This document shows positions 1 through 64,000 of a stretch of DNA of 64,000 bases, in pieces. Made by a program: the position numbers and the translations under genes. Position 1 is the first letter of the stretch; each line of letters begins with the position of its first letter. Where the stretch lies: positions 1 to 64,000 of the forward strand of contig PXQV01000014.1 of the NCBI GenBank assembly GCA_003021175.1, in the 5' to 3' direction. The DNA is from Halobacteriales archaeon QH_7_66_36. GTDB lineage: Archaea; Halobacteriota; Halobacteria; Halobacteriales; Haloarculaceae. Under the pieces are notes generated by a model. That model ran no database searches. It worked only from the letters and a program-made list of their open reading frames with translations, and was not told the DNA's origin.

Positions 1-148
1 TGATGCAGTCCGTGTGAGACTTGTCGTCCCAACAGAATTCGGCGGCACGGTTCGCGCAGTAAAGGAACTGTCGGGCGGATTCGTGGAGGTCGTCGCGGTG
101 CTCATCGGAAACGATGAGTTTGACCGGCGCAGTTCGGCGTACCTCCAT
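1..148 (-). CDS. tnpB: IS200/IS605-type TnpB transposase, N-terminal part, cut by window edge
   Basis: The minus strand reads ATG at 148-146 and stays open to base 1, giving 49 residues that begin MEVRRTAPVKLIVSDEH and contain FLYCANRAAEFCWDDK. I recognise this as the N-terminus of haloarchaeal TnpB (OrfB of IS605/IS1341 elements), an RNA-guided nuclease encoded by these transposons. The RuvC catalytic and zinc-ribbon parts lie outside the window, so intactness cannot be judged. Bases 149-301 upstream hold the element end and a GC-rich stretch with a short hairpin (GAGGCTCCGCCTC near 289). No tnpA is visible. Confidence 0.8.
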   Translation of the reverse strand, partial: MEVRRTAPVKLIVSDEHRDDLHESARQFLYCANRAAEFCWDDKSHTDCI

Positions 149-301
149 GTTTCAGAGCGTGTCTGTGGGTACTTACTAATTGGGAGTCGGACTGGTTTGA
201 AGCGTGGGTTGGTTAGGGGGAGTAGTGTCGGCTCCCTCTCCGACCTACTCGTTCGCTTCGCTCACTCCCTGAGGACGGAGGCTCCGCCTCGAAACCGCTG
301 A

Positions 302-1201
302 TCAGTCGCCGTCGAACCGCTCGGCCGTGTGCGAGTGCACCCAGAGCTCGCCGATGCGTGAGAGCCGCGTCCGGTAGGACTTTCCCTGTTCCTCCTGTTC
401 GACGTACCCCTTCCCACCGGGACCGAGCCGGTCGACGTTGTAGATGACCTTCGAGCGGAAGGAGTCGGTGTACTCCTCGCCGAGTTCGCGCGCCAGCGTC
501 TCCGCGAGGTCACTCACCGATTCGAACTCGCCGTGTTCGCCCAGCGTGAAGAGAATGAGTTCCTCAAACGGCTTCACGTTCGAGAAGGAGGCGACCGGCA
601 GTTCGACGATGTGGCTCCCGCCGAACTCCTTGGCCCCGATGGTGGTGCCCCGCTCGTCGAACTCCGCGAGCAGGTCGCGGGCGGCATCGAGCCGTTCCCG
701 GACCCGCTCGTCGTCTACGTCGTCGAGGAGGTCCGCGAGCAGGTCTGCGCCGGCCCGGAGTTCCTCCGCGAGTTCGGTTTCGAGATACTTCTCGGGGGCG
801 GTGTAGTAGGTGTGGACCCGGTCGCGGTCCTCGGCGCGCTCGACGGCGATGGAGTGGGCCGCGGTGGCGAAGGCGAAGGAGACGACCCGCGGCATCGAGG
901 AGACGTTCACCCACACCTCGTTGCCGGCGTCGAGTTCCTCGTTGATCAGGTCGAACGCCTGTGCGAACGCCGCGTCGTAGTCGTACACGTCCTCCACGCT
1001 GTAGCGTTCCGTCTCGGCCCCGAGCAGGTTCTCGAAGTCCTGCTCTAACTTCCCGCCGAGGTTCCGCGAGTACTCGACGTTCGCCTCGCTGCCGACCGCC
1101 CCCTCCAGCAGGACGACCCGGTCGACGGTCACCCGGTCGCGGACGAGCGGCGCGATCAGCCGGTCGTAGTCGAAGCCGACCGGGACGATGTGGGTCTGCA
1201 T
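302..1201 (-). CDS. DUF6293 (HFX_2341-type) regulator: CARF-like sensor plus winged helix
   Basis: Protein of 299 residues. The start MQTHIVPVGFDYDRLIAPL at 1201 is chosen over an upstream in-frame ATG because family members begin with this strand-forming motif. The N-terminal half (about residues 1-135, with VDRVVLLEG and WVNVSSMPR) looks like the Rossmann-like CARF sensor found in Csa3-type regulators. The middle is helical and charged. The last 90 residues (FEELILFTLGEHGEFESVSDLAETLA) look like a winged helix-turn-helix. Family knowledge: such haloarchaeal proteins are annotated as transcriptional regulators, and CARF domains bind cyclic oligonucleotides. Ligand binding here is inference. 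The gene is divergent from a PLD-fold protein 460 bp away. Confidence 0.75.
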   Translation of the reverse strand: MQTHIVPVGFDYDRLIAPLVRDRVTVDRVVLLEGAVGSEANVEYSRNLGGKLEQDFENLLGAETERYSVEDVYDYDAAFAQAFDLINEELDAGNEVWVNVSSMPRVVSFAFATAAHSIAVERAEDRDRVHTYYTAPEKYLETELAEELRAGADLLADLLDDVDDERVRERLDAARDLLAEFDERGTTIGAKEFGGSHIVELPVASFSNVKPFEELILFTLGEHGEFESVSDLAETLARELGEEYTDSFRSKVIYNVDRLGPGGKGYVEQEEQGKSYRTRLSRIGELWVHSHTAERFDGD

Positions 1202-1663
1202 ACGGCGCACAACGGGCTGGCGTTTATATAAAGCACCAGTCTTCCGACCGTTGTTATGCACATCACTGATGTCTGTCGCCGCGCCCTCGTGGGTTTTCGT
1301 ATATATGTAGTGGCTGTGGTCGTTTCAGTCTTCTCCTGTTTCAGAATGTATTCTGTGATATTGAGTGTTAACGTCCCGTTTTCGGACGATTCGACTGGTG
1401 GTTGTCGCCAGCGGCCCGAGAGAGCGTCACGCTCGGTCGTGAGTGCAGGCGTGGCGACCGAAATTGGAAGCCGTATTTCCTGACAGACTGTTAGAGCCCC
1501 TCAGCGGCGCTGTGAGACGCAATAAGTCTATAAAATTTAGCATAGACCGCGCTGGCGGGTGTCTCTCGGGGCTTGGCAGGCGTCGAGTGGGCGTAACGAC
1601 GTTCAACAAAATCGACCCTGACAGGCAGTAGAACTTTGACCCAAACAGACGCTTCTCAACACA
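1202..1663. other. Intergenic region without a recognised gene
   Basis: 460 bp between two divergent genes. Base composition is more AT-rich than the neighbours. It contains a TATA-like ATATATGTAG near 1300 and TATAAAATTTAG near 1530, either of which could serve divergent transcription. I see no CRISPR repeats, no tRNA and no convincing reading frame in it. Confidence 0.4.
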
Positions 1664-2650
1664 ATGCCTAACCTTATTTATCATTCAAAGGGTGGCTATG
1701 ACCGTGCTGAATCGCCGTTCGACAAGGCTATTCGGGAGACAACTGCTTCCAAGCAAGTTCGGATTGTCTGTCCGTACATCAGCCCAAGATATCTGAAGAG
1801 TGTCCTCGGCACCACTGACGACTGGCAGATAGTGACCGATGTGGAAGCGTGGATTGGAACATTCGGTGGCAGTACGCGGGACAAGATACGCGAGTTGATA
1901 GCGACGAACCGAGAACAGATTCACGACTTCCCCGGCGTTCATGCGAAGGTCATCCTCTCCGGCGAGTCAGCTGTGGTCGGGTCGGCCAACCTCACCGAGA
2001 AGGGCGTGGTCGGTCGAACAGAGATGGGCGTTCGCTTCACCGACGAGTCGAAGGTAGACGAACTGAACGAGTGGTTCGCTCGCCTCTGGTCTGAAAGTGG
2101 CCCGGTTGATAATGACGAATTGGACGAGTTCGTGGAATATTCGTCCTCAACGCCAACGACTCATACCGAGTCCAGTACTTCGCTTTCTTCGGACGCGCCA
2201 CGGGTGAGGGCAACCTTCGCAGAGGATACCAAACCTACCACGGAAGACGTAGACGCCGACGAAGAGGCGCACGAGACACTGGTAAATCGCGTTCAGCAAG
2301 CCCCGAGCCAAGAATATGCGACTGAGTTCTTCAATCTACTGAATAACCTGATAGCCGCGACTGGTCTTACTGAAGACGACGCACGGCTAGTCACGTCCAT
2401 CGCCCAAGACGACCGAATCGCCATTTCCATCAACAACCGTTACGTCCTCGGTTCGTTCTTCTCGGGTGAACCGACAACTGGGTTCATCGTTGGCGCTGAC
2501 AACGAGAACGTGGAAGGACTAATTGAAACTGCCGACGAACACATGGCGTTCAATGCCCTCTCCGGGGAAGACACAGACGAGACACCACATTGGGTCGAGT
2601 TCACCGGGGAGCCGGGGCGAATGGTATCGCAGTCGTTCCGTCGGGCGTAG
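1664..2650 (+). CDS. Phospholipase D-fold protein (single HKD-like motif), probably shortened by an in-frame TAG
   Basis: 328 residues from ATG 1664. Residues 91-114 (VHAKVILSGESAVVGSANLT) form the HxK...GSxN part of an HKD/PLD active site, with H93 and K95. The usual downstream acidic residue is not obvious. One motif only, as in PLD enzymes that act as dimers (Nuc/BfiI type). About residues 150-210 are a Ser/Thr/Asp-rich linker, followed by a C-terminal domain of unknown role (RVQQAPSQEYATEFFNLLNN). Reading continues in the same frame after the TAG for 45 codons (see the next entry), so the native protein was probably about 374 residues. It could be a nuclease; the substrate is unknown. Codon use is less GC-rich than its neighbours, which suggests acquisition. 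Confidence 0.65.
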   Translation: MPNLIYHSKGGYDRAESPFDKAIRETTASKQVRIVCPYISPRYLKSVLGTTDDWQIVTDVEAWIGTFGGSTRDKIRELIATNREQIHDFPGVHAKVILSGESAVVGSANLTEKGVVGRTEMGVRFTDESKVDELNEWFARLWSESGPVDNDELDEFVEYSSSTPTTHTESSTSLSSDAPRVRATFAEDTKPTTEDVDADEEAHETLVNRVQQAPSQEYATEFFNLLNNLIAATGLTEDDARLVTSIAQDDRIAISINNRYVLGSFFSGEPTTGFIVGADNENVEGLIETADEHMAFNALSGEDTDETPHWVEFTGEPGRMVSQSFRRA

Positions 2651-2788
2651 ATTAGCGCAGTCTACGACGAGTTAGAGCGGGCAAGTGGTTCGCCGTATCA
2701 GGACTCTCACGAATCAATCGTGTTTCGGGCAGCGGTTGACGAAGAGTATCGGAATCGAATGATTCGTGAAGCGTTCGCAGACGGCTGA
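2651..2788 (+). pseudogene. In-frame continuation of the PLD-fold gene after TAG
   Basis: Directly after TAG at 2648-2650 the same frame stays open for 45 codons. It reads ISAVYDELERASGSPYQDSH and then ESIVFRAAVDEEYRNRMIRE, ending AFADG before TGA at 2786-2788. The composition (acidic, amphipathic, helix-forming) is that of real haloarchaeal coding sequence. It is best explained as the original C-terminus cut off by a point mutation to TAG. Readthrough or a base-calling error are alternatives. Confidence 0.6.
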
Positions 2789-2849
2789 GGTGAGCGCGAA
2801 AGTGGAAGAGTATCTGCGTGTATTCTGAACTCGGCTGACAATCCCTCTG

Positions 2850-3002
2850 TTATTTCTCGGAACCGACGGGGGTACGCAACCTCTTCTGTATCTGCCGGAG
2901 TTCTCGCTGTTGGTCGGTCCCGAAGTCCGTGTCATCCGTCTCGTACCACTTACGAACGCTTCGAGGTTGTATTGGGGGAGGTGCAGCGAGGTCAATGTAC
3001 AC
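2850..3002 (-). pseudogene. Gene remnant, C-terminal fragment of unknown protein
   Basis: The minus strand is open from about 3050 to TAA at 2852-2850. A possible GTG at 3002 gives 50 residues containing SVRKWYETDDTDFGTDQQRE and LRQIQKRLRTPVGSEK. The residue mix looks coding, but no ATG or promoter precedes it and a stop lies just upstream. I therefore read it as the tail of a decayed gene. Function not recognised. Confidence 0.35.
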
Positions 3003-3054
3003 CGACCGCGAGTGGTAAGGAACGTTCTGACGCCCGACCGAAACGACTCATCGT

Positions 3055-3214
3055 ATGCCCGGTAAATCCACTGACCCGACGCAACTAACCTGCCTTGGTT
3101 GTGGCTTCGCGGCTTCGACGGACAGCGAGGCGTGAGAGGGGGTTAGATCATCCGCCGCTCGGGACGATGACGCAGTGTCCCGACTGCGGCATCACGGACG
3201 TTCACCAACAGTGA
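3055..3214 (+). pseudogene. Small zinc-ribbon protein split by a frameshift
   Basis: ATG 3055 opens MPGKSTDPTQLTCLGCGFAA and stops at TGA 3133. In the +1 frame the sequence continues ERGLDHPPLGTMTQCPDCGI and TDVHQQ to TGA 3212. Joining the two frames near 3130 restores a protein of about 52 residues with two CxxC pairs (CLGC, CPDC), the pattern of a small haloarchaeal zinc finger. A one-base indel in a G-rich stretch (3136-3141) would explain it. It may be a true pseudogene or a sequence error. Confidence 0.45.
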
Positions 3215-3244
3215 GTCCGGCGGCAAGTCGCCAGACGCGACGCA

Positions 3245-4720
3245 TCAGTCCGCCTGAATACCCTCGAACACGACGGCCGTCTTCTCGTCGGTATCCTGTG
3301 TCGTGACCGCGCTCACGCCGACCGTGAGCACGAGTCCGAGCGCCATCCCGACGACGGCAGCGGGCCAGCCGAGATACGTGTCCGGGACGGCGGGGACGAA
3401 GACGGCCGCGAGATAGAACAGTTGCGGCAGTCCGAGGCCCGCGTACATCCCCGCGCGGGTCGTCTGAAGCCAGTAGAGCGCGACGACGACAGGGAGCGCG
3501 AGCTGTGCGAAGCCGCCGAAGGCCGTGTTGCCGATCTCGACGAGCGTGCCCGGCGCGTACAGCGACGCGACGAAGGAGAGCGTCGCGAAGACGGCGACGC
3601 CGCCGCGTGCGAGCAGCGTCTCGCGGGCGGGTTGCGAGTCGTGGTCTGCACCCCGGAGTGGTCGATAGAGGTCGCGGGTCAGATACGACGCGCCCGACAG
3701 CAGCATTGAGTCGGAGGAGGACATCATCGCGGCGAGCGCGCCGGCGATGACCAGCGACGCGAACCACGTCGGCGTGTATGTCCGCAGAAGCACGGGTAAG
3801 ACGCTCTCGCCCTCGGGCACGGTCACGCCGAGACCGGCGGCCCACGCGCCGAGCATGAACGCCGGGACGAACAGCAGGAGCACCAACACCGGCCACAGCG
3901 CGAACGTCCGCTGTAACACCTGCTTCGAGCGCGCGGCGAAGAACCGCTGATTGATCTGGGGGAACATCGTCACGCCGAACGCGATGTACGCGGCGGTGCC
4001 GAGCACGAACTGCGGGGTGTACGCCCCGCCGCCGAGCGCGAGATACTCGGGATTCGACTCGGCGAGCGCGCGCGTCGCAGCGGCAGGCCCGCCGACCGCC
4101 GAGAGTATCCACGCGAGCGCCACCCAGACCAGGCCGAGCATGAACAGCCCTTGGAGGGTGTCGGTCCACGCGACGCCGCGCATCCCGCTGGCGACGACGT
4201 AGAGGATCATGAGCAGCGTGATGGCTCCCGCCCCGACCCACAGCGGGACGGCCCCGCCGGTCAGCCCCGCGAGCGCGAGCCCGGCTCCCTTCTGCTGGAG
4301 CATCACGTACGGAAACAGCCAGAACAGCGAGACACCGGCGACGAACATCCGGAGGCCCGTCGAGCCGAACCGGTCGCCCAGCAGTTCGCCCAGCGTGACG
4401 TAGCCGCCGGAGCGGCCGACGAGCCACTGCTTGTAGCCGACGACGTACCAGAGGACGGCGAACAGCACGCCGTCCATCAGCCCCATCACGAGTATCCACT
4501 CCGGCCCCAGCGCGTAGACCGTGTCCGGCCCGCCGAAGAAGGTGTACGCCGACAGCAACGTCGCGAAGGTCGTGAACAGCAGGACGACGGTGCCGAGCGT
4601 GCGGCCCGCGAGATAGTAATCCTCGGCGGTGCGCTCTGCCACGCGGTAGGCGACGAGGCCGACGGCCAACGCGACGGCGAGATAGCCGCCGACAACCCCG
4701 AGTTGCACGGCGAGGCTCAC
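3245..4720 (-). CDS. Sodium:solute symporter (SSS family)
   Basis: 491 residues of alternating hydrophobic helices, about 13 membrane segments. It begins with GTG at 4720 (VSLAVQLGVVGGYLAVALAV), which overlaps the stop of the upstream DUF3311 gene as GTGA. Family features visible are the N-terminal DYYLAGRTLG stretch and FTTFATLLSAYTFFGGP. It should import a small organic solute with Na+. The DUF3311-SSS pairing resembles the YhdT-PanF arrangement of pantothenate-type permeases, but the substrate is not readable from sequence. A longer GC-rich upstream extension in the same frame is rejected because it lies over DUF3311. Confidence 0.85.
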   Translation of the reverse strand: MSLAVQLGVVGGYLAVALAVGLVAYRVAERTAEDYYLAGRTLGTVVLLFTTFATLLSAYTFFGGPDTVYALGPEWILVMGLMDGVLFAVLWYVVGYKQWLVGRSGGYVTLGELLGDRFGSTGLRMFVAGVSLFWLFPYVMLQQKGAGLALAGLTGGAVPLWVGAGAITLLMILYVVASGMRGVAWTDTLQGLFMLGLVWVALAWILSAVGGPAAATRALAESNPEYLALGGGAYTPQFVLGTAAYIAFGVTMFPQINQRFFAARSKQVLQRTFALWPVLVLLLFVPAFMLGAWAAGLGVTVPEGESVLPVLLRTYTPTWFASLVIAGALAAMMSSSDSMLLSGASYLTRDLYRPLRGADHDSQPARETLLARGGVAVFATLSFVASLYAPGTLVEIGNTAFGGFAQLALPVVVALYWLQTTRAGMYAGLGLPQLFYLAAVFVPAVPDTYLGWPAAVVGMALGLVLTVGVSAVTTQDTDEKTAVVFEGIQAD

Positions 4721-4983
4721 GGCTCCACCTCGTCGTTCGCGTCGTCCGCCGGCCGTTCGATCCCCAGCCCCCACGCGCGCTGTCCGAACGCGTAGAAGAC
4801 GACCGCAGCGACGACCATCCACCCGATGTGCCACCAGAGCCAGACGGGGAGTCCGGCGACGACGGTCGCCGACCGCCACAGGAACCACGGCACGGCGAGC
4901 GCGACGACGACGAGAAGCGCGACTCCCCACAGCGCCGCGACGACCGGCGACTGGTCGACGGCAGACGTTCCGTTTACATCCAT
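4717..4983 (-). CDS. DUF3311 small membrane protein, symporter partner
   Basis: 88 residues with two hydrophobic helices (VVAALWGVALLVVVALAVPW and HIGWMVVAAVVFYAFG) separated by a Trp-rich loop, and an acidic tail. This matches the DUF3311 family, which is typically encoded immediately before SSS symporters. Its stop codon overlaps the GTG start of the symporter, so the two are transcribed and probably translated together. It is likely a small accessory subunit; its exact role is unknown. Confidence 0.75.
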   Translation of the reverse strand: MDVNGTSAVDQSPVVAALWGVALLVVVALAVPWFLWRSATVVAGLPVWLWWHIGWMVVAAVVFYAFGQRAWGLGIERPADDANDEVEP

Positions 4984-5199
4984 GTATGCACGGCTGATAG
5001 CTTCTGTAGATTAAGCACTATTGGTTTGCTGTGCGAATCGGGATTTCGAACAACTATTCTCTTCAACCGCCGCGACGGCAGCGACGCTCCGGTCGTCGCG
5101 TCGGTACGGTTTTGTCGTTGAGTCGAGTAGTTACGCTGTCACGGTGTCGCCGTGACGCTATCCACATCACCATCACCGCCCCTCGCGGGGCAGTTCATC

Positions 5200-6621
5200 A
5201 TGCAAGACACAGCGAAATATCTCATCCACGCGGACATCACCGCCGACGGCGTGGTCGAGCGGTCCGACGTCGTCGGGGCTGTCTTCGGGCAGACCGAGGG
5301 GTTGCTCGGGGACGGTCTCGACCTGCGCGACCTACAGGACTCCTCGAAGGTCGGCCGCATCGACGTGGAGATCGACTCACAGCACGGCCAGTCGTTCGGC
5401 GAGATCACCATCGCGACCTCACTGGACAAGGTCGAGACGGCCATCCTCGCGGCCGCGCTCGAAACCATCGAGCGGGTCGGTCCCTGCCGGTCGACCATCG
5501 ACGTGGACGCCATCGAGGACGTTCGAGCCGCCAAGCGCCGCGAAGTCGTCGAGCGCGCGACGACGCTGCTTCACGACGCCTTCGACGGGTCGATGCTTTC
5601 CAGTCAGGAGCTCGTCGAGGAGGTGCGACAGCACGTCCGGGTCGAGGACATCACCGACTACCGCGGCTACCCGGCGGGACCGCGCGTCGCCGACTCCGAC
5701 GCGGTCATCGTCGTCGAGGGGCGCGCGGACGTGCTCCAACTCCTCCAGTACGGCATCAAGAACGCCGTCGCCGTCGAGGGGACGAACGTTCCGGACCCGG
5801 TCGCGGATCTCACCCGCGAGCGCACGGTGACGACGTTCCTCGACGGCGACCGCGGCGGCGACCTCGTGTTGCGAGAGCTCGCACAGATCGGCGAGGTCGA
5901 CTACGTGGCGTTCGCGCCGCCCGACCGCTCCGTCGAGGACCTCGACCGCAGCAAGGTGATGGCCGCGCTCCGGAACAAGCAGCCGTACGACGCGGTCGCC
6001 GAAACCGACGGGAGCAGCGACATCACCGTCGCGGCGGATCGCGCAGAGCTCGCTCCCGACCCGGACGACGTGATCGACATCACGAACGCGGCCGACAGCG
6101 TGCTCGCGGCGCTCGGAACCGACGCCGCTGGGTCGCCCGACTCCGAGGCGAATCCCCGCACCGCAAGCGAGGTCGGTGACCCGGCGGCCGAGGAAGTCGA
6201 ATCGGCCGCGGTAGCCGAGACAGCCGACGACGGCGACAGCGAGTCGACTGCGGACGCGGACGACGCGGACGGCACGGACGACGCCAGCGGCGAGACCGAG
6301 GCGAGCGAGACGCCGCGGACGCTCGGCGGCCACGTGTCGGCGGTCGTCGACGCCGACACCGACCGGGTTCGGCTGCTCGACGACGAGTTCGAGTCGTTCG
6401 CAGAGGGTGACGCCGACGAGGCGTTCGAACGCCTGCGTGACGCCGAGTCCGTCCCGGCGGCGGTCGTCCTCGACGGCGAGCTGCGCCAGCGCGTGCTGGA
6501 CGTGGCGGCACAGCGCGGCGTCGACCAGATCGTCGCGGCCGCGACCGGCGAGTTCGTCAAGCGACCCGCCAGCGTCCGCGTCAGGACGGCCGACCAGCTA
6601 CGACAAACCGCGGACCAGTAG
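5200..6621 (+). CDS. dnaG: Archaeal DnaG-type primase (TOPRIM protein, exosome-associated)
   Basis: 473 residues from ATG 5200 (MQDTAKYLIHADITADGVVE), the conserved family start; the upstream codons in frame are not conserved. The TOPRIM domain spans about residues 165-250, with E173 in VIVVEGRAD and the D215/D217 pair in TTFLDGDRGGD. Residues 300-395 are a long acidic linker, followed by a conserved C-terminal domain of about 80 residues. In archaea DnaG associates with the RNA exosome and has been reported to make RNA primers. The 3' end overlaps the convergent acetyltransferase gene by 24 bp. Confidence 0.93.
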   Translation: MQDTAKYLIHADITADGVVERSDVVGAVFGQTEGLLGDGLDLRDLQDSSKVGRIDVEIDSQHGQSFGEITIATSLDKVETAILAAALETIERVGPCRSTIDVDAIEDVRAAKRREVVERATTLLHDAFDGSMLSSQELVEEVRQHVRVEDITDYRGYPAGPRVADSDAVIVVEGRADVLQLLQYGIKNAVAVEGTNVPDPVADLTRERTVTTFLDGDRGGDLVLRELAQIGEVDYVAFAPPDRSVEDLDRSKVMAALRNKQPYDAVAETDGSSDITVAADRAELAPDPDDVIDITNAADSVLAALGTDAAGSPDSEANPRTASEVGDPAAEEVESAAVAETADDGDSESTADADDADGTDDASGETEASETPRTLGGHVSAVVDADTDRVRLLDDEFESFAEGDADEAFERLRDAESVPAAVVLDGELRQRVLDVAAQRGVDQIVAAATGEFVKRPASVRVRTADQLRQTADQ

Positions 6622-7041
6622 CCGGCCGTCGTCGCCGTCGAACCGATCCGGAAGGAGCGCGCGGTCTCGAAATCCGGTGGCATCGTAGAAGGATCGTGCG
6701 CCCGCGTCGTCGGCCGCGACCACGACTCGAAGTTCGTCGTAACCGGCGTAGCGAGCGGCGACGGCCTCGACGAGCGCGGTCGCGTGTCCCGCACGGCGGG
6801 CCGGGGGCGCGACGGCGAGTTCCGCGAGATACACCGTGCTCGGGTCGGCATCCGTCGCCCCCGGAACGGCGAGCGCGTAGCCGACGATCACATCCGCGTC
6901 CGTCTCGGCGACGAGCACCTCCCCCGCCGCGGTGCCGGCGTCGAGCGCTGCATCGAGGAGCCGTGGCGCTCGGTGGTCGAGCACCTCTTGGAGTGCGCGA
7001 GCGGCAGGTGCGTCAGCCGGCGTGGCGGGTCGCACCGTCAC
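6598..7041 (-). CDS. GNAT-family N-acetyltransferase
   Basis: 147 residues. The start is taken as GTG 7041 (VTVRPATPADAPAARAL), whose bases overlap the TGA of the upstream DUF92 gene. An in-frame ATG at 7065 lies inside that gene. GNAT hallmarks are visible: TVYLAELAVAPPARRAGHAT (strand 4 and the acetyl-CoA pyrophosphate loop) and ARSFYDATGFRDR (strand 5). The substrate is unknown. The gene is coupled to DUF92 by a GTGA overlap and converges with dnaG. Confidence 0.8.
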   Translation of the reverse strand: MTVRPATPADAPAARALQEVLDHRAPRLLDAALDAGTAAGEVLVAETDADVIVGYALAVPGATDADPSTVYLAELAVAPPARRAGHATALVEAVAARYAGYDELRVVVAADDAGARSFYDATGFRDRALLPDRFDGDDGRLLVRGLS

Positions 7042-8381
7042 AGCAGGGTCGCGAGGACGCCACACGCCACTGCGCCCGCGAGCGTCGCGAGGAAGTTCAC
7101 GCCCTGATTGCCGACGCGACCGCCCTCGACCGTCGCGCCGAGCAGGCTATCGACCGTCATCCCGGCGAAGCCGCCGAGCACGATGACGCCGGTCGCGAGC
7201 GGGCCGAGACCGAAGGAGATGGCCGCGAGCCCCGCGATGATGCCGGCCCCGAGCAGGCCGAACAGTTCCCCCTGCCACGTGACGGCCCCGTCGGTGCCGG
7301 GGTCGACGGGTTCGAGCGTGGTGACGAGCCGCGGGCCGTCGAAGAGACCGCCGAACTCCGAGGAGAGCGTGTCGGCGAGCGCGGCGGCGACGGCCCCGGC
7401 GTACGCGAACCGGAACGCCGGGGCGGCGGCCGGATACACGCCCTGACTCGCCGCGAACGCGATGATGGCCCCGAGCGCGGCCGCGGAGTTGGCGAGCACG
7501 TTCCCGGAGCCGCGGGCACCTTCGTTCTCCTCGGCGATACCGCGGGCGGCCTTCTCGTCGTAGCGGTACTTCGCTGCCAAGCCGCCGACGCCGAAGAACG
7601 TGACCAACAGCGCGAACCAGCCGTAGCCGCCGAGGACGATGGCGAACAGCGCGAGCAGCACGCCCGTCAGCATCCCCGCGACGCTGGCCGTGCCGAGCGC
7701 GTACGCGACGTAACCCAGCAGCACCGTCACTGCGAGGCCGACGCCCAGCCGCAACGGCGGCACCGTCACGTCCAGTTCGACGAACAGCCACAACAGCAGC
7801 GTCACCGAGACGACGACGAGCGGGTCGTCGCGCTCGAACAGCATCGCGCGGAGCAGGCCTGCGCCGATGGCGGCCGTCGCGGCGAGGAAGACGAGCAGCG
7901 TCGGCGCGAGCGCCGGCGACGTGGTGACCACCCGCCGTGTCTCCACGACCAACGCGGCGTAGCCGCCGACGAGCGCCCAGCCGAGCGCGCCGACGGTGAA
8001 CGCGGCCATCAGCAGGAACTCGTGTGAGAGCGACCGCCCGGCGAGCGTGGCGACTACTCGGCCACCGGTGAGCGCGAAGACGCTCATCACGAACACGGTC
8101 GCGGGGAGCGAGGAGCCGGCCGCCAGCGCCGCCACCCCGGCCCCGGCGAGCGCGAACCCACCCAATCCGAGCAGGCGGCCCTCCTCGTGGTCGCCGCGGC
8201 GGGCGAACAGCTCGAAGAGTCGACCGCGCTCGGCGAAAAACAGCGCGTAGGCGGCGACAGCGAGGAAGGGGGTCGCCGCGAGAACGGCCGCGGTTCGGGG
8301 GGTGGGCCGGGTCACCGCGGGCGCGGCGAGTGACAGCAGGCCCACGCCGGCGAACGCGGCCGCGCGCTGCAGGTCAGACAC
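7038..8381 (-). CDS. DUF92 integral membrane protein (VTE6/TMEM19-like)
   Basis: 447 residues, mostly hydrophobic with 12 or more helices. The C-terminal half carries the DUF92 signature: KYRYDEKAARGIAEENEGAR, RGSGNVLANSAAA, ALADTLSSEFGG and TVDSLLGATVEGG. Plant VTE6 of this family phosphorylates phytyl phosphate, so a CTP-dependent polyprenol or isoprenoid phosphate kinase role is plausible; this is inference. An N-terminal block of extra helices resembles the dolichol-kinase-like fusion seen in archaeal homologues. It forms an operon with the downstream acetyltransferase. Confidence 0.8.
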   Translation of the reverse strand: MSDLQRAAAFAGVGLLSLAAPAVTRPTPRTAAVLAATPFLAVAAYALFFAERGRLFELFARRGDHEEGRLLGLGGFALAGAGVAALAAGSSLPATVFVMSVFALTGGRVVATLAGRSLSHEFLLMAAFTVGALGWALVGGYAALVVETRRVVTTSPALAPTLLVFLAATAAIGAGLLRAMLFERDDPLVVVSVTLLLWLFVELDVTVPPLRLGVGLAVTVLLGYVAYALGTASVAGMLTGVLLALFAIVLGGYGWFALLVTFFGVGGLAAKYRYDEKAARGIAEENEGARGSGNVLANSAAALGAIIAFAASQGVYPAAAPAFRFAYAGAVAAALADTLSSEFGGLFDGPRLVTTLEPVDPGTDGAVTWQGELFGLLGAGIIAGLAAISFGLGPLATGVIVLGGFAGMTVDSLLGATVEGGRVGNQGVNFLATLAGAVACGVLATLL

Positions 8382-8401
8382 GACCCACGGTTCCCCCGAC
8401 G

Positions 8402-8412
8402 GCTACTTAACG
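8402..8412 (-). promoter_or_regulatory. Probable TATA element of the DUF92 operon
   Basis: The minus strand reads GAGCGTTAAGTAGCC, with a TTAAGTA core 21-31 bp before the ATG at 8381. This fits a leaderless haloarchaeal promoter. The 5' end of the plus-strand DUF255 gene is close by, so regulation of the divergent pair may interact. Confidence 0.4.
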
Positions 8413-8497
8413 CTCCCGAACCCCCGTGCGACCGCTAGTCGGCCCGCCGCCCGGCCGAAGCGCCGACGCTTTCCGCGCGCATGCCGAACCCCGACTC

Positions 8498-10120
8498 ATG
8501 AGAGAGGACACGCTCGTGGAGTGGCGCGAGTGGGGCCCGGAGGCGTTCGCGGAGGCCGAACGGACGGGCAAGCCGCTCCTGCTGTCGCTGTCTGCGCCGT
8601 GGTGTGTCGCCTGCGACGAGATGGACCGGACGACGTACGCGGACCCCCGCTTCGCCGGCCACCTGAAGGACGGCTTCGTCCCCGTGCGCGTCGACATCGA
8701 CCGCCAGCCCCGCGTTCGGGAGCGGTACAACATGGGCGGCTTCCCCTCGACGGTGTTCTGCACGCCGGACGGCCGCATCATCACCGGCGCGGGAGCGCTC
8801 GGCCCGGAGGGGTTCCGCTCGGCGCTCGACACGGTGCGCGAGACGTGGGACGCGAAGGGGACGGAGGCCGGCAGTGTCCCCCGCGCGCTCCAAGACCCCG
8901 ACCCGCCGGCCGGGCAGGTCACCGCCGACGTCGAGGCGCACTTCGTCGAACAGGTCGCCGCCTCGTTCGACGAGGAGTTCGGCGGCTGGGGGACGGACGC
9001 CAAGTTCCCCCTGCCCCGAACCGTGGCGTTCGCCGCCAAGCGCGACCGCGACCGCGCGGAGCGCACCCTACAGGCGGTACAGACCCATCTCTACGACACC
9101 TACGACGGCGGCTTCTACCGCTACGCGACGAATCGCAACTGGGGCGGCCAGCTCCACCGCGAGAAGCTGACCGACGAGAACGCGGCGCTCGTGCGCGCCT
9201 TCGCGGCCGGCTATCTCTACACCGGCGAGGAGAGCTACCGCGAGACGGCCGCGGGCACCGTCGAGTATCTCACGACCGACCTCTGGACCGACGACGCCTT
9301 CGCCGGCTCGCAGGCCGGCGGCGACTACTACGCGCTCGACCCGACCGACCGCGAAGGGACCGACCCGCCGCGGGTCGACGACACCGTCTACGCCGACCGG
9401 AACGGGCTGGCGGCTGACGCGCTCTTCCGCTTCGGCGCGTACACGGACGACGAGCGGGCGACGCGCTACGCCGAGCGCGCGCTCGATCACGTGCTCGACA
9501 CGCTCGTCGAAGGCGGCACCGTGGCTCACTTCGACGGCGCGAGCGAGACGGGTCTCCTGCTCGACGGCGCGCGCGTCCTGCTCGGCCTCACCGCCGGCGT
9601 ACAGGCGACCGGCGCGGATCGCTACGCCGACGCCGCTCGCGCCGTCGCGGACGCGACGCTCGACCTGCAGGCGGCGGACGGTGCCTTCCTCGACGGGCCA
9701 CGCGAGGGTGCGGGCCTGCTCGACCGGCCGCTTCGCCCGCTGGACGCGAACGTCGAACTCGCCCACGCGCTGATCGACCTCGCGGCCATCACGGGCGAGG
9801 ACCGCTACCGCGAGGCGGCCGGCGACGCGCTGGCCGCCTTCGCCGGGGCCGCGACGCGGATGGGCGCGGACGTGGCCGACTACGGCGCTGCCTGTGCCCG
9901 CCACGTCTACGACCCGCTGGTCATCGAGACGCCGCCGACCGGGTCGGACCTCCACCGTGCCGCGTGGCGCGTCGCCGACCACGAGAAGGTCGTCGTCCCG
10001 GGCGACCGCGAGACCGCAGTCGTGATCCGCGGCGGTGAACGCACCGATCCCGCGGGTACTCCCGAAGCGTTGATGCAGCAGGCCGCCGCGACGCGACCCG
10101 AGATGCTCGTCGAGGACTGA
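8498..10120 (+). CDS. Thioredoxin-domain protein, DUF255/YyaL (SPATA20) family
   Basis: 540 residues from ATG 8498 (MREDTLVEWREWGPEAFAEA). The N-terminal thioredoxin-like domain (about 1-130) has the SAPWCVACDEMD redox motif (CxxC), YNMGGFPSTVF and a cis-proline region. The rest is an alpha/alpha-barrel of six-hairpin glycosidase type (FGGWGTDAKFP, YDGGFYRYATNRNW, DENAALVRAFAAGYL). Usual family members have about 550-700 residues, so this one is a shorter archaeal form. Cytosolic, with no signal peptide. The family's biochemical activity is not established; a redox role is inferred from CxxC. Confidence 0.85.
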   Translation: MREDTLVEWREWGPEAFAEAERTGKPLLLSLSAPWCVACDEMDRTTYADPRFAGHLKDGFVPVRVDIDRQPRVRERYNMGGFPSTVFCTPDGRIITGAGALGPEGFRSALDTVRETWDAKGTEAGSVPRALQDPDPPAGQVTADVEAHFVEQVAASFDEEFGGWGTDAKFPLPRTVAFAAKRDRDRAERTLQAVQTHLYDTYDGGFYRYATNRNWGGQLHREKLTDENAALVRAFAAGYLYTGEESYRETAAGTVEYLTTDLWTDDAFAGSQAGGDYYALDPTDREGTDPPRVDDTVYADRNGLAADALFRFGAYTDDERATRYAERALDHVLDTLVEGGTVAHFDGASETGLLLDGARVLLGLTAGVQATGADRYADAARAVADATLDLQAADGAFLDGPREGAGLLDRPLRPLDANVELAHALIDLAAITGEDRYREAAGDALAAFAGAATRMGADVADYGAACARHVYDPLVIETPPTGSDLHRAAWRVADHEKVVVPGDRETAVVIRGGERTDPAGTPEALMQQAAATRPEMLVED

Positions 10121-10141
10121 AGGGTTTTCCACTCTCGTGAA

Positions 10142-10451
10142 GGCGGTGTTCAGATAATGGGTCGTCGCTCGACAGAGTGACTGCGATGGGTGGGACTGAA
10201 AGAGGCCGTCATCGGCGGCGAAGCCGCCGATTGCTCGGGAGAGCTTTGCTCTCCCGGTGGGCGCTCGATCCGGCCCCGGCGAAGTAAGCACCGCAGCAAC
10301 GCGAGGAGCGCAACGAGTCGCGGACAGCGGGTGGCGGAGCCACCTCGGGCCGTGCGAGCGGCCTACGGCCGCGAGCAGACGGTCGAGCGCCCGGGGGCTT
10401 TCTACACCTTGTCATCCTCTTAGTCGCCGGAATCGCTCTTATCTGAACCCC
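10142..10451 (+). repeat. Modular inverted-repeat element, copy A (direct cassette)
   Basis: 310 bp intergenic element. Terminal inverted repeats are exact over GTTCAGATAA (10148-10157) and TTATCTGAAC (10439-10448). Core motif GGGTGGGACTGAAAGAGGCC lies at about 10188-10207. Two hairpins follow directly (CGGCGGCGAAGCCGCCG and GGGAGAGCTTTGCTCTCCC, 10213-10256). Then come a GTAAGCACCGCAGC block and the hairpin cassette 10325-10380 with stems GGTGGCGGAGCCACC and GCGGCCTACGGCCGC. It closes with GGGGGCTTTCTACACC. Related copies lie at 18727, 35136 and 40193. No reading frame is convincing. It could be a MITE-like element, a structured RNA gene or both. Confidence 0.8.
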
Positions 10452-10503
10452 ACTTCGCAAACGGACGCCGCGTTTTTGTGCCGGCGCGGCGTGCGAGAGC
10501 GTA

Positions 10504-11310
10504 ATGGCCGAACTCCGCGATCTCGGGCTGTCTGAGTACGAGGAGCAAACCTATCGGTCGCTGCTCGACACCGGGCCGACAACGGCCAAGGAGTTGTCAC
10601 AGAACAGCGGCGTGCCGATGGGCCGCATCTACGACGTGTTGAACGGCCTCGAAGGGTCCGGACTGGTTCGGTCGCAGTCGGCGAGTCGGCCGAAGAAGTA
10701 CGTCGCCGTCGAGCCGTCGACGGCGCTCGACCGCCTACTCGCGGAGCGGACGCGCGAGTTGGAGACGCGCCAAGAGCAGTATGAGTCCATCGCCGACGAA
10801 CTGCGGGCGGAACTGGACCCAGCGGAGCCGCGCGGCGAGACGTTCTGGACCGCCGCAGTCGGGCGCGAGGAGACGGCCAACCTCCTCATCGAGCGGCTCG
10901 GCACCGCAGACGAGGCGGTGGTGAGCGTCCTGTCGGCACAGACGCCGCATCTGTTCGATATGGACCGGTACGGCGCGGAGCTGCTGGACGCGCTCGTCGA
11001 CGCCCTCGACCGAGGGGCCGCCGTTCGGCTGCTGTTGCGCCGGGAGATAGTGCCGGAACTGCCGCCGGAGATCGGCGTCCGTTACCGCGACTCGCTGACC
11101 GACCACGACCGCTTCGAGGTGCGGACGGTGCCGGAGCTATCGGGGACGTTCACGCTCATCGACGACGTGGAAACGGTGGTCGAGGTTCCGCATCCGCTGG
11201 ACCGGGCGGCGACGTTCGGCGTCGTCGACCTGACCGACGGAGAGTTCGCCGCGTCCGTTCGCGAGGCGTTTCGCCCGCGGTGGCAGAGCGCAGAGCCGCT
11301 GTCGTTTTAG
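10504..11310 (+). CDS. TrmB-family transcriptional regulator
   Basis: 268 residues. N-terminal TrmB winged helix (about 1-75): [38 protein letters not shown] and a wing with SGLVRSQ. A coiled segment (75-105) is followed by a C-terminal PLD-like sensor domain ([32 protein letters not shown]), the TrmB_C-like effector fold. Such regulators sense sugars or metabolites in haloarchaea; the ligand is unknown here. It stands alone downstream of repeat copy A, and its stop overlaps the convergent mptA stop by four bases (11307-11310). Confidence 0.85.
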
Positions 11311-12230
11311 TCGTTCATCTCCTCGCTGAGTCGGCCGAACTCGGCGACTCGCTCCGCGTGTGCGTTGTGCTGGTGGATCGACTCGTCGTTCGACTGCTCC
11401 ATTCGAATGACGGCGCTGTCGGACACGTCGAGCTGCTCGACGGCGAGTTCCGCCATGGCGCGCACGCAGTCCTCGACGAACTTCGCGTCGGCGTGCGCCT
11501 CGTAGGTCATGTGATCCTCGTCGGGCCGTTTGGCGAAGTTGTAGATACGCGCCGACATCGAGTCGCGCGCGATATCGATCAGGTCGTGGAGCTCCACGGC
11601 CGGCGTGCCGTCCGTCTCGACGGTGAGCGTCGCGTGGCCTCGCTGGCTGTGGCCCGGCTGTGGCACCTCGTCGAGGAACTGCTCGGCGACCGACTCCTCG
11701 ACGCCGAGGTCGGCGAGCGTCTCGCGGGCGCGGGCCTCGCTCATCCCCTGCGAACACGGACAGACGGTCATCCCGACGACGTGACACCCGATCTCCTCGC
11801 GGGTGCCGTCCTCGTCGGCGGTTGCGCTGGCGATGATGTCCGCCGTCGCCTGTGTCGACCGGCCCGAGGCGGGCGTGTCCTCGCGGATGACGTACTCGGC
11901 TTCCATCCGCACCTCGGCGCGCGAGGTGTACTCGTGTTTCTCCATCAGCCGCTCGGCCACGTCGCCACAGATGTCCTCGACGCGCTCGCCGGGCTCGGCG
12001 ACCGCTTCCTCCAGTATCTCGTCGACGACCTCCATGTTGCGAGACATGTCGATCCCTTTGCGCCACTTCGGCAGGTCGACGTACACCTCGAACTCGGCCA
12101 TGAGGACGATGGGTCGGTCCGCCTCGCGGTCGAGCTTCACGAGCTTCTCCACTCCCGTTACGCCGACCCGATTGAGGCCGACGCTCACGTCCGGACGGTC
12201 CGCCTGCACGTCCGGGAGTTGCTTACTCAT
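11307..12230 (-). CDS. mptA: GTP cyclohydrolase MptA (FolE2/COG1469 family)
   Basis: 307 residues from ATG 12230 ([20 protein letters not shown]). The family signature [20 protein letters not shown] is present, as are [14 protein letters not shown] and the conserved N-terminal [12 protein letters not shown] block. The product acts in the cytosol on GTP to make the cyclic dihydroneopterin phosphate precursor of archaeal pterins (methanopterin-like or folate cofactors). Length matches archaeal MptA of about 305-315 residues. It is followed downstream by the convergent trmB-like gene and preceded by NAD kinase on the same strand. Confidence 0.92.
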
Positions 12231-12299
12231 CACCGGAGGGAGGAGCGGGCGGCGTTTAGGGGTTACTCTCGGCGACGCTCGTGGGAGTCACGCCGGCGA

Positions 12300-13112
12300 C
12301 TACTCCAACTTCTCCAGCGCGGCGAAGAAATCGAGCTGCGGCCCGGTGACGCGCACCGGTTCGTCCCCGCGTCGGACCGTCAACTCCGCCGGTGGCTCCA
12401 CGCTCGCGCGGGTCCGACCGTCGGCGATAGCGTACGCCGTCTCTGCACCCGAGACGCGAACCGTCACCTCGGAGTCGGGGGCGACGACCAGCGACGGCAT
12501 CGCTCCCTCGGCACACATCTCGGTGACGACGAGGCCGTCGACCTCCGGGTGGACGAGCGGTCCGCCCTCCGAGAGATTGTACGCCGACGACCCGGTCGGC
12601 GTCGCCACGATGACCCCGTCGGCGTGCGTCTCGGAGTACGGCTCTCCGTCGAGTCTGACCTCGATGTCGGTCCCGTTGCCGTGCCCGCGCTGTGCGCCGA
12701 GGACGGCGATCTCGTTGAGCGCCGCCGGGAGGTCGACGCCCGCGCCGCTGGCTTCGACGCGCGTCAACTCCCGGTACTCGGCCGTGCCGGCGCGGATAGC
12801 CCCGACCGTGTCGGTGACCACCTCGACCGCCTCTGACGGCGGCACGACGTTGAGAAAGCCGACCTCGCCGAGATTGACCCCGAGCAGCGGCGCCGTGCCG
12901 ACGCCTCGCGCCGTGTAGAGAAACGTGCCGTCGCCGCCGATGGAGACGACCAGATCACAGTCGTCCATCTCGGAGTGGGGGACGCCCTCGCGGCCGAGTT
13001 CCGTCGCGGTCTCCGTATCGAGCGACACGGTGGCGTCGAGCGTCTCGACGAGCTCCGCGGCCAGCGACACCGCTCGGTCGTCGGTTCGCTGTGCCACGAC
13101 GCCTACGTGCAT
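12300..13112 (-). CDS. nadK: NAD(+) kinase (ATP/polyphosphate-type)
   Basis: 270 residues from ATG 13112 (MHVGVVAQRTDDRAVSLAAE). A 33-residue upstream in-frame extension is Arg/Gly-rich and not conserved. Motifs: GGDGT (in LVVSIGGDGTFLYTARG), NEIAVLGAQRGHG and GVIVATPTGSSAYNLSEGGP, the NAD-binding and catalytic blocks. It phosphorylates NAD+ to NADP+. It is probably transcribed alone or with mptA, 69 bp downstream. Confidence 0.92.
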   Translation of the reverse strand: MHVGVVAQRTDDRAVSLAAELVETLDATVSLDTETATELGREGVPHSEMDDCDLVVSIGGDGTFLYTARGVGTAPLLGVNLGEVGFLNVVPPSEAVEVVTDTVGAIRAGTAEYRELTRVEASGAGVDLPAALNEIAVLGAQRGHGNGTDIEVRLDGEPYSETHADGVIVATPTGSSAYNLSEGGPLVHPEVDGLVVTEMCAEGAMPSLVVAPDSEVTVRVSGAETAYAIADGRTRASVEPPAELTVRRGDEPVRVTGPQLDFFAALEKLE

Positions 13113-13350
13113 CGTCGGCGCTTCGACGGGCGCTGGAATAAGCGTCACGACGCCGGACGGTCGCGTGAGGCCGCGCGCTCCGTCACCGGTCGTGACCCGC
13201 CAGAGGCACACGGGTCACTCGCATACGCCCCCGGCGCGTCGGTTTCGGCAGAAGTTGGCGGAGTTACTCGACGGCCCCCCGAACGACCGGCCACACTTAT
13301 CCGGCTTCGCTCGCAAGATTTTGTATGATTCGGGCAGAGGTGACCTCGCG

Positions 13351-14280
13351 GTGAGCGGGGATTCGGACGAGGACGACTGGTTCGAATCCGGCGTCGGCGA
13401 GGAATCCGAGACGGACACCGACACGTCCGACGCCGAGCCTGCCGAGGGCGAGAGCCTCGACACTACGGATCCGTTCGACGCCGACGGGCCGGCAGACGCG
13501 GAGGGAGAGAGTCTGTTCGACGACAGCTTCGGCTCCGCGTTCGAGGGTGGCGACGGCGACGGCTTCGACGAGGACTTCGAGTCGAACATCCCGCGTATCG
13601 ACATCGGCGTCGAGGGGCTCGACGAGATGGTACAGGGCGGCGTCCCGTCGCGGTCGCTGATGGTCGTCATCGGCTCGGCCGGGACCGGGAAGACCACCTT
13701 CGGACTCCAGTTCCTCCGTCGCGGCCTCCAGAACGACGAGAAGGCCGTCTTCATCACGCTCGAAGAGACGCGAGACGCCATCCTCGCAACCGCCGACGAG
13801 AAGGGGTGGGACTTCGGCACGCACGTCGAGGAGGGCCGACTCGCCATCGTCGACCTCGACCCGGTCGAGATGGCCAACTCCCTGTCGTCGATCCGGAGCG
13901 ACCTCCCGCGACTCGTCGACGATTTCGGTGCCGAACGGCTCGTCTTGGACTCCGTCTCGCTGTTGGAGATGATGTACGACGACCAAGCGGAGCGCCGCAC
14001 CGAGGTGTTCGACTTCACCAAGGCGCTCAAGCGCGCCGGCGTCTCGACGATGCTCACCTCCGAGGCGAGCGAAGGGAACTCGTACGCCTCTCGACACGGC
14101 ATCATCGAGTATCTCACCGACGCCGTCTTCGTCCTCCAGTACGTCCGCTCGGAGTTTCAGGAGACGCGACTGGCCGTCGAGGTGCAGAAGATACGGAACA
14201 CCAACCACTCGCGAGAGACGAAGCCCTACGAGATCACCGACAGCGGCATCTCGGTGTACCAGCAGGCGAACATCTTCTAG
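13351..14280 (+). CDS. Single-domain KaiC-like RecA-superfamily ATPase
   Basis: 309 residues from GTG 13351 (VSGDSDEDDWFESGVGEE), preceded by GGTGACC. A TTG at 13321 is a possible longer start. The first 80 residues are an acidic disordered tail. Residues 85-309 form one KaiC domain with IPRIDIGVEGLDEMVQGGVP, Walker A GSAGTGKTTFG, catalytic Glu pair in TLEETRDAIL, Walker B LVLDSVSLLE and C-terminal EITDSGISVY. Archaeal single-domain KaiC proteins are linked to signal transduction or motility regulation; the partner is unknown here. Confidence 0.8.
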   Translation: MSGDSDEDDWFESGVGEESETDTDTSDAEPAEGESLDTTDPFDADGPADAEGESLFDDSFGSAFEGGDGDGFDEDFESNIPRIDIGVEGLDEMVQGGVPSRSLMVVIGSAGTGKTTFGLQFLRRGLQNDEKAVFITLEETRDAILATADEKGWDFGTHVEEGRLAIVDLDPVEMANSLSSIRSDLPRLVDDFGAERLVLDSVSLLEMMYDDQAERRTEVFDFTKALKRAGVSTMLTSEASEGNSYASRHGIIEYLTDAVFVLQYVRSEFQETRLAVEVQKIRNTNHSRETKPYEITDSGISVYQQANIF

Positions 14281-14532
14281 AACCCACTTTTTGCACCTCC
14301 TTCGCGGCCCTTCGGGCCGCTCAGTCGGGCAAAAACTTGGGGAAAATATGCGCGCCTGCTCCTGCCGCGGCGCAAACCGCGCGCCGCGTTAGTCCGCGGG
14401 CGCTACGGGACTCGCTACGCTCGTCCCGAGGACTGCGTGGCGGCGGACCGGCAACCCGCTCACTTCGCTCGCTCGGCGGATACGTACCACCAGCAGTGAC
14501 AGGATACTCGCGAGCCCGGTTCCGGATGCGCC
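14281..14532. other. Non-coding stretch with a long hairpin at its left end
   Basis: 252 bp after the KaiC-like gene. Bases 14288-14336 can fold as an outer stem TTTTTGC / GCAAAAA around an inner hairpin GCGGCCCTTCGGGCCGC. This may terminate or end-protect the transcript. Further right are palindromes GGGACTCGCTACGCTCGTCCC (about 14407-14427) and CTTCGCTCGCTCGG. This sequence does not share the core of the 10.1/18.7/35.1/40.2 kb element family. Confidence 0.45.
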
Positions 14533-14856
14533 TCAGTACAGCACACCACCGAGCGGCACATCTGCCTCGGGCGTCACGAGCACCGGATTCCCGTCCTCGT
14601 CCGGGACGCCGACCGTCAGCACCTTCGACTCGAAGCCGGCAATGTTGACCGTGCCGAGGCCGGTCGCACACAGCACGCGCGTCCCCGGCAGTTCGTCGAT
14701 GTCGTGGTTGTAGAGTAGCTGCGCGGCCGATCCGGCTTCGCGGTCGCCGAGGTCGATGCGGAGTTTCGCCAGCTTCGGCTTGCGCGCCGCGGTGAACGCC
14801 TCCGCCTCCTCGATACGACCGACGACGACCGTGCTATCGAGCGGTGACTCGGACAC
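14533..14856 (-). CDS. tRNA-binding OB-fold protein (CsaA / Trbp111-like)
   Basis: 107 residues from GTG 14856 (VSESPLDSTVVVGRIEEAEA). It has the tRNA-binding domain pattern: VVGRIEEAEAFTAARKPKLA, KLRIDLGDREAG, LLYNHDIDELPG, VLCATGLGTVNIAGFES, ending DVPLGGVLY. CsaA and Trbp111 proteins of about 110 residues bind structured RNA or act as chaperones. A longer Arg-rich upstream frame is a shadow and was rejected. It lies head-to-tail 41 bp downstream of a broken coiled-coil gene. Confidence 0.82.
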   Translation of the reverse strand: MSESPLDSTVVVGRIEEAEAFTAARKPKLAKLRIDLGDREAGSAAQLLYNHDIDELPGTRVLCATGLGTVNIAGFESKVLTVGVPDEDGNPVLVTPEADVPLGGVLY

Positions 14857-14897
14857 GTCTGCACGTCGCCGCGCCGCGTCAAAAAGCCAGCCGTCGT

Positions 14898-15591
14898 CTA
14901 CCCGTCGCGCGGGTTGGATTCGACCCCAGAGACCGCCGCGGCGATGGCGTCTTCGTCCTCGTCGAGATCGGTCGGCGGCTGTGCGCCGCCGTCGGCGTCG
15001 GTCCCCCGGAAGTCGAGACCGGATCCGATTCGTCCGAGGCATCTTGTCCGGCGAGGACGGCCGCCAGCGACTCCCGCATCGACCGGAGTTCGCGCACCTC
15101 GGAGGTCAGCGTCGCGATTTCCTCGCGCATCGATCCCACGTCGTCGCGGACGTGTTCGATCTCCGTCGCGAGGTCGTCGGCGTTCTCCCGTACGTCGTCG
15201 ATCTCAGCGGACAGTTCCTCGTTGGTTCCGTCGATTCGGGTTTCGAGGTCGGTGACATCTTCGTCGATCCGGTCGAAGAGCTCCGAGACGGTGCCGTGTT
15301 CGTCGACGAAATCTTCCAGCGCCGAGCTGTACGCTCCGAACTTCTCGACACGGGCGCTCAGGTGGTCGAGACGCATCTCCACGCTCCGTTGTCCGGGCGT
15401 CGGACGCTCGTTACCAGCGGATTCCGCGTGGTCCGCAGGCGAGTCGTCGTCGCTGTCGGTCGTCTCCTCGCCTGAAACGGGTCGCTGATGTCGACCTCCG
15501 CCGGCTCGTCAGTGGCCGCCTCCGATCCGTCGTCCAGATCGTCGAGTTCGGGGCCCGACGGCACCTCGTCGGCGTCCACCGTTCGGGTCAC
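14898..15591 (-). pseudogene. Acidic coiled-coil protein, reading frame shifted twice
   Basis: From GTG 15591 (VTRTVDADEVPSGPELDDLD) the frame runs to about 15476. There a +1 shift restores GEETTDSDDDSPADHAESAG and the coiled coil LSARVEKFGAYSSALEDFVD ... EIDDVRENADDLATEIEHVR. A second shift in a GGGGG run near 15010 restores GTDADGGAQPPTDLDEDEDA and a tail ending SNPRDG at TAG 14900-14898. Unshifted frames give Arg/Pro/Thr-rich nonsense, so the shifts are real in this sequence. The product would be a roughly 230-residue cytosolic coiled-coil protein of unknown function. An intact ATG-initiated segment (15376 downwards) could still express the coiled coil. Confidence 0.55.
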
Positions 15592-15830
15592 CTATACGTC
15601 TCCCTATGAGACGGTGTGTTCCCCACCACGGTCCATCACGTCAACCATTGTATAATCCTTCGCTGACGGCGTTAGTCGAGTTACGATAAAACGCCCGTAT
15701 CTCTTCATGCCGTGAGAACGCGAATATAGGAAGCTAACGCGCCGGCGCGTCGAGCTGAATACCGCCGCGAGACGCCGTGTGAGGCCGATTTTACTGATCG
15801 TACTGTCCAAAGTGACGCCTGCCGTGGCCG

Positions 15831-16529
15831 TTACTGCTCGACGACGGCCAGTCCGTTCTCGGTGAGACGGAAGCGAGCGGTGTCGCCGGCGGGCTTCGAA
15901 CGGTGTTTTTCGAGCGTCACGCGACGGTTGCCGCCGCGGAACCGCTCGACGCGAAGCACGACGCCCGACCAGTGGGTGAGGGTGTTGCCGCCGAGCGGCC
16001 GAACCCGGTCGCTCTCGCTCTCCGGGTCGGCGAACACCTGATTGGTGATCACGACGGCGATGTCGTGTTTCCGGGCGAGCGAGAGCAGATGCGTCACCTG
16101 TCGAGTGACGCGTCGCAGCGCCTCGCCGCCGTCCGAGCCGTCGCGCTCCAGCCGGTAGAACCCGGTCGCGGAGTCGAGGACGATCAGCTCGACGCGCTCG
16201 GCAAACTCCTCGGCGTCGCGGACGGCCTCTGCCTGCTCCTCGAAGTCGAGCGCGTCGGTGACGATCACCCGGCCCGCGATGTCGTCGACGGTCTGGCCGT
16301 CACGCGCCCGTGCCTGCGCAAGCTGCTCGAAGCGGTCGACCGAGATCCCTTCCGTGTCGACGTAGAGTGCCGAGTCGCCTTCGGCGGCGGCTTCGACGGC
16401 GGCCGCGAGCGCGAGATTCGTCTTGCCCGCGGCCGGCGGGCCGTACACCTGCGTGACCGTGCCGCGGTCGAACCCCCCGCCCAGCAGCTCGTCGACGCTC
16501 GCACACCCCGTCGGGATCGGGTCGCTCAC
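15831..16529 (-). CDS. radB: DNA repair and recombination protein RadB
   Basis: 232 residues from GTG 16529 (VSDPIPTGCASVDELLGGGF). RecA-fold motifs: Walker A GPPAAGKTN, Walker B VELIVLDSATGFYR, and the C-terminal NTLTHWSGVVLRVERF / VTLEKHRSKP block. It lacks the N-terminal helix-hairpin-helix domain of RadA, as expected for the RadB paralogue. It acts in homologous recombination as a recombination mediator, with genetic support in Haloferax. It is divergent from the RNase H-like gene at 16607. Confidence 0.92.
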   Translation of the reverse strand: MSDPIPTGCASVDELLGGGFDRGTVTQVYGPPAAGKTNLALAAAVEAAAEGDSALYVDTEGISVDRFEQLAQARARDGQTVDDIAGRVIVTDALDFEEQAEAVRDAEEFAERVELIVLDSATGFYRLERDGSDGGEALRRVTRQVTHLLSLARKHDIAVVITNQVFADPESESDRVRPLGGNTLTHWSGVVLRVERFRGGNRRVTLEKHRSKPAGDTARFRLTENGLAVVEQ

Positions 16530-16606
16530 GCCCGAGGGTTCGCCGGCATCGATGAAAAGGTCCCGTTTCCCGCGTCGCTTATGTCCGCGCGTTCGAATCG
16601 TCTCTC

Positions 16607-17356
16607 GTGTTGGTCGTCGCGACGGCGGATTTCGAGCTGTATCACGAGGTCGTCGCCGCGCTCCGCGACCGTGGCGTGACGTTCACCACGGCCGAACCCG
16701 GCGACGACCTCCCGGAGTGTGAGGTGGTGATCACCGGTGACGACGACCCGATCCACGAACCGCAACTTCCGGGTGACGTCGCGCTCGTCCGCGCCTCTGC
16801 CGACGAGTCGCGCCGCGCGGTCGAGGAGGCGCTCGCGCTCCTGCGCGGCGGGTCGGGCCGCACCGTCGTCGGCATCGACCCCGGCGAGCGCCCCGGCATT
16901 GCGGTGCTGTCGGGCGATACGGTCGTCGCGGCGTTCCACGTCCCGCTGACCGAGGCCGCCGACACCGTCCGCGCCGAGATCGAGGACGCGCCCGACCCGC
17001 TCGTCCGTATCGGCGACGGCGCGCGCCTACAGGGCGCGAAGCTCGTCGACGAACTCTCCGACACGCCGCTCGAACTCGTCGACGAGACGGGGACGACGCC
17101 GCATCTCGGCACCGGGGCTCGCGGCATGGGTGACGTGCTCGCGGCCGTCAACATCGCCCGACTCGACGGGGAACGCGTCGACTCGCGCGACATCGAACCG
17201 ACGAAGGGGGAGATACAGACGATCAAGAACCGGTCGCGCGAGCGGAGCGAGGACGACCGCACTATCAGCGAACTCCTCGCGCGTCGGGTCGCCGCCGGCG
17301 ACCTCACGGTCGAGGAAGCGCTCGCGGAACACCGGGAGGGAGACGACGAAGCGTAG
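16607..17356 (+). CDS. Conserved haloarchaeal protein with RNase H/RuvC-like core
   Basis: 249 residues from GTG 16607 (GTG TTG GTC; LVVATADFELYHEVVAAL). Residues 1-75 form a small alpha/beta domain. Residues 85-170 start VVGIDPGERPGIAVLSGDTV, the Asp-bearing first strand of an RNase H/RuvC-like fold, and continue RAEIEDAPDPLVRIGDGARL and HLGTGARGMGDVLAAVNIAR. The C-terminal 60 residues are charged and helical. Nuclease activity is not assured because I see the first Asp but not a full DED set. The position next to radB suggests, but does not prove, a link to DNA metabolism. Confidence 0.6.
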   Translation: MLVVATADFELYHEVVAALRDRGVTFTTAEPGDDLPECEVVITGDDDPIHEPQLPGDVALVRASADESRRAVEEALALLRGGSGRTVVGIDPGERPGIAVLSGDTVVAAFHVPLTEAADTVRAEIEDAPDPLVRIGDGARLQGAKLVDELSDTPLELVDETGTTPHLGTGARGMGDVLAAVNIARLDGERVDSRDIEPTKGEIQTIKNRSRERSEDDRTISELLARRVAAGDLTVEEALAEHREGDDEA

Positions 17357-17360
17357 CCGC

Positions 17361-18686
17361 TCACTCCGCGTCGCGAACCGCTTCCTCCGCGCGACGCATG
17401 ATCTCTCGAACCGGGCGGTCGACCGCCTCCGCGACGGCCGCGGCGTCGTCGAACTCCGCGCTCACGTCGTACGCCGCCCCTTCGTCGTCGCTGGCGATCT
17501 TCACGTCGACGCCGAACGTCTCGCCGTCGATGTCGAGTTCGGTCGTCTCGACCGACCGCCCTGCGATCCAGCGGTGGCTCGCGCCCGTCTCGCGGACGCC
17601 GAGCGTCCCCGTCTCCGCGGCGAGACGGCGTGCGACCCGCTCCACGTCGGCCGGCTTGACGATGACCTTCACGAGGTGGCCCGGGCGCGACTTCTTCATC
17701 GTCGCGGGGAGAATGGTCACGTCGCGTGCCCCCGCCGCCGTGAGCGACCGCTGGAGGTCGCCGAGCAGTTCGGGCGAGGCGTCGTCGAGGTTCGTCTCCA
17801 ACACGCGGATCTCGTCGCGGACCAACCCCCCGGACGCGTCGCCGACGACCGCCCGGACGACGTTCGGTCGTTCCGGCAGGTCGAGGCCGCCAGCGCCGTA
17901 CCCCGACGACGCGACCTCCATCGGGGGGAGCGACGCGACGCCGTCCGCGACCTCCGCGAGGAACGCCGCGCCCGTCGGCGTCAGCAACTCGCGGGCGACG
18001 GGGCCGCCTCGCAGTTCCCAGTCGGCGCTGTCTGCGATGTTCACCACGGCCGGCGCGGGCACCGGATACACCCCGTGGGCCATCTCCACCTCGCCGCTGC
18101 CGGCGGAGACGGGCGTCGTCACCACCCGATCCGGGTCGAGGTCGGCGAGCAGCAGCGCCGCGCCGACGATGTCCGCGACGGCGTCGTCCGTCCCCACCTC
18201 GTGGAACGCCGTCTCTTCGAGGTCGGTGTCGTGGACGGCCGCCTCGGCCTCGCCGAGCCGTCGGAACGCGCCGAGCGCCCAGTCGCGGGCGCGCTCTGGG
18301 ATGTCCATCTCCTCGACGATGGCGACCACCTCGGGGTAGGTGCGCGTGACGCCGTGGCCCTCGGCGTGCGTGTGGTCGTGTGCGTGGCCGTCGTCGTGTG
18401 AGTGGCCGTGCGCGTGCCCGCCGACTTTGTCGAGTGACGGCGTGTCGTCACCACTCGACTCGTCGTCCGAATCGTCGCTGCCTCCGTCGCCGTCGCCGTC
18501 GGTCGTCAGCACGTCGACGCTCGTCGCGGTGACGCCCTGACGGGCGACGCGCTCGACGCGATACTCGACGGGCAGCGCGCGCTCGACGGGCGCGAGAGCG
18601 TCCCGGTCCGCGCCGGCAGCGAGCAGGGCTCCGAGTAACATATCGCCGGCCGCGCCGGTTCGGCCGTCGAAGGCGAGCGTTCGCAT
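17361..18686 (-). CDS. larC: LarC: nickel insertion protein for the nickel-pincer cofactor
   Basis: 441 residues. Begins MRTLAFDGRTGAAGDMLLGA, the LarC start (usually FDPFSGASGDM). Other blocks: TAFHEVGTDDAVADIVGAAL, PVPAPAVVNIADS, ETNLDDASPELLGDLQRSLT and PATMKKSRPGHLVKVIVKP. Residues 62-112 contain an acidic run followed by a His-rich loop (GGHAHGHSHDDGHAHDHTH), likely nickel-binding. LarC inserts Ni into the pyridinium dithiocarboxylate cofactor of lactate racemase-type enzymes. larA, larB and larE are not in this window. It is encoded as one unbroken protein, unlike the frameshifted bacterial LarC1/LarC2. Confidence 0.9.
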   Translation of the reverse strand: MRTLAFDGRTGAAGDMLLGALLAAGADRDALAPVERALPVEYRVERVARQGVTATSVDVLTTDGDGDGGSDDSDDESSGDDTPSLDKVGGHAHGHSHDDGHAHDHTHAEGHGVTRTYPEVVAIVEEMDIPERARDWALGAFRRLGEAEAAVHDTDLEETAFHEVGTDDAVADIVGAALLLADLDPDRVVTTPVSAGSGEVEMAHGVYPVPAPAVVNIADSADWELRGGPVARELLTPTGAAFLAEVADGVASLPPMEVASSGYGAGGLDLPERPNVVRAVVGDASGGLVRDEIRVLETNLDDASPELLGDLQRSLTAAGARDVTILPATMKKSRPGHLVKVIVKPADVERVARRLAAETGTLGVRETGASHRWIAGRSVETTELDIDGETFGVDVKIASDDEGAAYDVSAEFDDAAAVAEAVDRPVREIMRRAEEAVRDAE

Positions 18687-18726
18687 ATCTGTTCGGGGCC
18701 GTCCGCGGCGAAAAAGTGTTCGGACC

Positions 18727-19016
18727 GTGCACGCGGCGGTGTTCGAACAAGCGGGTCGTCGAGCGACTGTGTAACCGCGGTGGGTGGGACTGAAAGGGGC
18801 CGGTCGCTCGACGACGCCCGCCGATGTAAGGACCGCACCGCGAGCGACGCGAGCGAGAGGACCACAGCGAGGTCTGCTCGCGGCCGGCGGCCGCTCGCAC
18901 GGCCCGTGGCGGCTCCGCCGCCACGCTGCGCGCGAGTCGAGCGGGCGGGGGCTTTCTACACCCTGTTGCTGGCTTCTACGGTTAAATCGACCTTATCTGA
19001 ACACGGCCGCGCGCAC
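18727..19016 (+). repeat. Modular inverted-repeat element, copy B (inverted cassette)
   Basis: 290 bp between the larC 5' end and the topA 3' end. Ends: GTGCACGCGGCGGTGTTCG at 18727 and the matching inverse TTATCTGAACACGGCCGCG at 18993-19016. Core GGGTGGGACTGAAAGGGGCC at 18782-18801, then GTAAGGACCGCACCGCGAGC (shared with copy D). The cassette 18872-18928 begins GTCTGCTCGCGGCCGG and is the reverse complement of the copy A cassette, while the flanks and the closing GGGGGCTTTCTACACC stay in the same orientation. The right end lies 7 bp from the topA stop codon. Confidence 0.8.
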
Positions 19017-19022
19017 CGACTG

Positions 19023-22000
19023 CTATCCGACCTGTGCCTGCCAGTCGCGGAGGCGGTCGGCGGAAACACCCTGCACTTCGCCGGCGACGGCCTCGGCGTC
19101 GGCGGCCGAGAGGTCGTCGAGGCTCTCGATGCCGGCCTGCGCGAGCTTCTCGGCGGTCTTGGCGCCGACGCCGTCGAGGTCCTCGATGTCGCTCGCGGCC
19201 TGTCGCTCCTGATACTCCGCGTAGTTACAGATCGGACAGCCCAGCTCCCACGGCTCGTCGTCGCCGTCGTGGACAGCGAGTTCGGGCAGGTCGTGGTCTC
19301 CACAGTGCGCGTCGGTCACCTCCACGTCGCCGCGCCGGGGGAGCGGCAGCGAGTACTCGCAGTCGGGATAGCGAGCACAGCCGACGAGCCGCGCGCCGGA
19401 GCGGAGCTGTTTGATCGCGAGTTCGCCGCCGTGTTCCGCACCACACTCCGGACATGCGCCGATGATTCGGTCGTCAGTTTCGTCGGCCTCGGCCGCCTTG
19501 CACAGCGGACAGCCGTGCGTGAACGTCGAGCGACCGGCGAGCATCTTCACGTGACCGAGATCGTGCTCCTCGCAGTGCTCGTCGATGACGGTCGGTTCAC
19601 CCTGACTCGGCAGGGGGAGCGTGTACTCGCAGTCGGGGTAGCCGTCACAGCCGACGAAGTACGACCCCTGGCGGGAGCGGCGCACGAGCAGGTCGTCGCC
19701 ACACTCCGGACACGGACCGAGCGTCTTGTCCGCCTTCAGCGACTCGCGGAGGAAGTCGCCGACCTCCTCGCGGTGGTCGTGGAGGTCCTCGAAGACGCGC
19801 CGGAGCATCGCTCGCGACTCGGCGGTCACCTCGTCCAGCGACTTCTCGCCCGAGGCGATTGCGTCCATGTCGCTTTCGAGTCGGGCGGTCATCGACTCGT
19901 CGGTTATCTCGTCGGCGAACCGCTCGGCCGCCTCGACGACGGCCATCGCCAGCCCGGTGGGACGCGGCGGGTCGTTCTCGATGTAACCGCGGTCGTAGAG
20001 CTTCTGGATGGTCTCGTGGCGGGTCGAGTTGTGGACGATGACGCCGCCCTGTACCGCAAAGTTCGGCGCGTCCTCGTCGACCGAGAGATCGTACACCGGG
20101 CCGTCGTAGTCACGCTCCCGAACATCGAGGACGGAGGCCTCGGCGGGGTAGCCAAGCACGGTCGCGTAGATGGAGTTCCGGAATCCAACCGCGCGGTACT
20201 TGATGATCCGGTTGTCGGCGTAGCTACGGTTGCTTCCCCGAGCTTCCTTCGACAGATACCCTCGCTTGCGGAGGGTGCGAACGAGGTCGTTGACGCGCCC
20301 ACGCGTCAGTCCGAGCTCCGAGGCTAGCTCGGCCGACGTTCGCGGGCACTCGGTTGCGAGTTCGAGGACTCGTGCCTTGTGGCGGGTCACGTCGTACGTT
20401 TCGAGCGCGTCGAGTCCGCGATAGAACTTCTCGTCGGCACCGATTGGAACCGTGTCGAGGAACGGTTCGAGACGCTTCCGACCGCGAAAGTGTAGTTTGT
20501 GCTGACCGGGAGCGAGCTTCGATTCGACACCGTGTGCGGACAACATTTCGCCGACTCCCCGAAGCAAGTCGTGATCGGTGTTCGAGATGAACGCTTTCCG
20601 CTCCCGAGAGATGTGCCCCTCGTCATCGAACAGCGCGCCGACGAACACTGGCTGAAGGGACTCCGGAACTTCTGGACAGCCGTCAACGGTCACGGATTCG
20701 AGAACCCGAACGAGAATACGGCCGACTGCACTTGGTAACTGCACGTAGTAGCGGTCCTGATGCTCCGGGTTCTGTTTCCCACCGTCGTGAGTGGATGGCC
20801 GAACGCCGAACAGGGACTCGATGTCGGCCCGGAACCGCTCGATGAGCCGACGGTCAGTGTTGTGGTAGCGTACGTCGACGGTGTTCTCCGCCTCGTTCAC
20901 CGAAACCGACCCGTCCCCGAGGATGTTCGCTAGGATACGGGCTAGTTCGGAGCTCCACTCAAGCGGGAACGGGTTCTCGAACGTCGTTTCGTAGTTGAGT
21001 CCGTGGAGTTCGGCCGGGCGAATACCTAGTTCCCCAAGTATCCAGACCGGTACGTCACGCTCGCCGTTCTCGTAGTGAGAAAGCAGACTGCGCGCGGTGT
21101 CGAGTTCGTCCGCCAGTTCGGACTGGGACAGCTCCCGTTCGTGGCGGTACTCGGCAAAAGCCCGGTTACAGTCGGCTCCGAAGAGCTTCAAGTCCTTGTC
21201 ACAGCCGGACACGAATGCTTCCCACGTCATTACGACCGCTGGGTCGTCGACAGCTGGACGCCAGTTCGGCCGAGCACTGAGCAACGAGTCGCCCGCCTCG
21301 ACATCTCGGGCTGGAACTACTCGAAACTCACCGTTGCGGATGACGTACAGGGGGTGGTCGTCCGTCACCGAGAACGTCCCTGCGTCGGTTTCGAGCGCCA
21401 GCACCCGCTCGTCATCGTCCAGCGGCCGCTCGCTCACGAGCTCCGCGCGACGCTCGGACACTGTCTCGGTCGCCTCGTTCAGCGAGATTACGGATGGTCC
21501 ACCCTCGTTGGTAGCGACTTCCGTCTCCCCGTCGGCAACGAGCACCTGCCCTTCCTCGAACACCGTTCCGACGGACTTGCGAACGACATCGCCGTTCCCG
21601 TCTCGAACAAGGACTGGGGCGTCCTCGGTCAGACACTTCGTTCCGATTCCGAGATCCTCCATGGTCTCGATGAGTCGCGACTGGCCGCGCCGGCGGGGGG
21701 GCTGGGTCTCTTTCGCCTCCGAACGCGGGTCGAACAGCCGGAGTTCGTCGCCGGACTCCGCCTCCGGGACGTGGTTCTCCGAGGCCGACGAGTACGGGTA
21801 GACGGCGTGATACCCCGGCTCGACGAGCCGTTTGCCGTTCGCCTTCAGCGACGCGCCGTTCGCGTCGACGACGACGCGCAGGTGTGCCCACGTCGCCGGG
21901 TCTGCACACGTCGCGAGGAACCGGCGGACGACGAGCTCGTATATCTCCCACTCGTCCTCGCTCAGGTCCTGACGCCCGGGAATCTCGCCGGTCGGGTGGA

Positions 22001-23123
22001 TCGGCGGGTGGTCGGTGGTCTCCTCGTCGCCCTCGGTCGGCGCTATCTCGCCGTCGAAGAGACTCGCCGCGTCCTCGCCGAACGCGCCCGTATCGGCGAA
22101 GGTCGCGAGCAGTTCCTCGGGGTCCAGATCGTCCGGGTAAACGGTGTTGTCCGTCCGCGGATAGGTGATCCAGCCGGCGGTGTACAGCTCCTCGGCTATC
22201 GACATGGCCTGCTGTGCGGCGTAGCCGAGCGACCCCGCCGCGCGGATGTACTGGGTCGTGTCGAACGGGGCCGGCGGCTCGTCCGTTCGGGTGCGTCGCC
22301 GGACGGACTCGACGGTCGCCGTCTCCGCGTCCTGTAACTGCTCGTAGGCGTCCTCCGCGTCGGTCTCGTCCCAGACGCGCTCCTGTTCCGTGCCGTCCTC
22401 GCTCTCGAAGAAGTACTGCGCCTCGAAGCCGTCGTCTGTCGACTCCTCGTCCTCTGCGAGATCGGCGAACAGCTCCCAGTAGTCGTCCGGCTCGAACGCC
22501 CGGATCTCGCGTTCGCGCTCGACGATGAGCCGGAGCGTCGGCGACTGCACCCGGCCGACGGAGATGAAGTCGTCGCCCAACTGGCCGGCCGACAGCGAGA
22601 GGAACCGGGTCAGCGCCGCCCCCCACATCAGGTCGATCACCTGCCGGGCCTCGCCCGCCGCCGCGAGGTCGAAATCCAGTTCGTCGGGCTCGGCGAAGGC
22701 GTCGCGCACCTCGCGGTCGGTGATGGAGGAGAAGCGGACGCGCTCGATCGGCACGTCCGTCACCTCGTCGACGAGTTCGTACGCCTCCTTGCCGATGAGT
22801 TCGCCCTCGCGGTCGTAGTCGGTGGCGATGACCGCGCGGTCGGCCTCGCGTGCGAGACTCTGGAGCGTCGCGACGATGTTCTCCTTCGTCGCGTTCTTCA
22901 CGACCTCTGCTTCGGTCAGTTCGACGGGGCGGACGTCGCGCCAGTCGTTGTACTCCGGGGGGAAGTCGACGCCGACGACGTGGCCCGACAGGCCGACACA
23001 CCGCGTGTCGCCCCACCGATAGACGGTGACGCCGTTGCGTCGGTCGACGCCCGCGCCGCCGTCCGAGAGGATCTCCGCGATGCGGCGCGCGGCGTTGTCC
23101 TTCTCGGTGACGATGAGTTCCAT
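19023..23123 (-). CDS. topA: DNA topoisomerase I (type IA) interrupted by an intein
   Basis: 1366-residue precursor; mature topoisomerase about 830 residues. TOPRIM domain at 1-135 (LIVTEKDNAARRIAEIL, VIATDYDREGELIG). Active-site Tyr321 in WITYPRTDNTVYP. GRVQSPTLRLIVERE at 190-204. The extein junction is ...EDLGIGTK / STRHETIQKLYDRGY, the most conserved TopA loop, exactly where inteins insert. The C-terminal part has topoisomerase zinc fingers (CPECGDDLLVRRS, CPLC, CPECGAEHGG, CPIC). A helix-hairpin-helix tail follows (IEDLDGVGAKTAEKLAQAGI). It relaxes negative supercoils. Start ATG 23123. Confidence 0.93.
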   Translation of the reverse strand: MELIVTEKDNAARRIAEILSDGGAGVDRRNGVTVYRWGDTRCVGLSGHVVGVDFPPEYNDWRDVRPVELTEAEVVKNATKENIVATLQSLAREADRAVIATDYDREGELIGKEAYELVDEVTDVPIERVRFSSITDREVRDAFAEPDELDFDLAAAGEARQVIDLMWGAALTRFLSLSAGQLGDDFISVGRVQSPTLRLIVEREREIRAFEPDDYWELFADLAEDEESTDDGFEAQYFFESEDGTEQERVWDETDAEDAYEQLQDAETATVESVRRRTRTDEPPAPFDTTQYIRAAGSLGYAAQQAMSIAEELYTAGWITYPRTDNTVYPDDLDPEELLATFADTGAFGEDAASLFDGEIAPTEGDEETTDHPPIHPTGEIPGRQDLSEDEWEIYELVVRRFLATCADPATWAHLRVVVDANGASLKANGKRLVEPGYHAVYPYSSASENHVPEAESGDELRLFDPRSEAKETQPPRRRGQSRLIETMEDLGIGTKCLTEDAPVLVRDGNGDVVRKSVGTVFEEGQVLVADGETEVATNEGGPSVISLNEATETVSERRAELVSERPLDDDERVLALETDAGTFSVTDDHPLYVIRNGEFRVVPARDVEAGDSLLSARPNWRPAVDDPAVVMTWEAFVSGCDKDLKLFGADCNRAFAEYRHERELSQSELADELDTARSLLSHYENGERDVPVWILGELGIRPAELHGLNYETTFENPFPLEWSSELARILANILGDGSVSVNEAENTVDVRYHNTDRRLIERFRADIESLFGVRPSTHDGGKQNPEHQDRYYVQLPSAVGRILVRVLESVTVDGCPEVPESLQPVFVGALFDDEGHISRERKAFISNTDHDLLRGVGEMLSAHGVESKLAPGQHKLHFRGRKRLEPFLDTVPIGADEKFYRGLDALETYDVTRHKARVLELATECPRTSAELASELGLTRGRVNDLVRTLRKRGYLSKEARGSNRSYADNRIIKYRAVGFRNSIYATVLGYPAEASVLDVRERDYDGPVYDLSVDEDAPNFAVQGGVIVHNSTRHETIQKLYDRGYIENDPPRPTGLAMAVVEAAERFADEITDESMTARLESDMDAIASGEKSLDEVTAESRAMLRRVFEDLHDHREEVGDFLRESLKADKTLGPCPECGDDLLVRRSRQGSYFVGCDGYPDCEYTLPLPSQGEPTVIDEHCEEHDLGHVKMLAGRSTFTHGCPLCKAAEADETDDRIIGACPECGAEHGGELAIKQLRSGARLVGCARYPDCEYSLPLPRRGDVEVTDAHCGDHDLPELAVHDGDDEPWELGCPICNYAEYQERQAASDIEDLDGVGAKTAEKLAQAGIESLDDLSAADAEAVAGEVQGVSADRLRDWQAQVG
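20028..21635 (-). mobile_element. TopA intein with LAGLIDADG endonuclease and two HTH motifs
   Basis: 536 residues inside TopA (precursor residues 497-1032). Begins Cys (CLTEDAPVLVRD, block A) and ends GGVIVHN before Ser+1. Block B is GTFSVTDDHPLYVIR; block F is DGPVYDLSVDEDAPNF. A LAGLIDADG endonuclease is indicated by block C ARILANILGDGSVSV and block E FVGALFDDEGHISRERKAFI; the two acidic residues D241 and D338 are present. Unusually there is an XRE-like helix-turn-helix before block C (LSQSELADELDTARSLLSHY) and a winged-helix-like segment after block E (SAELASELGLTRGRVNDLVR). All splicing residues are present, so it is probably active. Confidence 0.92.
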
Positions 23124-23290
23124 CTACCACTCCGAAACGGCTACCAGAAATTAAACGCTTCGACCAAAATCGCAAGACTGCGCGCTCGTGCGTCGCCCGC
23201 GTGTCGCCCGTGCCCGCGGGAACGAGTACGCGACGGCCAGACGGCCACACCGACGAAGGGTACGGATAGCCCACGACGAAAGTTTAGTAA

Positions 23291-25492
<2,202 letters not shown>

Positions 25493-25588
25493 TATACCGG
25501 TCTTCATTACTCGGTTTTCTGCACATCTCAGCTCTCACGGACAGACACACGTTCAAACTGGACTCAGTAATACCCGACGGTGCGACGG

Positions 25589-25984
25589 TTAGTCGCCGTC
25601 GGTTTCGCTCACCGCCTCCGCCACTGCCGCGAGCACGTCGGTCGCCCGCTTCACCTCCGCGCCGTCCTCGACGAAGAGGAGCGTCCGCGGCGGGTCCACA
25701 GCCTTCGGACGGACGCGCAGTTCCGCATCGCGGCCCGCGTCGGCCGCACGCTCGACGCCGCGCTCAAACTCGACGTGTATCCGGTCGGGATGTGCGTGAA
25801 CGGCGGCGAGTCGCGCGCCGTCACAGTCGAGCGCGTATGCGAACGCACCGGCCTCGTTCGGATCGACGTCGTCGCCCGCGTCGGTGACCGCCAGCCGTCC
25901 GAGCGGTCCCGACTCGCGGCCGTGAATCTCGGAGGAGAGCAGCTCTGCGAGACGGACGCCGTCGGTCGTGCGGTCGCGGACCAT
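25589..25984 (-). CDS. Conserved haloarchaeal protein of unknown function (131 aa)
   Basis: 131 residues, starts MVRDRTTDGVRLAELLSSEI. Acidic alpha/beta protein with GAFAYALDCDGARLAAVHA, PDRIHVEFERGVERAADAG and RPKAVDPPRTLLFVEDGAEV. No domain recognised and no membrane segment. Its ATG overlaps the stop of the DUF2240 gene (TAATG), so the two are translationally coupled. The pairing suggests a common process, but nothing in the sequence identifies it. Confidence 0.65.
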   Translation of the reverse strand: MVRDRTTDGVRLAELLSSEIHGRESGPLGRLAVTDAGDDVDPNEAGAFAYALDCDGARLAAVHAHPDRIHVEFERGVERAADAGRDAELRVRPKAVDPPRTLLFVEDGAEVKRATDVLAAVAEAVSETDGD

Positions 25985-26424
25985 TATATCTCTTCGACGG
26001 CCGCCGCGGCGTGTTCGCTCACGTCGATACCCTGCCGGCGGGCGAACAGCACCGCCGCGGCCTCGACCGTCACCGCGAGGTCAGCCTGTAGCTCGTTGAT
26101 GCCGGCGACCGCCGTCTGTTTCTCGATGCCGGCGTCGGTACAGGCGTCGAGCACCTTCTCGAACGTCGACCGCTGGCGGAGCAGCGACTCGTCGGGCCGG
26201 AAGCCGTCGGGGACGGTCACGTCGTCGGGGTCGAACTGCGCGACGAGGTCCTCGCCGTCGCGGTCGAGCAGCCCCTCGCCGGCGGCCACGTCGACGAGCC
26301 GCTTCGCCTGATCGGGTGAGAACCAGTCGCGGTCGAGCGAGAGGTCGACGACGAAGTTGCTCGCCGCCATCCGGTGGTCCCCGGCGGCGCGGAACGGCGC
26401 GGCGACGGCGACCCTGAGACTCAT
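25984..26424 (-). CDS. DUF2240 family protein
   Basis: 146 residues, MSLRVAVAAPFRAAGDHRMA. This matches the archaeal DUF2240 pattern: a helix-turn-helix-like N-terminal half (NFVVDLSLDRDWFSPDQAKR) followed by DPDDVTVPDGFRPDESLL and a C-terminal helical region (DAGIEKQTAVAGINELQADL). The family is annotated as a possible DNA-binding or transcription-related protein of unknown role. First gene of the two-gene overlapping unit with the 131-residue protein. Confidence 0.75.
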   Translation of the reverse strand: MSLRVAVAAPFRAAGDHRMAASNFVVDLSLDRDWFSPDQAKRLVDVAAGEGLLDRDGEDLVAQFDPDDVTVPDGFRPDESLLRQRSTFEKVLDACTDAGIEKQTAVAGINELQADLAVTVEAAAVLFARRQGIDVSEHAAAAVEEI

Positions 26425-26467
26425 ACTCGTCGGTTTCCCGCCGCGGACTAATACCCGTCGTTCGGGC

Positions 26468-26998
26468 TCAGAACTCGACGGCCGACTCCGGGCCGGGGTC
26501 GGTCGCGCCGTCGAGGTCGGCGAACGCCGCGCGGAGCCGGTCGTACGTCTCGTCGACCGCCTCCACGATGACCGTCGTGTCCGAGACGACCGGCATGAAG
26601 TTGGTGTCGCCGTCCCACCGCGGGACGACGTGCGTGTGGACGTGGTCGGTGATCGACCCGCCGGCCGGCCCGCCGAGATTCATCCCCGTGTTGAAGGCGT
26701 CCGGGTGGAGCGACTGCTCTAACGCGTCGAAGGTCCGCTGTTTGAGGCGGCCGAGACCGGTGAGCGTCGACGCTTCGAGGTCGCGGTACGCTCCGGTGTG
26801 TCGGTGCGGGATGACCATCGCGTGGCCCGGATTGTACGGGTAGTTGTTGAGCACGACGAACGCCGTGTCGTTGCGCGCCAACACTCGCGCCTCGCGAGCG
26901 TTCTCGCGTTCGGGCAGGACGCAGAACGGACAGCCGTCGATGGGGTCGTCCTCGCGTTCGACCCACTCGATGCGCCACGGGGCGAACAGTTTCTCCAT
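26468..26998 (-). CDS. HIT-family nucleotide hydrolase/phosphorylase
   Basis: 176 residues from ATG 26998 (MEKLFAPWRIEWVEREDD). Zinc-binding pair in CPFCVLPE and the histidine-triad motif HVHTHVVPR preceded by GGPAGGSITD. Also NYPYNPGHAMVIPHRHTG. This arrangement is that of Ap4A phosphorylase-like HIT proteins, which cleave dinucleoside polyphosphates or AMP-linked compounds. An upstream 21-codon extension is Arg-rich and not conserved. Next gene downstream on the same strand is the DUF2240 unit, 44 bp away. Confidence 0.88.
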   Translation of the reverse strand: MEKLFAPWRIEWVEREDDPIDGCPFCVLPERENAREARVLARNDTAFVVLNNYPYNPGHAMVIPHRHTGAYRDLEASTLTGLGRLKQRTFDALEQSLHPDAFNTGMNLGGPAGGSITDHVHTHVVPRWDGDTNFMPVVSDTTVIVEAVDETYDRLRAAFADLDGATDPGPESAVEF

Positions 26999-27032
26999 AC
27001 CGGGTCTGGGGCCGCCGGGGAGATAACTCCTC

Positions 27033-27734
27033 TCAGTCCTGCGGCGCGCCCGAGAACCCACGGGGTCGCAGTCTGAGTTCGTCCAGCCCGGGCAGATGTT
27101 TGACGTTGTAGATGACCTTCGCGTCTCCGGAGACGGGGGAGCTGATACACGAGAGCCGGACGCCGCGGTCGAGCCACTCCTCGGTGAGGATGTGACCCGC
27201 GGGCGTCGGCATCTCCCCCGCCACGAGCGCGACGGCGCAGTTCGAACACGCGCCGCCGCGACAGGAGTAGGGCCACGTGAAGCCGCGGTTCTCGGCGGCT
27301 TCGAGCAGCGTCTCGCTGGATTCGACCAGCAGTCGACCGTAGTCGTCGGGATCGAGGTCGGCCGCCGAGGCCTTCTCGAAGAGGTCGTCGTCGCTCAGCT
27401 CCCAGCCGTGGTCCTCCAGCACCTCGAAGTTCAGATACTCGACGCGACTGCGCTCGGGGTCGGAGGCGGTGTCCTCGTCCGTCTCGTCGTCGGGCGGGCG
27501 ACGACGCTGGCCGCGGCGGTCGACGGTGTCGTCCTCGGTGGATTCGTCCTCCTCGTCGGAGGTCGTGGCGGCACCCGACTGGACGGCGTCGTAGGCCGCA
27601 CGGACGCGTTCGAACGCGCGCTGTGAGCCGCCGTGGTCCGGATGCGCCTCCTTCACCCGTTTCCGGTACGCCCGCTCGACCGCCTCCTCGTCCGCACCGG
27701 GGTCGACTCCGAGCACGTCGAACGGATCGTCCAC
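27033..27734 (-). CDS. [2Fe-2S] ferredoxin fused to an N-terminal J domain
   Basis: 233 residues from GTG 27734 (VDDPFDVLGVDPGADEEAVE). Residues 1-55 are a DnaJ-like J domain with the HPD signature in KEAHPDHGGSQRAFERV. Residues 60-110 are an acidic linker. Residues 120-233 are a plant-type ferredoxin with CRGGACSNCAVAL and a fourth Cys in RLSCISSPVSG, binding one 2Fe-2S cluster. Haloarchaea are known to carry such fusions. An electron carrier with a chaperone-recruiting module is inferred. Start could lie a few codons upstream. Confidence 0.85.
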   Translation of the reverse strand: MDDPFDVLGVDPGADEEAVERAYRKRVKEAHPDHGGSQRAFERVRAAYDAVQSGAATTSDEEDESTEDDTVDRRGQRRRPPDDETDEDTASDPERSRVEYLNFEVLEDHGWELSDDDLFEKASAADLDPDDYGRLLVESSETLLEAAENRGFTWPYSCRGGACSNCAVALVAGEMPTPAGHILTEEWLDRGVRLSCISSPVSGDAKVIYNVKHLPGLDELRLRPRGFSGAPQD

Positions 27735-27986
27735 GCGCGTCGGTACGGGAGTGGCGCGTAAAGCCCCTCGCCCACCGACAAGCGATGCTGGATGCGACAT
27801 CCGAGCTACTACTTGAATCTACTGGCCGTTCAACGAGCTAAACGGTCTGAGAGAGCGCCCTGAACGCTCTCGACACCTCTCTGCCGCTCGATTTCGTCAG
27901 ACGCCCCGTCGTGTGGCGGTTTCAACGGTGAACCGACAGAACGGAGTTTCCGGTTTATGTCTCTCTCCGTGCTACGGGTGGATGCG

Positions 27987-28190
27987 ATGGCAACGACCAC
28001 CGTGACCAACGACGAGAGCATTGCCGAAGAGTGTCCGGAGTGCGAATCGACGACTGCACACGACGTGTCCGTGCAGATACTCACGGAGAGTGCCGACTCA
28101 GAGAACGCGGCGTACTCGCGGGAGCCGTACCGCGTCAGCGTCTGTCAGACCTGCGGCACCGAGGAGCGTATCCGAATGAACAACGCGTGA
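27987..28190 (+). CDS. Small zinc-ribbon protein
   Basis: 67 residues from ATG 27987 (MATTTVTNDESIAEECPECE). An ATG 30 bases upstream in frame is less likely. Two CxxC pairs, CPECESTTAHDV and VSVCQTCGTEERIR, form a zinc beta-ribbon. Haloarchaea encode many such micro-proteins, which act as regulators or RNA/DNA-binding factors. The specific role is unknown. It lies between a ferredoxin gene and map with its own spacer of about 250 bp upstream (27735-27986), which holds no other gene. Confidence 0.7.
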   Translation: MATTTVTNDESIAEECPECESTTAHDVSVQILTESADSENAAYSREPYRVSVCQTCGTEERIRMNNA

Positions 28191-28265
28191 CCTCCGGGTT
28201 CACTCGACGCGCGTCGGCACCGCCATCGTCGTTTCCTCTCTCCTCACTCTGCCGGCGCTGACCGC

Positions 28266-29174
28266 TCAGCGGCGCGTCGTCACTTCACAGCCGTCCTCGG
28301 TGACGATCACCGTGTGTTCGCGCTGTGAGACGAGGTTCCCCTCGTCCTCCTGTAGGACCGGATAGCCGTGGACGACGCCCTGCTGTTCCAGCCTGCGGAG
28401 CGCCATCTTCGCCCGCGAGGTGTCGAGCCAGCGGCGGGCAAAGGGGAGCGTCTTGAACTCCTCGACGATCTGTTCGAGCGCCTGTCGCGCCTGCCGGTTC
28501 CGGACGGACGCCTCCGATTCGAGCATGTATATCTCCTCGTCTGCGCCCTCGGTCACCTTCCCGCCGCCGTCGGTCGCGAACGGCTCGATGGCGACCACGT
28601 CCCCGGCGGCGAGTTCGGTGCCGCTCTCGACGGCCCGGTTCGGAATGTTCGGCTCCGTGTGCTGGTCCCAGTGACCGAGCCCGTGGCCGGTGAGATTGAC
28701 GACCGGGTTGTAGCCGTAGCCGTCGATGACGGACTCGATCTCGGCACCGATCTCCCCCGTGTGGACGCCCGGCTCCACGGCGTCGAGCGCGGCGTCGAGC
28801 GCCTCCTCGGCCGCGTCGACCAGCTCCGTCTGTCCGGTGAAGTCGACGGTGACGGCCGTGTCGGCCAGCCAGCCGTCGACGTGGACGCCGATGTCGAGTT
28901 TCACCATCTCCTCGCCGATTTCGCGGTCGTCGTCGGGCGCGGCTGCGCCGTGTGCCGCCTCGTTGTCGACGCTGACGTTGACCGGAAACGCCGGCTTCGC
29001 GTCGACGCCGCGCTCGTCGCCCAGCGCTCGAATCCTGCTTTCCGCCCACTCGGAAAGCTCCAGATACCCCGTTCCGATCTCGGTTCGCTCGGCCGCTTCC
29101 TCGCGCACTTGCGCCAGTATCTCGCCCGCCTGTCGGTGTTTCTCGTATCGCTCCGCGTCGAGTGCGTCGCTCAT
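28266..29174 (-). CDS. map: Methionine aminopeptidase, type II (archaeal)
   Basis: 302 residues. Metal ligands visible in order: Asp in VKLDIGVHVDG, Asp in WLADTAVTVDF, His in NLTGHGLGHWDQH, Glu in VAIEPFATDGGG and Glu in TVIVTEDGCEVTTRR. The type II insertion of about 60 residues (EEIYMLESEASVRNRQARQA ... GVVHGYPVLQ) is present. Removes N-terminal methionine co-translationally. Start ATG 29174 gives the conserved N-terminus EKHRQAGEILAQVREEA. Divergent from the dehydrogenase gene at 29267. Confidence 0.95.
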   Translation of the reverse strand: MSDALDAERYEKHRQAGEILAQVREEAAERTEIGTGYLELSEWAESRIRALGDERGVDAKPAFPVNVSVDNEAAHGAAAPDDDREIGEEMVKLDIGVHVDGWLADTAVTVDFTGQTELVDAAEEALDAALDAVEPGVHTGEIGAEIESVIDGYGYNPVVNLTGHGLGHWDQHTEPNIPNRAVESGTELAAGDVVAIEPFATDGGGKVTEGADEEIYMLESEASVRNRQARQALEQIVEEFKTLPFARRWLDTSRAKMALRRLEQQGVVHGYPVLQEDEGNLVSQREHTVIVTEDGCEVTTRR

Positions 29175-29236
29175 ACCTCCACTCCGGCGGGACGCGTCAA
29201 GGGGCTTTCCGTCGTCGCCCGACGCGAGCGACGGGA

Positions 29237-29243
29237 CTTTTTA
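29237..29243 (+). promoter_or_regulatory. TATA box of the 2-hydroxyacid dehydrogenase gene
   Basis: ACTTTTTACCC is centred about 27 bp before ATG 29267, the distance expected for a leaderless haloarchaeal transcript. Confidence 0.5.
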
Positions 29244-29266
29244 CCCCCGGGGGCGAGCGACCGGAC

Positions 29267-30229
29267 ATGAAACTGCTCGTCCGCCGACAGGGCGTCCACG
29301 GGATCGACGCCAGCGAGTACGCGACCGCGCTCCGCGACCGCCTCCCAGCCCACGAGGTCGTTCACGCACGTACTCGCGAGGCCGAGGAGCGGGAAGTCGC
29401 CGACGCGCACGTCCTCACGGGCGTCGACGTGGATGCCGAATTGCTCGACCGCGCGGCCGAACTGCGACTGTTCGCGGGGGCGTTCGCCGGCACCGACCAT
29501 CTGCCGCTCGACGCCCTCGACCAGCGCAGCATCGGCGTCACGAACGCCGCCGGCGTCCACGCGCCGAACATGGGCGAGTACGTCCTCGGGGCGCTGCTCG
29601 GCCACGTGCGGTCGTTCCGCGAGGCGTACCGGCGACAGGAGCGCGCCGAGTGGCGGCCCTGCGAGGTGCGTGAACTCGCCGGGTCGACGGTCGCCGTCGT
29701 CGGCCTTGGTCACATCGGTCGCGCAGTGGTCGAGCGACTGCACGCGTTCGGCGTGGAGACGGTCGGAGTTCGCGCCTCACCGGAGAAGGGCGGACCCGCC
29801 GATACCGTGCGTGGCCCGGACGGCCTTCACGACGCGCTGGCACGTGCGGAAGCGGTGGTGCTGGCCTGCCCACTCACGGACGCGACGCGCGGTCTCATTG
29901 GCGGCGACGAGTTCGACACGATGCGGGCAGACGCCCTGCTCGTCAACGTCGCGCGCGGGCCCGTCGTCGACACCGACGCCCTCGTGGCCGCTCTGCGAGC
30001 CGACCGGATCGGCGGTGCGACCCTCGACGTGACCGACCCGGAGCCGCTTCCGCCCGAGCATCCGCTGTGGGACTTCCAGAACGTTCAGATCACGCCGCAC
30101 AACGCCGGCAACACCCCCGACTACTACGAGCGGCTGGCCGACATCGTGGCTGGCAACGTCGACCGCGCCGCCGGCGAGGGGTGGGACGCCGACTTCGAGA
30201 ACCTCGTGCTCGCGCCCACGCGCGGCTAA
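29267..30229 (+). CDS. D-2-hydroxyacid dehydrogenase (NAD-dependent)
   Basis: 320 residues from ATG 29267 (MKLLVRRQGVHGIDASEYAT). Rossmann motif VAVVGLGHIGRAVVERL, catalytic Arg in LLVNVARGPVVDTDAL, Glu in DVTDPEPLPPEHPLW and catalytic His in NVQITPHNAGNTPDYYERL. The family interconverts 2-oxoacids and D-2-hydroxyacids; substrate not assigned (phosphoglycerate, glyoxylate or lactate are possible). Length is normal for the family without the SerA regulatory domain. Upstream ATG frames overlap map and were rejected. Confidence 0.88.
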   Translation: MKLLVRRQGVHGIDASEYATALRDRLPAHEVVHARTREAEEREVADAHVLTGVDVDAELLDRAAELRLFAGAFAGTDHLPLDALDQRSIGVTNAAGVHAPNMGEYVLGALLGHVRSFREAYRRQERAEWRPCEVRELAGSTVAVVGLGHIGRAVVERLHAFGVETVGVRASPEKGGPADTVRGPDGLHDALARAEAVVLACPLTDATRGLIGGDEFDTMRADALLVNVARGPVVDTDALVAALRADRIGGATLDVTDPEPLPPEHPLWDFQNVQITPHNAGNTPDYYERLADIVAGNVDRAAGEGWDADFENLVLAPTRG

Positions 30230-30277
30230 CCGTACCCGCGGGTCGTCACGCCGTGTCGCTCGCCAGTCATGTACCAG

Positions 30278-30727
30278 TCACTTCTCGGGGGGTTCGGGCG
30301 GTCCCGGCCGACCCAGTAGTCGTCGCTCGATCGGCCGGTCACCGAAGTAGATGAGATACGCGTAGACGAGGGACGGCCGCAGATGGCGGCGTGGTCGGCC
30401 GACGCGCGACGCGGCCATCGCGTCGTCGCGGACCCGCGCAGCGCCGCGAGGTCGCTCTCGTCGCCCGCTGCCGTCGTGATGAAACACGTCGAGTGGTGTT
30501 GGTCCACCTCGACGCGGGCGAGGTCGGCCTTCGACAGCTGCTCCGTCTCCTCGGGCGGAGACGCCGGGTCGTCGGAGACGGCATACGCGTCCGCCGCGTG
30601 CTTGACGTACGTGTCGCCGTACCCTACCCGTTCACCGTCGGTCGTGTGCGCGACGAGACTACTTCTCGCGACCGTCGCCGACGAAGCCGTCGAGCCGGTC
30701 GTCGTCGTCCGTCCCGTCCTCGGTCAC
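30278..30727 (-). pseudogene. Haloarchaeal protein gene broken by two frameshifts
   Basis: From GTG 30727 the frame reads VTEDGTDDDDRLDGFVGDGR then hits TAG at 30661-30659. One shift gives SSLVAHTTDGERVGYGDTYV, KHAADAYAVSDDPASPPEET, EQLSKADLARVEVDQHHSTC and FITTAAGDESDLAALR. A second shift near 30440 gives RDDAMAASRVG and RPSLVYAYLIYFGDRPIERR to TGA 30278. Each segment is typical acidic haloarchaeal coding sequence, whereas the plus strand is not. Restored length is about 148 residues. No family recognised. Either a pseudogene or two base errors. Confidence 0.5.
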
Positions 30728-30776
30728 AGCCGCTCTATTTCCCCGCTCCGTATGAGTGTTACCAACTAACAACGAA

Positions 30777-30784
30777 CTTATTAT
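30777..30784 (+). promoter_or_regulatory. TATA box of the D-lactate dehydrogenase-type gene
   Basis: ACTTATTATG lies 22-30 bp before ATG 30806, preceded by an AT-rich BRE-like AACAACGAA. Consistent with a leaderless start. Confidence 0.5.
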
Positions 30785-30805
30785 GACAGGAGTGTAGCTG
30801 GGGGT

Positions 30806-33800
30806 ATGGCTGTGGAGGACCGGTTCTACGAGCCGGACGGGTTGGAGACGTCGGCGGACGCCCTCGGCTTCGACCGACCGGACGTTTCGGCGTACAGCGC
30901 GCTCGCCGAGGACCTCCGGGAGCGGGTGGCGGGGGAGGTACAGTTCGACGAGTACGCGCAGGTGTTGTACGCGACCGACGGGAGCGTCTATCAGGCGAAG
31001 CCCGCGGGCGTCGTCTGCCCGCGCGACCGCTCGGACGTGCAGGCGGTCGTCGAGGTAGCGACCGACCACGGCGTGCCGGTGATGCCGCGGGGCACCGGCT
31101 CGTCGCTCGGCGGGCAGACGGTCGGACCGGGCTGTATCGTCCTCGACGTGTCCCGACACATGGACGATATCGTCGACATCGACCCCGACGCCCAGCGGGC
31201 GACCATCCAGCCGGGCGTCGTGCAGGACCACCTCGACGCCAAGCTCGGCGAACACGGGCTGAAGTTCGCTCCCGACCCGGCCTCGTCGAATCGGGCGAGC
31301 GTCGGCGGCGGCATCGGCAACAACTCGACCGGCGCACACTCGGTGCGCTACGGCATCACGGACGCCTACACGGAGGAACTGGAGGTCGTGCTCGCGGACG
31401 GCTCGCTGGTCCACACACGCGAGGTCGTGCTCGACTCCGATGAGTACGAGGAGATCGTCGCCAAGGACGACCTCGAAGCGGGCATCTACGAGACGGTGCG
31501 TGCCCTCGCCGAGGAACACGAAGCGGAGATCGACGACAAGTATCCGAGCCTGAAGCGCTCGGTTTCGGGGTACAACCTCCACAAGGCAATCTACGAGAAC
31601 GACGACGGCGAGGCGGTGATCAACCTCTCGAAGCTGTTCGTCGGCGCGGAGGAGACGCTGGGCGTCATCGTCGAGGCGACGCTGTCGCTCGTGACCGTCC
31701 CCGAGGAGACGGCGCTGGCGCTGTACTGCTTCGACGACCTCGTGGAGACGATGCAGGCGGTGCCCGAGGCGCTGGAGTTCGACGTGAGCGCCGTCGAGTT
31801 GATGGACGACGAGGTGTTCCGACTCGCCGCCGAGTCGGACGGCTACTCGGAGTACGTCGAGGTGATACCGGAGGGGACGACGGCGGCGCTCATGCTGGAG
31901 TTCGACTCCGAGTTGGTCGACGACTTCGAGGCGGCCATCGGCGAGACGAACGACTACTTCGTCGGCGACGGCGACGCGTTCGACGTCGTTGAGGCGTACA
32001 GCGAGCCCGCACAGGACGACATCTGGAAGCTCCGGAAGGCGGCCATTCCGCTGTTGATGTCGCTCGACGGCGACCCGAAGCCGTACCCGTTCATCGAGGA
32101 CGCGACGGTGCCGCCGGCCGAACTCGCCGAGTACGTCGGCCGGTTCGAGGACGTGCTCGGCGACCACGGCACATCGGCGGCGTACTTCGCGCACGCCGGC
32201 AGCGGGACGCTCCACATCCGTCCGATCCTCAACCTGAAGGAGTCGGAGGGCATCCAGAAGATGCACTCCATCACGGACGACGTGACGGACCTCGTCTTGG
32301 AGCATCACGGCGCGTTCTCCGGCGAGCACGGCGACGGGATGGCGCGCACGGAGTTCAACCCGAAGATGTACGGCGAGGACCTGTGGAACGCGTTCAAGCA
32401 GCTAAAGACGGCGTTCGACCCCGAGTGGATGTTCCACCCGGGCAACGTCGTCTACCGCGAGAGCCCCGACGACATCGGCCCGGGCTCCGAGCGGGGCGTC
32501 GGCGCGGACATGCGCGAGAACCTCCGGTACGGCGCGGACTACCAGAGCATCGAGCCGCAGACGGAACTCGACTTCTCCGACGAGGGGAGCTTCTCCGAAC
32601 TCGTCGAGCTGTGTAACGGCTGTGGCACCTGCCGGCAGACGGACACGGACGTGATGTGTCCCACCTACCGCGCCTCACAGGAAGAGATGCAGACGACGCG
32701 GGGCCGGGCGAACATGCTCCGGGCCGCCATCTCCGGCGAACTCGACGAGGACGAGATCCACAGCGACCGGTTCCAGGAGGAGGTCCTGAACCTCTGTGTC
32801 GGCTGTAAGGGGTGTAAGAGCAACTGCCCGACGGGGGTCGACCTCGCGAAGCTGAAAGCCGAGGTGAAACACCAGCATCATCAAGAAGAGGGTGCCGGCT
32901 TCCGCGAGAAGCTGTTCGCCAACATCGACACGGCCTCTCGGATCGGGAGCGCGCTCGCGCCGCTGTCGAACGCCGCCTCGAAGCTGCCGGGCGCACGGAC
33001 GGTCATGGAGAAGGTGCTCGGCATCCACTCGGAGCGCGAGCTGCCGCGGTTCACAGGCGAGACGCTCGAAGACTGGTTCGAGAAGCGGGGCGGTTCCGCC
33101 GTGCCGGAGCCGGAGGCCAGCGACACCGTCGTCCTGTTCCCGGACACGTACACGAACTACAGCTACCCCGCACCGGGGAAGGCGGCCGTCCGGCTGCTGG
33201 AGGCGGCGGACGTGCGCGTGGAGATGGCCGACGGCGTCGCCGCCAGCGGGCGCGCGGCCTTCTCGATGGGCTTCCTCGACAAGGCGAAAGAGCGTGCCCG
33301 CACGAACGTGGACGCGCTGGAGCGGCACGTCGCCGCCGGCAAGTCAATCGTCTTCGTGGAGCCGTCCGACGTCGTGATGTTCCAGGACGAGTACCGCGAC
33401 CTGCTGGACGGCGACGCCGCCGAGGCGGTCAGCGCGGCGGCGTTCGGCGTGCTGGAGTACGCCGACATGCAACGGCTCGACGAGGACATCGAGTGGGACG
33501 CGCCCGACGAGCAGGTCGCCTACCACGGCCACTGCAACCAGAAGGCGACGAACAAGGACCACCACGCGGTGGGCGTGCTCCGTCGCGCCGGCTACGGCGT
33601 CGACCCGCTCGACTCCTCCTGCTGTGGGATGGCCGGCTCGTTCGGCTACGAGGAGGAGCACTACGAGCTGTCGAAGGCAATCGGCAACATCCTGTTCGAG
33701 CAGGTCGAGGAGAGCGACGCGCCGACCGTGACCGCGCCGGGCGCGTCCTGTCGCTCGCAGTTGGGCGACCGCGAGGACTACGAACAGCCACCCCACCCCG

Positions 33801-33829
33801 TCGAGAAGCTGGCCGCCGCGTTGGGCTGA
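30806..33829 (+). CDS. FAD-binding and 4Fe-4S oxidoreductase, D-lactate dehydrogenase type
   Basis: 1007 residues, a fusion of three parts. Residues 1-540: PCMH-type FAD oxidase (GVPVMPRGTGSSLGGQTVGP, SSNRASVGGGIGNNSTGAHS, EHGDGMARTEFNPKMYG). Residues 595-680: two ferredoxin-like clusters (CNGCGTCRQTDTDVMCP, CVGCKGCKSNCPTG). Residues 750-1007: GlpC/HdrD-like domain with CCG motifs (YHGHCNQKATNKDHHAVG, DSSCCGMAGSFGYEEEHYEL). Family members oxidise D-lactate or glycolate and pass electrons to the membrane quinone pool. D-lactate is my best guess; glycolate or D-2-hydroxyglutarate cannot be excluded. Confidence 0.88.
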   Translation: MAVEDRFYEPDGLETSADALGFDRPDVSAYSALAEDLRERVAGEVQFDEYAQVLYATDGSVYQAKPAGVVCPRDRSDVQAVVEVATDHGVPVMPRGTGSSLGGQTVGPGCIVLDVSRHMDDIVDIDPDAQRATIQPGVVQDHLDAKLGEHGLKFAPDPASSNRASVGGGIGNNSTGAHSVRYGITDAYTEELEVVLADGSLVHTREVVLDSDEYEEIVAKDDLEAGIYETVRALAEEHEAEIDDKYPSLKRSVSGYNLHKAIYENDDGEAVINLSKLFVGAEETLGVIVEATLSLVTVPEETALALYCFDDLVETMQAVPEALEFDVSAVELMDDEVFRLAAESDGYSEYVEVIPEGTTAALMLEFDSELVDDFEAAIGETNDYFVGDGDAFDVVEAYSEPAQDDIWKLRKAAIPLLMSLDGDPKPYPFIEDATVPPAELAEYVGRFEDVLGDHGTSAAYFAHAGSGTLHIRPILNLKESEGIQKMHSITDDVTDLVLEHHGAFSGEHGDGMARTEFNPKMYGEDLWNAFKQLKTAFDPEWMFHPGNVVYRESPDDIGPGSERGVGADMRENLRYGADYQSIEPQTELDFSDEGSFSELVELCNGCGTCRQTDTDVMCPTYRASQEEMQTTRGRANMLRAAISGELDEDEIHSDRFQEEVLNLCVGCKGCKSNCPTGVDLAKLKAEVKHQHHQEEGAGFREKLFANIDTASRIGSALAPLSNAASKLPGARTVMEKVLGIHSERELPRFTGETLEDWFEKRGGSAVPEPEASDTVVLFPDTYTNYSYPAPGKAAVRLLEAADVRVEMADGVAASGRAAFSMGFLDKAKERARTNVDALERHVAAGKSIVFVEPSDVVMFQDEYRDLLDGDAAEAVSAAAFGVLEYADMQRLDEDIEWDAPDEQVAYHGHCNQKATNKDHHAVGVLRRAGYGVDPLDSSCCGMAGSFGYEEEHYELSKAIGNILFEQVEESDAPTVTAPGASCRSQLGDREDYEQPPHPVEKLAAALG

Positions 33830-33899
33830 GCCGGGGGTAACTGCGATATTTTCGAACTACTGTGCGAGAACTGCGGTGTTCTCGAAGCCGGCAGAGGGA

Positions 33900-34265
33900 T
33901 TACTCCAGCGGTTCGATGAGTTCGACGACGTGGCCGTCGGGGTCCTCGATGAACGCGGTCCGCGCGCCGGCCGCGGGCTGGTCGCCCGGTTCCTTCACGA
34001 CGCCGTGGTGGTCGACGCGCTCGAAGGTGGCGTCCACGTCGTCGACGCCGACGGCGATGTGGTCCCACGCCGTGCCGGGCTCGAACGTCTCGTCGCCCTC
34101 GGTGTCGGCCAACTGTATCTCGACGCCGTCATCGTCGGCGACATAGCGGTGGCGGGTGTCGCCGTCCTCGAAGCCCCACGACTCCTCGAAGCCGAACTGT
34201 TCGTAGAACTGTATCGACGCCTCGGCGTCGGCCACGTTCAGACAGGTGTGTAGTATCTCGACCAT
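33900..34265 (-). CDS. VOC/glyoxalase-fold protein (lactoylglutathione lyase-like)
   Basis: 121 residues, MVEILHTCLNVADAEASIQF. One complete VOC domain of paired beta-alpha-beta units: FYEQFGFEESWGFEDGD, VEIQLADTEGDE, WDHIAVGVDDVDATFERVD and TAFIEDPDGHVVELIEPLE. Metal-binding His8 and the Glu in VVELIE fit a glyoxalase I-like site. It may detoxify methylglyoxal with an unknown thiol, since haloarchaea lack glutathione. It converges on the large FAD/Fe-S gene. Confidence 0.85.
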   Translation of the reverse strand: MVEILHTCLNVADAEASIQFYEQFGFEESWGFEDGDTRHRYVADDDGVEIQLADTEGDETFEPGTAWDHIAVGVDDVDATFERVDHHGVVKEPGDQPAAGARTAFIEDPDGHVVELIEPLE

Positions 34266-34394
34266 GGTTCGTGTGCGCCGCCGGATGGGCGCGTCACGTC
34301 ACACTCCAGCCACCGGCCGTATCACTGTGTCGGCGGCGACACTCCCTGCCCCGGTCGGCGAGTCGCGGCGCGGAGGACGACCGACGAGCCTCGG

Positions 34395-34610
34395 CTACGT
34401 GCCCGGCCCGCCGCCGCCGAAGTTGGAGATGTCGTCGTCCGTCGAGAAGAGCGGACAGTCGTGGTTCTCCGGGAGGCGGTGGTCGGAACAGAACCGCTGG
34501 TCACAGTGGTCACACTCGAACGGCTGCTTGATGTCGGAGCCGCAGTCGTTACACCGGTACACGTCGTGTTCATTGGTAGCTCGTCTCGTATAGTGGTTGT
34601 GAGCGTTCAC
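34395..34610 (-). CDS. AN1-type zinc finger protein
   Basis: 71 residues. Zinc ligands in the AN1 order: YRCNDCGSDIKQPFECDHCD, then QRFCSDHRLPENHDC. The C-terminus is flexible (NFGGGGPGT). The AN1 fold is known from eukaryotic ZFAND proteins and is common as tiny haloarchaeal proteins; the molecular role is unknown. A later ATG is absent, so the start MNAHNHYTRRATNEHDVY at 34610 is used. Confidence 0.8.
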   Translation of the reverse strand: MNAHNHYTRRATNEHDVYRCNDCGSDIKQPFECDHCDQRFCSDHRLPENHDCPLFSTDDDISNFGGGGPGT

Positions 34611-34650
34611 GCGGCGTCACGCACAAACGTCGGCGTCACGAACGGTGGCT

Positions 34651-35106
34651 ATGCTGACCGACTGGCGGGCGGTGGCTTCGGGGCTGGGGGCGGCGCTATT
34701 GTATCTCGCCGTCCTCGCGCTGTTTCCGGGCTTCGAGGGGGTGCGGTTCGCCGGCGTGCCGCTGGTGCTCGGGACGGGACTCGTCGCCGGTGCCGCCGCG
34801 GGCATCGCGGCCGACGACGGGCCTACGACCGGCGCGTGGCACGGCCTGCTGTCGGGATCGCTCGGCGGGGCGGCCTTCGCCGTTACGCTCGTGTACGTCT
34901 TCGCGGCGAACGAGCCGTACGGCGTCTTCTACGGGCTGAACTACGTCCTCGCGCTGTCGGCGGGCGACATCTCGGTGATCGCGACCCACGGCCGCACTGT
35001 CGTCGCTGGTCTCGCCGGCACCGGCTGGGTGCTCATCACCGTACTCGGCATCTACGCCGGCTACACCGCGCCGCAACGCGAAGGGCGAACGCTCATCGAG
35101 GAGTGA
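34651..35106 (+). CDS. DUF5518 membrane protein
   Basis: 151 residues from ATG 34651 (MLTDWRAVASGLGAALLYLA); a GTG two codons upstream is possible. Four hydrophobic helices: LGAALLYLAVLALFPGF, GVPLVLGTGLVAGAAAGIAA, SLGGAAFAVTLVYVFA and VVAGLAGTGWVLITVLGIY. This matches the haloarchaeal DUF5518 pattern with Gly-rich helix pairs. Function unknown. Followed immediately by repeat copy C. Confidence 0.72.
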   Translation: MLTDWRAVASGLGAALLYLAVLALFPGFEGVRFAGVPLVLGTGLVAGAAAGIAADDGPTTGAWHGLLSGSLGGAAFAVTLVYVFAANEPYGVFYGLNYVLALSAGDISVIATHGRTVVAGLAGTGWVLITVLGIYAGYTAPQREGRTLIEE

Positions 35107-35135
35107 ACCGCATGCCGTGGAGCGCGGTTCGTGCG

Positions 35136-35475
35136 CTCGGTGGGGTCCAGCTAAGCGGATCGTTGCTCAACTACGCAACTGCGGTGGGTGGGGCTGAAAG
35201 GGGCCGGTCGCTCGATCCAGCCCCGGCGTTCGGAAGACGCGCAGCGAGCCGCGGACAGCGAGGTGGCGGAGCCACCTCGGGCAGTCGGCGCGACGCGCCG
35301 ACGACAGCGTGGAGCGGCGCTCCACGGGCCGTGCGAGCAGCGAGGGACTATCGGTCCCTCGGGCCGTGTGAGCGGCGAAGCCGCGAACAGACGGCCACCG
35401 GCCGCGAGCAGACGGTTGAGCGACCGGTGTGTTGCCCTCCTAATCTCTGGAGCCACTATCAGCTGAACACTGGCG
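35136..35475 (+). repeat. Modular inverted-repeat element, copy C (expanded cassette)
   Basis: 340 bp. Ends GGTGGGGTCCAGCTAA (35139 on) and CTATCAGCTGAACACTGGCG (35456-35475) are imperfect inverted repeats. Core GGGTGGGGCTGAAAGGGGCC at 35184-35203. The cassette 35256-35413 is about 158 bp instead of 56 and holds six hairpins: GGTGGCGGAGCCACC, GTCGGCGCGACGCGCCGAC, GTGGAGCGGCGCTCCAC, GAGGGACTATCGGTCCCTC, GCGGCGAAGCCGC and CGGCCACCGGCCG. Linkers GACAGCG, GGGCCGTGCGAGC and GCGAGCAGACGGT are the same as in copy A. The element ends 1 bp before the asd stop codon. Confidence 0.78.
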
Positions 35476-35476
35476 T

Positions 35477-36508
35477 TCAGACCCAGCCTTCTTCGAGGAG
35501 GAGTTCGCCGTTCAGCACGGACGCGCCGGCCGCGCCGCGGATGGTGTTGTGCGAGAGACAGTTGTACTGGATGCCGTCGCTCGTGTCGCGGAAGCCGCCG
35601 GCACAGACCGCCATCCCGTTGCCGCGGTTGCGGTCGAGGCGGGGCTGTGGCCGTTCGGGGTCGTCGAACGTGTGGAGGAGTTGGTCGGGGGAGGACCGAA
35701 GCGCCGCGGAGGGGTACTCGTCCATCGCCTCGGCGGCACCATCGGGGGTGATCGGGTGGCTGGTGTCCGCCCAGACGTTTTCGAGGTGGCCGTCGATGGT
35801 CGGGATGCGGTTACACGAGGCGGCCACGTCCATGCCGTGCAGGGTGATCTCGGTCCCGTCGAAGTCGCCGAGTAGCTTCCGGGATTCGCGTTCCATCTTC
35901 GCCTCCTCGCCGCCGATGTGCGGGATGGCGTTGTCGATGATCTCCATCGAGGTGACGCCGGAGTAGCCCGCGCCCGACACCGCCTGCAGGGTCGAGACGC
36001 GGACCGCCTCCAAGTCCCACTCGTCGAGCGCGGCGAGCGTCGGCACCATCGTGATAGTCGAGCAGTTCGGGTTCTTCAGGAGCGCGCCGTCCCAGCCGCG
36101 CTCGTCGCGCTGGACCTCGAGGACGTTGACGTGGTCGGGATTCACCTCCGGGATGACGAGCGGCACGTCGTCGTCCATCCGCGCGTTCGAGGAGTTCGAC
36201 GAGACGACGTAGCCGGCCTCGGCGAGCGCCGGTTCGACCGCCGCGCCCACGTCGGACGGCAGCGAGGAGAACAGCAGGTCGACGTCGTTCGGGATTGCTT
36301 CCGGGTCCGTCTCGACGACTTCGATGTCGGTGACCGATTCCGGGATGGGGGAGTCGGCGCGCCACTTCGCCGCGTCGGCGTAGGTTCTGCCGGCCGAGGC
36401 CGGCGATGCGGTGAGCGTTGCGATGTCGAACTTGGGGTGTGGTTCGAGCAGTTGGATGAGTCGCTGCCCGACGGCACCCGTCGCGCCGAGAATTCCGATA
36501 CGTACCAT
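35477..36508 (-). CDS. asd: Aspartate-semialdehyde dehydrogenase
   Basis: 343 residues, MVRIGILGATGAVGQRLIQL (NADP-binding GATGAVG). Active-site Cys in LLKNPNCSTITMVPTLAALD. Other conserved blocks: SSLPSDVGAAVEPALAEAGY, SGAGYSGVTSMEIIDN and NAIPHIGGEEAKM. The archaeal/fungal-type ASADH reduces aspartyl phosphate in the Thr/Met/Lys pathway. Its 3' end touches repeat copy C. Likely transcribed alone. Confidence 0.95.
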   Translation of the reverse strand: MVRIGILGATGAVGQRLIQLLEPHPKFDIATLTASPASAGRTYADAAKWRADSPIPESVTDIEVVETDPEAIPNDVDLLFSSLPSDVGAAVEPALAEAGYVVSSNSSNARMDDDVPLVIPEVNPDHVNVLEVQRDERGWDGALLKNPNCSTITMVPTLAALDEWDLEAVRVSTLQAVSGAGYSGVTSMEIIDNAIPHIGGEEAKMERESRKLLGDFDGTEITLHGMDVAASCNRIPTIDGHLENVWADTSHPITPDGAAEAMDEYPSAALRSSPDQLLHTFDDPERPQPRLDRNRGNGMAVCAGGFRDTSDGIQYNCLSHNTIRGAAGASVLNGELLLEEGWV

Positions 36509-36583
36509 TGTCCGGCCTCAGGCGGGGGGAAGCAAAACGGTGTCGTCGTGGGTAGTCGTTGCCATGGAGGCGCGCGTCGCCCG

Positions 36584-38095
36584 TCAGTCGTCGCCGGCCG
36601 CGGCGTCCACGTCGTCCGTCTTGGCGGGGTCGGCGGGCCCCGACTCGTCGCGGACGTCGGCGTCGCGCCACGTGCCGAGCTTGTACCACGCCACGGCGAT
36701 GAGTGCGCCCGCGACGTTCGAGACGACGAACCCCCACCAGATGCCCGACGAGCCCATCGCCGGGACGAGCTGCGGCAGCGTCACGGTCAGGCCGGCGAGA
36801 CCGATGGGGCCGCCGACGCCAAAGGACAGCACCGCGGCGATGGGGAGTCGGATGAAACCGAGGAAGATGATGGCGATAGCGGCCGACACCATCGTCTGTC
36901 CGGCACCGCGGAAGCCGCCGGTGTAGCCGCGCATGAAGCCGATACAGCCGAAGGTGAGCGCGACGTAGCGGAGGAACTCCGCGCCCGTCGTGACCACGGC
37001 CGGGTCGTTGCTGAACAGCGAGACGATCGGCTCGGGGAGCAGGAAGATGCCGATCCCGAGGAGGGAGAGCACGCCGAACATGACGCGTGCGGCGAAGTCG
37101 GCCGCGGCCTCGGCGCGGTCGGGTTGGCCCGCGCCGATGTTCTGACCGGCCATCGTCTCGACGCCGCGCGCGACCGCGATGGCCGGCAGGAAGATGACCG
37201 AGAAGACGCGGATCCCGATCCCGAAGCCGGCGACGACGCTGGTGGAGAAGGCCCCGACGACGACGAGCATCAGGTTGACCGACAGCGACCGGCCGGTGCC
37301 CTCGATAGACGCCGGCAGACCGATACGGAGCATCTTCCGGGCGTAGGTGAGGTCGGGGCGCATATCGCTCAGTCGGATCTGGACGCCCCGCGTGCCGGAG
37401 AACATGATGGCCATCCCGACGGCCGTCGCTACGCCGCGCGAGAACACCGTCGCGTAGGCGGCCCCCGTGACGCCGAGTTCGGGGAAGGCGACCGTCCCGA
37501 CGAGCGGCGCGTTCGCGGCGAGCGTCCACCCGTTGATGAGGAACGGGTCGAGCGCGACGTTGAGTATCACGGTGCCGAGCATGACGAGCATCGGCGTGAT
37601 GGTGTCGCCGTAGCCGCGCATCAGCGAGAGGAAGATGAAGAAGCCGAACATCGCCGGCAGGCCGAGCGCGATGACGCGCATGTACGCCGTGGCGGCGGCC
37701 AACACCGCCGGGCTCGCGCCGAAGATCCGCAGCAGGTCGTCGACGGCGACGTATCCGACCGCGCCGATCAGCACGGAGACGAGCACGGCGAAGGCGACGG
37801 TCTGTGAGGCGGCGTACTCCGCGCGTCGGTCCTCGCCGGCGCCCGTGTGCTGGGCGACGAGCACGCTCCCGGTCACGGAGACGCCGAAGCCAAGCGAGAT
37901 GATGAGAAACACCATCGGAAACGCGAAGGAGATAGCCGCCAGCGCGTTCGTGGAGTACTGCCCGAGCCAGAACGTGTCCGCGAGATTGTACGCCGTCTGG
38001 AGCAGATTGGTGATGACGATGGGGATCGAGAGATAAAACAGCGGCTTGCCGATCTCTCCCTGCGTGAGTTCCAACTCCTCCTTGCCCTTGAACAT
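36584..38095 (-). CDS. MATE-family efflux transporter
   Basis: 503 residues with 12 predicted membrane helices in two homologous halves (first starts PLFYLSIPIVITNLLQTAYN; second RKMLRIGLPASIEGTGRSL). Family motifs: ADTFWLGQYSTNALAAISFA and VETMAGQNIGAGQPDRAEAA. A cytosolic acidic tail follows the last helix. Exports organic cations, drugs or metabolites by Na+ or H+ antiport. Its ATG overlaps the stop of the upstream TetR-type gene (TGATG), so the regulator and pump form one unit. Confidence 0.92.
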   Translation of the reverse strand: MFKGKEELELTQGEIGKPLFYLSIPIVITNLLQTAYNLADTFWLGQYSTNALAAISFAFPMVFLIISLGFGVSVTGSVLVAQHTGAGEDRRAEYAASQTVAFAVLVSVLIGAVGYVAVDDLLRIFGASPAVLAAATAYMRVIALGLPAMFGFFIFLSLMRGYGDTITPMLVMLGTVILNVALDPFLINGWTLAANAPLVGTVAFPELGVTGAAYATVFSRGVATAVGMAIMFSGTRGVQIRLSDMRPDLTYARKMLRIGLPASIEGTGRSLSVNLMLVVVGAFSTSVVAGFGIGIRVFSVIFLPAIAVARGVETMAGQNIGAGQPDRAEAAADFAARVMFGVLSLLGIGIFLLPEPIVSLFSNDPAVVTTGAEFLRYVALTFGCIGFMRGYTGGFRGAGQTMVSAAIAIIFLGFIRLPIAAVLSFGVGGPIGLAGLTVTLPQLVPAMGSSGIWWGFVVSNVAGALIAVAWYKLGTWRDADVRDESGPADPAKTDDVDAAAGDD

Positions 38096-38691
38096 CAGGC
38101 AGGCACCTCCGTGGCGGGGTCTCGACCGAGCGCGTCGTCGAGATACCCCTCGATGAGTCGGCGCGCTTCGCTGGGCGACTCGTCGAGTGCGACCTCACGG
38201 ACGTGTGCGCCGTTGATTGCGGTCACGACGAATCTGGCTACGTCGTCGGGGTCGGCGTCTCCGAAGTGGCCCGCTTCGATCCCGTCGCGGACGGCCCCCG
38301 CCACCGTCTCGCGCATCCGCTCGTCGAGCGCGGCCAGTCGGTCGCGGTACGTCTCCGAGTAGGGTGCCTGCGCCTTGATCTCCAACAGCGCGACCGCGAA
38401 CTCGCGGCTGTCGTCGTCGGCTTCGACGGGCGCGAACACCGCGTCGACGAACGCGTCGAGTCGCACCCGGGGGTCTGCCGACTCGCAGGCGAGCCGGGAT
38501 TCGAACTTCGCCAGCAGGTGATCGAGAAACGTGCGCAGTAGCTCCTCTTTCGTGTCGTAATGGTAGTGCAGCGCCGCCTTCGATTTCTCCCACTCGTCGG
38601 CGATCCGCTGGGTCGTGAGATCCGCGAAGCCGTGCGTGCACAGCGCCCGATGGGTCGCTGCCATCACGGCTTCCCGCGTCTCCTCGTTCAT
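38095..38691 (-). CDS. TetR/AcrR-family regulator of the MATE gene
   Basis: 198 residues. N-terminal TetR helix-turn-helix: MNEETREAVMAATHRALCTH, DLTTQRIADEWEKSKAALHY and HYDTKEELLRTFLDHL. The C-terminal ligand/dimer domain is helical (AQAPYSETYRDRLAALDERM). It is the first gene of a two-gene operon with a MATE pump, a classic drug-sensing repressor arrangement. An imperfect palindrome just upstream (38701-38718) is the probable operator, implying autoregulation. Confidence 0.9.
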   Translation of the reverse strand: MNEETREAVMAATHRALCTHGFADLTTQRIADEWEKSKAALHYHYDTKEELLRTFLDHLLAKFESRLACESADPRVRLDAFVDAVFAPVEADDDSREFAVALLEIKAQAPYSETYRDRLAALDERMRETVAGAVRDGIEAGHFGDADPDDVARFVVTAINGAHVREVALDESPSEARRLIEGYLDDALGRDPATEVPA

Positions 38692-38700
38692 CGCGCGTGC

Positions 38701-38718
38701 TTACTAACCAGTCAGTCA
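38701..38718. promoter_or_regulatory. Probable TetR-type operator
   Basis: TTACTAACCAGTCAGTCA, ten bases upstream of the TetR start, has the form TnACTnACY-RGTnAGTnA with 6 of 9 arm positions matching. This spacing and sequence style is common for TetR/AcrR operators. Confidence 0.55.
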
Positions 38719-38769
38719 AGTGGCTTTCGGGAGCGACTCGTCTCGGGGTCGGAGAACAGAGAAGAGCCG

Positions 38770-38961
38770 TTACGCCGGAGCGCCGCCCTGCTGTTTGCGG
38801 GTGATGTAGCCGGCGATGCGGTTGCGGACGCCCTTCGACTGGACGTTGGTCAGTTCCGCGACGACCTCCTTGTTGTGCTCGAAGTCCGTGCTGAACGCCT
38901 CCTCGTAGCGCTCTAACAGCGCCCTCGCGAGCTTCTTGATGTAGGCGGGCTTGATTGCCAT
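38770..38961 (-). CDS. rps17e: 30S ribosomal protein S17e
   Basis: 63 residues, [20 protein letters not shown], then [20 protein letters not shown] and [12 protein letters not shown]. This matches the archaeal S17e family across its whole length. Component of the small ribosomal subunit found only in archaea and eukaryotes. A TATA element (minus strand GGTTTTTACCCG at about 38988-38996) lies about 27 bp before the ATG, giving a leaderless mRNA. Confidence 0.95.
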
Positions 38962-38987
38962 CTTAGCCGAAGGGACTCGTCGCCCGG

Positions 38988-38996
38988 GTAAAAACC
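38988..38996 (-). promoter_or_regulatory. TATA box of rps17e
   Basis: Minus-strand GGTTTTTAC is centred about 30 bp upstream of ATG 38961, the canonical distance for leaderless haloarchaeal genes. Confidence 0.5.
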
Positions 38997-39045
38997 GTTC
39001 GACTCGGGGTGAGGGAGCGGCCGCGGCGGCACGCAGTCACGCCGG

Positions 39046-39828
39046 TCACTTCCCGGTGAACTCCGGCGATTCCTCGCCGAAGAACGCCGCGTAGCCCGCC
39101 TCATAGTCGGCCGTCCGCGTCAGCCCGGCGATGCGGTCGGCCTCGCGTGCGAGCTGCTCGCCGAGGCCGTGGTCGAGGGAGGTCCACAGCAGGTCGCGCG
39201 TCTCGGCGTACGCCCGCGTCGGGCCCCCGGCCAGCGCCTCGACCTCGCCCCGGAGAGCGTCGTCGAACTCGTCGTCCGGCACCGTCTCCGTGACGAGTCC
39301 CAGCTCGTCGGCCTCGGCCGCGTCGACGGGCTCGTCGCGCATGGCGATGCGCTGGGCCTCGCGCACCCCGACGAGTCGCGGCAGGAAGTACGACGAGCCG
39401 CCGTCTGCCGAGAGTCCGATCGCCGGATACGCGAACTGGAAGCGCGCCGAGGCCGCCGCGATGACGACATCCCCGACCAGCGCGGGGCCGATGCCGCCGC
39501 CCGCGGCGACGCCGTTGACGCCGCAGACCACCGGCTTCGGCGCGCGGGCGAGGGTGCCGACGAACTCGTGGAGCGTCCCCGCGAGCGCCCGTATCGCCGT
39601 CTCGTCCCGCTCGTCGCCGTCGAGTGCCGTCAGGTCAGCGCCGGTGTTGAACACGCCGCCGACGCCCGTGGAGACGATACACCGGCAGTCGTCGTCGCTC
39701 GCGAGGTCGGCCGCCGCGGCCCGAAGCCCCTCGGCCGCCGTGGCGTCCATCGCGTTGTTGGCGTCGGGGCGGTCGAAGACGATGCGACCGACTTCGCCGT
39801 CGCGCTCGACGCGTACGCTGTCTGTCAT
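39046..39828 (-). CDS. Enoyl-CoA hydratase/isomerase family protein
   Basis: 260 residues from ATG 39828 (MTDSVRVERDGEVGRIVFDR). Crotonase fold: RPDANNAMDATAAEGLRAAA, oxyanion-hole segments GVFNTGADLTAL and CGVNGVAAGGGIGPALVGDV, and GLSADGGSSYFLPRLVG. The usual second catalytic Glu position reads SADGGSS, so activity might be isomerase- or hydrolase-like rather than a classical hydratase. Acts on acyl-CoA, probably in fatty acid or aromatic breakdown. Single gene on the strand; no beta-oxidation neighbours. Confidence 0.87.
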   Translation of the reverse strand: MTDSVRVERDGEVGRIVFDRPDANNAMDATAAEGLRAAAADLASDDDCRCIVSTGVGGVFNTGADLTALDGDERDETAIRALAGTLHEFVGTLARAPKPVVCGVNGVAAGGGIGPALVGDVVIAAASARFQFAYPAIGLSADGGSSYFLPRLVGVREAQRIAMRDEPVDAAEADELGLVTETVPDDEFDDALRGEVEALAGGPTRAYAETRDLLWTSLDHGLGEQLAREADRIAGLTRTADYEAGYAAFFGEESPEFTGK

Positions 39829-39870
39829 GCTGGGGCGGTCGCCCGCTGGCATGTTAACTGTACGCCTCGG

Positions 39871-40152
39871 TCACTCGATTTCGAGTGAGCCGTCCGCGTC
39901 GCCTCCGGCGCTCTCGTCCCACTCCAGTTCGAACTCGACGCTGCGTTCGTACGGCCCGCCTGACGGTCCCTCGCGTTCGGCCTTCACCTCGAAGGTCGGG
40001 CGAGAGGGTGGCTGCATCGTCACGGACTCCTCGCCCGCACGCAGGGTGATGTCGCCGCCCGTTTCCAGTTTCTCTGCGACGGTTCGAAGGAACGACGCGA
40101 TTTCCGCACGGTCCTGACTGCGCTCCGATTCGAACAACACTTCTTCGGACAC
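39871..40152 (-). CDS. Amphi-Trp domain protein
   Basis: 93 residues from GTG 40152 (VSEEVLFESERSQDRAEIAS), matching the usual family start; an ATG nine codons upstream is possible. The pattern LRTVAEKLETGGDITLRAGE, then PPSRPTFEVKAERE and a closing amphipathic strand with Trp (VEFELEWDES), is that of the small amphi-Trp family common in haloarchaea. Function is unknown. Repeat copy D begins 40 bp upstream. Confidence 0.75.
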   Translation of the reverse strand: MSEEVLFESERSQDRAEIASFLRTVAEKLETGGDITLRAGEESVTMQPPSRPTFEVKAEREGPSGGPYERSVEFELEWDESAGGDADGSLEIE

Positions 40153-40192
40153 ACGACCGACGTAGCGCCGCGAACGCATAACTCTGTGTCCC

Positions 40193-40420
40193 GCCGGCAC
40201 GGCGGTGTTTAGTGAAGCCGTGGAGTTGCCGTGAGAGGAGCGGCGAAGCGTTGGGAAGCCCCTGCACGCTCGACTCGATGGGCTCGCTGCGGTCCTCCCG
40301 CTCGCGGTGCTCGCGGTGCGGTCCTTACGTCGCCCGTCTTCGTCGAGCGCACAGCCCCTTCCAGTCCCACCCCGAGCGGTTCCTTCCCCAGCAATCGCGC
40401 AACTAAACACTCCTGCCGGC
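40193..40420 (-). repeat. Modular inverted-repeat element, copy D (no cassette)
   Basis: 228 bp, oriented opposite to the other copies. Ends GCCGGCACGGCGGTGTTTAGT (plus strand 40193-40213, 21 positions compared) and ACTAAACACTCCTGCCGGC (40402-40420) are inverted repeats. On the minus strand the core reads GGGGTGGGACTGGAAGGGGC (40353-40372), then GACGTAAGGACCGCACCGCG as in copy B. Where A, B and C hold the hairpin cassette, D has only AGCGAGCCCATCGAGTCGAG (plus-strand 40268-40289). It is the compact or empty form. Confidence 0.75.
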
Positions 40421-40490
40421 ACCGACGCTCCTGCTTGCTCCGCGGCGCGTGTGTCAAGCGATTTAAGCCGCCCGACCCCTCTCAGAGAGT

Positions 40491-41843
40491 ATGGACTACG
40501 ACGTCGTCGTGGTCGGCGGGGGACCGGCCGGCTCCGCGGCCGGCCGCGCGGCCGCGGCCGAGGGTGCGGACGCGGTCGTCATCGAGAAGGGCGTTCCACG
40601 CGCCGACCGCGAGGGACTCGGCCCGGACTCGACGGACGCCGCCGGTATCCTCGACTACTGGGTCGAGCTGATGGACCTCGACGAGCCGGTTCCAGACCGC
40701 GTCAAGCACCGAGAGCTGTCGGGCGCGGACTTCATCGGGCCGGACAGCGCCGTGGCGCTCGACTCGACGGGGATGGACGCCGACTACCCGAACTTCGGGT
40801 TCACGATGCACCGCGCGCGGTTCGACGACTGGCTCCGCGAGCGCGCCGAGCGGGCGGGCGCGGAGTACCGCGTCGGCACCGGCGTCCGCGACGTGGAGAC
40901 CGACCTCACCGGCCGGCCCTCGCACACGGTCGTCCTCAACGACGGCACCGAGTTCGACACCCGGTATCTCGTGCTCGCGGACGGGCCACAGCGGACCGTC
41001 ACCGGAGAGGTGCTCGGACCCCTGTTGCCCAACGGCGAACTCGACCGCCTCGACGCGACGGAGGCCAACCACATCGCGTATCAGGAGTACCGCGAGATTC
41101 CCGAGGAACTGCTGGAGCCGGACCGGATCAAGTTCTGGTGGGGGTACATGCCGGGACACACGGCATACCCGTGGGTGTTCCCGAACGACGGCAACGTGGC
41201 TCGCGTCGGTCTCACGATGCCTATCGACCTCGACCTGTCCGATGTCGACGATCGCGACGAGTACGCCCTGTTACGCGAGGACGACGAGCGCGTCCCGCGC
41301 GGCGGCGCGTACGTCGAGCGACTGATCGAGACGGTGTATCCGGCGTACGACGTCGATGAGTTCCCGCTCCGGACCGACCGCGGGAAGACGGAGGGGACGG
41401 AGACGTACCCCATCTCCTCGACGCGACCCATCGAGTCGCCGACGGCCGCGAACGTCGCCGTCGCCGGCGGGGCGATGGGCGCGACCAGCGCCTTCCACGA
41501 GGGCGGCGACCACGTCGCGGTCCGCACCGGCAAGCTCGCCGGGCGACTCGCCGCACAGGGCAACCTCCGCGCGTACAACGCCGAGTGGCACCGCGCGCTC
41601 GGCGAGGAGCTACGCCGTAACGTCGCCATGGCCGACATCGTCCACGACTACGGTCCCGACGACTGGAACCGCGCGTTCGACGTCGTCGACGCCATCATGC
41701 CACAGGACGGCTTCTACCGGACACGTGACCTCATCAAGCGAGGACCTGACGGGCTTCAGTTCCTCTACGCCTACAAGCGGGCAAAGTTCGCCGGTCGCGG
41801 CCGCCGCTACGCACAGATACGGGAATCGGAGTACGCGGTGTAA
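40491..41843 (+). CDS. FAD-dependent geranylgeranyl-reductase-like oxidoreductase
   Basis: 450 residues from ATG 40491 (MDYDVVVVGGGPAGSAAGRA, FAD GxGxxG). Further motifs: NFGFTMHRARFDDWLRERAE, RYLVLADGPQRTVTGEVLG and AGGAMGATSAFHEGGDHVAV (second FAD site). This is the FixC / digeranylgeranylglycerophospholipid reductase superfamily, which saturates isoprenoid chains of archaeal lipids. Exact substrate uncertain; carotenoid or menaquinone reduction are alternatives. It probably works at the membrane surface although no transmembrane helix is seen. Confidence 0.82.
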   Translation: MDYDVVVVGGGPAGSAAGRAAAAEGADAVVIEKGVPRADREGLGPDSTDAAGILDYWVELMDLDEPVPDRVKHRELSGADFIGPDSAVALDSTGMDADYPNFGFTMHRARFDDWLRERAERAGAEYRVGTGVRDVETDLTGRPSHTVVLNDGTEFDTRYLVLADGPQRTVTGEVLGPLLPNGELDRLDATEANHIAYQEYREIPEELLEPDRIKFWWGYMPGHTAYPWVFPNDGNVARVGLTMPIDLDLSDVDDRDEYALLREDDERVPRGGAYVERLIETVYPAYDVDEFPLRTDRGKTEGTETYPISSTRPIESPTAANVAVAGGAMGATSAFHEGGDHVAVRTGKLAGRLAAQGNLRAYNAEWHRALGEELRRNVAMADIVHDYGPDDWNRAFDVVDAIMPQDGFYRTRDLIKRGPDGLQFLYAYKRAKFAGRGRRYAQIRESEYAV

Positions 41844-41875
41844 CTACTCGACTGTGCAGACTCGGAGTGCATCCG

Positions 41876-42280
41876 TTAGCCGGACTGCGCGATGAACCGC
41901 TCGCGAAGCTCTCCGTCCGGGACGAGACAGGCGTCTCTCTTCCCGAACAGCCGATACCGGACACTCGCGAGCAGGTCGTAGGCCGCGTCCCGGAGCGGCC
42001 GCGGGACGCGACGGGCGTGCCACGCCCACCGGTACGGCGCGTCGAGATGGCGAGCGATGCGGACCGCGCCGTCGCTCTTCGTGTACGCGCCCGACTCGTC
42101 GACGTAGACGAGCGAGTCGAAGTAGTCGGCCGCGAGGCCGTGCTCGTCGAGCAGGGCAGCACCTTCTTCGGATTGGAGCGGCGCGAACCTGAGCGCGCCG
42201 TCGTCCCGCTCGACGATGAACCGGACCGACCACGCGCAGAGATTGCAGACGCCGTCGAACAGCACGACCGGACCGTCCAT
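41876..42280 (-). CDS. DCC-family thiol-disulfide oxidoreductase (DUF393)
   Basis: 134 residues from ATG 42280 (MDGPVVLFDGVCNLCAWSVR), with the DCC hallmark FDGVCNLC (CxxC pair). Continues FIVERDDGALRFAPLQSEEG, ALLDEHGLAADYFDSLVYVD and WHARRVPRPLRDAAYDLLAS. Small thioredoxin-like proteins of this family are predicted disulfide oxidoreductases. Longer upstream starts are not conserved. Faces an accessory region at 42.3 kb. Confidence 0.87.
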   Translation of the reverse strand: MDGPVVLFDGVCNLCAWSVRFIVERDDGALRFAPLQSEEGAALLDEHGLAADYFDSLVYVDESGAYTKSDGAVRIARHLDAPYRWAWHARRVPRPLRDAAYDLLASVRYRLFGKRDACLVPDGELRERFIAQSG

Positions 42281-42616
42281 GCGTTCGGTAGGGGCCCGCG
42301 CGGCGAAAAGGGTAACTTCCGCGGCGGCTGAGTAGCGGTGCACGCCTTCAGTCCCCGCCCCGAGGCCGCATCAGCGCGCGATGAGGCGGCGGAGAACCCG
42401 GGCGTGCAACAGGCGATGCGGAACGTGTGGCTCCGCGCAGCGAGCCCGCCCTGCACGAGGGTTAGCCGGCAGACGCGGCACGCCGCCACGGGATGATGCC
42501 GGTCGTTAGTGTCCGGGGCGACACTCACATTTTGTAGCACTTGCTTTGCTTACGTGATGAGTCGGCGACCTGCTAACTTCTCAAGTCGCTCGGTCGCCGG
42601 ACGCAGCTGGATATTT
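42281..42616. other. Unassigned GC-rich stretch, possibly a mobile-element scar
   Basis: 335 bp without a recognisable gene. The minus strand is open from 42540 into the DCC gene in another frame, with a Cys-rich segment (AACRVCRLTLVQGGLAARSH). The plus strand is open from about 42339 to 42496 (ENPGVQQAMRNVWLRAASPP). Neither has a family I know. Around 42570-42605 GCGACCTGC and AAGTCGCTCGGTCGCC could form a hairpin 3' of the toxin gene. Confidence 0.35.
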
Positions 42617-42946
42617 TCACCGCAGATACGACTCCAGCGAATCGACGACCTGCTCCACGATCTCGTCCGTAATTCGCCCCTGCCACGCGATGAGATCCTC
42701 GTCACGCGGTGAGTGAACTGCCCACGGTGAGGCGAAAGACTCCTTGGGAACCCCGCCGACCTCCCAGACATCTTCCCGAAGGGGTACTGAACCCTCGTAC
42801 TCCTTCGTGGAGACGGCGACCGCGACGTGCTGTTCGTTGGCGAAGGGATGAGCCGCGTTGTTTATTAGGAGCCACGGCCGCTGGCGGTCGCTACCGAGTT
42901 TGAACGGGTCGGAGCTCCTGACGACATCACCGCGTTCTGGCTTCAT
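42617..42946 (-). CDS. PemK/MazF-like toxin
   Basis: 109 residues, MKPERGDVVRSSDPFKLGSD. MazF/PemK-fold features: start with RGDVV, the DRQRPWLLINN strand (usual pattern R.vlVvs), HVAVAVSTKEYEGSVPLRED and the C-terminal helix RITDEIVEQVVDSLESYLR. Members are ribosome-independent mRNA endonucleases. It follows the winged-helix gene by 3 bp, giving a probable antitoxin-toxin operon. Lower GC than the core genes nearby. Confidence 0.75.
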   Translation of the reverse strand: MKPERGDVVRSSDPFKLGSDRQRPWLLINNAAHPFANEQHVAVAVSTKEYEGSVPLREDVWEVGGVPKESFASPWAVHSPRDEDLIAWQGRITDEIVEQVVDSLESYLR

Positions 42947-42949
42947 TAG

Positions 42950-43324
42950 TCATCCATCCTCGCTCGCCTCCGACTCGCTCGGATGTGACCGATCTGGTGC
43001 GGCGGCGTCCCAGTCCGTCGCGTCTATCCCGCCGTCGGCTTCGTCCAGCCGCTCGCTCACTCTGTGCAGATCGTACGCGGCGGCGACACGCTGCTTGTCC
43101 TCCGCGACCGCCCAATACTGCCCTCGATGGCGAATCAGATCGCGGGCCTTCAGTCGCGTTAGTGCAGTACCGACCGTATTCGAGTCCTCGTCGATGCCGG
43201 CGGCGATCTCTGACCGCGTGAACGCCGCGTCCTGATGGGTGAACAGGTAGGCGATCACCTGTTCGGGGACGCTGGGACCGTCGGGAAGGTCGCCCGATTC
43301 GAACTCGTCGATACTCACAGGCAT
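42950..43324 (-). CDS. Winged-helix protein, probable antitoxin/regulator of the MazF-like toxin
   Basis: 124 residues from ATG 43324 (MPVSIDEFESGDLPDGPSVP). MarR-like winged helix: EQVIAYLFTHQDAAFTRSEI, AAGIDEDSNTVGTALTRLKA and DLIRHRGQYWAV. The C-terminal 50 residues are acidic and probably disordered, as in antitoxins that wrap the toxin. Encoded first, 3 bp before the toxin. A TATA-like TGGGTATATC sits about 37 bp upstream (43361-43370). Function is inferred from the pairing. Confidence 0.7.
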   Translation of the reverse strand: MPVSIDEFESGDLPDGPSVPEQVIAYLFTHQDAAFTRSEIAAGIDEDSNTVGTALTRLKARDLIRHRGQYWAVAEDKQRVAAAYDLHRVSERLDEADGGIDATDWDAAAPDRSHPSESEASEDG

Positions 43325-43360
43325 ACGGTGGAATTCGAGTGCTGATGTAATGAATGTACT

Positions 43361-43370
43361 GATATACCCA
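43361..43370 (-). promoter_or_regulatory. Promoter of the winged-helix/MazF operon
   Basis: Minus-strand TGGGTATATC lies 37-46 bp before ATG 43324, the only strong TATA-like motif in the 162-bp spacer. Confidence 0.4.
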
Positions 43371-43486
43371 CAAGGATTTTCAACGAACGACCCACCCGAT
43401 GGCGTCGGGTGGCAGCCGACAGCCCTGATGAAACGCGCGTTTGAACCACCGGAAAGCGCTTGAGGGGGGCGTCGGTACGTGGCCGT

Positions 43487-44101
43487 ATGGGAATACTCGG
43501 CTCGCAGGTGTTCTCGGACCCCGACCCGGACGAGCCACGTGTGCTCGACATCGAGGGGACCGACGCCGAGCGCACGTTCGACGCGCTCGGCTCCGAGACG
43601 GCCCGCTCGATTCTCGCCGCGACGTACGACGAACCGCGGACACCCCCAGAGATCCGCGACACCGTCGGCACCTCGCTCCAGAACGTCCACTACCACATCG
43701 AGCGGCTGGAGGACGCCGACCTGATCGAGTCGGTCGGAACAGGCTACTCCGAGAAGGGCAACGAGATGAGCGTCTACGCGCCGTGTAGCGAGGCGCTCGT
43801 GTTGTTCGCGGGCGACGAGCGCGACCGCGGCCGCTTGGAGTCGTTTCTCGGTCGCGTCCTCTCGGCGTATCTCCTGTTGGCGACCCTGACGGCCGCCGTC
43901 GCCGTATTCACGCGACGCGTCAGCCAGCAGGCCGCCGATCTGTCCACGGCAGGCGGGGACATAGGCACGGCCGAAACGACCGCACGAGAGACGGCACCGG
44001 GACTGTTCCCGTTCTCGCTCTCCGACCCTGCTGTCATGTTCTTCGTCGGCGGTCTGGTCACGCTCACCGCGCTGTCGGTCGTCTGGTGGCTCCGTCGGTA
44101 A
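43487..44101 (+). CDS. ArsR-type winged-helix protein with two membrane helices
   Basis: 204 residues from ATG 43487 (MGILGSQVFSDPDPDEPRVL). Residues 28-95 form an ArsR-like winged helix: TFDALGSETARSILAATYDE, TPPEIRDTVGTSLQNVHYHI and ERLEDADLIESVGTGYSEKG. Two hydrophobic segments follow, VLSAYLLLATLTAAVAVF and PAVMFFVGGLVTLTALSVVW, so it is a membrane-anchored DNA-binding protein. This architecture is frequent in haloarchaea. The target and signal are unknown. Confidence 0.8.
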   Translation: MGILGSQVFSDPDPDEPRVLDIEGTDAERTFDALGSETARSILAATYDEPRTPPEIRDTVGTSLQNVHYHIERLEDADLIESVGTGYSEKGNEMSVYAPCSEALVLFAGDERDRGRLESFLGRVLSAYLLLATLTAAVAVFTRRVSQQAADLSTAGGDIGTAETTARETAPGLFPFSLSDPAVMFFVGGLVTLTALSVVWWLRR

Positions 44102-44131
44102 GGGTCAGACTGCTCCTCGTCGCCAAGGGAG

Positions 44132-44815
44132 CTACGCCGCTTCTTCGGTCGCCGTCTCGTCGACCGAAACGGCCTCGATGAGGCGAGCGATGTTCTCCGG
44201 CAGCGACTGGTGTCCCTCCGCGGTTTCGACGGTGACCATCCCGAACGGCGCGACGTCGATTACTTCCAGCGACTTGTCGGGGGCGACGCCGGCCGCCGCG
44301 AGATACCGCAACTCTTCGTCGTCCTGATGCCGGATGCGGCGGACGACGAGCCGGTCACCCTCCGCGGCAGCGGCGAGATTCGTCGTCTCTTCCGCCTCGG
44401 GCAGTTCGAGTTCGCGGGTCGGGATTGGATCGCCGTGGGGGTCGGCGTTCGGGTTGCCCAGCGTCTCGGCGATGCGGTCGGTCAACTCCGCGGAGACGTG
44501 ATGCTCCAACCGGTCGGCCTCCTCGTGCACGTCGGCCCAGTCGTAATCCAGCGCCTCCGTGAGGAACGACTCGAGCAGGCGGTGGTGGCGGAGGATCTCC
44601 AGCGCGACAACTTCACCCTCTTCCGTGAGCCGCACGCCCTTGTACTCCTCGCGGTCGACGAGACCGCGGTCTGCGAGTTTCTTGATCATGCTCGACACCG
44701 TGGGAGGCGTCACGTCGAGGTACTCCGCGAGGTCCGAGGTCGACACCCGCTCGCCGGTGTCGTCCCCGATGGCGTAGATCGCCTTGATGTAGTCCTCCAT
44801 CACGGCGCTGAGCAT
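44132..44815 (-). CDS. DtxR/MntR-family metal-dependent transcriptional regulator
   Basis: 227 residues from ATG 44815 (MLSAVMEDYIKAIYAIGDDT). DtxR winged helix (VSTSDLAEYLDVTPPTVSSM, IKKLADRGLVDREEYKGVRL) and dimerisation/metal domain (HHRLLESFLTEALDYDWADV, HEEADRLEHHVSAELTDRIA) with His/Glu/Asp ligands. A C-terminal SH3-like FeoA domain (SLEVIDVAPFGMVTVETAEG) completes it. Represses iron or manganese uptake when metal is bound; the metal cannot be told. Divergent from hisD with a 105-bp spacer. Confidence 0.9.
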   Translation of the reverse strand: MLSAVMEDYIKAIYAIGDDTGERVSTSDLAEYLDVTPPTVSSMIKKLADRGLVDREEYKGVRLTEEGEVVALEILRHHRLLESFLTEALDYDWADVHEEADRLEHHVSAELTDRIAETLGNPNADPHGDPIPTRELELPEAEETTNLAAAAEGDRLVVRRIRHQDDEELRYLAAAGVAPDKSLEVIDVAPFGMVTVETAEGHQSLPENIARLIEAVSVDETATEEAA

Positions 44816-44920
44816 GCTCACTACGTGTTTCTCCGGTCGCGTGTTAGTTCTTCTGTCGTGCGACTGCGGGTCGGCGTAACGCATGGAAACCGTTTTTCGC
44901 CGCGCGACCGGAACTCACGT

Positions 44921-46192
44921 ATGAACGTCCGAGCCGTCGCGGAGCTATCACCCGATGAGCGCGCGGCGTTGTTCGACCGGGACGCCGGCGTCGCCGACGC
45001 CCGCGAGATGGCCCGCGAGATCGTCGACCGAGTGCGAACGGAGGGTGATGTCGCCGTCCGTGAGTACGCCGAGGAGTTCGATGACGTCTCCGTCGGCAAC
45101 ATCGACGTGACTGACGAGGCCGAACGGGCCGCCGACCGTCTCGACGATCGACTGCTCGCGCACATTGAGCGCGCGGCCGCAAACGTCCGCGAGTTCCACG
45201 AGGCCCAACTCCCGGACGACTGGACTCGCGAGTTCGACGGCCGGGAACTGGGCCGGCGCTACCGACCGTTGGAGCGCGTCGGCGCGTACGTCCCCGGCGG
45301 CACCGCCGCCTACCCGTCGTCGGCGCTGATGACCGTCGTTCCGGCGGCGGTCGCGGGCGTGGACCACGTCGCCGTCGCGACGCCGCCCGCCGAGGAACTG
45401 AACGACGCCACGCTCGCGGCCATCCACGTCGCCGGCGCGGACGCCGTCTACCAAATCGGCGGCGCGCAGGCGGTCGCCGCGCTCGCGTACGGCACCGAGA
45501 CGGTCAGCCGCGTCCAGAAGATCGTCGGCCCGGGCAACCGCTTCGTCACCGCCGCGAAGGCCGAGGTGCGGGCCGACTGCGAGATAGATTTCCTCGCCGG
45601 TCCCTCGGAGATACTGGTGCTCGCCGACGGCGACGCCGACCCGAGACTCGTCGCCGCCGACCTCATCGCGCAGGCCGAACACGACCCCAACGCGTCCGTC
45701 GTCGCCGTCACTCCCGACGACGACCTCGCTGTCGCGATTGCCGACGCCTGCGAGCGCCAAGTCTCCGACCGCGAGCGCACGGATGTGATCGAGGCGGCAC
45801 TCGACAGCGACGCCTCCGGCGTGTTCACCGCGCGGTCGATGTCGGAGGCCGTCCTCTTCGCCGGCGAGTACGCCGCCGAACATCTCTCGATTCAGGCCGC
45901 AAACGACGAGACGCTCCTCAACCGCATCGGTGCCGGTGGTAGCATCTTCCTCGGCCCCTGCTCGCCCGTCGCGGCCGGCGACTACGCGGCCGGCCCGAAC
46001 CACGTTCTCCCGACTGGTGGCCTCGCGAAGACGACCGGCGGCCTCTCTGTCGACCACTTCCTCGTCTCGCAGACCGTCCAACGACTCGACCGCAACGCAC
46101 TCGACGACATCGCCGACACCGTCACTGCGCTCGCCGAGGCCGAGGGGTTAGAGGCCCACGCCGAGAGCGTCCGAAAGCGGTTCGACGGATAG
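44921..46192 (+). CDS. hisD: Histidinol dehydrogenase
   Basis: 423 residues from ATG 44921 (MNVRAVAELSPDERAALFDR), the conserved start; the long upstream open frame lies antisense to the DtxR gene. Signatures: ERVGAYVPGGTAAYPSSALM, KIVGPGNRFVTAAKAEV, DFLAGPSEILVLADGDADP, AEHDPNASVVAV and NHVLPTGGLAKTTGGLSV. Zinc enzyme that oxidises L-histidinol to L-histidine in two NAD-linked steps. Other his genes are not adjacent, as usual in haloarchaea. A CCGTTTTTCGCC element about 25 bp upstream may be its promoter. Confidence 0.95.
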   Translation: MNVRAVAELSPDERAALFDRDAGVADAREMAREIVDRVRTEGDVAVREYAEEFDDVSVGNIDVTDEAERAADRLDDRLLAHIERAAANVREFHEAQLPDDWTREFDGRELGRRYRPLERVGAYVPGGTAAYPSSALMTVVPAAVAGVDHVAVATPPAEELNDATLAAIHVAGADAVYQIGGAQAVAALAYGTETVSRVQKIVGPGNRFVTAAKAEVRADCEIDFLAGPSEILVLADGDADPRLVAADLIAQAEHDPNASVVAVTPDDDLAVAIADACERQVSDRERTDVIEAALDSDASGVFTARSMSEAVLFAGEYAAEHLSIQAANDETLLNRIGAGGSIFLGPCSPVAAGDYAAGPNHVLPTGGLAKTTGGLSVDHFLVSQTVQRLDRNALDDIADTVTALAEAEGLEAHAESVRKRFDG

Positions 46193-46240
46193 CTAGGCAG
46201 GGACCGTTGGGACCTTCATTTTAGAACTAACTCAATTAAA

Positions 46241-46246
46241 TTTATA
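46241..46246 (+). promoter_or_regulatory. TATA box of the PKD protein gene
   Basis: TTAAATTTATAAC, with TTTATA 25-30 bp before ATG 46271, in a strongly AT-rich 70-bp spacer. Suggests a leaderless mRNA. Confidence 0.55.
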
Positions 46247-46270
46247 ACATGGACGAGAATAAAATAACGT

Positions 46271-47947
46271 ATGCGACTGCTCGTCGTCGTGGGCGTCTGT
46301 GTACTGCTGGTGGCGTCGCCCGCGACAGCGACCACGACTGCGGCCGCCACGGGCGAGCCACCTCTCGCCGAGGCCGGCCTCGATCAAACCGTCCAGCGCG
46401 GCGCGGGGGTCATCCTCGACGCTGGCGGATCACGGGACCCTGACGGCGAGGTCACCGGCTACGACTGGCGAATCGAAGCACCGAACGAAACCACACTCAC
46501 CCCGGAGTGTTCGGACTGCGAGCGGACCCGGTTCACCGCGGACGCCGTCGGCAAATACAATGTGACCGTCGAGGTCACCGACGACGACGGCAACACGGCG
46601 AACGACACGCTCTACGTGACCGTCGAATCGCCACCCGACGGTCCCACGGTCTCGCTGTCCGGGAACACAGCTCCGAGTGTCGACGCCCCCACCAGATACG
46701 ACGCGACGGCAACCGCTGGTGACGCGGAACTCGAAACGGTAGAATGGACCGTGGATGGTCGGAATGCTACCGAGCAGGAGGTGGACGGAGAGTCGGCAAC
46801 GCGGTCGCTGATTCGCGCGTTCGACGACGCGTCATCGCGAACCGTCCGCGTGACCGTCACTGACGAGGCCGGACGGACGACTACCGATGCGCTCCGTGTC
46901 GATCCACGAGTGGAGAGTAATAATCGTGAACCACCTGAGGAACTACCGGACTCGAAACCAGTATCGACATCGCAGGCTACCGAAACCACGACTGACCTGT
47001 GTCGTGATAATCAAGAACCCGACGTATCAGCAGATGTCCAGACAAACAATGGGGTCGCTCGTATACTCTCTGAATATAACGACCCAGACGGATCTGTCGT
47101 GTATGTCAGGCACAATCCCGGATCTACCATGCCTCTTCCCGAAGTTGGAACGACTGAGACAGTCACCGTCACCGTCGAAGATAATTGCGGAGCAACTGCA
47201 TCCGACATGGTGCTTGTCGGACAAAAGACAGGCAGTGAGGAAACACAGGAAACGAGAAAAAAGCGGGTAGAGTACGAGAACGTTATTGAGTTGCAATACC
47301 AGCGCGGAGCTGGCGGACCCCCAACCGGCAGCAAAATCATCAGTGGCAGGCGGAGTGACCTGCCCGGTGTTGTGTCGGGGGAAGTTGATACACCTACAGA
47401 AGAGCAGGCTGTCCACGATTCAAGTAAGTGGAAAGTTCTCGCCGACTATAACCCCGGAGACGGCGATCCCAACAACAAGACCGATGGTAAATACGAGGCT
47501 GTTCAGGACGCAGAGAACTCAGAACAAACAGAAACCAAGGTCGTGACCGTCACCGAATCGGAAACAACGGTCACGGCAGTGACAAAGACCGACGTCACAC
47601 CCTTCAACAACAATGGGAAGATGGTCAAAGACGACCTGAACAATAATGGAAAGATCGATATTAGCGACTGGCGGCAGAAGTACCCTGACCTTGCTTTCGA
47701 CCGAGGTGGAAGATCGATTCAGGGCGGTCCTACCAGCCAGTCGAACGGGCCTACACAAAGCACGAACAACGACAACGGAGGAACAAACGACAACAACAGT
47801 GTCGAAAAGACGAACAGCGACCACGATGGTGACGGCCATAACAGTGTAAAAAGTGCAGCAAAGAAGGACGACGACAACGACGGTACGATCGAAGTCTGCT
47901 CGAATGGGTACTGCATGAACGTCGATACCGATTTGCATAACACCTGA
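46271..47947 (+). CDS. Exported PKD-domain protein
   Basis: 558 residues. Signal peptide MRLLVVVGVCVLLVASPATA with likely cleavage after TATA. PKD domains: residues about 30-118 (AGLDQTVQRGAGVILDAGGS, KYNVTVEVTDDDGNTANDTL) and 125-212 (TRTVRVTVTDEAGRTTTDAL-like), with a third degenerate one near 245-320. The C-terminal third is Asn/Asp/Thr-rich with EF-hand-like DLNNNGKIDISDW and DHDGDGHNSV, probably Ca-binding. No membrane anchor or lipobox, so it is likely released or attached by a partner. GC falls sharply after residue 210, suggesting a composite or acquired gene. Confidence 0.75.
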   Translation: MRLLVVVGVCVLLVASPATATTTAAATGEPPLAEAGLDQTVQRGAGVILDAGGSRDPDGEVTGYDWRIEAPNETTLTPECSDCERTRFTADAVGKYNVTVEVTDDDGNTANDTLYVTVESPPDGPTVSLSGNTAPSVDAPTRYDATATAGDAELETVEWTVDGRNATEQEVDGESATRSLIRAFDDASSRTVRVTVTDEAGRTTTDALRVDPRVESNNREPPEELPDSKPVSTSQATETTTDLCRDNQEPDVSADVQTNNGVARILSEYNDPDGSVVYVRHNPGSTMPLPEVGTTETVTVTVEDNCGATASDMVLVGQKTGSEETQETRKKRVEYENVIELQYQRGAGGPPTGSKIISGRRSDLPGVVSGEVDTPTEEQAVHDSSKWKVLADYNPGDGDPNNKTDGKYEAVQDAENSEQTETKVVTVTESETTVTAVTKTDVTPFNNNGKMVKDDLNNNGKIDISDWRQKYPDLAFDRGGRSIQGGPTSQSNGPTQSTNNDNGGTNDNNSVEKTNSDHDGDGHNSVKSAAKKDDDNDGTIEVCSNGYCMNVDTDLHNT

Positions 47948-48018
47948 CTCGATAGGGTAATCATCAGAGATCAGTATATTTTATTCATCCGCCAACAGCA
48001 AGAACTTTACCCTAGCTC

Positions 48019-48027
48019 CTTATAAAG
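48019..48027 (+). promoter_or_regulatory. TATA box of the Tat lipoprotein gene
   Basis: CCTTATAAAGAG lies about 50 bp before ATG 48076. Transcription would start near 48047, leaving a short leader of about 28 nt. Confidence 0.45.
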
Positions 48028-48075
48028 AGCAGACCCCCCGAAATCACAGCGACACACTCAATTCACCACTGCCTC

Positions 48076-49164
48076 ATGCACCGACGTACGTTCCTCACCT
48101 TGGCTGGAGCCAGCCTCACCACCACGCTCGCCGGTTGTAGCGACGGCTCTGGGTCCGATACTCCCCCGGAGACACCGACGCCGACTGCAACCCCAACCGC
48201 TACCCCGACGGAAACAGACACACCGACCGACACTGGGCCGGATTTGACCGCCGCAGAAGCACTCGGACTCTCGCGGACTGAGCTCGGCGGGGTTTTTACA
48301 TCTCTTCAATCCGCTGGATTCTATCTTCCTGAACGCCGCTCGATCACCGTCGATTATCAGGAGATCGCAACCCCTGACCATCAACGCATCACGCGCACTC
48401 TCGAGGACATCAGGACCAACGTCCAAACTGCTGCTGACCAGCTTAATGCGGACGACCCCGCGCAGGAGAACGTCGCTGCGCTACGGAGTGGCGTTGCTGT
48501 CGCTGCCGCCGGTAACACGCTCCTCCCCGAGATGTCAACGACGTATCGGGGTATCATGGACTCGAACTACCACGGGCAGGCTGGACAGTACCAACGCGCT
48601 ATTGATGCCCTCAAACCCGCCTACGACACGGTCGAGCGGTGGGATACTCCGGCGGCACAGCTTGACGCAGCGTTCGATCGAATGGTCGAAACCAAGGCCC
48701 CGGCTGTTGAGGAGCTTGAGCCAATACAGTGGGGTATCCTTCGGAAGCACACGACTGAGTTCTCTACAGCCGAGGGTGCCGAGTCCCTCGCCCTCGGACT
48801 CTACCACCACACCCGCGGGCTTCGCTCGCTCGAACGGGGCCTCGACCAGTATCGCGACGAACAGTACGACCGCGCGTACGAGACGTGTCGGGCGAGTCGC
48901 TCCGCGCTGGACAAAGCACGTAGCGAAGCCGAGAACCTGCCGGGAGACTTCGCCGTCGGCGCGGGGCTACTCACGCCGCTTCTCTGCGTCAGCAAAGCCC
49001 GGAGCGACGCGGCGGCCAGCCTACGGGATGCAGCACTCAGTCAACAGAACGACCAAACGGAACAAGCAAAGGAACTCTACGAGTCCGCGATGTACTACAT
49101 GGAGAACCTGACCGCCGAAGACGGCTGTTATGGGTTCCCTGATGGACGATCACTCGAACAGTAA
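48076..49164 (+). CDS. Tat-exported lipoprotein of unknown function
   Basis: 362 residues. Twin-arginine lipoprotein signal MHRRTFLTLAGASLTTTLAG with lipobox Cys21, followed by a Thr/Pro/Asp tether (TPTPTATPTATPTETDTP). The mature domain (about 60-362) is entirely helical with TPR-like content: GQYQRAIDALKPAYDTVERW, GLYHHTRGLRSLERGLDQYR and QTEQAKELYESAMYYMENL. Probably faces the outside of the cell, anchored by lipid. No known family recognised. Part of a run of three exported proteins. Confidence 0.75.
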   Translation: MHRRTFLTLAGASLTTTLAGCSDGSGSDTPPETPTPTATPTATPTETDTPTDTGPDLTAAEALGLSRTELGGVFTSLQSAGFYLPERRSITVDYQEIATPDHQRITRTLEDIRTNVQTAADQLNADDPAQENVAALRSGVAVAAAGNTLLPEMSTTYRGIMDSNYHGQAGQYQRAIDALKPAYDTVERWDTPAAQLDAAFDRMVETKAPAVEELEPIQWGILRKHTTEFSTAEGAESLALGLYHHTRGLRSLERGLDQYRDEQYDRAYETCRASRSALDKARSEAENLPGDFAVGAGLLTPLLCVSKARSDAAASLRDAALSQQNDQTEQAKELYESAMYYMENLTAEDGCYGFPDGRSLEQ

Positions 49165-49220
49165 TCAGAGCCATCTATTCTTAAGCGTAGCCGGCTACCG
49201 AATGCGTATTTCGACGGGTG

Positions 49221-49230
49221 ATTTATATAT
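49221..49230 (+). promoter_or_regulatory. TATA box and Shine-Dalgarno of the CAP-domain gene
   Basis: GATTTATATATCG at 49220 is a strong TATA box. Transcription would begin near 49250. An AGGAGGA sequence follows at 49258-49264, 13 bp before ATG 49278. A visible Shine-Dalgarno is unusual in this window, where most genes look leaderless. Confidence 0.5.
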
Positions 49231-49277
49231 CGCATTTCTCGAATAAACGGTAACACAGGAGGATTCCTATTTCTAAT

Positions 49278-50192
49278 ATGAAATCCTCGAACCCTTGGCT
49301 TGTACTGCTGGTGGTGTTGGTTATCGCAACAGCCGGGTGCGCGCAGTACGCGCCGGACATTGAGGGAGTGTCTTCACCGACTCCTGAACCGACGCCAATC
49401 TCCGACGATTGGCGAGAGACGGGTAACGGGACGTTTGATAATGTGACCCAGACGCAGCGACAGGCGGCTATCGAGCGGGAAATGATGGAGTTCGTCAATG
49501 CGCACCGAGCATCGCAGGGCGTCGAACCGCTGTTCTACAATCCCGCGATCGCCCAAGTGAATCGCTGGAACAGCAAACAGATGGTAGAGAAGAATTACTT
49601 TGCTCACGAAAGCCCGTACACAGAGAGGTACCACTATGGGCGACTCAGAGCAGCAGAGATAGATGAGTGTAAGGTGTCGTCTGAAACGATAGCGTATCAC
49701 GAAGATATTTATCAAACCCCTACGGCGACAGCCGCACAGCTGGTTTCCCAGTTCATGCGGTCAGACTCTCATCGAAGGGCACTAATGGACGAAATATTTG
49801 ACGTAGCTGGTGTCGGCGTTTATATCGGCGAGTTTGACGAAGAGGGGAAGTCGTTCGGTGATGAGATACCGAGGAAGGTGTTCGCGACAATCGTGTTCTG
49901 CGAACGGCGCGAGCTATCGGCCAAACTAAACGGGTGGGAGGATGCAGAGTACCGTGACGGGACGTTAATCATGGACTACGAGAGGCTGGTGCAGATGTCG
50001 GCATCTGAGAACATCTCGGACGCAATCCGCAACGTCAGCGAGCGTGACGAGAATCCACCGTTCGAAAAGCCGCGAAACTGGACGAATCCGGACGAAAACA
50101 GGACAGCAAAGCTCGAATCGGATGTCCTGCCGACAACACGACCCGCGGGCGATACTAGAGAAGTCTACCGACCACAATCGTACGGTGGTTAA
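49278..50192 (+). CDS. CAP/SCP-domain lipoprotein
   Basis: 304 residues. Sec lipoprotein signal MKSSNPWLVLLVVLVIATAG with lipobox Cys21 (ATAGC). Residues 60-205 form a CAP domain: MEFVNAHRASQGVEPLFYNP, AIAQVNRWNSKQMVEKNYFA, HESPYTERYHYG and MRSDSHRRALMDEIFDVAGV. The His residues of the conserved CAP cavity (FAHE, SHRRALM) are present. A charged tail of about 100 residues follows. CAP proteins bind lipids or have peptidase-like roles; the role in haloarchaea is unknown. Lower GC than the core genes. Confidence 0.85.
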   Translation: MKSSNPWLVLLVVLVIATAGCAQYAPDIEGVSSPTPEPTPISDDWRETGNGTFDNVTQTQRQAAIEREMMEFVNAHRASQGVEPLFYNPAIAQVNRWNSKQMVEKNYFAHESPYTERYHYGRLRAAEIDECKVSSETIAYHEDIYQTPTATAAQLVSQFMRSDSHRRALMDEIFDVAGVGVYIGEFDEEGKSFGDEIPRKVFATIVFCERRELSAKLNGWEDAEYRDGTLIMDYERLVQMSASENISDAIRNVSERDENPPFEKPRNWTNPDENRTAKLESDVLPTTRPAGDTREVYRPQSYGG

Positions 50193-50219
50193 CTCGAAGC
50201 GTCTGTGTCCCGTCAGTAA

Positions 50220-51092
50220 TCAGTCCAATCGCTCTGCGGCGTCCCGCTCCACGAGCGGTCCAGCGTTCTCGGCCGGGAGCGTCACCACGTCGTCGGACGA
50301 GAGGTTATACGAGCGCTCGTCGATACCGAACACCTCGCCGACATCGCTCGTGATCCGCACCGTAGTTCGCTCGACGGAGTCGTTCTGGTCGTCGGTCGCA
50401 GCGTCCTGCTCGTCGGGAACAGCGGTGTCGCTTTGCCCCACCTCCGCCGACGGCACCGATCCGGGAACAGTGGCGTCCGCATCTGCGCCGTCGCTCATCA
50501 TCTCTGCCGCGCTGACGCCGTCCCCGTCGTTCGACTGCTCGCTCGGGGCGTCGGGAGTGGGATCGAGTCCGAGTTCGGCGGCAGGAGGCGAGTCCGACTC
50601 GGTAGCGTTCCGAATCTCCGATTTGGGTTCCGAGCTGGTCACCGACGGCTCCGTCGACACCTCGCTAGACGTCGCGTCACGCGAACAGGAGATGCCGGAG
50701 CCGCCGTCTTCGAGCACGTCGTCGAGGACGTGTTCGCGGTTGGCCTCGATGTGTTCGACCAGCGTCTCGAACAGTCGTTCCTCCTCTTCGGTGAGGCCAT
50801 CCTCGTCGGCGGGCATGCCGGCGGCGGCGATAGAGGCGGTCTTGACGACCTTGCCGACGCGGCGCTCGTAGATAGCCTCGACCGTTGATTTGGCCGTCTC
50901 GATGTCGTCGGTGAGCCGGCGGACCTCGTCGGAGGAGAACGGGTCGGTCGCGCGCTCGGCGGCTCGGTCGCGCTCGCGGACCAGCTCTTGGATAAACTCG
51001 CCGGCGTCCTTGTAGAAGGTGGGCCGGAGATTCTGCAGGCTCGTGGCCTGTCGTTCCCGGCTTTGGATGCTCTGGAGTTCGTCCAAGTTCAT
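50220..51092 (-). CDS. GINS-family replication factor (Gins51-like)
   Basis: 290 residues, MNLDELQSIQSRERQATSLQ. GINS A-domain helices: NLRPTFYKDAGEFIQELVRE, VEAIYERRVGKVVKTASIAA and GLTEEEERLFETLVEHIEAN. A 110-residue acidic linker follows, then a C-terminal B-domain strand region (TTVRITSDVGEVFGIDERSY). This A-B order is that of Gins51. GINS joins MCM and Cdc45/RecJ in the CMG helicase. Its ATG overlaps the priS stop (51089-51092), the classic archaeal priS-gins pair. Confidence 0.87.
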   Translation of the reverse strand: MNLDELQSIQSRERQATSLQNLRPTFYKDAGEFIQELVRERDRAAERATDPFSSDEVRRLTDDIETAKSTVEAIYERRVGKVVKTASIAAAGMPADEDGLTEEEERLFETLVEHIEANREHVLDDVLEDGGSGISCSRDATSSEVSTEPSVTSSEPKSEIRNATESDSPPAAELGLDPTPDAPSEQSNDGDGVSAAEMMSDGADADATVPGSVPSAEVGQSDTAVPDEQDAATDDQNDSVERTTVRITSDVGEVFGIDERSYNLSSDDVVTLPAENAGPLVERDAAERLD

Positions 51093-52279
51093 TCTGCCAC
51101 CTTCTCCGCTCGGCCGCGCGCCATGAGGAACACGCCGAGCGCTTCTTCGACGTGACTCTCACCCTCCTGAATAGTAAACGCTTCGCCGCCGAACTCTCCT
51201 GATCCGGGATCGGTCACCTCGATTGCGACCTCGTGACCGCGGAACTGCTCGGGGACGGCGTCGACGAGCGGATCGAAGTCAGCGAGATCATCTCGGTCGA
51301 TGGGCGTGACGACGAGGCCGGTGCCGCCGTGGATGCTCCGCGGGAGACGGATGAGCCGGTTGATGTCGGTGGTGACCGGCTCGTCGATCGGTGCGGCATC
51401 GGTTTCGAGCACGCGCTCAAAGAGCTGTTTCGCGAGCGAGACGACGGCGGGGTGAACGTCGATGTTGCCCGCGGCCAGTTCGTCGTGGTTGTCGAGGGCC
51501 GCGCGTCGGATCGCCGACGCCTTCCCCTCGCCGACGCCGGGAAACTGGCGGAGTCGGTCGAGTGCCTCATCTTCGGAGAGGTCACGCACCTCGTCGACGA
51601 GCGTCATGAGTTGTCGGTGGACGCGTGCGCTCCAGCCGCCGTCGGTCGGGAGCGTCCGCTTCTGCGTCGGATTCTTCAGGCCGATGCCTTCAACGGACTC
51701 GGTGCGGACGACGTCTTCGAACTCGATATCCGGGCCGCGCACGTACTCGACGATCTCGTCGCGCTGGTCGCGGCCGAGATCGAGGACGCCGTCCGTACGG
51801 ATGTGAACGTGGTAGCCGCGGCCACCCGAGAAGACGATCTCGGTGTCGTGGGCCGCGAATCCGAAGTCGTCTTCGAGGAAATCGAGGAGGTCGCACAGAG
51901 CGTCTTTGCACGCCGCCAGCATGTCTGCGTAGGAGGTCGCGTCCGGATCGACACTAGGGAGATGGTCGGCGTCGAGATCGAAGACGAGGTCGGCCGCGCG
52001 CCACCCTTTCTCCGACATGCGGCCCGCGCCGGGGTCACGGTATCGGCCCGCGGAGAAGTACACGTGGCGAGGCTGCTCGCGCGCGAGGAAGTCGCTCAGC
52101 GAGCCGCCGCCGGCGATATCGATCCACGACTGGTGGCGGACCATCGTCGTCCCCGCGCCGAGCGTGAAGGGGATGTGACCCCACTCGCGTTCGTTGGCGG
52201 CGGGCGGCCCGTCGATGCCGCTCCGGCGGTAGTAGTCGCCGAACCGGCCACGGAGATACTCGCGCGTCCGCTTGTTCAT
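51089..52279 (-). CDS. priS: DNA primase small (catalytic) subunit
   Basis: 396 residues from ATG 52279 (MNKRTREYLRGRFGDYYRRS). Catalytic Asp pair in AADLVFDLDADHLP. Other motifs: FTLGAGTTMVRHQSW, RHVYFSAGRYRDPGA, EIVFSGGRGYHVHIR (SGGRGYH, conserved in PriS) and RLIRLPRSIHGGTGL. Synthesises RNA/DNA primers with PriL, which is not in this window. Forms an overlapping operon with the GINS gene. Confidence 0.95.
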   Translation of the reverse strand: MNKRTREYLRGRFGDYYRRSGIDGPPAANEREWGHIPFTLGAGTTMVRHQSWIDIAGGGSLSDFLAREQPRHVYFSAGRYRDPGAGRMSEKGWRAADLVFDLDADHLPSVDPDATSYADMLAACKDALCDLLDFLEDDFGFAAHDTEIVFSGGRGYHVHIRTDGVLDLGRDQRDEIVEYVRGPDIEFEDVVRTESVEGIGLKNPTQKRTLPTDGGWSARVHRQLMTLVDEVRDLSEDEALDRLRQFPGVGEGKASAIRRAALDNHDELAAGNIDVHPAVVSLAKQLFERVLETDAAPIDEPVTTDINRLIRLPRSIHGGTGLVVTPIDRDDLADFDPLVDAVPEQFRGHEVAIEVTDPGSGEFGGEAFTIQEGESHVEEALGVFLMARGRAEKVAE

Positions 52280-52387
52280 CGCTTCCGTATTCAGGGGCGA
52301 AGGTGACAAAAGCGTGTCCATCACCGCGCGACCGGTCCTCGTCCCGAGACCGCGCCGTTGAAACCCGTCTCGGGCGAAGTAGGCGTA

Positions 52388-53413
52388 ATGACCGACGATC
52401 CGACGGACGAGTGGGAGGCTCCGAACCGCGAGGAGTTCAGCCACGACCCACTCGGCCACACTCGTGTGTGGGCCGATATGAGCGTGGGCGACCTCGTCGA
52501 CGGCTACGGCGAGGCCGGTATCGGCGCGGCGGCGGTCCACGAGGCGGCCGACATCTACGCCGAGATGCTCGCTGACGAGGAGTGCACCGTGTTCGTGTCG
52601 CTCGCCGGGGCGATGGTGCCGACCGGGATGCGCCGGGTCGTCGCCGACCTGATCCGCGACGGCTACGTCGACGCGCTCGTCACGACGGGGGCGAACCTCA
52701 CTCACGACGCCATCGAGGCCATCGGCGGCAAGCATCACCACGGCACCGCCGACGCACCGGGGAAGACCGAGCGCGAACACGACGAGCAACTGCGCGACGA
52801 AGAGGTCGACCGCGTCTACAACGTGTATCTCCCGCAGGAACACTTCGGGCTGTTCGAGTCACACCTCCGCGAGGAGGTGTTCCCGCCGCTCGAATCGGAG
52901 GGAACGGTGAGCATCGCGCGACTCACCCGTGAACTCGGGCGGGCGAACGCCGCGGTGAACGACCGCGAAGACATCGAGGAGGAACCCGGCGTCGCTGCCG
53001 CGGCGTACGAGGCGGACGTGCCGATCTACTGTCCGGCCGTCGCCGACTCAATCCTCGGATTACAGGCGTGGCTCTACTCGCAGACCTCTGAGTTCTCGCT
53101 CGACGCGCTGACCGACATGACGCCGTTGACCGACCTCGCGTACGACGCCGAGCGAGCGGGCTGTCTGCTCGTCGGTGGCGGCGTCCCGAAGAACTTCACG
53201 CTCCAGACGATGCTCGTCACGCCGAACGCCTACGACTACGCCGTCCAGATCACGACCGACCCGGACCACACGGGCGGGCTGTCGGGCGCGACGCTCGACG
53301 AGGCGCGCTCGTGGGGGAAACTCGAACCGGACGCGCGCAACGCCACCGTCGTCGGCGACGCGACCGTCCACCTGCCGCTGCTCGTCGCGGCCGCACGCGA
53401 ACGGCTGGAGTAG
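52388..53413 (+). CDS. dhs: Deoxyhypusine synthase
   Basis: 341 residues from ATG 52388 (MTDDPTDEWEAPNREEFSHD). Conserved motifs: TVFVSLAGAMVPTGMRRVVA, LVTTGANLTHDAIEAIGGKH, VPIYCPAVADSILGLQAW, CLLVGGGVPKNFTLQTML and DEARSWGKLEPDARNATVVG, which carries the catalytic Lys of the WGK motif. Transfers the aminobutyl group (from spermidine, or from agmatine in some archaea) to aIF5A. Divergent from priS. Confidence 0.95.
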   Translation: MTDDPTDEWEAPNREEFSHDPLGHTRVWADMSVGDLVDGYGEAGIGAAAVHEAADIYAEMLADEECTVFVSLAGAMVPTGMRRVVADLIRDGYVDALVTTGANLTHDAIEAIGGKHHHGTADAPGKTEREHDEQLRDEEVDRVYNVYLPQEHFGLFESHLREEVFPPLESEGTVSIARLTRELGRANAAVNDREDIEEEPGVAAAAYEADVPIYCPAVADSILGLQAWLYSQTSEFSLDALTDMTPLTDLAYDAERAGCLLVGGGVPKNFTLQTMLVTPNAYDYAVQITTDPDHTGGLSGATLDEARSWGKLEPDARNATVVGDATVHLPLLVAAARERLE

Positions 53414-53444
53414 CTATTTATCCCTCGCCAGTCGGCGAGCAGTG

Positions 53445-54566
53445 TCACTCCTCTCGCGTGAGCGCGGCGTCGCCGTGTCGCTCGCGGAGTTCGCGCATGT
53501 GCTCCCGCTGGTCGGCGATGCGGGGTGTCGGCTCCGCGAACGCGTCGGCGAACATGTCGTCCGGGTCGGCGTCGACGCTGGCGAGTTGGTCCACGGCGGC
53601 AGCCATCCGAGACTCGTTTTCCGCCTCGATGTCGGCTATCTCCTCGTCGTCGAGGAGTCCCTCGCGGCGGAGGTACGCCTCCAACCTGTCGATGGGGTCG
53701 ACCTGTCGCCACCGCTCGACCTCCTCGTCGTCGCGGTACTCGGAAGGGTCGTCCGCGGTCGTGTGTGCCCCGTAGCGGTATTCGACGGTCTCGATCAGCG
53801 TCGGGGCGGCCTCGTGCTCGCGAGGGTCGAGTGCCTTCTCGCGGGCCGCGCGCGTCACCTCGTACACCGCGAGCGGGTCCATCCCGTCGACCTGCACGCC
53901 CTCGAAGCCGTACGCCTCGGCCTTCTGCGCGATGGTCTGCGACCGCGTCTGCTCCTCGCGGGGCACGGAGATGGCCCAGCCGTTGTTGTGACAGACGAAC
54001 ACCGTCGGGGTGTCGAAGACGCCGGCGAAGTTGAGCCCCTCGTGGAAATCACCCTCCGAGGTCGCGCCGTCGCCGAAGTGGCAGACGACGACCTCGTCGT
54101 TGTCGTCGTCGCCCTGCAGGTCCGCCGCCATCCCGAGGCCGGTCGCGTGGGGGATGTGGTCGCCGATGCAGATGTTCAGCGGGAACACTCGCTCGTCGGC
54201 CAGCGCGTCGTGGCCCGACTCGTGGCCGGCCCAGTAGTGGAGATACTCGGGCGGGAAGCCGCGGACGATGGGCGCGGCGTGTTCACGGTACTGGTAGAGC
54301 AGCCAGTCGGCGTCCTCAAGCGCGTACATCGACCCGAAGCCGGACCCCTCTTGGCCGGCCATCGGCGCGTACGTCCCGAGTCGCCCCTGCCGCTGGAGGC
54401 TCACCATCCGGTCGTCGAAGTGACGCCCCAGTTTCATGTCGGCGTACAGCGACAGGAGTTCGTCGTCGGACAGCGACGGCTCGTAGTCGTTCTGGAGCGT
54501 GCCGTCCGGCGCGAGAAAGCCGATACGGTCGTCGTACGGGCGGTCGAGGAGCGTACGGTCGACCAT
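53445..54566 (-). CDS. Thiamine pyrophosphate-dependent dehydrogenase E1 component, alpha subunit
   Basis: 373 residues from ATG 54566 (MVDRTLLDRPYDDRIGFLAP). TPP-binding motif CHFGDGATSEGDFHEGLNFA ending VFVCHNNGWAISVP (GDG...NN). Also MVSLQRQGRLGTYAPMAGQE and YRYGAHTTADDPSEYRDDEE with the phosphorylation-loop His. Decarboxylates pyruvate or branched-chain 2-oxoacids. The beta subunit, E2 and E3 are not adjacent here, so the substrate cannot be fixed. A CBS-domain gene ends 5 bp upstream on the same strand. Confidence 0.9.
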   Translation of the reverse strand: MVDRTLLDRPYDDRIGFLAPDGTLQNDYEPSLSDDELLSLYADMKLGRHFDDRMVSLQRQGRLGTYAPMAGQEGSGFGSMYALEDADWLLYQYREHAAPIVRGFPPEYLHYWAGHESGHDALADERVFPLNICIGDHIPHATGLGMAADLQGDDDNDEVVVCHFGDGATSEGDFHEGLNFAGVFDTPTVFVCHNNGWAISVPREEQTRSQTIAQKAEAYGFEGVQVDGMDPLAVYEVTRAAREKALDPREHEAAPTLIETVEYRYGAHTTADDPSEYRDDEEVERWRQVDPIDRLEAYLRREGLLDDEEIADIEAENESRMAAAVDQLASVDADPDDMFADAFAEPTPRIADQREHMRELRERHGDAALTREE

Positions 54567-54571
54567 CCGGG

Positions 54572-54982
54572 TCAGTCCGAGTGTGGCGCGGGCGGTGTCG
54601 CGTCCACGCCCGGGAGATGGCCGGTCAGGTCGGTCCGAGAGAGCATCCCCGTCACCTGTCCGTCCGGTCCCGTTACCGGCAGATGGCCGAGATCCTCCTC
54701 GACCATCAGCGGCGCGACCGCCGTCAGCGACTCGACGGTCTCGACGGTCACCACGTCCTCGGTCATGTACGCCGCAACGGTCGCCGCCTCGGGCGCGTCG
54801 GCGACGACGCGCAGCGCGTCCGTCGAGGTGAAGATGCCCTGCGGTCGACACGCTTCGTCGATGACGAGGACGGATTCGATACGCCGGTCGACCATCGCCG
54901 CCGCCGCCTCCTCGACTGGCGTCTCCTCGTCCAGCGTGAGGACGGGTGTGGTCATCGCGTCCGCTACGGTCTGCTCGCTCAT
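54572..54982 (-). CDS. Two-CBS-domain protein
   Basis: 136 residues from ATG 54982 (MSEQTVADAMTTPVLTLDEE). Two tandem CBS motifs: VADAMTTPVLTLDEETPVEE ... IESVLVIDEACRPQGIFTST, and VAAYMTEDVVTVETVESLTA ... LGHLPVTGPDGQVTGMLSRT. CBS pairs bind adenine nucleotides and sense energy state. Encoded 5 bp upstream of the E1-alpha gene on the same strand, so a regulatory link to the 2-oxoacid dehydrogenase is plausible. That link is inference. Confidence 0.88.
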   Translation of the reverse strand: MSEQTVADAMTTPVLTLDEETPVEEAAAAMVDRRIESVLVIDEACRPQGIFTSTDALRVVADAPEAATVAAYMTEDVVTVETVESLTAVAPLMVEEDLGHLPVTGPDGQVTGMLSRTDLTGHLPGVDATPPAPHSD

Positions 54983-55356
54983 GCGTACCCTCTCCGGCGG
55001 AAAGTACATAATTGTCGTGTTACCAGAACGCGCTCAGCAAAATCGAGTCGCGTCCTCGCGAGTGAAGCGAATGATTTCCACAGACGCATCGACAATCTCT
55101 CGAGTCACCTCCTTCGATCTGAGACATATCTGGTCTTAGTATGGCGATTCACCAGCACTTCGAGAAACAAGGATTCGGAGGGCCGAACCGCTGAGAACGA
55201 TAACCGTTTTCGTCCGGCCCTCGCTACTCCGTGTGGGCCGATGATGAGTTCGTCTGACCGAGCCAGCCTCGACAGCTGGCGATGACGACCCCTATGAGTA
55301 CTGTCCTAGGCCCATTCCGACGCTGGTGTCGTCTCACACGTGCGTGCAGCGACGGC
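54983..55356. other. Intergenic stretch with only short candidate reading frames
   Basis: 374 bp. It holds the CBS/E1 promoter side and the 3' end of the Bat-type regulator. A plus-strand ATG at 55241 reads MMSSSDRASLDSWR and stops; a second ATG overlaps that stop (55282) and reads MTTPMSTVLGPFRRWCRLTR into the antisense of the next gene. Both follow a TATA-like GATAACCGTTTTCG at 55199. They could be short peptides or remnants; I do not call them genes. Confidence 0.35.
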
Positions 55357-57060
55357 TCACTTCGCCTCTCGTTCATCTTCGGCAGCGGTTCCAGAGGCGG
55401 TCTCGGCGCGCTCGTATGGGTCGTCGGAACTGTCCCCGAACATCGCGTCGAACACCTTCCGCTCGGCGGTGCGGAGGTGCTGCGTGAACGTCGAGGGTGT
55501 AATATCGAAGCTGTCCGCCAGATCCTGCGCGCTGCTCTCGCGGGGCCACCCGAAGTAGCCGCCAGAGTAGGCCGCCTCCAGCGCGTTCCGCTGTTTCTCC
55601 GTCAGCCGTTCTTCGACCGCAGACCGACCGGCCGAGACGCCGGCGTCCGTCTGCTGGACCTTGCGTTGCGCGATGATCGAGACGTCGGACGCGTGGTCCT
55701 GCACGCGTTCGATGAGTCGTCGCTTGTCGCGTCCCGGCGGGAACTCGACGACGAACCGAAACCGGCCGTCGATGATCGAAGCAGAGGTGACGCGGCCGCC
55801 GTGGGTCGCGGCCGCCTCGGCGAGTTCACCGACCGCCGGACTGGTGAGTTCGAACTCGACCGTCCGGTCCTCGGCAGAGAGGATGCGAACGTCGTCGGTG
55901 CCGTCGGCTCGTTCGGCCGCGTTACGGAAGGTCTCGGGGTCGATGCCCTCGCTCTCTCCGTAGGCGACCAGCGAGCCGTCGTTGCGGATGAGACTCTCGA
56001 ACTCGACGGCCGGTGTCTGGTTGGTCGGGAGCGCGATCAGGTCGTCGACGATGTCGTCGATGCCGAAGGTGAGTTCGAGCACCTGATCGCTCACCAGCGC
56101 GTCCTTGCGTTCGAGCGCCGCGAACGCGTGGCCGATGACGTCGCCCAGCCGGGAGAGAATCTCGATCTCCGGTGCCGAGAAGGCGTTCGGCGACGCGGCG
56201 TAGATGTTCAATACGCGGTAGAGGTGGCCCTCGTACGCGACCGGCACCGCCGCGCAGGAGTGGTAGTCGCGCTCGATTGCTTCCTCGCGCCACGGTTCGA
56301 ACGTCGAGTCGGACTGTACGTCCTGCATCACCTGCACCTCGTGGGTCCGGACCGCCCGACCACCCGGTCCCTGTCCGGTTTCCTCGTCGCCGACGGTCAC
56401 CTCTATCTCGTCGAGATAGCCGTCTTCGACGCCGGCCGCGACCTTGGGCGTGATGCGGCCACTGCTGTGATCGACGGCACCGATCCAAGCGAACCGGTAC
56501 GCGTCGGTGTCGGCGACCCGTTCACACACGGCGCGTTCGAGTTCCTGCTGTGTCGATGTCGTGATGACCGCGTGCGTGATCTCTTGCGTGATTCTGTTGA
56601 GGTTGTTGAGCGCCCGTAGCTGTTCGAGCTGTCGGACACGCTCGCGCTCCTGTCGGTTCCGGTCGATGGCGTGGTGGATCGAGCGCACCAGCAGTTCGCT
56701 GGACACCTCGCCCTTCACCAGATAATCCTGTGCGCCGCGCTGGACCGCTTCGGTGCCGACCGACTCGTCGCGCAGTCCCGTGAGGACGACGATGGGGACG
56801 TACTCCGTCGCTTCGACCACCGTTTCGAGCGTGTCGATGCCCGTGCTCTCCGGCAATCCGAGGTCGAGGAGGATCACGTCGATGTCCCCCTCGTCCGAGC
56901 GGTCGAGGCCGTCCGAGAGCCGCGACGCGTGGTGTAGCTGTTGGTCGTCGGTCGCGACCCGCTCCAGCAATCCTTCCGTCTGTCCGAGCATCTCCTCGAT
57001 CAGCCGTGCGTCACCGGGGTTGTCCTCGATCAGGAGGATGTCGAGCGCGTCGGCAGTCAT
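55357..57060 (-). CDS. Receiver-GAF-Bat helix-turn-helix regulator
   Basis: 567 residues. Response-regulator receiver at 1-125 (LDILLIEDNPGDARLIEEML, phospho-Asp in IDVILLDLGLPES, Lys in DYLVKGEV). GAF domain about 165-315 (VCERVADTDAYRFAWIGAVD, HSCAAVPVAYEGHLYRVLNI). Bacterio-opsin-activator (Bat) domain about 370-480, then a C-terminal HTH_10 (LTEKQRNALEAAYSGGYFGW, DLADSFDITPSTFTQHLRTA). A cytosolic signal-dependent transcription factor. Its ATG overlaps the stop of a shrunken response-regulator gene, so it is the last gene of a degenerate signalling operon. Confidence 0.88.
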   Translation of the reverse strand: MTADALDILLIEDNPGDARLIEEMLGQTEGLLERVATDDQQLHHASRLSDGLDRSDEGDIDVILLDLGLPESTGIDTLETVVEATEYVPIVVLTGLRDESVGTEAVQRGAQDYLVKGEVSSELLVRSIHHAIDRNRQERERVRQLEQLRALNNLNRITQEITHAVITTSTQQELERAVCERVADTDAYRFAWIGAVDHSSGRITPKVAAGVEDGYLDEIEVTVGDEETGQGPGGRAVRTHEVQVMQDVQSDSTFEPWREEAIERDYHSCAAVPVAYEGHLYRVLNIYAASPNAFSAPEIEILSRLGDVIGHAFAALERKDALVSDQVLELTFGIDDIVDDLIALPTNQTPAVEFESLIRNDGSLVAYGESEGIDPETFRNAAERADGTDDVRILSAEDRTVEFELTSPAVGELAEAAATHGGRVTSASIIDGRFRFVVEFPPGRDKRRLIERVQDHASDVSIIAQRKVQQTDAGVSAGRSAVEERLTEKQRNALEAAYSGGYFGWPRESSAQDLADSFDITPSTFTQHLRTAERKVFDAMFGDSSDDPYERAETASGTAAEDEREAK

Positions 57061-57269
57061 CGCTTCACCTCCTCCGGCGGGAGCCGGACCGCGTCGAGCC
57101 AGAACGACTTGAATCGCCTGACGGCCTCGATGAACTCGTCGGGATCGACCGGCTTCGTCAGATACGCGTTGGCGTCGAGCTTGAACGCCCCCTTCGTGAG
57201 CCGAACGTCGCCGGCGTTGTCGACGAGCAGGATGTCGACAAACTCACCGGCGGTAGGCGCGTCACTCAT
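57057..57269 (-). pseudogene. Response-regulator receiver with an internal in-frame deletion
   Basis: 70 residues from ATG 57269. Residues 11-30 are the first strand and helix of a receiver (VDILLVDNAGDVRLTKGAFK; full-length family VEDNPGDVRLT). Residues 31-70 are the receiver C-terminus (LDANAYLTKPVDPDEFIEAV ... FWLDAVRLPPEE). The intervening stretch of about 80 residues, including the phospho-accepting Asp strand, is missing. The join is between K30 and L31 (about 57179). One acidic residue of the metal site is also lost. It cannot be phosphorylated. The open frame and operon overlaps are preserved. Confidence 0.7.
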
Positions 57270-57546
57270 CTGTCTCACCCACCGCTGGCAGCGTGAAGCA
57301 ACCGACTGTCCAGCCGATGATCCGCGGATACGCAGACGGGTCGATCAACGCCCTTCGCAGTCGGTCGCCGCCGGCGAGAATGATGATGCCGGGCGCACCC
57401 AAAAGGAGAAACTGGACGACGGCCTCTCGGGCTAGATCGCCGTTCCGCAGGGTGAGCGCGGTCCAGCCAACCGCGAACAGCACGTGTGTGCCGCCAAACA
57501 GTCCGGCAGCGCCGACTGTCGAGACGGCACGTCGCCAGGAGGCCAT
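57262..57546 (-). pseudogene. Membrane histidine kinase with its catalytic core deleted
   Basis: 94 residues. Residues 1-82 are two to three membrane helices of the haloarchaeal sensor-kinase N-terminus (VGAAGLFGGTHVLFAVGWTA, AVVQFLLLGAPGIIILAGGD, SAYPRIIGWTVG). After Cys83 it jumps to FTLPAVGETDE, which looks like the last strand of a HATPase domain (TFxxTLP) at a kinase C-terminus. Sensor, HisKA and ATPase domains are absent. The stop overlaps the ATG of the shortened receiver gene. Alternatively it is simply a small membrane protein; the FTLP tail is the argument against that. Confidence 0.55.
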
Positions 57547-57715
57547 ACAGCCGGAAACGCTCTATCTGAAATTATAGTTTGGGGGTGTGAACTTTCCACG
57601 ACGCATCGCCGTCCGTCGGCAGCGGTACCGACGCGCCGTGACTCCCTGTCTGTCAAATCGGGCGAACGCCGCGCACCCCCACCTACTTTTAACTAACCGT
57701 TTCCAATTTTGGATA

Positions 57716-58948
57716 ATGACCGAGCGTCCGATACCGAAAGGCGTGAGCCTCGACACGCTACAGGATATCGTCGCTGGCTGGGCGACCGTCGGGGCGGCCG
57801 ACGAGCCACAGTACACCTCCGACGTGGCGGAGGCGACGGGCATCTCGGATGCTGTCGGCCGACAGACGCGGTTTCTCGAAGCAGTCGATATCCTCGAATC
57901 CGAGGGCCAGCACCACGTGCTCACCGAGACGGGTGCCCCGTTCGCGCAGGCACTCGACTCGGGGGCGACGGACGAGGCGCGCGAACACGCCACCGACCTG
58001 CTCGCGGACTGGACAGTCACCGACGAACTGTACGGACTCCTCCGCAGGAACCGCATCGAGCGGGAGCAGCTCGAACGACATCTCGCTGCGATAACCGACC
58101 ACGACCACACGAACGGCCGCGTCTCGTCGGGTGTCGGGACGCTGCTGGACCTGTACGAGTGGGCGGGCCTGCTCGGACGCGACGACGAGGACCGGTATCG
58201 CATCCCCGAAGCGAGGACGGAACCCGCAGACGAGGTGGCAGAACTCCGCCGCGAACTCGACGCGATGCGAGCCGACCTCTCTGACGAGATAGCGACGGTG
58301 CGAGACGAGACACGGGAGACGAGCGAGCAGGTCCAGCGCGCGCTCGAACGGTCCGTCGCGGCCGCCAACGAGGACATCGACGCGACGGTAGACGAGGCCG
58401 CCAGAGGGCTGGTTCGAGCAATCGTGGCCGCCGAGTCCGGGGTCGAGCAGGCACTCGAAAGCCGACCGACCGACGACTCCTCGGAGGAGCAAGCCGGTGA
58501 GGGTGCAGACACGGGGGCCGAGGCTCTAACCGCGGAGCCGGAGTCGGGCGAGGCGGTCGAAGATGTCGACACGGACGGCGGATCGAGTCTCGATCTCCTG
58601 TCGGGCGAGACGGGCACCGTCACTGTCGACCGCGACACCGACACGGTCAGGATCGAAGCCGACGGCTCGACGTTCGAACTCTCCCCGTCCGGCGTCGAGG
58701 CAATCGACACCGGAGAAGCAGATACAGCGGAGGAATCGACCGGCGAAGCCGACGGTTGTGAATCTGACGAGGGTAGCAAGCCACCAGCCGATGCGGCGGC
58801 TGGTCGCCCGTCGACGGGTCGCGCCGGCGAGGACGCGATCGCACTCTCGCTCGACCTCGCGCTCGACACCGACACCGACGACGTGGAGGAACTCGTCAGA
58901 GGGCTTCGACGAGCGCTGGTCGACGAGATGCTCAGCGATGAGGACTGA
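57716..58948 (+). CDS. Haloarchaeal protein of unknown function with HTH-like N-terminus
   Basis: 410 residues from ATG 57716 (MTERPIPKGVSLDTLQDIVA). The promoter CTACTTTTAACTAACC is about 30 bp upstream. Residues 10-165 resemble a two-part winged-helix region (YTSDVAEATGISDAVGRQTR, FLEAVDILESEGQHHVLTET, LLDLYEWAGLLGRDDEDRYR). Residues 170-245 are a coiled coil (ELRRELDAMRADLSDEIATV, RETSEQVQRALERSVAAANE). The rest is acidic disordered sequence with a short beta motif (TGTVTVDRDTDTVRIEADGS) and a C-terminal helix. No family recognised. It may act as a DNA-binding scaffold; position opposite the degenerate kinase operon is noted without further claim. Confidence 0.6.
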   Translation: MTERPIPKGVSLDTLQDIVAGWATVGAADEPQYTSDVAEATGISDAVGRQTRFLEAVDILESEGQHHVLTETGAPFAQALDSGATDEAREHATDLLADWTVTDELYGLLRRNRIEREQLERHLAAITDHDHTNGRVSSGVGTLLDLYEWAGLLGRDDEDRYRIPEARTEPADEVAELRRELDAMRADLSDEIATVRDETRETSEQVQRALERSVAAANEDIDATVDEAARGLVRAIVAAESGVEQALESRPTDDSSEEQAGEGADTGAEALTAEPESGEAVEDVDTDGGSSLDLLSGETGTVTVDRDTDTVRIEADGSTFELSPSGVEAIDTGEADTAEESTGEADGCESDEGSKPPADAAAGRPSTGRAGEDAIALSLDLALDTDTDDVEELVRGLRRALVDEMLSDED

Positions 58949-58983
58949 CGCGGAGGAAAGCGGGGTGTCGAGGTTAGCGCGCC

Positions 58984-59715
58984 TCAGTTCGACGTCGAGT
59001 CGTCGGAGTCCGGCCGATCCGGAGCGTCTGGCTCGTCAGGCGCGTCCGGTTCGTCGGGCGCGTCCGGTTCGTCGGGCGCGTTCGCGTCGTCAGAGTCTGA
59101 ATCCGAGTCCGAGTCTGAGTCTGAGTCGTCGTCGGAGTTGGAATCGTCGTCTGAGTCGTCCCCATCAGAGTCGTCCTCGTCGTCGCCGATGACGTACGTC
59201 GCGGTCGTCGGATCGTCCGTGCTCTGGACGTTGATCGCGATTTCGACCTCGTGTTCGCCGGTCGTCGTCGGGTTCTCGGCGGAACCGTAGCTGACCCGCA
59301 GGACATCACCCTGATTCAGGGTGTAACTGCCGCCGAAACCTATCGTCAGGGTTTCGCCGTTGTTCGTCTCGGTGACGCTGCTGAGGTCGTCGGAAACGTC
59401 AACCGTGGTCCCGTTCGAGCGAACGATCTCCGCGGTGAGGACGTCCGACTGGTCGACGTTGCTGACCGTTCCGTCGAAGTCGCCCTCGACGCTGTAGTCG
59501 ATTCGGATGCTGTTCAACGAATCCCTGTCGTCTGCGGCCTCAACGGTGCCGGTTGTCGTGTGGACTGCCGTCGCGCCCGGGGCCGAGGAATCGGCGCTGA
59601 TGGACGCCTCCGCCGCCGCGCCGGCCGTCCCGACGAAGACAACCCCACCGACGGCCGCCAGCACCGTCAGTGCCGACAGTACGATCGCGTTGAGTGCGGT
59701 GTTTCGATGTGCCAT
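58984..59715 (-). CDS. Exported protein with Ser-Asp and DAPDEP repeats
   Basis: 243 residues from ATG 59715. Signal peptide MAHRNTALNAIVLSALTVLA ... VGTAGAAAEA. The mature region 40-175 is all-beta with NGTT and NNGET glycosylation-like sites (SIRIDYSVEGDFDGTVSNVD, LTIGFGGSYTLNQGDVLRVS). Residues 177-243 are an extreme acidic tail: alternating D/S (SDSDSDSDSD) then DAPDEP repeated three times and PDRPDSDDSTSN. No lipobox or C-terminal anchor. Probably a secreted or surface-associated protein; the tail may be a flexible spacer that binds cations. Function unknown. Confidence 0.7.
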   Translation of the reverse strand: MAHRNTALNAIVLSALTVLAAVGGVVFVGTAGAAAEASISADSSAPGATAVHTTTGTVEAADDRDSLNSIRIDYSVEGDFDGTVSNVDQSDVLTAEIVRSNGTTVDVSDDLSSVTETNNGETLTIGFGGSYTLNQGDVLRVSYGSAENPTTTGEHEVEIAINVQSTDDPTTATYVIGDDEDDSDGDDSDDDSNSDDDSDSDSDSDSDSDDANAPDEPDAPDEPDAPDEPDAPDRPDSDDSTSN

Positions 59716-60044
59716 GGTACTACTCTCGTGTCTCGGTATTATTTCAGAACCAATAGCAATAAAGATAGGCGGTGGTAGCGAGCACTCATCGCGAGGAACT
59801 TCGGTGAAACACGCAGTCCGGGGCGACAGTCGGCTAAATTGGTGGTCGAGGTGAACGACGCCGGTCGTCACCGGCACTCTCGAATCACGAATAACTGTGG
59901 ATGCCACAGTCTCATCTGGACACAGCGACCAACCGGTCGGCGTTAATCCGCAGAAGGCCGGATACCGCGTGCAAGCATCCAATAGACGGCCAGAATACGG
60001 CACATCTGTTTAGTAAATTTGGCTCAGATTGTAGCTTCGGAACC
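59716..60044. other. Intergenic region upstream of the cold-shock gene
   Basis: About 330 bp, AT-richer than average. It contains the divergent 5' regions of the acidic exported protein and the cspA gene. A TATA-like TATTTCAGAACC lies near 59738 for the minus-strand gene. No reading frame is convincing, and no repeat matching the modular family was seen. Confidence 0.4.
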
Positions 60045-60051
60045 CTTATAC
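60045..60051 (+). promoter_or_regulatory. TATA box of the cold-shock protein gene
   Basis: GGAACCCTTATACGTG; the CTTATAC core is 27-33 bp before ATG 60078, the standard geometry of a leaderless haloarchaeal promoter. Confidence 0.6.
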
Positions 60052-60077
60052 GTGTACTCACCCTCCGTATAATTGCA

Positions 60078-60272
60078 ATGGCAAACGGCACGGTTGACTT
60101 CTTCAACGACACTGGCGGCTACGGTTTCATCGCGACTGACGACTCTGACGACGACGTGTTCTTCCACATGGAAGATGTCGGCGGCCCGGACCTCGAGGAG
60201 GGGACCGACGTCGAGTTCGATATCGAGCAGGCGGACAAGGGTCCGCGCGCGACGAATCTCACCCGCGAATAA
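60078..60272 (+). CDS. cspA: Cold-shock domain protein
   Basis: 64 residues from ATG 60078 (MANGTVDFFNDTGGYGFIAT). RNP1-like GGYGFIAT and RNP2-like DVFFHMEDV, ending DIEQADKGPRATNLTRE. A full-length single cold-shock domain adapted to high salt (pI strongly acidic). Binds single-stranded nucleic acid as an RNA chaperone. Longer upstream frames are not conserved. Confidence 0.93.
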   Translation: MANGTVDFFNDTGGYGFIATDDSDDDVFFHMEDVGGPDLEEGTDVEFDIEQADKGPRATNLTRE

Positions 60273-60438
60273 CTGACTCGTTGTCGCCACGCGGCGACAT
60301 CGCACTCACCGTTCTTTCGAACACATCGGTCCAGAGCGACCGCGCCGACCCGGCGCGGCCACCGCTGGTCTGTCCTCACAAAGAGCCGAAGAGAGTGAAA
60401 CGACCGACGTAGGAGGACTGACGGACCGCCGGACGTGG

Positions 60439-61086
60439 TTAGTGGCCGCCGATGACCGCACCCAGATCCTCGTGTGAGAGGTCGTCGACCGTGTCCACGA
60501 GGTCCGTGTTGAGGTCGTCGTACTCGCGCCGTAGCTCCTCGTACGCTTCCGACGACTCCAGTTCGGCGTCGGTCATGTACTTCTCCAGCAGCGCGATCTT
60601 CCGCGCGACGACGAACTGTCGTTCACGCGGGTGCCGAACTCCGCCCGCTGGACCAGCCGAGCGACGAAGTCACGGAGCGTCTCGGCGTCGACCGGCTTAC
60701 ACAGATACTCGTCGAAGCCGAGATTTACCAAGCGGTTCGAGGCGAATGCCAAGGGGCTTGCCCCCGAGGCACTTCACTACGTCGTCTGTTGGTTCGACGG
60801 CAGTGACCATCGCGATGCGCACGTCCGTCTCGGAGCTACGCATCTCGGCGAGGACATCGTCGCCCGATGCGTCGGGCATGCGCCGGTCGAGGAGGACGAC
60901 GTCGATCGAGTCGTCGAACACGTCGAGTGCCTCCGTTGCGTTACGAGCAGTCACTACCCGGTGTGCTTTCGAGAGCCATCCCCCGTACAGCTCTCTGAGT
61001 CGCTCCTTGTCCTCGACGAGGAGCACGGTCGGCTTATCGCCGGACTCTACCCTCGCTGCATCCCCCCGTGTGATTTCCCCGCACAT
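60439..61086 (-). pseudogene. HalX-type response regulator with frameshifts
   Basis: From ATG 61086 the receiver reads normally: KPTVLLVEDKERLRELYGGW, phospho-Asp in DVVLLDRRMPDASGDDVLAE and RIAMVTAVEPTDDVV. About 60 bases of unrelated-looking sequence follow. A shifted frame then resumes at GFDEYLCKPVDAETLRDFVA (conserved Lys). A second shift near 60625 resumes the HalX helix QFVVARKIALLEKYMTDAEL and ELRREYDDLNTDLVDTVDDL to TAA 60439. As written the product would end at 60697 after about 129 residues, without the HalX domain. It is either a pseudogene or contains base errors. Confidence 0.65.
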
Positions 61087-61191
61087 TCCACCCGATCGAA
61101 CGAGCGGGGATCGGATAAACCATCGATCGTGTTTTCGCCTGCTGAAAGCACCGGACGGGCGACGTATTAGGCTCGCGCTCTTGGACTCGAT

Positions 61192-61650
61192 ATGGATCTT
61201 GACCGGTTCGCTGCAGACACACCGGACGACGACGCCCGTGGCGATGCGCGCGTCTGTGTCGTCGCGACGCAGTCAGACACGTTCGACCGATGTCGCGACG
61301 GCTTCTATCCTGCGCCTCGCTCCTACGAGCGCACCCGACGTGAGTTCGAGTACATGGCGTTTTACCGAACTGCGCCCGTCTCTGCCGTCACCCACTACGC
61401 GCCGGTGACCGACCGCGTCGAACAGGTGCGCGGCGACCCCGGGCCGATGGCCGAGGCCGACTGGGAGGCGCTCATCGACCCGTTCTCGACGGAATCCGTC
61501 GTGCTCGTCTTCGAGTTGGGCGACCTCGTGCCGCTGGACCGACCAGTGGCGAACGACCAAAACGGCGTCCGGGGCGCGTGGTACTGTGCCGTCGACGACG
61601 TGCGTGCGGCCGAGACACTCTCGGAGCTGGCCGACCGCTCGGAGGACTAG
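61192..61650 (+). CDS. Conserved haloarchaeal protein of unknown function
   Basis: 152 residues, MDLDRFAADTPDDDARGDAR. The central block YERTRREFEYMAFYRTAPVS / AVTHYAPVTDRVEQV is a motif I know from several haloarchaeal hypothetical proteins, often linked to nucleic-acid enzymes, but no activity is established. The end is ESVVLVFELGDLVPLDRPVA ... WYCAVDDVRAAETLSEL. Cytosolic. Convergent with the thioesterase gene, only 9 bp apart. Confidence 0.65.
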   Translation: MDLDRFAADTPDDDARGDARVCVVATQSDTFDRCRDGFYPAPRSYERTRREFEYMAFYRTAPVSAVTHYAPVTDRVEQVRGDPGPMAEADWEALIDPFSTESVVLVFELGDLVPLDRPVANDQNGVRGAWYCAVDDVRAAETLSELADRSED

Positions 61651-61659
61651 CTGGCCGAC

Positions 61660-62094
61660 CTACTCCGCGGCTATGCCGGCATCGCGTAGCTCTCGGTCCC
61701 GATCGCTCTCGACGGTCACCTCCGGGACGGACACCGGGTCGCCGTCGGCGTCGACGGCGACGAAGACGAACCGCGATTCGCAGGTGCGCTCGCGCTCGCC
61801 CGTCCGGGGATTCTCCCGGTCGACGGTCACCCGGACGCGGACGCTCGTCTCGCCGGCGTCGTACACCCACGACTCGACGACGGCCGTCTCGCCTCGGGGG
61901 ACCGGGCGCGTGAAGTCGAGGCCGTCGACGCGGGCCGTCACGCACGTCTCGCCGGCGAAGCGCATCGCCGACAGCGCCCCCACCTCGTCCATGAGTTTCA
62001 TGACGATGCCACCGTGCGCGGTGTCGTAGTTGTTCGTCATGTCCGGCTGTATCTGGTCGCGGTTCTCGATGTAGGTGCAGGTCGGCGTCGGCAT
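61660..62094 (-). CDS. Hotdog-fold acyl-CoA thioesterase (YciA-like)
   Basis: 144 residues. Hotdog domain with NNYDTAHGGIVMKLMDEVGA (catalytic Asp in the MDEVG helix), CVTARVDGLDFTRPVPRGET and VVESWVYDAGETSVRVRVTV. Matches the YciA/BACH acyl-CoA hydrolase pattern. Hydrolyses acyl-CoA to free acid and CoA in the cytosol. Lies 23 bp downstream of the zinc-ribbon protein gene, so the two may be co-transcribed. Confidence 0.88.
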   Translation of the reverse strand: MPTPTCTYIENRDQIQPDMTNNYDTAHGGIVMKLMDEVGALSAMRFAGETCVTARVDGLDFTRPVPRGETAVVESWVYDAGETSVRVRVTVDRENPRTGERERTCESRFVFVAVDADGDPVSVPEVTVESDRDRELRDAGIAAE

Positions 62095-62117
62095 ACCGTC
62101 GCTACGGAGACTGGCCT

Positions 62118-62849
62118 TTAGACCCGCTCGGTTGCCGCGTCACACCGGAGACACAGCACCGTGTCCGCGACGTGATTGATGTCGTTCGCGCCACACTCCG
62201 GACACCGATACGAGTCGTTGCCGTACTCCGTCGATCCCCGCGGCGCGTGGAGGTGGCCCTCGCGCTCGCGGGCGTCGAGAAACGCCGGCAACCGCGCCCG
62301 AGCGAAGCGGACCCGACGCGTGAGCGCGTTCGACCCGTCGCCGTGGATGTTGTCCCACGCGGCGTCGTCCGGCCGCGACAGCTGCGTCAGCAGATCCGTC
62401 CCGGCCTGTAACAGGGGTCGAGTCGTCGCCGTCGCCGGGTCGTCTGGATCGGCGTCCTCGTAGGCGGCCGCGGCGCGGTCGTACGCCTCCTCGGCACCGT
62501 CGCTGTCCGCGAGCGTCCGACAGTGGCCCACCCACTCGTGACAGGCCGCGGCGTCGACGCCGTCCACGCGACGGCGGTAGTCGGTCGCGACGAGGACGCC
62601 CTGCAGGCCACGGTTGCGCGCGCCGGCGTCGTCGCCGGCCAACCGCGCACAGACGCCCGCGAGCACCAGATAGCGGAGGCCGTCGCCGACGCTCGTCCGG
62701 TCGTCGGTCAGCGCGCGCTCGAACCCCTCGTAGCCCGCGAGCGTTCCGTAGGCTCCCATCGTGTACGCGTCGGTCGCCTCGCGCCACCGCTCCGGGCCGA
62801 GCAGTCGCACCGCGCGGTCCGCGTGGTCGATATCGTCGGTCACGACCAT
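62118..62849 (-). CDS. Helical repeat protein with C-terminal zinc ribbon
   Basis: 243 residues, MVVTDDIDHADRAVRLLGPE. The first 190 residues are helical with TPR-like spacing (LAGVCARLAGDDAGARNRGL, EEAYDRAAAAYEDADPDDPA). The last 45 residues form a zinc ribbon: YRCPECGANDINHVADTVLC and LRCDAAT. No known family recognised. It is upstream of the thioesterase on the same strand. Confidence 0.6.
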   Translation of the reverse strand: MVVTDDIDHADRAVRLLGPERWREATDAYTMGAYGTLAGYEGFERALTDDRTSVGDGLRYLVLAGVCARLAGDDAGARNRGLQGVLVATDYRRRVDGVDAAACHEWVGHCRTLADSDGAEEAYDRAAAAYEDADPDDPATATTRPLLQAGTDLLTQLSRPDDAAWDNIHGDGSNALTRRVRFARARLPAFLDAREREGHLHAPRGSTEYGNDSYRCPECGANDINHVADTVLCLRCDAATERV

Positions 62850-63059
62850 GTTATGAGACGCCCGGACGGACGGGTTCCGGTCGCGGCCACGCCCGCCGGT
62901 TCACTCGCCTCGCAGCGTCGGTCGGCTGTTGCCGTCGCGTACCACCTTCCGGTCGCCTCTTCCAATCGCGGGGTCGACTATCCACCTAAACCGCAAGACA
63001 GCGGCCGATTAACTTAGCGTACCAAACGGCCTTTTCCGGTGTCCCTCGTCTGGGGAGAT

Positions 63060-63302
63060 ATGAGCGCGACGACCGCACGGAGCGCGACGGCCCTGAGTGA
63101 GAAACAGCGGCGCATCCTCGCGTATCTGCGCGAGGCGGGCCGCACGAACACCTACTTCAAGTCCCGCGACATCGGCGAGGAACTCGGCATGTCCGCGAAG
63201 GAGGTCGGCACGAACATGACGGCCATCTACGAGGGCGAGTTCGACATCGATGTCGAGAAGTGGGGCTACTCGTCGGGAACGACGTGGAAGGTCACCGTCT
63301 GA
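63060..63302 (+). CDS. DUF7123 winged-helix protein
   Basis: 80 residues from ATG 63060 (MSATTARSATALSEKQRRIL). Single winged-helix domain: SEKQRRILAYLREAGRTNTY, FKSRDIGEELGMSAKEVGTN and WGYSSGTTWKVTV. This is the widespread haloarchaeal DUF7123 micro-regulator. A TATA-like GATTAACTTAG sits 40-50 bp upstream. Predicted DNA-binding protein; targets unknown. Confidence 0.75.
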   Translation: MSATTARSATALSEKQRRILAYLREAGRTNTYFKSRDIGEELGMSAKEVGTNMTAIYEGEFDIDVEKWGYSSGTTWKVTV

Positions 63303-63705
63303 CCGGGGCGACGTGACGCCTCGCACTGTCGGATGACTACACTTCCGTGTCGGCTCTCGAAGTCGAGTCCATCCCCAAGTTGGGAGGGAGTGCGTTGGCG
63401 ACGACAGGTAGCTCAGGTGACAACGACGGGAGCAACGCATGTACCCTCATCGGGTTCGTTACAGTCTCTGGAAGTGTGGGCTGCTGCCTGCAAGTCTCTC
63501 TCCCGAAGAGCACAGCCCTCAACGACGGTATCGAGCTCGGCGACCAGCCCCGCGTTGAGCACAATCCAGTTACGGGCGAGTTCGTCTACGTGCCCGTGGT
63601 AGGCTGTCCGAGAATTCCTTCTTCTGCCCCTACGCGAGTAAGCGACTTCCTCCACATCACGGTGATGGTTATTTATTCGGCCCCATTCAGGACGTAGTAT
63701 AATCT
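63303..63705. other. Transition zone with candidate decayed frames
   Basis: 400 bp where GC falls. The minus strand is open from 63655 to 63413 (TAYHGHVDELARNWIVLNAG, LVAELDTVVEGCALRERDLQ). Its adjacent frame runs from 63470 to 63337 (MRVHALLPSLSPELPVVANA). Together they look like one decayed or frameshifted gene on the minus strand, perhaps a mobile-element remnant. I cannot name the family. A TATTTATTCGG at 63670 may be the promoter for the next gene. Confidence 0.35.
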
Positions 63706-64000
63706 ATGGCTAAGGAAAAACCGAACACCGAGACACCAAGGAACACATCACCGGGGATACGATTAATACGGGTAATCGACCGGACAATTCACATCTCGTC
63801 TACCGACCGGCAACGAGAGGTAGATTATACTATACAGAATGATACAGATGATTCGACTTTCAACTTCGTACTTTTACCGCTCAGAAAGTTCGAGAGGAAT
63901 CTAAAAGTGTATGACGAGGACGGAACAAGGCTGAACTATTATCCGAATAGTTTCGTGAAAGAATCGCTTGAGAACGGGAGGTCGAACTCAGAACTTGCAG
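63706..64000 (+). CDS. N-terminal part of an unrecognised AT-rich gene, runs off the window
   Basis: ATG 63706 opens a frame that reaches the window end without a stop (98 codons): MAKEKPNTETPRNTSPGIRL, IRVIDRTIHISSTDRQREVD, YTIQNDTDDSTFNFVLLPLR, KFERNLKVYDEDGTRLNYYP, NSFVKESLENGRSNSELA. GC is well below the window average and Lys, Asn, Tyr and Phe are frequent, so it is probably acquired DNA. No known domain; the IQNDTDDSTFNFVLLPL stretch suggests a beta-rich fold. Too short to assign. Confidence 0.6.
   Translation, partial: MAKEKPNTETPRNTSPGIRLIRVIDRTIHISSTDRQREVDYTIQNDTDDSTFNFVLLPLRKFERNLKVYDEDGTRLNYYPNSFVKESLENGRSNSELA

Follow-up and report, generated by a model that had tools for sequence, protein, structure and literature searches.

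In the 64-kb stretch of DNA analysed here (the window), two copies of one repeated element, A and B, lie in the same direction and carry a short palindromic cassette in opposite directions, which raises the question of whether the cassette was turned over in place or arrived more than once. The earlier note on this DNA had allowed for both, the cassette being flipped or independently inserted, and had ascribed this to recombination or mobilisation acting on a palindromic module. Judging from sequence comparisons, we consider it very probable that the cassette is a non-autonomous mobile haloarchaeal double-hairpin element, which inserts as a whole unit with constant ends and in either direction, be it in MITEs, in its own copies or, in frame, in genes, and that A and B were filled separately. 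The source genome (2.6 Mb, 18 contigs, assembly 96.7% complete) was searched and sampled by stretches, and among the double-hairpin modules of the MITE the in-depth study was confined to the module of the A/B cassette. The features concerned are given below, where R1 stands for a covariance model made from 21 units, whose E-values are rough and whose per-genome counts are lower bounds.

10142 to 10454, plus strand: host copy A, a MITE with terminal inverted repeats GGYRGTGTTCAGATAAG.../...CTTATCTGAACACTRCC, the right end degenerate (repeats and 8-bp duplication taken from 66 copies)
10189 to 10202, plus strand: 5' host core GGTGGGACTGAAAG of copy A (GTGGGACTGAAAG has 48 exact occurrences in the genome, its reversed control none)
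10208 to 10258, plus strand: double-hairpin module M1, different from the cassette, inserted after GGGGCC in copy A (some paralogues have M1 at the identical point, many lack it)
10325 to 10379, minus strand: cassette of copy A, one double-hairpin unit of 55 bp at site 2 (GCGGAC^GGTCGAGC; empty paralogues L012, L015, L062 and L079; R1 match of 67 bits, E 4.7e-11)
10393 to 10408, plus strand: 3' host core GGGGGCTTTCTACACC of copy A, by sequence inspection
18735 to 19008, plus strand: host copy B, of the MITE family of copy A, by sequence comparison
18873 to 18928, plus strand: cassette of copy B, one double-hairpin unit of 56 bp at site 1 (GCGAGG^CGCGCGAG; empty paralogue L004; R1 match of 69 bits, E 1.7e-11; 52 genome matches by BLAST)
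35139 to 35476, plus strand: host copy C, of the same MITE family, without the right core and with approximate ends, by sequence comparison
35256 to 35304, minus strand: related double-hairpin module M5, with end letters as in the cassette (M5 is reversed in L024 and L060)
35305 to 35412, minus strand: self-nested cassette unit in copy C, the outer unit at 35305-35337 and 35392-35412 (33+21=54 bp), the inner at 35338-35391 (54 bp)
40204 to 40410, minus strand: a second, related MITE family (GACTGGAAGGGGC...GGGGCTTCC) with ends GTGTTTAGT and ACTAAACAC, bearing no cassette of the A/B kind at this locus

The claim that the two cassettes are reverse complements was borne out, and the bases quoted for it were right. 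In a repeat search 10330-10380 and 18872-18922 were returned as an inverted pair of 51 nt with 90% complementarity, and the reverse complement of A scored 44 in local alignment with B. A aligned directly with B scored 13, and the highest of 2,000 dinucleotide shuffles reached 21. Since the linker GGGCCGTGCGAGC is non-palindromic, the match is not a by-product of the palindromes themselves. It was also right that the flanking core keeps its orientation, as both the opening GTGGGACTGAAAG and the closing GGGGGCTTTCTACACC run in the same direction in A and B; the immediate flanks of the cassette, which differ between A and B, had been missed. The exact ends of the units were set by comparison with empty paralogues. 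Copy C of the earlier note is probably the element at about 35139-35476, in which the unit is present twice, nested, in the direction of A.

The host family is represented by 66 copies with the terminal inverted repeats GTGTTCAGATAAG and CTTATCTGAACAC. Their flanking 8-mers agree on average at 4.44 of 8 positions at the right offset, as against 2.45 over all offsets, and perfectly in nine of the 66 copies, and together with the terminal inverted repeats these matches identify the host as a MITE with 8-bp target duplications. An IS1595 transposase (PF12762), a candidate parent of such a MITE, was sought in the genome and none was found. The opening core at 10189-10202 resembles the 3' end of haloarchaeal CRISPR repeats (GTGGGATTGAAGC), a likeness that may be coincidental. 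Nine copies consist of the bare 35-nt host core without any insert, and other copies hold several different nested double-hairpin inserts, each with a preferred point of its own. At least five further double-hairpin modules of about 50-58 bp (M1, M2, M3, M5 and M7) were seen at fixed points of the MITE (10208-10258, L008, L009, L028, L144, L148 and others), and the second MITE family bears inserts of like kind. Among near-identical modules (10211-10231 compared with L008 and L009) the 3-base loops of the hairpins are found in either orientation (GGCGAAGCC, GGCTTCGCC), as if the tips flip. At L024 (G000:C10:174808 onwards) a module array, GCAGCGAGGGACC...CCCGAGGTGGG, is tandemly repeated with part of the host, which suggests unequal exchange between hairpins. 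Over the whole window 54 hairpins were counted, a modest excess over the 26-46 found in Markov simulations, and within it 9-bp stems with a 3-base loop are confined to the host copies.

The cassette itself has the layout 5'-TCTGCTCGC-hairpin 1-GCTCGCACGGCCC-hairpin 2-GCTG-3', measures 52-58 bp and begins with TCTG and ends with GCTG. These ends are identical in at least five contexts, comprising three MITE sites (sites 1 and 2 and, in the related MITE of L045, L051 and L052, site 3), insertion of the unit into itself, an SDR gene and an ArgB-like kinase gene. Self-nesting, as in copy C, is also present in L044, L059 and L088. The linker GCTCGCACGGCCC is among the best-conserved parts of the unit, the opposite of the unrelated hairpins with no common linker that the earlier note had named as its counter-case.

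The unit was also found inside protein-coding genes, in the source genome and in other genera, as follows.

L201, L207 and L220, other genera: GatE
L202 and L203, other genera: cupin
L205, other genera: nitrite/sulfite reductase
L212, other genera: inositol monophosphatase
L216, other genera: Eco57I-type methylase
L217, other genera: arginase-family protein
L218, other genera: ArgB-like amino acid kinase
L229, other genera: DAO oxidoreductase
L104, other genera: S9 peptidase
Source genome: trpA, SDR and a Mg-chelatase-like gene, each with the unit inside

In all 15 coding cases the unit is read on one strand and in one frame, giving a peptide close to DSEARSASGRASGQSPRADT, and the other frames are usually open too. 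As GatE and cupin recur, these cases amount to 12 independent genes; either acidic composition or family membership was used to pick them out, so that the sample may be biased and further cases may have been missed. The most likely reason for this single frame is that selection favours a peptide which is hydrophilic and does no harm. Empty orthologues were examined for three of the 12 genes. The SDR gene of the source genome has a 54-bp unit which its congener G004 lacks, and the ArgB-like kinase has a 54-bp unit in G008 and G345 and none in G344 (about 94% identity), G342 and G027. In trpA the nested units amount to 43-50 codons and nearly all relatives searched are without them; at the position of the insert the congener G001 has a short different stretch and G036 an unrelated Gly/Asp-rich stretch. 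Of ten proteins scanned with Pfam, six gave a domain match that continues through the insert (IMPase, arginase, AA_kinase, DAO, Cupin_1 and GatB_N), and the Pfam match of TrpA is split in two by it.

As to how such a unit may travel, its constant ends, its insertion in either direction and the absence of a clear target duplication suggest movement as a folded single strand of DNA that is copied at each new location. The agent could be an enzyme acting in trans, or template switching in replication or repair. One known kind of element that fits part of this picture is the terminal-only PATE, a remnant of an IS200/IS605 element with two near-terminal palindromes, no inverted ends and no target duplication, moved in trans by TnpA. 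The size and layout of the cassette are those of the 52-bp terminal-only PATEs of Haloquadratum (PMC3119063), and a target duplication is not clear in the cassette either. However, the cassette showed no similarity to the ends of the IS605-type element of the source genome (scores of 9 and 8, shuffle p of 0.34 and 0.54), and no fixed target word precedes it: GAC is common before units in the A-direction and missing at site 1, at site 3 and in the SDR gene, so that the target is not strictly conserved. Moreover, the only match to an IS200-type Y1_Tnp in the source genome (L164, G000:C10:165294-165608) is broken, and a hairpin insert near the start of this Y1 gene was seen to bring in a stop codon (MKTTRHATYNLNYHTV*LPKSRRTVGSADIAEQ...). 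A PATE remnant is thus an unlikely explanation, if the least unlikely of the alternatives. Because the sole Y1 match is broken and the unit is unlike the ends of this element, the agent of the mobile unit would be another enzyme, a transposase that belongs to the past or is absent from the assembly, or the machinery of replication and repair.

In the stems of the unit 99.1% of the alignment cells are paired across 21 aligned copies. The changes seen comprise 40 that are two-sided and none that is one-sided, G-U pairs do not occur, and none of 500 shuffles was as high in pairing and covariation. Strong covariation of both stems, and compensating variation also in the inner stems of the host, would be expected of a structured non-coding RNA, in which the cassette would be an expansion segment held in shape by selection on the RNA fold. 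In RNA under selection, however, G-U steps are usual, and the lack of these and other one-sided intermediates points instead to a recopying of one arm from the other in DNA, by which the arms would stay complementary. Units also stand on their own in unrelated genes and take either orientation with respect to their hosts, and a scan of the 64-kb window against Rfam gave no match. We therefore regard a selected RNA fold as quite improbable.

The question of flipping was addressed by tabulating orientation and junctions over the copies, as the earlier note had proposed. In-place inversion leaves the junction as it was and only the interior flips, and an invertible switch, in which a recombinase turns the cassette within a fixed host, is what the opposite cassettes of A and B in hosts of the same direction would at first bring to mind. 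Direction was instead found to be tied fully to the site: at site 1 (GCGAGG^CGCGCG) the unit has the B-direction in 11 of 11 host copies, at site 2 (GCGGAC^GGTCGAG) the A-direction in nine of nine, and at site 3 the A-direction in three of three. In none of these host copies did a reversed unit occupy an identical junction, so that no junction was seen with both orientations. The junctions of A and B differ, and each is that of the empty hosts of its own subtype, empty copies being known for both subtypes. The filled site 1 of copy B reads GCAGCGAGG, the unit TCTGC...CACGCTG, then CGCGCGAG, with L004 empty, and the filled site 2 of copy A reads GAGTCGCGGAC, the unit AGCGGG...GCGAGCAGAC, then GGTCGAGC, with L012 empty; the distance between the two sites is about 8 bp of host sequence. 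The flanks of copy A match the never-filled A-type hosts (L012, L015, L062 and L079) and not an inverted B. An inversion dragging 8 bp of the neighbouring host with it was also modelled and discarded, as the flank of A was not reproduced from inverted B.

The dependence of direction on site and the empty hosts of each subtype indicate that the cassette was inserted independently at different sites. Of the two possibilities first raised, independent insertion is thus upheld, and a flip in place appears highly improbable. The same division applies to the proposed mechanism, since mobilisation is supported by units within genes and within the unit itself where relatives are empty, and an inverting recombinase is unsupported. 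In the reading we prefer, A and B would have received the unit in separate events, at two sites and in two host subtypes, and direction would follow site because each pairing of site and direction was later spread by transposition of the MITE. That the likeness of A and B arose by chance among abundant GC-rich palindromes can practically be set aside, even though the genome is GC-rich and abounds in hairpin words like GCGAGC, given the alignment score far above the shuffle maximum, the conserved non-palindromic linker and the 54-bp insertions where orthologues are empty.

The unit is widespread within one order. At an (approximate) E of 1e-5 or less R1 found it in 124 of the 195 genomes sampled from Halobacteriales and in 43 of their 66 genera, and in a phylum-wide sample all 11 genomes positive with R1 belonged to Halobacteriales, none of those sampled outside the order being positive. 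In the source genome there are at least 63 R1 matches at E<=0.01 and at least 42 at E<=1e-5. Among named genomes, the MAG Halobacteriales archaeon QS_9_67_17 was the sole haloarchaeon to match an exact 20-mer from the unit; two Streptomyces matches to this 20-mer were read as chance. A 70-bp query of a plasmid collection gave no match.

On balance we lean towards a broader reading of these data, in which the unit is an order-wide, protein-coding haloarchaeal double-hairpin mobile element that lacks a recognisable transposase, adds an in-frame hydrophilic peptide of 18 residues, is nested in MITEs and in copies of itself, and maintains the complementarity of its stems through arm-to-arm copying of DNA, and would be the archaeal counterpart of the Rickettsia palindromic elements (RPE). 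If this is true, protein lengthening by in-frame palindromic insertion arose in archaea as it did in Rickettsia, a parallel based on the constant ends of the unit and on its presence in about two thirds of the sampled Halobacteriales genomes and in core enzymes including TrpA, GatE and an ArgB-like kinase. For annotation, the unit also explains puzzling S/A/G/R-rich inserts in haloarchaeal proteins, and, as filled and empty sites are available in close relatives, it offers clean material for studying how transposase-less hairpins move.

No earlier description of the cassette was found in the open-access literature searched. It was assigned neither to RPE nor to PATE/SMR, in each of which a defining feature fails, nor to the Allomyces type, with which it was compared by structure only. 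Like REP and REPIN sequences it is a short mobile palindrome in high copy, but the GTAG/CGTC tag was not evident in an unsystematic look at the unit, and, as to RAYT, no intact Y1 transposase was detected in the source genome. The PATEs and SMR-A of Haloquadratum walsbyi are described as transposase-free and without target duplication, the PATEs having two palindromes and reaching down to 52 bp, and the SMR-A, of about 110 bp with inverted terminal repeats, inserting into palindromes of other mobile elements, preferably those of PATEs (PMC3119063). The cassette shares with PATEs the lack of terminal inverted repeats, palindromes near its ends, a length too short for a transposase and insertion without target duplication (the ArgB-like kinase junction, with a flanking GAAGAC repeat, leaves the ends ambiguous by 6 bp). 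PATE ends resemble IS605 ends, whereas those of the cassette are unlike the IS605-type element of the source genome, the sole one compared; it differs from SMR-A in its 52-58 bp and in its ends, TCTG and GCTG, which are not inverted. The available part of the same account does not describe in-frame coding insertion for either kind (PMC3119063). The double-hairpin elements of Allomyces mitochondrial DNA and the GC clusters of yeast mitochondria are small double hairpins found also in genes, with frequencies that differ between close species, and flanking duplications were not reported for those of Allomyces (PMC2800124). The likeness here is of structure alone, in two hairpins with a linker and insertion without flanking duplication, and no homology is claimed; those elements are mitochondrial, and the conserved in-frame peptide and nesting in MITEs are features of the cassette.

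Rickettsia is the best-known source of palindromes inserted in frame. The RPE are short palindromic mobile units that lie in frame in unrelated genes and encode a conserved peptide (PMC10969869). They are bacterial and about 150 bp long, whereas the cassette is haloarchaeal, measures 52-58 bp and has two separate hairpins with a conserved linker. The likeness is one of behaviour, seen in the in-frame insertion of the unit into unrelated genes whose orthologues are empty (SDR, the ArgB-like kinase and trpA, with more genes indicated by Pfam).

Follow-up and report, generated by a model that had tools for sequence, protein, structure and literature searches.

Hairpin cassettes in a MITE-like element of haloarchaea and in frame within protein genes

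How does a row of perfect hairpins come to stand in a short intergenic stretch of a haloarchaeal chromosome? The question is raised by positions 35256–35413 of a 64,000-nucleotide stretch of DNA (the window) on contig C9 of the 2.6-Mb genome of Halobacteriales archaeon QH_7_66_36 (G000). A preliminary description, made from the letters of the window, saw there six perfect hairpins with different stems, joined by constant, repeated linkers, in one of four related copies (A to D), and proposed stepwise gain of small palindromic units at one spot. All six hairpins are present: H6 (35259–35279, CGAGGTGGC(GGA)) with a 9-bp stem; H7 (35284–35302, GTCGGCGC(GAC)), H8 (35308–35326, CGTGGAGC(GGC)) and H9 (35341–35361, CGAGGGAC(TATCG)) with 8-bp stems; and two short ones of 5 bp, H10 (35372–35384, GCGGC(GAA)GCCGC) and H11 (35392–35404, CGGCC(ACC)GGCCG). 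The linkers recur as near-repeats (GGGCCGTGCGAGC and GGGCCGTGTGAGC; GCGAACAGACGGC and GCGAGCAGACGGT), but not as exact repeats, and a direct-repeat finder with long exact seeds returned no matches.

The window holds 15 unique hairpins (stem of at least 8 bp, loop of 3–5 nt), whereas 100 dinucleotide shuffles average 8.65; none of these shuffles matched the four strong hairpins found within 160 bp at copy C, and the largest cluster in any of them was three (2 of 100). Folding of 35199–35431 is likewise better than in shuffles (z = −4.4). The array lies within copy C, a degenerate MITE-like element on the plus strand (35139–35475; left end GGTGGGGTCCAG, right end CTGAACACTG) between the end of an ORF at 35106 and asd (35477–36508, minus strand). 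The left TIR of this copy has diverged and its target duplication is not clear; its conserved core motif, TGGGGCTGAAAGGGGCC, occupies 35189–35205 (plus strand), and the sequence behind the motif, GGTCGCTCGATCC, pairs with a 3′ arm, GGTTGAGCGACCGG, at 35414–35427 (plus strand).

The scaffold that carries such arrays is a transposable, MITE-like element. It ends in a 12-bp TIR, GGYRGTGTTCAG, and both ends were recognized in 49 copies from G000 and its sister genome G001. At the exact ends, 13 of the 49 are flanked by 8-mers identical at seven or more of eight positions (mean 0.34 and maximum 3 with shuffled partners, 500 shuffles). Copy D (40201–40414, minus strand), which has ends of the GTGTTTAG (sister) subfamily, is bordered by an 8/8 identical target duplication, GCCGGCAC, at 40193–40200 and 40415–40422 (plus strand). 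The corresponding locus in the sister is an empty site, so D is an insertion. Copy D lacks the cassette, as first described, and has the core. An 8-bp target duplication is a trait of the IS1595 family, and an IS1595-type transposase was considered as the mover; its domain (PF12762) is present in none of the four genomes searched. DDE_Tnp_1 (PF01609) genes number one in G000 and two in G001, none of them enclosed by a pair of element TIRs. A transposase bearing GGYRGTGTTCAG ends was thus found neither through PF12762 in the four genomes nor through PF01609 in G000 and G001.

Four fixed points of the core take palindromic cassettes, in a module order that is largely fixed, and the cassette content of the copies is a mosaic. 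Minimal copies (L056, L076, L077 and L102) consist of a bare or nearly bare core. Copy C has a cassette at the fourth point only. Copy A (10142–10454, plus strand) carries the smaller cassette that had been reported for it, with two hairpins at the same point (10330–10344 and 10358–10372) and two more elsewhere in the core (10211–10231 and 10236–10256). The fourth-point cassette occurs in both orientations, being inverted in L027, L040, L042, L066 and copy B (18735–19008, plus strand; hairpins 18880–18894 and 18905–18925). The insertion sites of A and B are occupied in the sister as well, by elements without cassettes, and the pairs L040/L110 and L049/L065 have common flanks and different hairpins. 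All of these pairs also differ in the adjacent part of the core, so that ectopic gene conversion can account for them; among scaffolds we saw no cassette cleanly inserted with its target left unaltered.

At copy C itself, the array is found in the same order at a second locus of the genome (L019, G000:C15:133625–133808), with about four base differences in some 150 outside one hairpin (~97% identity), which indicates that it was copied en bloc. The exceptional hairpin, H8, has been swapped whole and symmetrically in both arms, being CGTGGAGC(GGC) in C and CGTGGCGGC(GAC) in L019. Comparison with relatives did not find the same six hairpins in all of them: the locus in the sister has a different insert and no element to compare, and an element-like match between the flanking matches was not found in G002–G005. 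The sister insert (L060, G001:C35) is unrelated and contains a short lipoprotein-like ORF (MNRRQFLAGAGS...SGCIS). Stepwise gain at one spot, as originally proposed, therefore does not have its demonstration at copy C, where the array is block-copied, but the idea holds within the genus, in the cassette-free sister elements at A and B and, above all, at trpA.

Cassettes also lie inside protein genes outside the window, which provide the decisive evidence. Among 25 loci inspected for gene-borne cassettes we followed six (the rest being intergenic, in scaffolds or ambiguous), and these six genes, from three genomes, have in-frame cassettes with linkers and hairpins that are the same as, or close to, those of the scaffold. 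They are trpA (L032, G000:C10:58100–59100), with a hairpin-encoded in-frame insert of ~50 residues; an SDR gene (L055) and a ChlI-like gene (L054), also in G000; menB (ECH/MenB, L155) and a gene with a lactamase fold (L158, narrowly under the Pfam cut-off), both outside G000; and a histidine kinase (HATPase, L169, G025:C1:1571100–1571750). The orientation and frame of the insert (AGC GNG ...) are identical in all six, and it is read as a peptide of the form S-[VE]-x-R-S-x-[TS]-G... that leaves the host protein open. Pfam domains run on both sides of the insert or up to it (TrpA, SDR, ChlI, ECH/MenB, lactamase-like and HATPase), the TrpA domain scoring 269.6 bits in two stretches. There is no scaffold sequence around the gene inserts, and we argue from this that cassettes travel without the scaffold. 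In the kinase, a tandem hairpin array (NSVEHGSTSSRTESGD repeated) sits exactly at the N-box of the ATPase domain; the hairpin units may have a reservoir, or their origin, in haloarchaeal kinases.

The trpA gene records stepwise gain of hairpins. The site has no hairpin in four species, where the protein reads ...IYQYG(D/N)E-xGPxPFV..., one in the sister and four in G000. The single hairpin of the sister has the stem GAGCCGC and the loop AAG, and the first of the four in G000 has the same stem with the loop GGG. The SDR insert is missing from the three relatives read (a fourth, L314, was left out); for the ChlI insert, no ortholog at E ≤ 1 × 10−20 was found in the genus for a comparison of states before and after.

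Stems and loops of these hairpins change in very different ways. In module H1 (51 copies), divergence is 3–4% in the arms, a lower bound as the arms were allowed up to two mismatches and the linker three spellings, against 46% in the loops. Stems stay perfect across copies while the 3-nt loops vary and flip orientation. The earlier statement that stems differ while linkers remain constant thus applies from one position to the next within an array; across copies of one module it is the stems that are conserved and the loops that vary. Reverse-complement loop pairs in a fixed context exceed the expectation from position frequencies in the four modules for which we give figures (H1, 82 against 15.5; H3, 33 against 3.1; H7, 18 against 5.1; H4, 38 against 25.4), the H6 and H8 rows representing the same hairpins. 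GNA or TNC loops close 101 of the 148 hairpins here, and 60 of 124 hairpins at core-motif loci of public collections, where shuffles give 27 of 215. Those loci (at least 111) contain 24 arrays with a minimum of two hairpins, and shuffles contain none. GNA loops with a G–C closing pair form extraordinarily stable DNA mini-hairpins, according to the accessible part of PMC4686876. Within cassette stems, GT (26) and AC (27) pairs give no strand preference, in totals that contain duplicates (the H6 and H8 patterns overlap, H7 caught reversed H1, and H2 and H11 returned none).

The core behaves differently from the cassettes. Its constant parts (5′ GAAAG-GGG-CC and 3′ GG-GGG-CTTTC), as read from the motif, stand in register with three G–G mismatches. 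The 11-bp helix that adjoins them varies in sequence: the 172 copies have 80 distinct 8-nt arms between them, and 79% of its cells are Watson–Crick against 51% with shuffled partners. In the 141 of 172 copies that form the helix (at least six Watson–Crick pairs of 11; in some of the others cassette H1 breaks the helix), 1381 of 1551 cells are Watson–Crick, and GT pairs outnumber AC pairs by 69 to 16 (p = 5 × 10−9). This excess points to a pairing constraint on one strand, either as RNA or as single-stranded DNA. The three consecutive G–G mismatches recur in the core helix of many genera (for example, L127, L130, L136 and L146), and might allow G-quadruplex pairing between copies in high-potassium cells.

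The family is abundant and patchily distributed. A 541-bp full-copy query matches 102 places in G000 and 84 in the sister, several of which can belong to one element, and G000 contains the core motif TGGGACTGAAAGGGGCCG (up to one mismatch) 98 times. Because contigs C1, C8, C9, C13 and C17 of this genome end inside or beside the repeat family, copy counts are approximate. The motif is present in 49 of 117 sampled Halobacteriales genomes, often in dozens of copies, and a reversed control pattern has no occurrence in the 117. Public collections contain at least 111 core-motif loci; among the matches listed, the named genera include Haloarcula, Halorussus, Haladaptatus, Halobaculum, Halopiger, Halosimplex and Halolamina, and 4 of 80 come from bacteria (chance or contamination). 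Haloarchaea in these collections also have a second type of cassette with the same triloop design, GTT[CGAGACGGC..]TCATC[..GAAAATC(..)GATTTTC..] (L216, L276, L293, L296 and L302).

We suggest that two selfish layers are nested here, a MITE-like scaffold and hairpin cassettes akin to Rickettsia palindromic elements (RPEs) that also invade genes, and give this reading a probability of roughly 0.55. The first layer would be a non-autonomous scaffold, defined by its 12-bp TIR and 8-bp target duplication, that a transposase moves in trans, with a core constrained to fold as a single strand. In the second, units made of a perfect 8–10-bp palindrome, a 3-nt loop and a constant linker would enter fixed points of the core and, separately, permissive positions of protein genes. 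From the shared linkers we infer that single units are mobile. They would be copied from locus to locus, probably via an extruded hairpin, as the exceptional stability of C(GNA)G triloops in DNA suggests, and templating from arm to arm at the hairpin could keep stems perfect and flip loops. Against this reading count the negative searches for a transposase with these TIRs and the want of a clean cassette insertion among scaffolds; nor do we know of an enzyme for the cassettes. Only tentatively would we go on to propose that recognition is of shape and not of sequence. Small palindromes with stable C(GNA)G-type triloops would then enter the MITE scaffold, and the reading frames of housekeeping genes, by being copied in the form of single-stranded hairpins, with perfect stems and flipped loops as by-products of that copying.

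Gene conversion among copies is the main rival, and accounts for what is seen in the scaffolds, though not in the genes. If recombination were the whole story, scaffold copies would swap segments, and cassettes would be old parts of the element, lost or shuffled and immobile alone. Dozens of copies per genome provide ample donors for this, and the mosaic copies, the orthologous elements in which core and cassette both differ and the array that copy C has in common with L019 all fit; the cassettes with like linkers in trpA, SDR, ChlI and menB, with no scaffold around them, and the difference in trpA unit number from the sister do not, and we consider recombination on its own rather unlikely. 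The scaffold and its hairpins might instead be a structured RNA under selection, with stems kept by compensatory mutation, as the covarying outer helix of the core and the fold of copy C would suggest. However, cassette stems are without strand preference, loops flip freely and single-stranded DNA would explain the excess of wobble pairs in the core equally. With Rfam 15 at gathering score there were no matches in nine loci, and the best score in the window was 17.7 bits when 42 are needed; we judge this account improbable.

Slightly less probable still is that the units are immobile, palindromes being generated and made perfect in place by template-switching during replication of GC-rich repeats. 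Intra-strand switching of that kind produces perfect stems and flipped loops, and also a symmetrical change such as that of H8. It may still serve in the upkeep of the hairpins, but when it acts at a hairpin it cannot give rise to the non-palindromic linkers GGCCGTGCGAGC and GAACAGACGG, which recur in unrelated genes and in scaffolds. An artefact of assembling a short-read genome with dispersed repeats would be in keeping with the several G000 contigs that end in or beside the repeat and with N runs in L024, L106 and L110. The trpA gene is nevertheless intact and has one match in its own genome, which makes repeat misassembly unlikely there, and hairpin arrays are also found in single-long-contig chromosomes (G018, G025 and G006) and in named complete genomes; an artefact is thus extremely improbable.

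The two-layer reading has its closest parallel in RPEs, which are palindromic, present in many copies and inserted in frame in unrelated metabolic genes and elsewhere, with protein function tolerated (PMC10969869, in the part available). Palindromic inserts in one common frame within protein genes are found here too, but RPEs are ~150-bp elements of Rickettsia, whereas the archaeal units are small (8–10-bp stems, triloops), form arrays and occupy fixed points within a MITE as well. The units appear to work like RPEs but are not assigned to that group, host and size being different. Among haloarchaea, the available part of PMC3119063 describes the MITE, PATE and SMR-A repeats of Haloquadratum walsbyi, which range in size from ~110 bp to a few hundred and have no transposase gene, together with strain-specific insertions and nested insertions into palindromes, those of IS605 and PATE in the case of SMR-A. 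Compared by description, these share with our element the haloarchaeal host, small size and want of a transposase gene; SMR-A has no target duplication, in contrast to the 8 bp seen here, and palindromic cassette arrays and in-frame gene inserts are not described in that part of the report. Enterobacterial RU/ERIC are small MITE-like repeats that occur inside genes and carry reading frames (PMC2759123, in the part available). They resemble our element as MITE-like repeats within genes and differ from it in sequence. To our knowledge, RU/ERIC have no modular triloop arrays. Pneumococcal BOX and REP/BIME arrays are likewise mosaics, in which the number of short stem-loop modules varies, but are extragenic; REP depends on RAYT transposases, and we know of no report of loop flipping in BOX or REP/BIME.

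Searching the text of an open-access library, we found no description of such haloarchaeal elements, and a search there with the core motif brought up only apparently unrelated papers; the nearest, from the parts of the sources available, are the Haloquadratum SMR, PATE and MITE repeats (PMC3119063) and the RPEs (PMC10969869). Peptide inserts born of hairpins are possible in haloarchaeal proteins, as in TrpA and a histidine kinase, and call for caution. The haloarchaeal arrays offer a natural record in which palindromes stay perfect and loops change. Rickettsia is the main source of what is known about palindromic selfish elements inserted in frame; one enzyme gene with zero, one and four units within a single genus is a handle on their mode of spread, and a haloarchaeal counterpart would allow this to be tested in organisms with good genetics.

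Follow-up and report, generated by a model that had tools for sequence, protein, structure and literature searches.

A two-component operon in the haloarchaeal DNA studied here has very probably decayed in sequence, the kinase first and the stand-alone receiver later, with the downstream regulator kept. The genes lie in a stretch of 64,000 nucleotides from Halobacteriales archaeon QH_7_66_36 (the window). The eroded pair is a product of ordinary gene erosion and not a pair of new mini-proteins, because related archaea have repeatedly lost the kinase part. An initial annotation had described both genes as internally deleted, in frame and with their overlaps retained, and the ORFs and overlaps are present as described (Table 1). 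G005, to which the table refers, belongs to the same genus as the window and is apparently the MAG Halobacteriales archaeon QS_9_67_17 (contig PXSB01000054.1).

Table 1. Features of the eroded operon, in window coordinates
Feature	Position	Strand	Details and basis
Intact regulator, Response_reg-GAF-BAT-HTH_10	55357..57060	-	567 aa; Pfam; 94% aa identity to G005; dN/dS 0.28
ATGA overlap, receiver stop / BAT-type regulator start	57057..57060	-	Sequence
Receiver remnant	57057..57269	-	70 aa from ATG; residues 1-31 (without codon 17) + residues 114-153; join 57179/57180
Kinase remnant	57262..57546	-	94 aa; membrane N-terminus (~residues 1-83) + tail FTLPAVGETDE; join near 57297
Leader 5' of kinase start, TATA-like AACTATAATTTC	57547..57590	-	Sequence + alignment; similar in G005; putative promoter

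The 94-aa ORF consists of the membrane N-terminus of a kinase joined to FTLPAVGETDE, its last ~11 residues. Long kinase frames of other haloarchaea begin with sequences that match its N-terminus at ~33-43% identity, and some of these frames also end in a similar tail (e.g., GTTFSFTLPAADDAVE). FTLPAVGETDE likewise matches the kinase end that precedes the same receiver in relatives (STFSFTLPAVGDDDE in G104 and STFTFTLPAAGESDE in G061). Because the N-terminus matches long kinase starts and the tail matches the end of the operon kinase, the ORF is, to judge from its sequence, a HisKA/HATPase kinase without everything between membrane start and tail. These matches bear out the view that the ORF is what is left of a kinase, and not an unrelated, complete membrane protein. 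The ORF descends by sequence from a kinase and has lost the HisKA and HATPase_c domains of one: a Pfam search with it returned zero families, and the window upstream of the receiver gave no match to a 260-aa HisKA/HATPase query. A full-length operon was found in relatives as kinase, receiver and regulator (e.g., G088, G094, and G104), although in none of them with this kinase N-terminus; in all the other genomes searched, no kinase with an N-terminus of the 94-aa type was found ahead of this receiver.

The receiver remnant overlaps the 94-aa ORF by 8 nt (57262-57269); read from an alternative GTG it starts at 57278 and encodes 73 aa. Relative to the intact 153-aa receiver of G005 it lacks 246 bp at 57179/57180, which correspond to residues 32-113, in agreement with the earlier description of a receiver without its middle, phospho-Asp strand included. 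Alignment with G005 reveals a second loss, of the 3 bp of codon 17. Pfam Response_reg matches the remnant over the C-terminal 41 positions only (71-111 of 111, E 0.0019, below the cutoff), so the full Response_reg domain with phospho-Asp that marks a CheY-like stand-alone receiver is absent. Of the residues that are invariant in the receivers of 69 relatives, three are affected: E17 is missing, and P20 and E28 differ. The join at 57179/57180 has no repeat at its ends and a microhomology of 0, and microhomology was rejected as the origin of the deletion since there is none. The deletion is found in the window genome only, i.e., in one genome, and none of the other 69 loci holds a comparable receiver fragment.

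The order of the two losses can be read from G005, whose kinase remnant has the same join as that of the window (75% aa identity). The G005 copy carries the disabling lesions of a pseudogene, a +1 frameshift directly behind the start codon and an in-frame TGA, and the broken remnant adjoins a complete 153-aa receiver. In the shifted frame the ATG opens a 96-aa ORF that stops 5 nt before the receiver start. Because the join is common to G005, where the receiver is intact, the kinase deletion predates the divergence of the window species from G005, and the receiver deletion is later. At the thresholds used, no regulator or receiver was found in the same-genus genomes G001-G004, and these genomes were rejected as a source of the ancestral operon.

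Substitutions between the window and G005 set the three genes apart. The kinase remnant has a dN/dS of 1.04 (1.20 without the overlap, bootstrap 0.58-3.3), and its changes at codon positions 1/2/3 number 12/12/10, the neutral pattern expected of a pseudogene. The regulator has a dN/dS of 0.28 (0.19-0.43), with 18/18/53 changes at the three positions. The kinase remnant evolves neutrally, and the receiver-GAF-BAT-HTH_10 gene is constrained. For the shared parts of the receiver dN/dS is 0.25, a value that comes from few changes, has a bootstrap interval reaching 1.0 and mixes in the G005 branch with its intact receiver.

A wider survey of Halobacteriales started from regulator orthologues, which 98 of 392 order-level genomes contain at E <= 1e-120; upstream regions were taken for 60 of the 98 and for the family members. 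Of eighty named loci, most match the receiver domain alone, come from distant organisms and were left out of the comparison. In the 69 loci besides the window, 137-153 of the 153 receiver residues are covered. The upstream kinase core, by contrast with this kept receiver, is complete in just 20 of the 69 tree rows; in 17 it is partial and in 32, the window included, undetected. Undetected here means that one 260-aa query gave no tblastn match, and some of these loci may have other kinase types; one of the partial cases, L210, runs off the end of its contig. On a quick tree built from the receiver and the regulator start, the label of intact or decayed kinase changes 11 times, and at least three of the changes are forced by well-supported branches. 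The tree label alone cannot separate kinase gain from loss, and it is the kinase relics of the partial cases that show loss. In G068 and G070 a 16-residue kinase tail, GSTFSFTPHSEGMTNE, is all that remains, behind a thiolase-like gene, and in G069 HisKA is kept and most of HATPase is gone. Kinase loss ahead of this receiver recurs across Halobacteriales. A limited literature search on archaeal kinase pseudogenes accompanied by orphan regulators yielded no relevant report, and on that search the recurrent loss in this operon may be unreported so far; gene decay as such is an ordinary kind of event.

The thiolase-like gene, now ahead of the kinase tail and an intact receiver, occupies ~3774-4014 of locus L145 (G070) and ~3610-4030 of L146 (G068). 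In the G068 spacer, a piece of its end appears to be duplicated.

The downstream regulator is complete, with Response_reg, GAF, BAT and HTH_10 of the 567-aa gene each above its Pfam cutoff, the domain set of a BAT-type regulator. Its start overlaps the receiver stop in 55 of 70 loci (ATGA in 41, TGATG or TAATG in 14), and in the other 15 the boundary has no overlap. Of 14 overlapping gene pairs tested in Haloferax volcanii and E. coli, 13 proved to be strictly coupled in translation (PMC6728339). E-stop endings retained where the receiver begins were considered as a sign of coupling and rejected, as the ATGAGTGA start itself makes a -1 frame stop.

These observations are best accommodated by sequential decay. 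Three genes made up the original haloarchaeal operon: a kinase, a stand-alone receiver and a regulator of the receiver-GAF-BAT-HTH_10 type. Before the window species and G005 separated, the kinase lost its middle and was then free to drift; the shared join, the neutral dN/dS and the G005 lesions (frameshift and TGA) show this. Later, and in the window genome only, the 246 bp with the phospho-Asp core and one further codon disappeared from the stand-alone receiver. The BAT-type regulator remained under purifying selection. Two features of the window count against decay: the 94-aa ORF retains a start codon and an uninterrupted frame, and the deletions are all in frame. The dN/dS of 0.25 for the shared receiver parts also counts against it, with the reservations given above, as does the presence of the receiver deletion in a single genome. 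We infer that the surviving receiver deletions may be in frame partly by chance and partly through selection for coupled translation of the regulator. Frameshifting deletions in the receiver would be polar, because the regulator start overlaps the receiver stop and translation in the receiver frame would help the regulator. Against this coupling step stands the receiver of G005, which persists behind a broken kinase frame.

The coupling idea can be carried further, to remnants kept as translated leader ORFs whose peptides are irrelevant and whose frame is selected, since ribosome passage to the overlaps starts the regulator. We consider this possible but not probable. The ATGA that the window retains, the prevalence of stop-start overlap at this boundary, the in-frame nature of both receiver losses and the strict coupling of overlapping pairs in Haloferax volcanii (PMC6728339) all speak for it. 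However, two in-frame losses have a chance of ~1/9 without selection, 15 of the 70 loci lack an overlap at the boundary, and G005 has kept its receiver despite a frameshift and a stop in the kinase. The shifted ORF of G005 is of little help here, since a G+C content like this one makes open frames common. A broader version, in which leader ORFs feed ribosomes to the BAT-type regulator, coupling channels the decay, and a receiver-BAT pair that repeatedly outlives its kinase answers to other kinases, is a tentative suggestion that we find rather doubtful.

The initial annotation had held that two parallel deletions are too unlikely for decay. This argument finds no support, as the deletions date from different times, the kinase join occurs in G005 beside an intact receiver, and kinase loss recurs. 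It had offered instead functional mini-proteins, a small membrane peptide and a dominant-negative receiver fragment, and the open frames with starts in the window and the resemblance of the receiver ends to G005 would fit such products. For the kinase remnant the proposal is contradicted by neutral evolution and by the G005 lesions; for the receiver remnant, which lacks residues 32-113, has lost or changed three invariant residues and has no like fragment at the other loci, it is unlikely, and taken as a whole we regard it as very improbable. Equally remote is a collapse or misassembly of full-length genes. The receiver deletion is indeed known from one genome, but a separate genome record carries the kinase join in a diverged copy, the receiver join lacks the repeat or microhomology at its ends, and the retained codons beside it have diverged at invariant sites too. 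Sequential decay thus remains the reading that we prefer.

A second response-regulator gene, of the receiver-HalX type, lies 3.5 kb off (60573-61086, minus strand) and is damaged in the window lineage only. An insertion of 49 bp and a deletion of 1 bp break its frame, and the G005 copy is an intact ORF. The insertion (~60726-60774, minus strand) holds a GGGGGCAAGCCCC hairpin, and copies of it occur on another contig as a 22-bp exact match (G000:C3:137305-137326) and a 47-bp match at 96% (G000:C3:137556-137602), ~250 bp apart. A small mobile repeat may have left the insertion as its footprint, or the insertion may be the end of such a repeat. HATPase_c matches number 19 in G000, 12-39 across the same genus and 19 in G005, a 67%-complete genome; the kinase count of G000 is low to middle for the genus, with no extreme kinase loss. 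The best HATPase_c match of the genome (G000:C12:53579-54349) immediately precedes a receiver that shares 45% identity with that of G005, and the same pair is present in G005 (contig C37). The two could form a kinase-receiver pair that is paralogous and intact.

The value of the case lies in the pattern, in which the kinase of this haloarchaeal operon has been lost several times and the receiver and BAT-type regulator persist. Their persistence points to regulators rewired to other inputs. The operon also provides a natural setting in which to ask whether translational coupling influences which deletions are retained.

Bat-type regulators of the form REC-(PAS)-GAF-BAT-HTH_10 are described in a census of archaeal two-component systems, and the intact downstream gene of the window has the same domain architecture; the passages searched of that census describe no decay of an adjacent kinase or receiver (PMC5847659). 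The haloarchaeal operon in which a kinase and a stand-alone REC precede REC-GAF-BAT-HTH_10 (e.g., G088, G094, and G104) resembles the window in gene order, overlaps, the families of receiver and regulator, and the kinase tail. It differs in that the kinase and stand-alone receiver of the window are internally deleted and the regulator alone is whole. Another parallel is seen in orphan receiver-BAT pairs that are accompanied by kinase relics (G068, G070, G069, and many loci at order level), where, as in the window, the kinase is lost or fragmentary and the regulator is kept. Those pairs retain an intact stand-alone receiver, whereas in the window the receiver is deleted as well.
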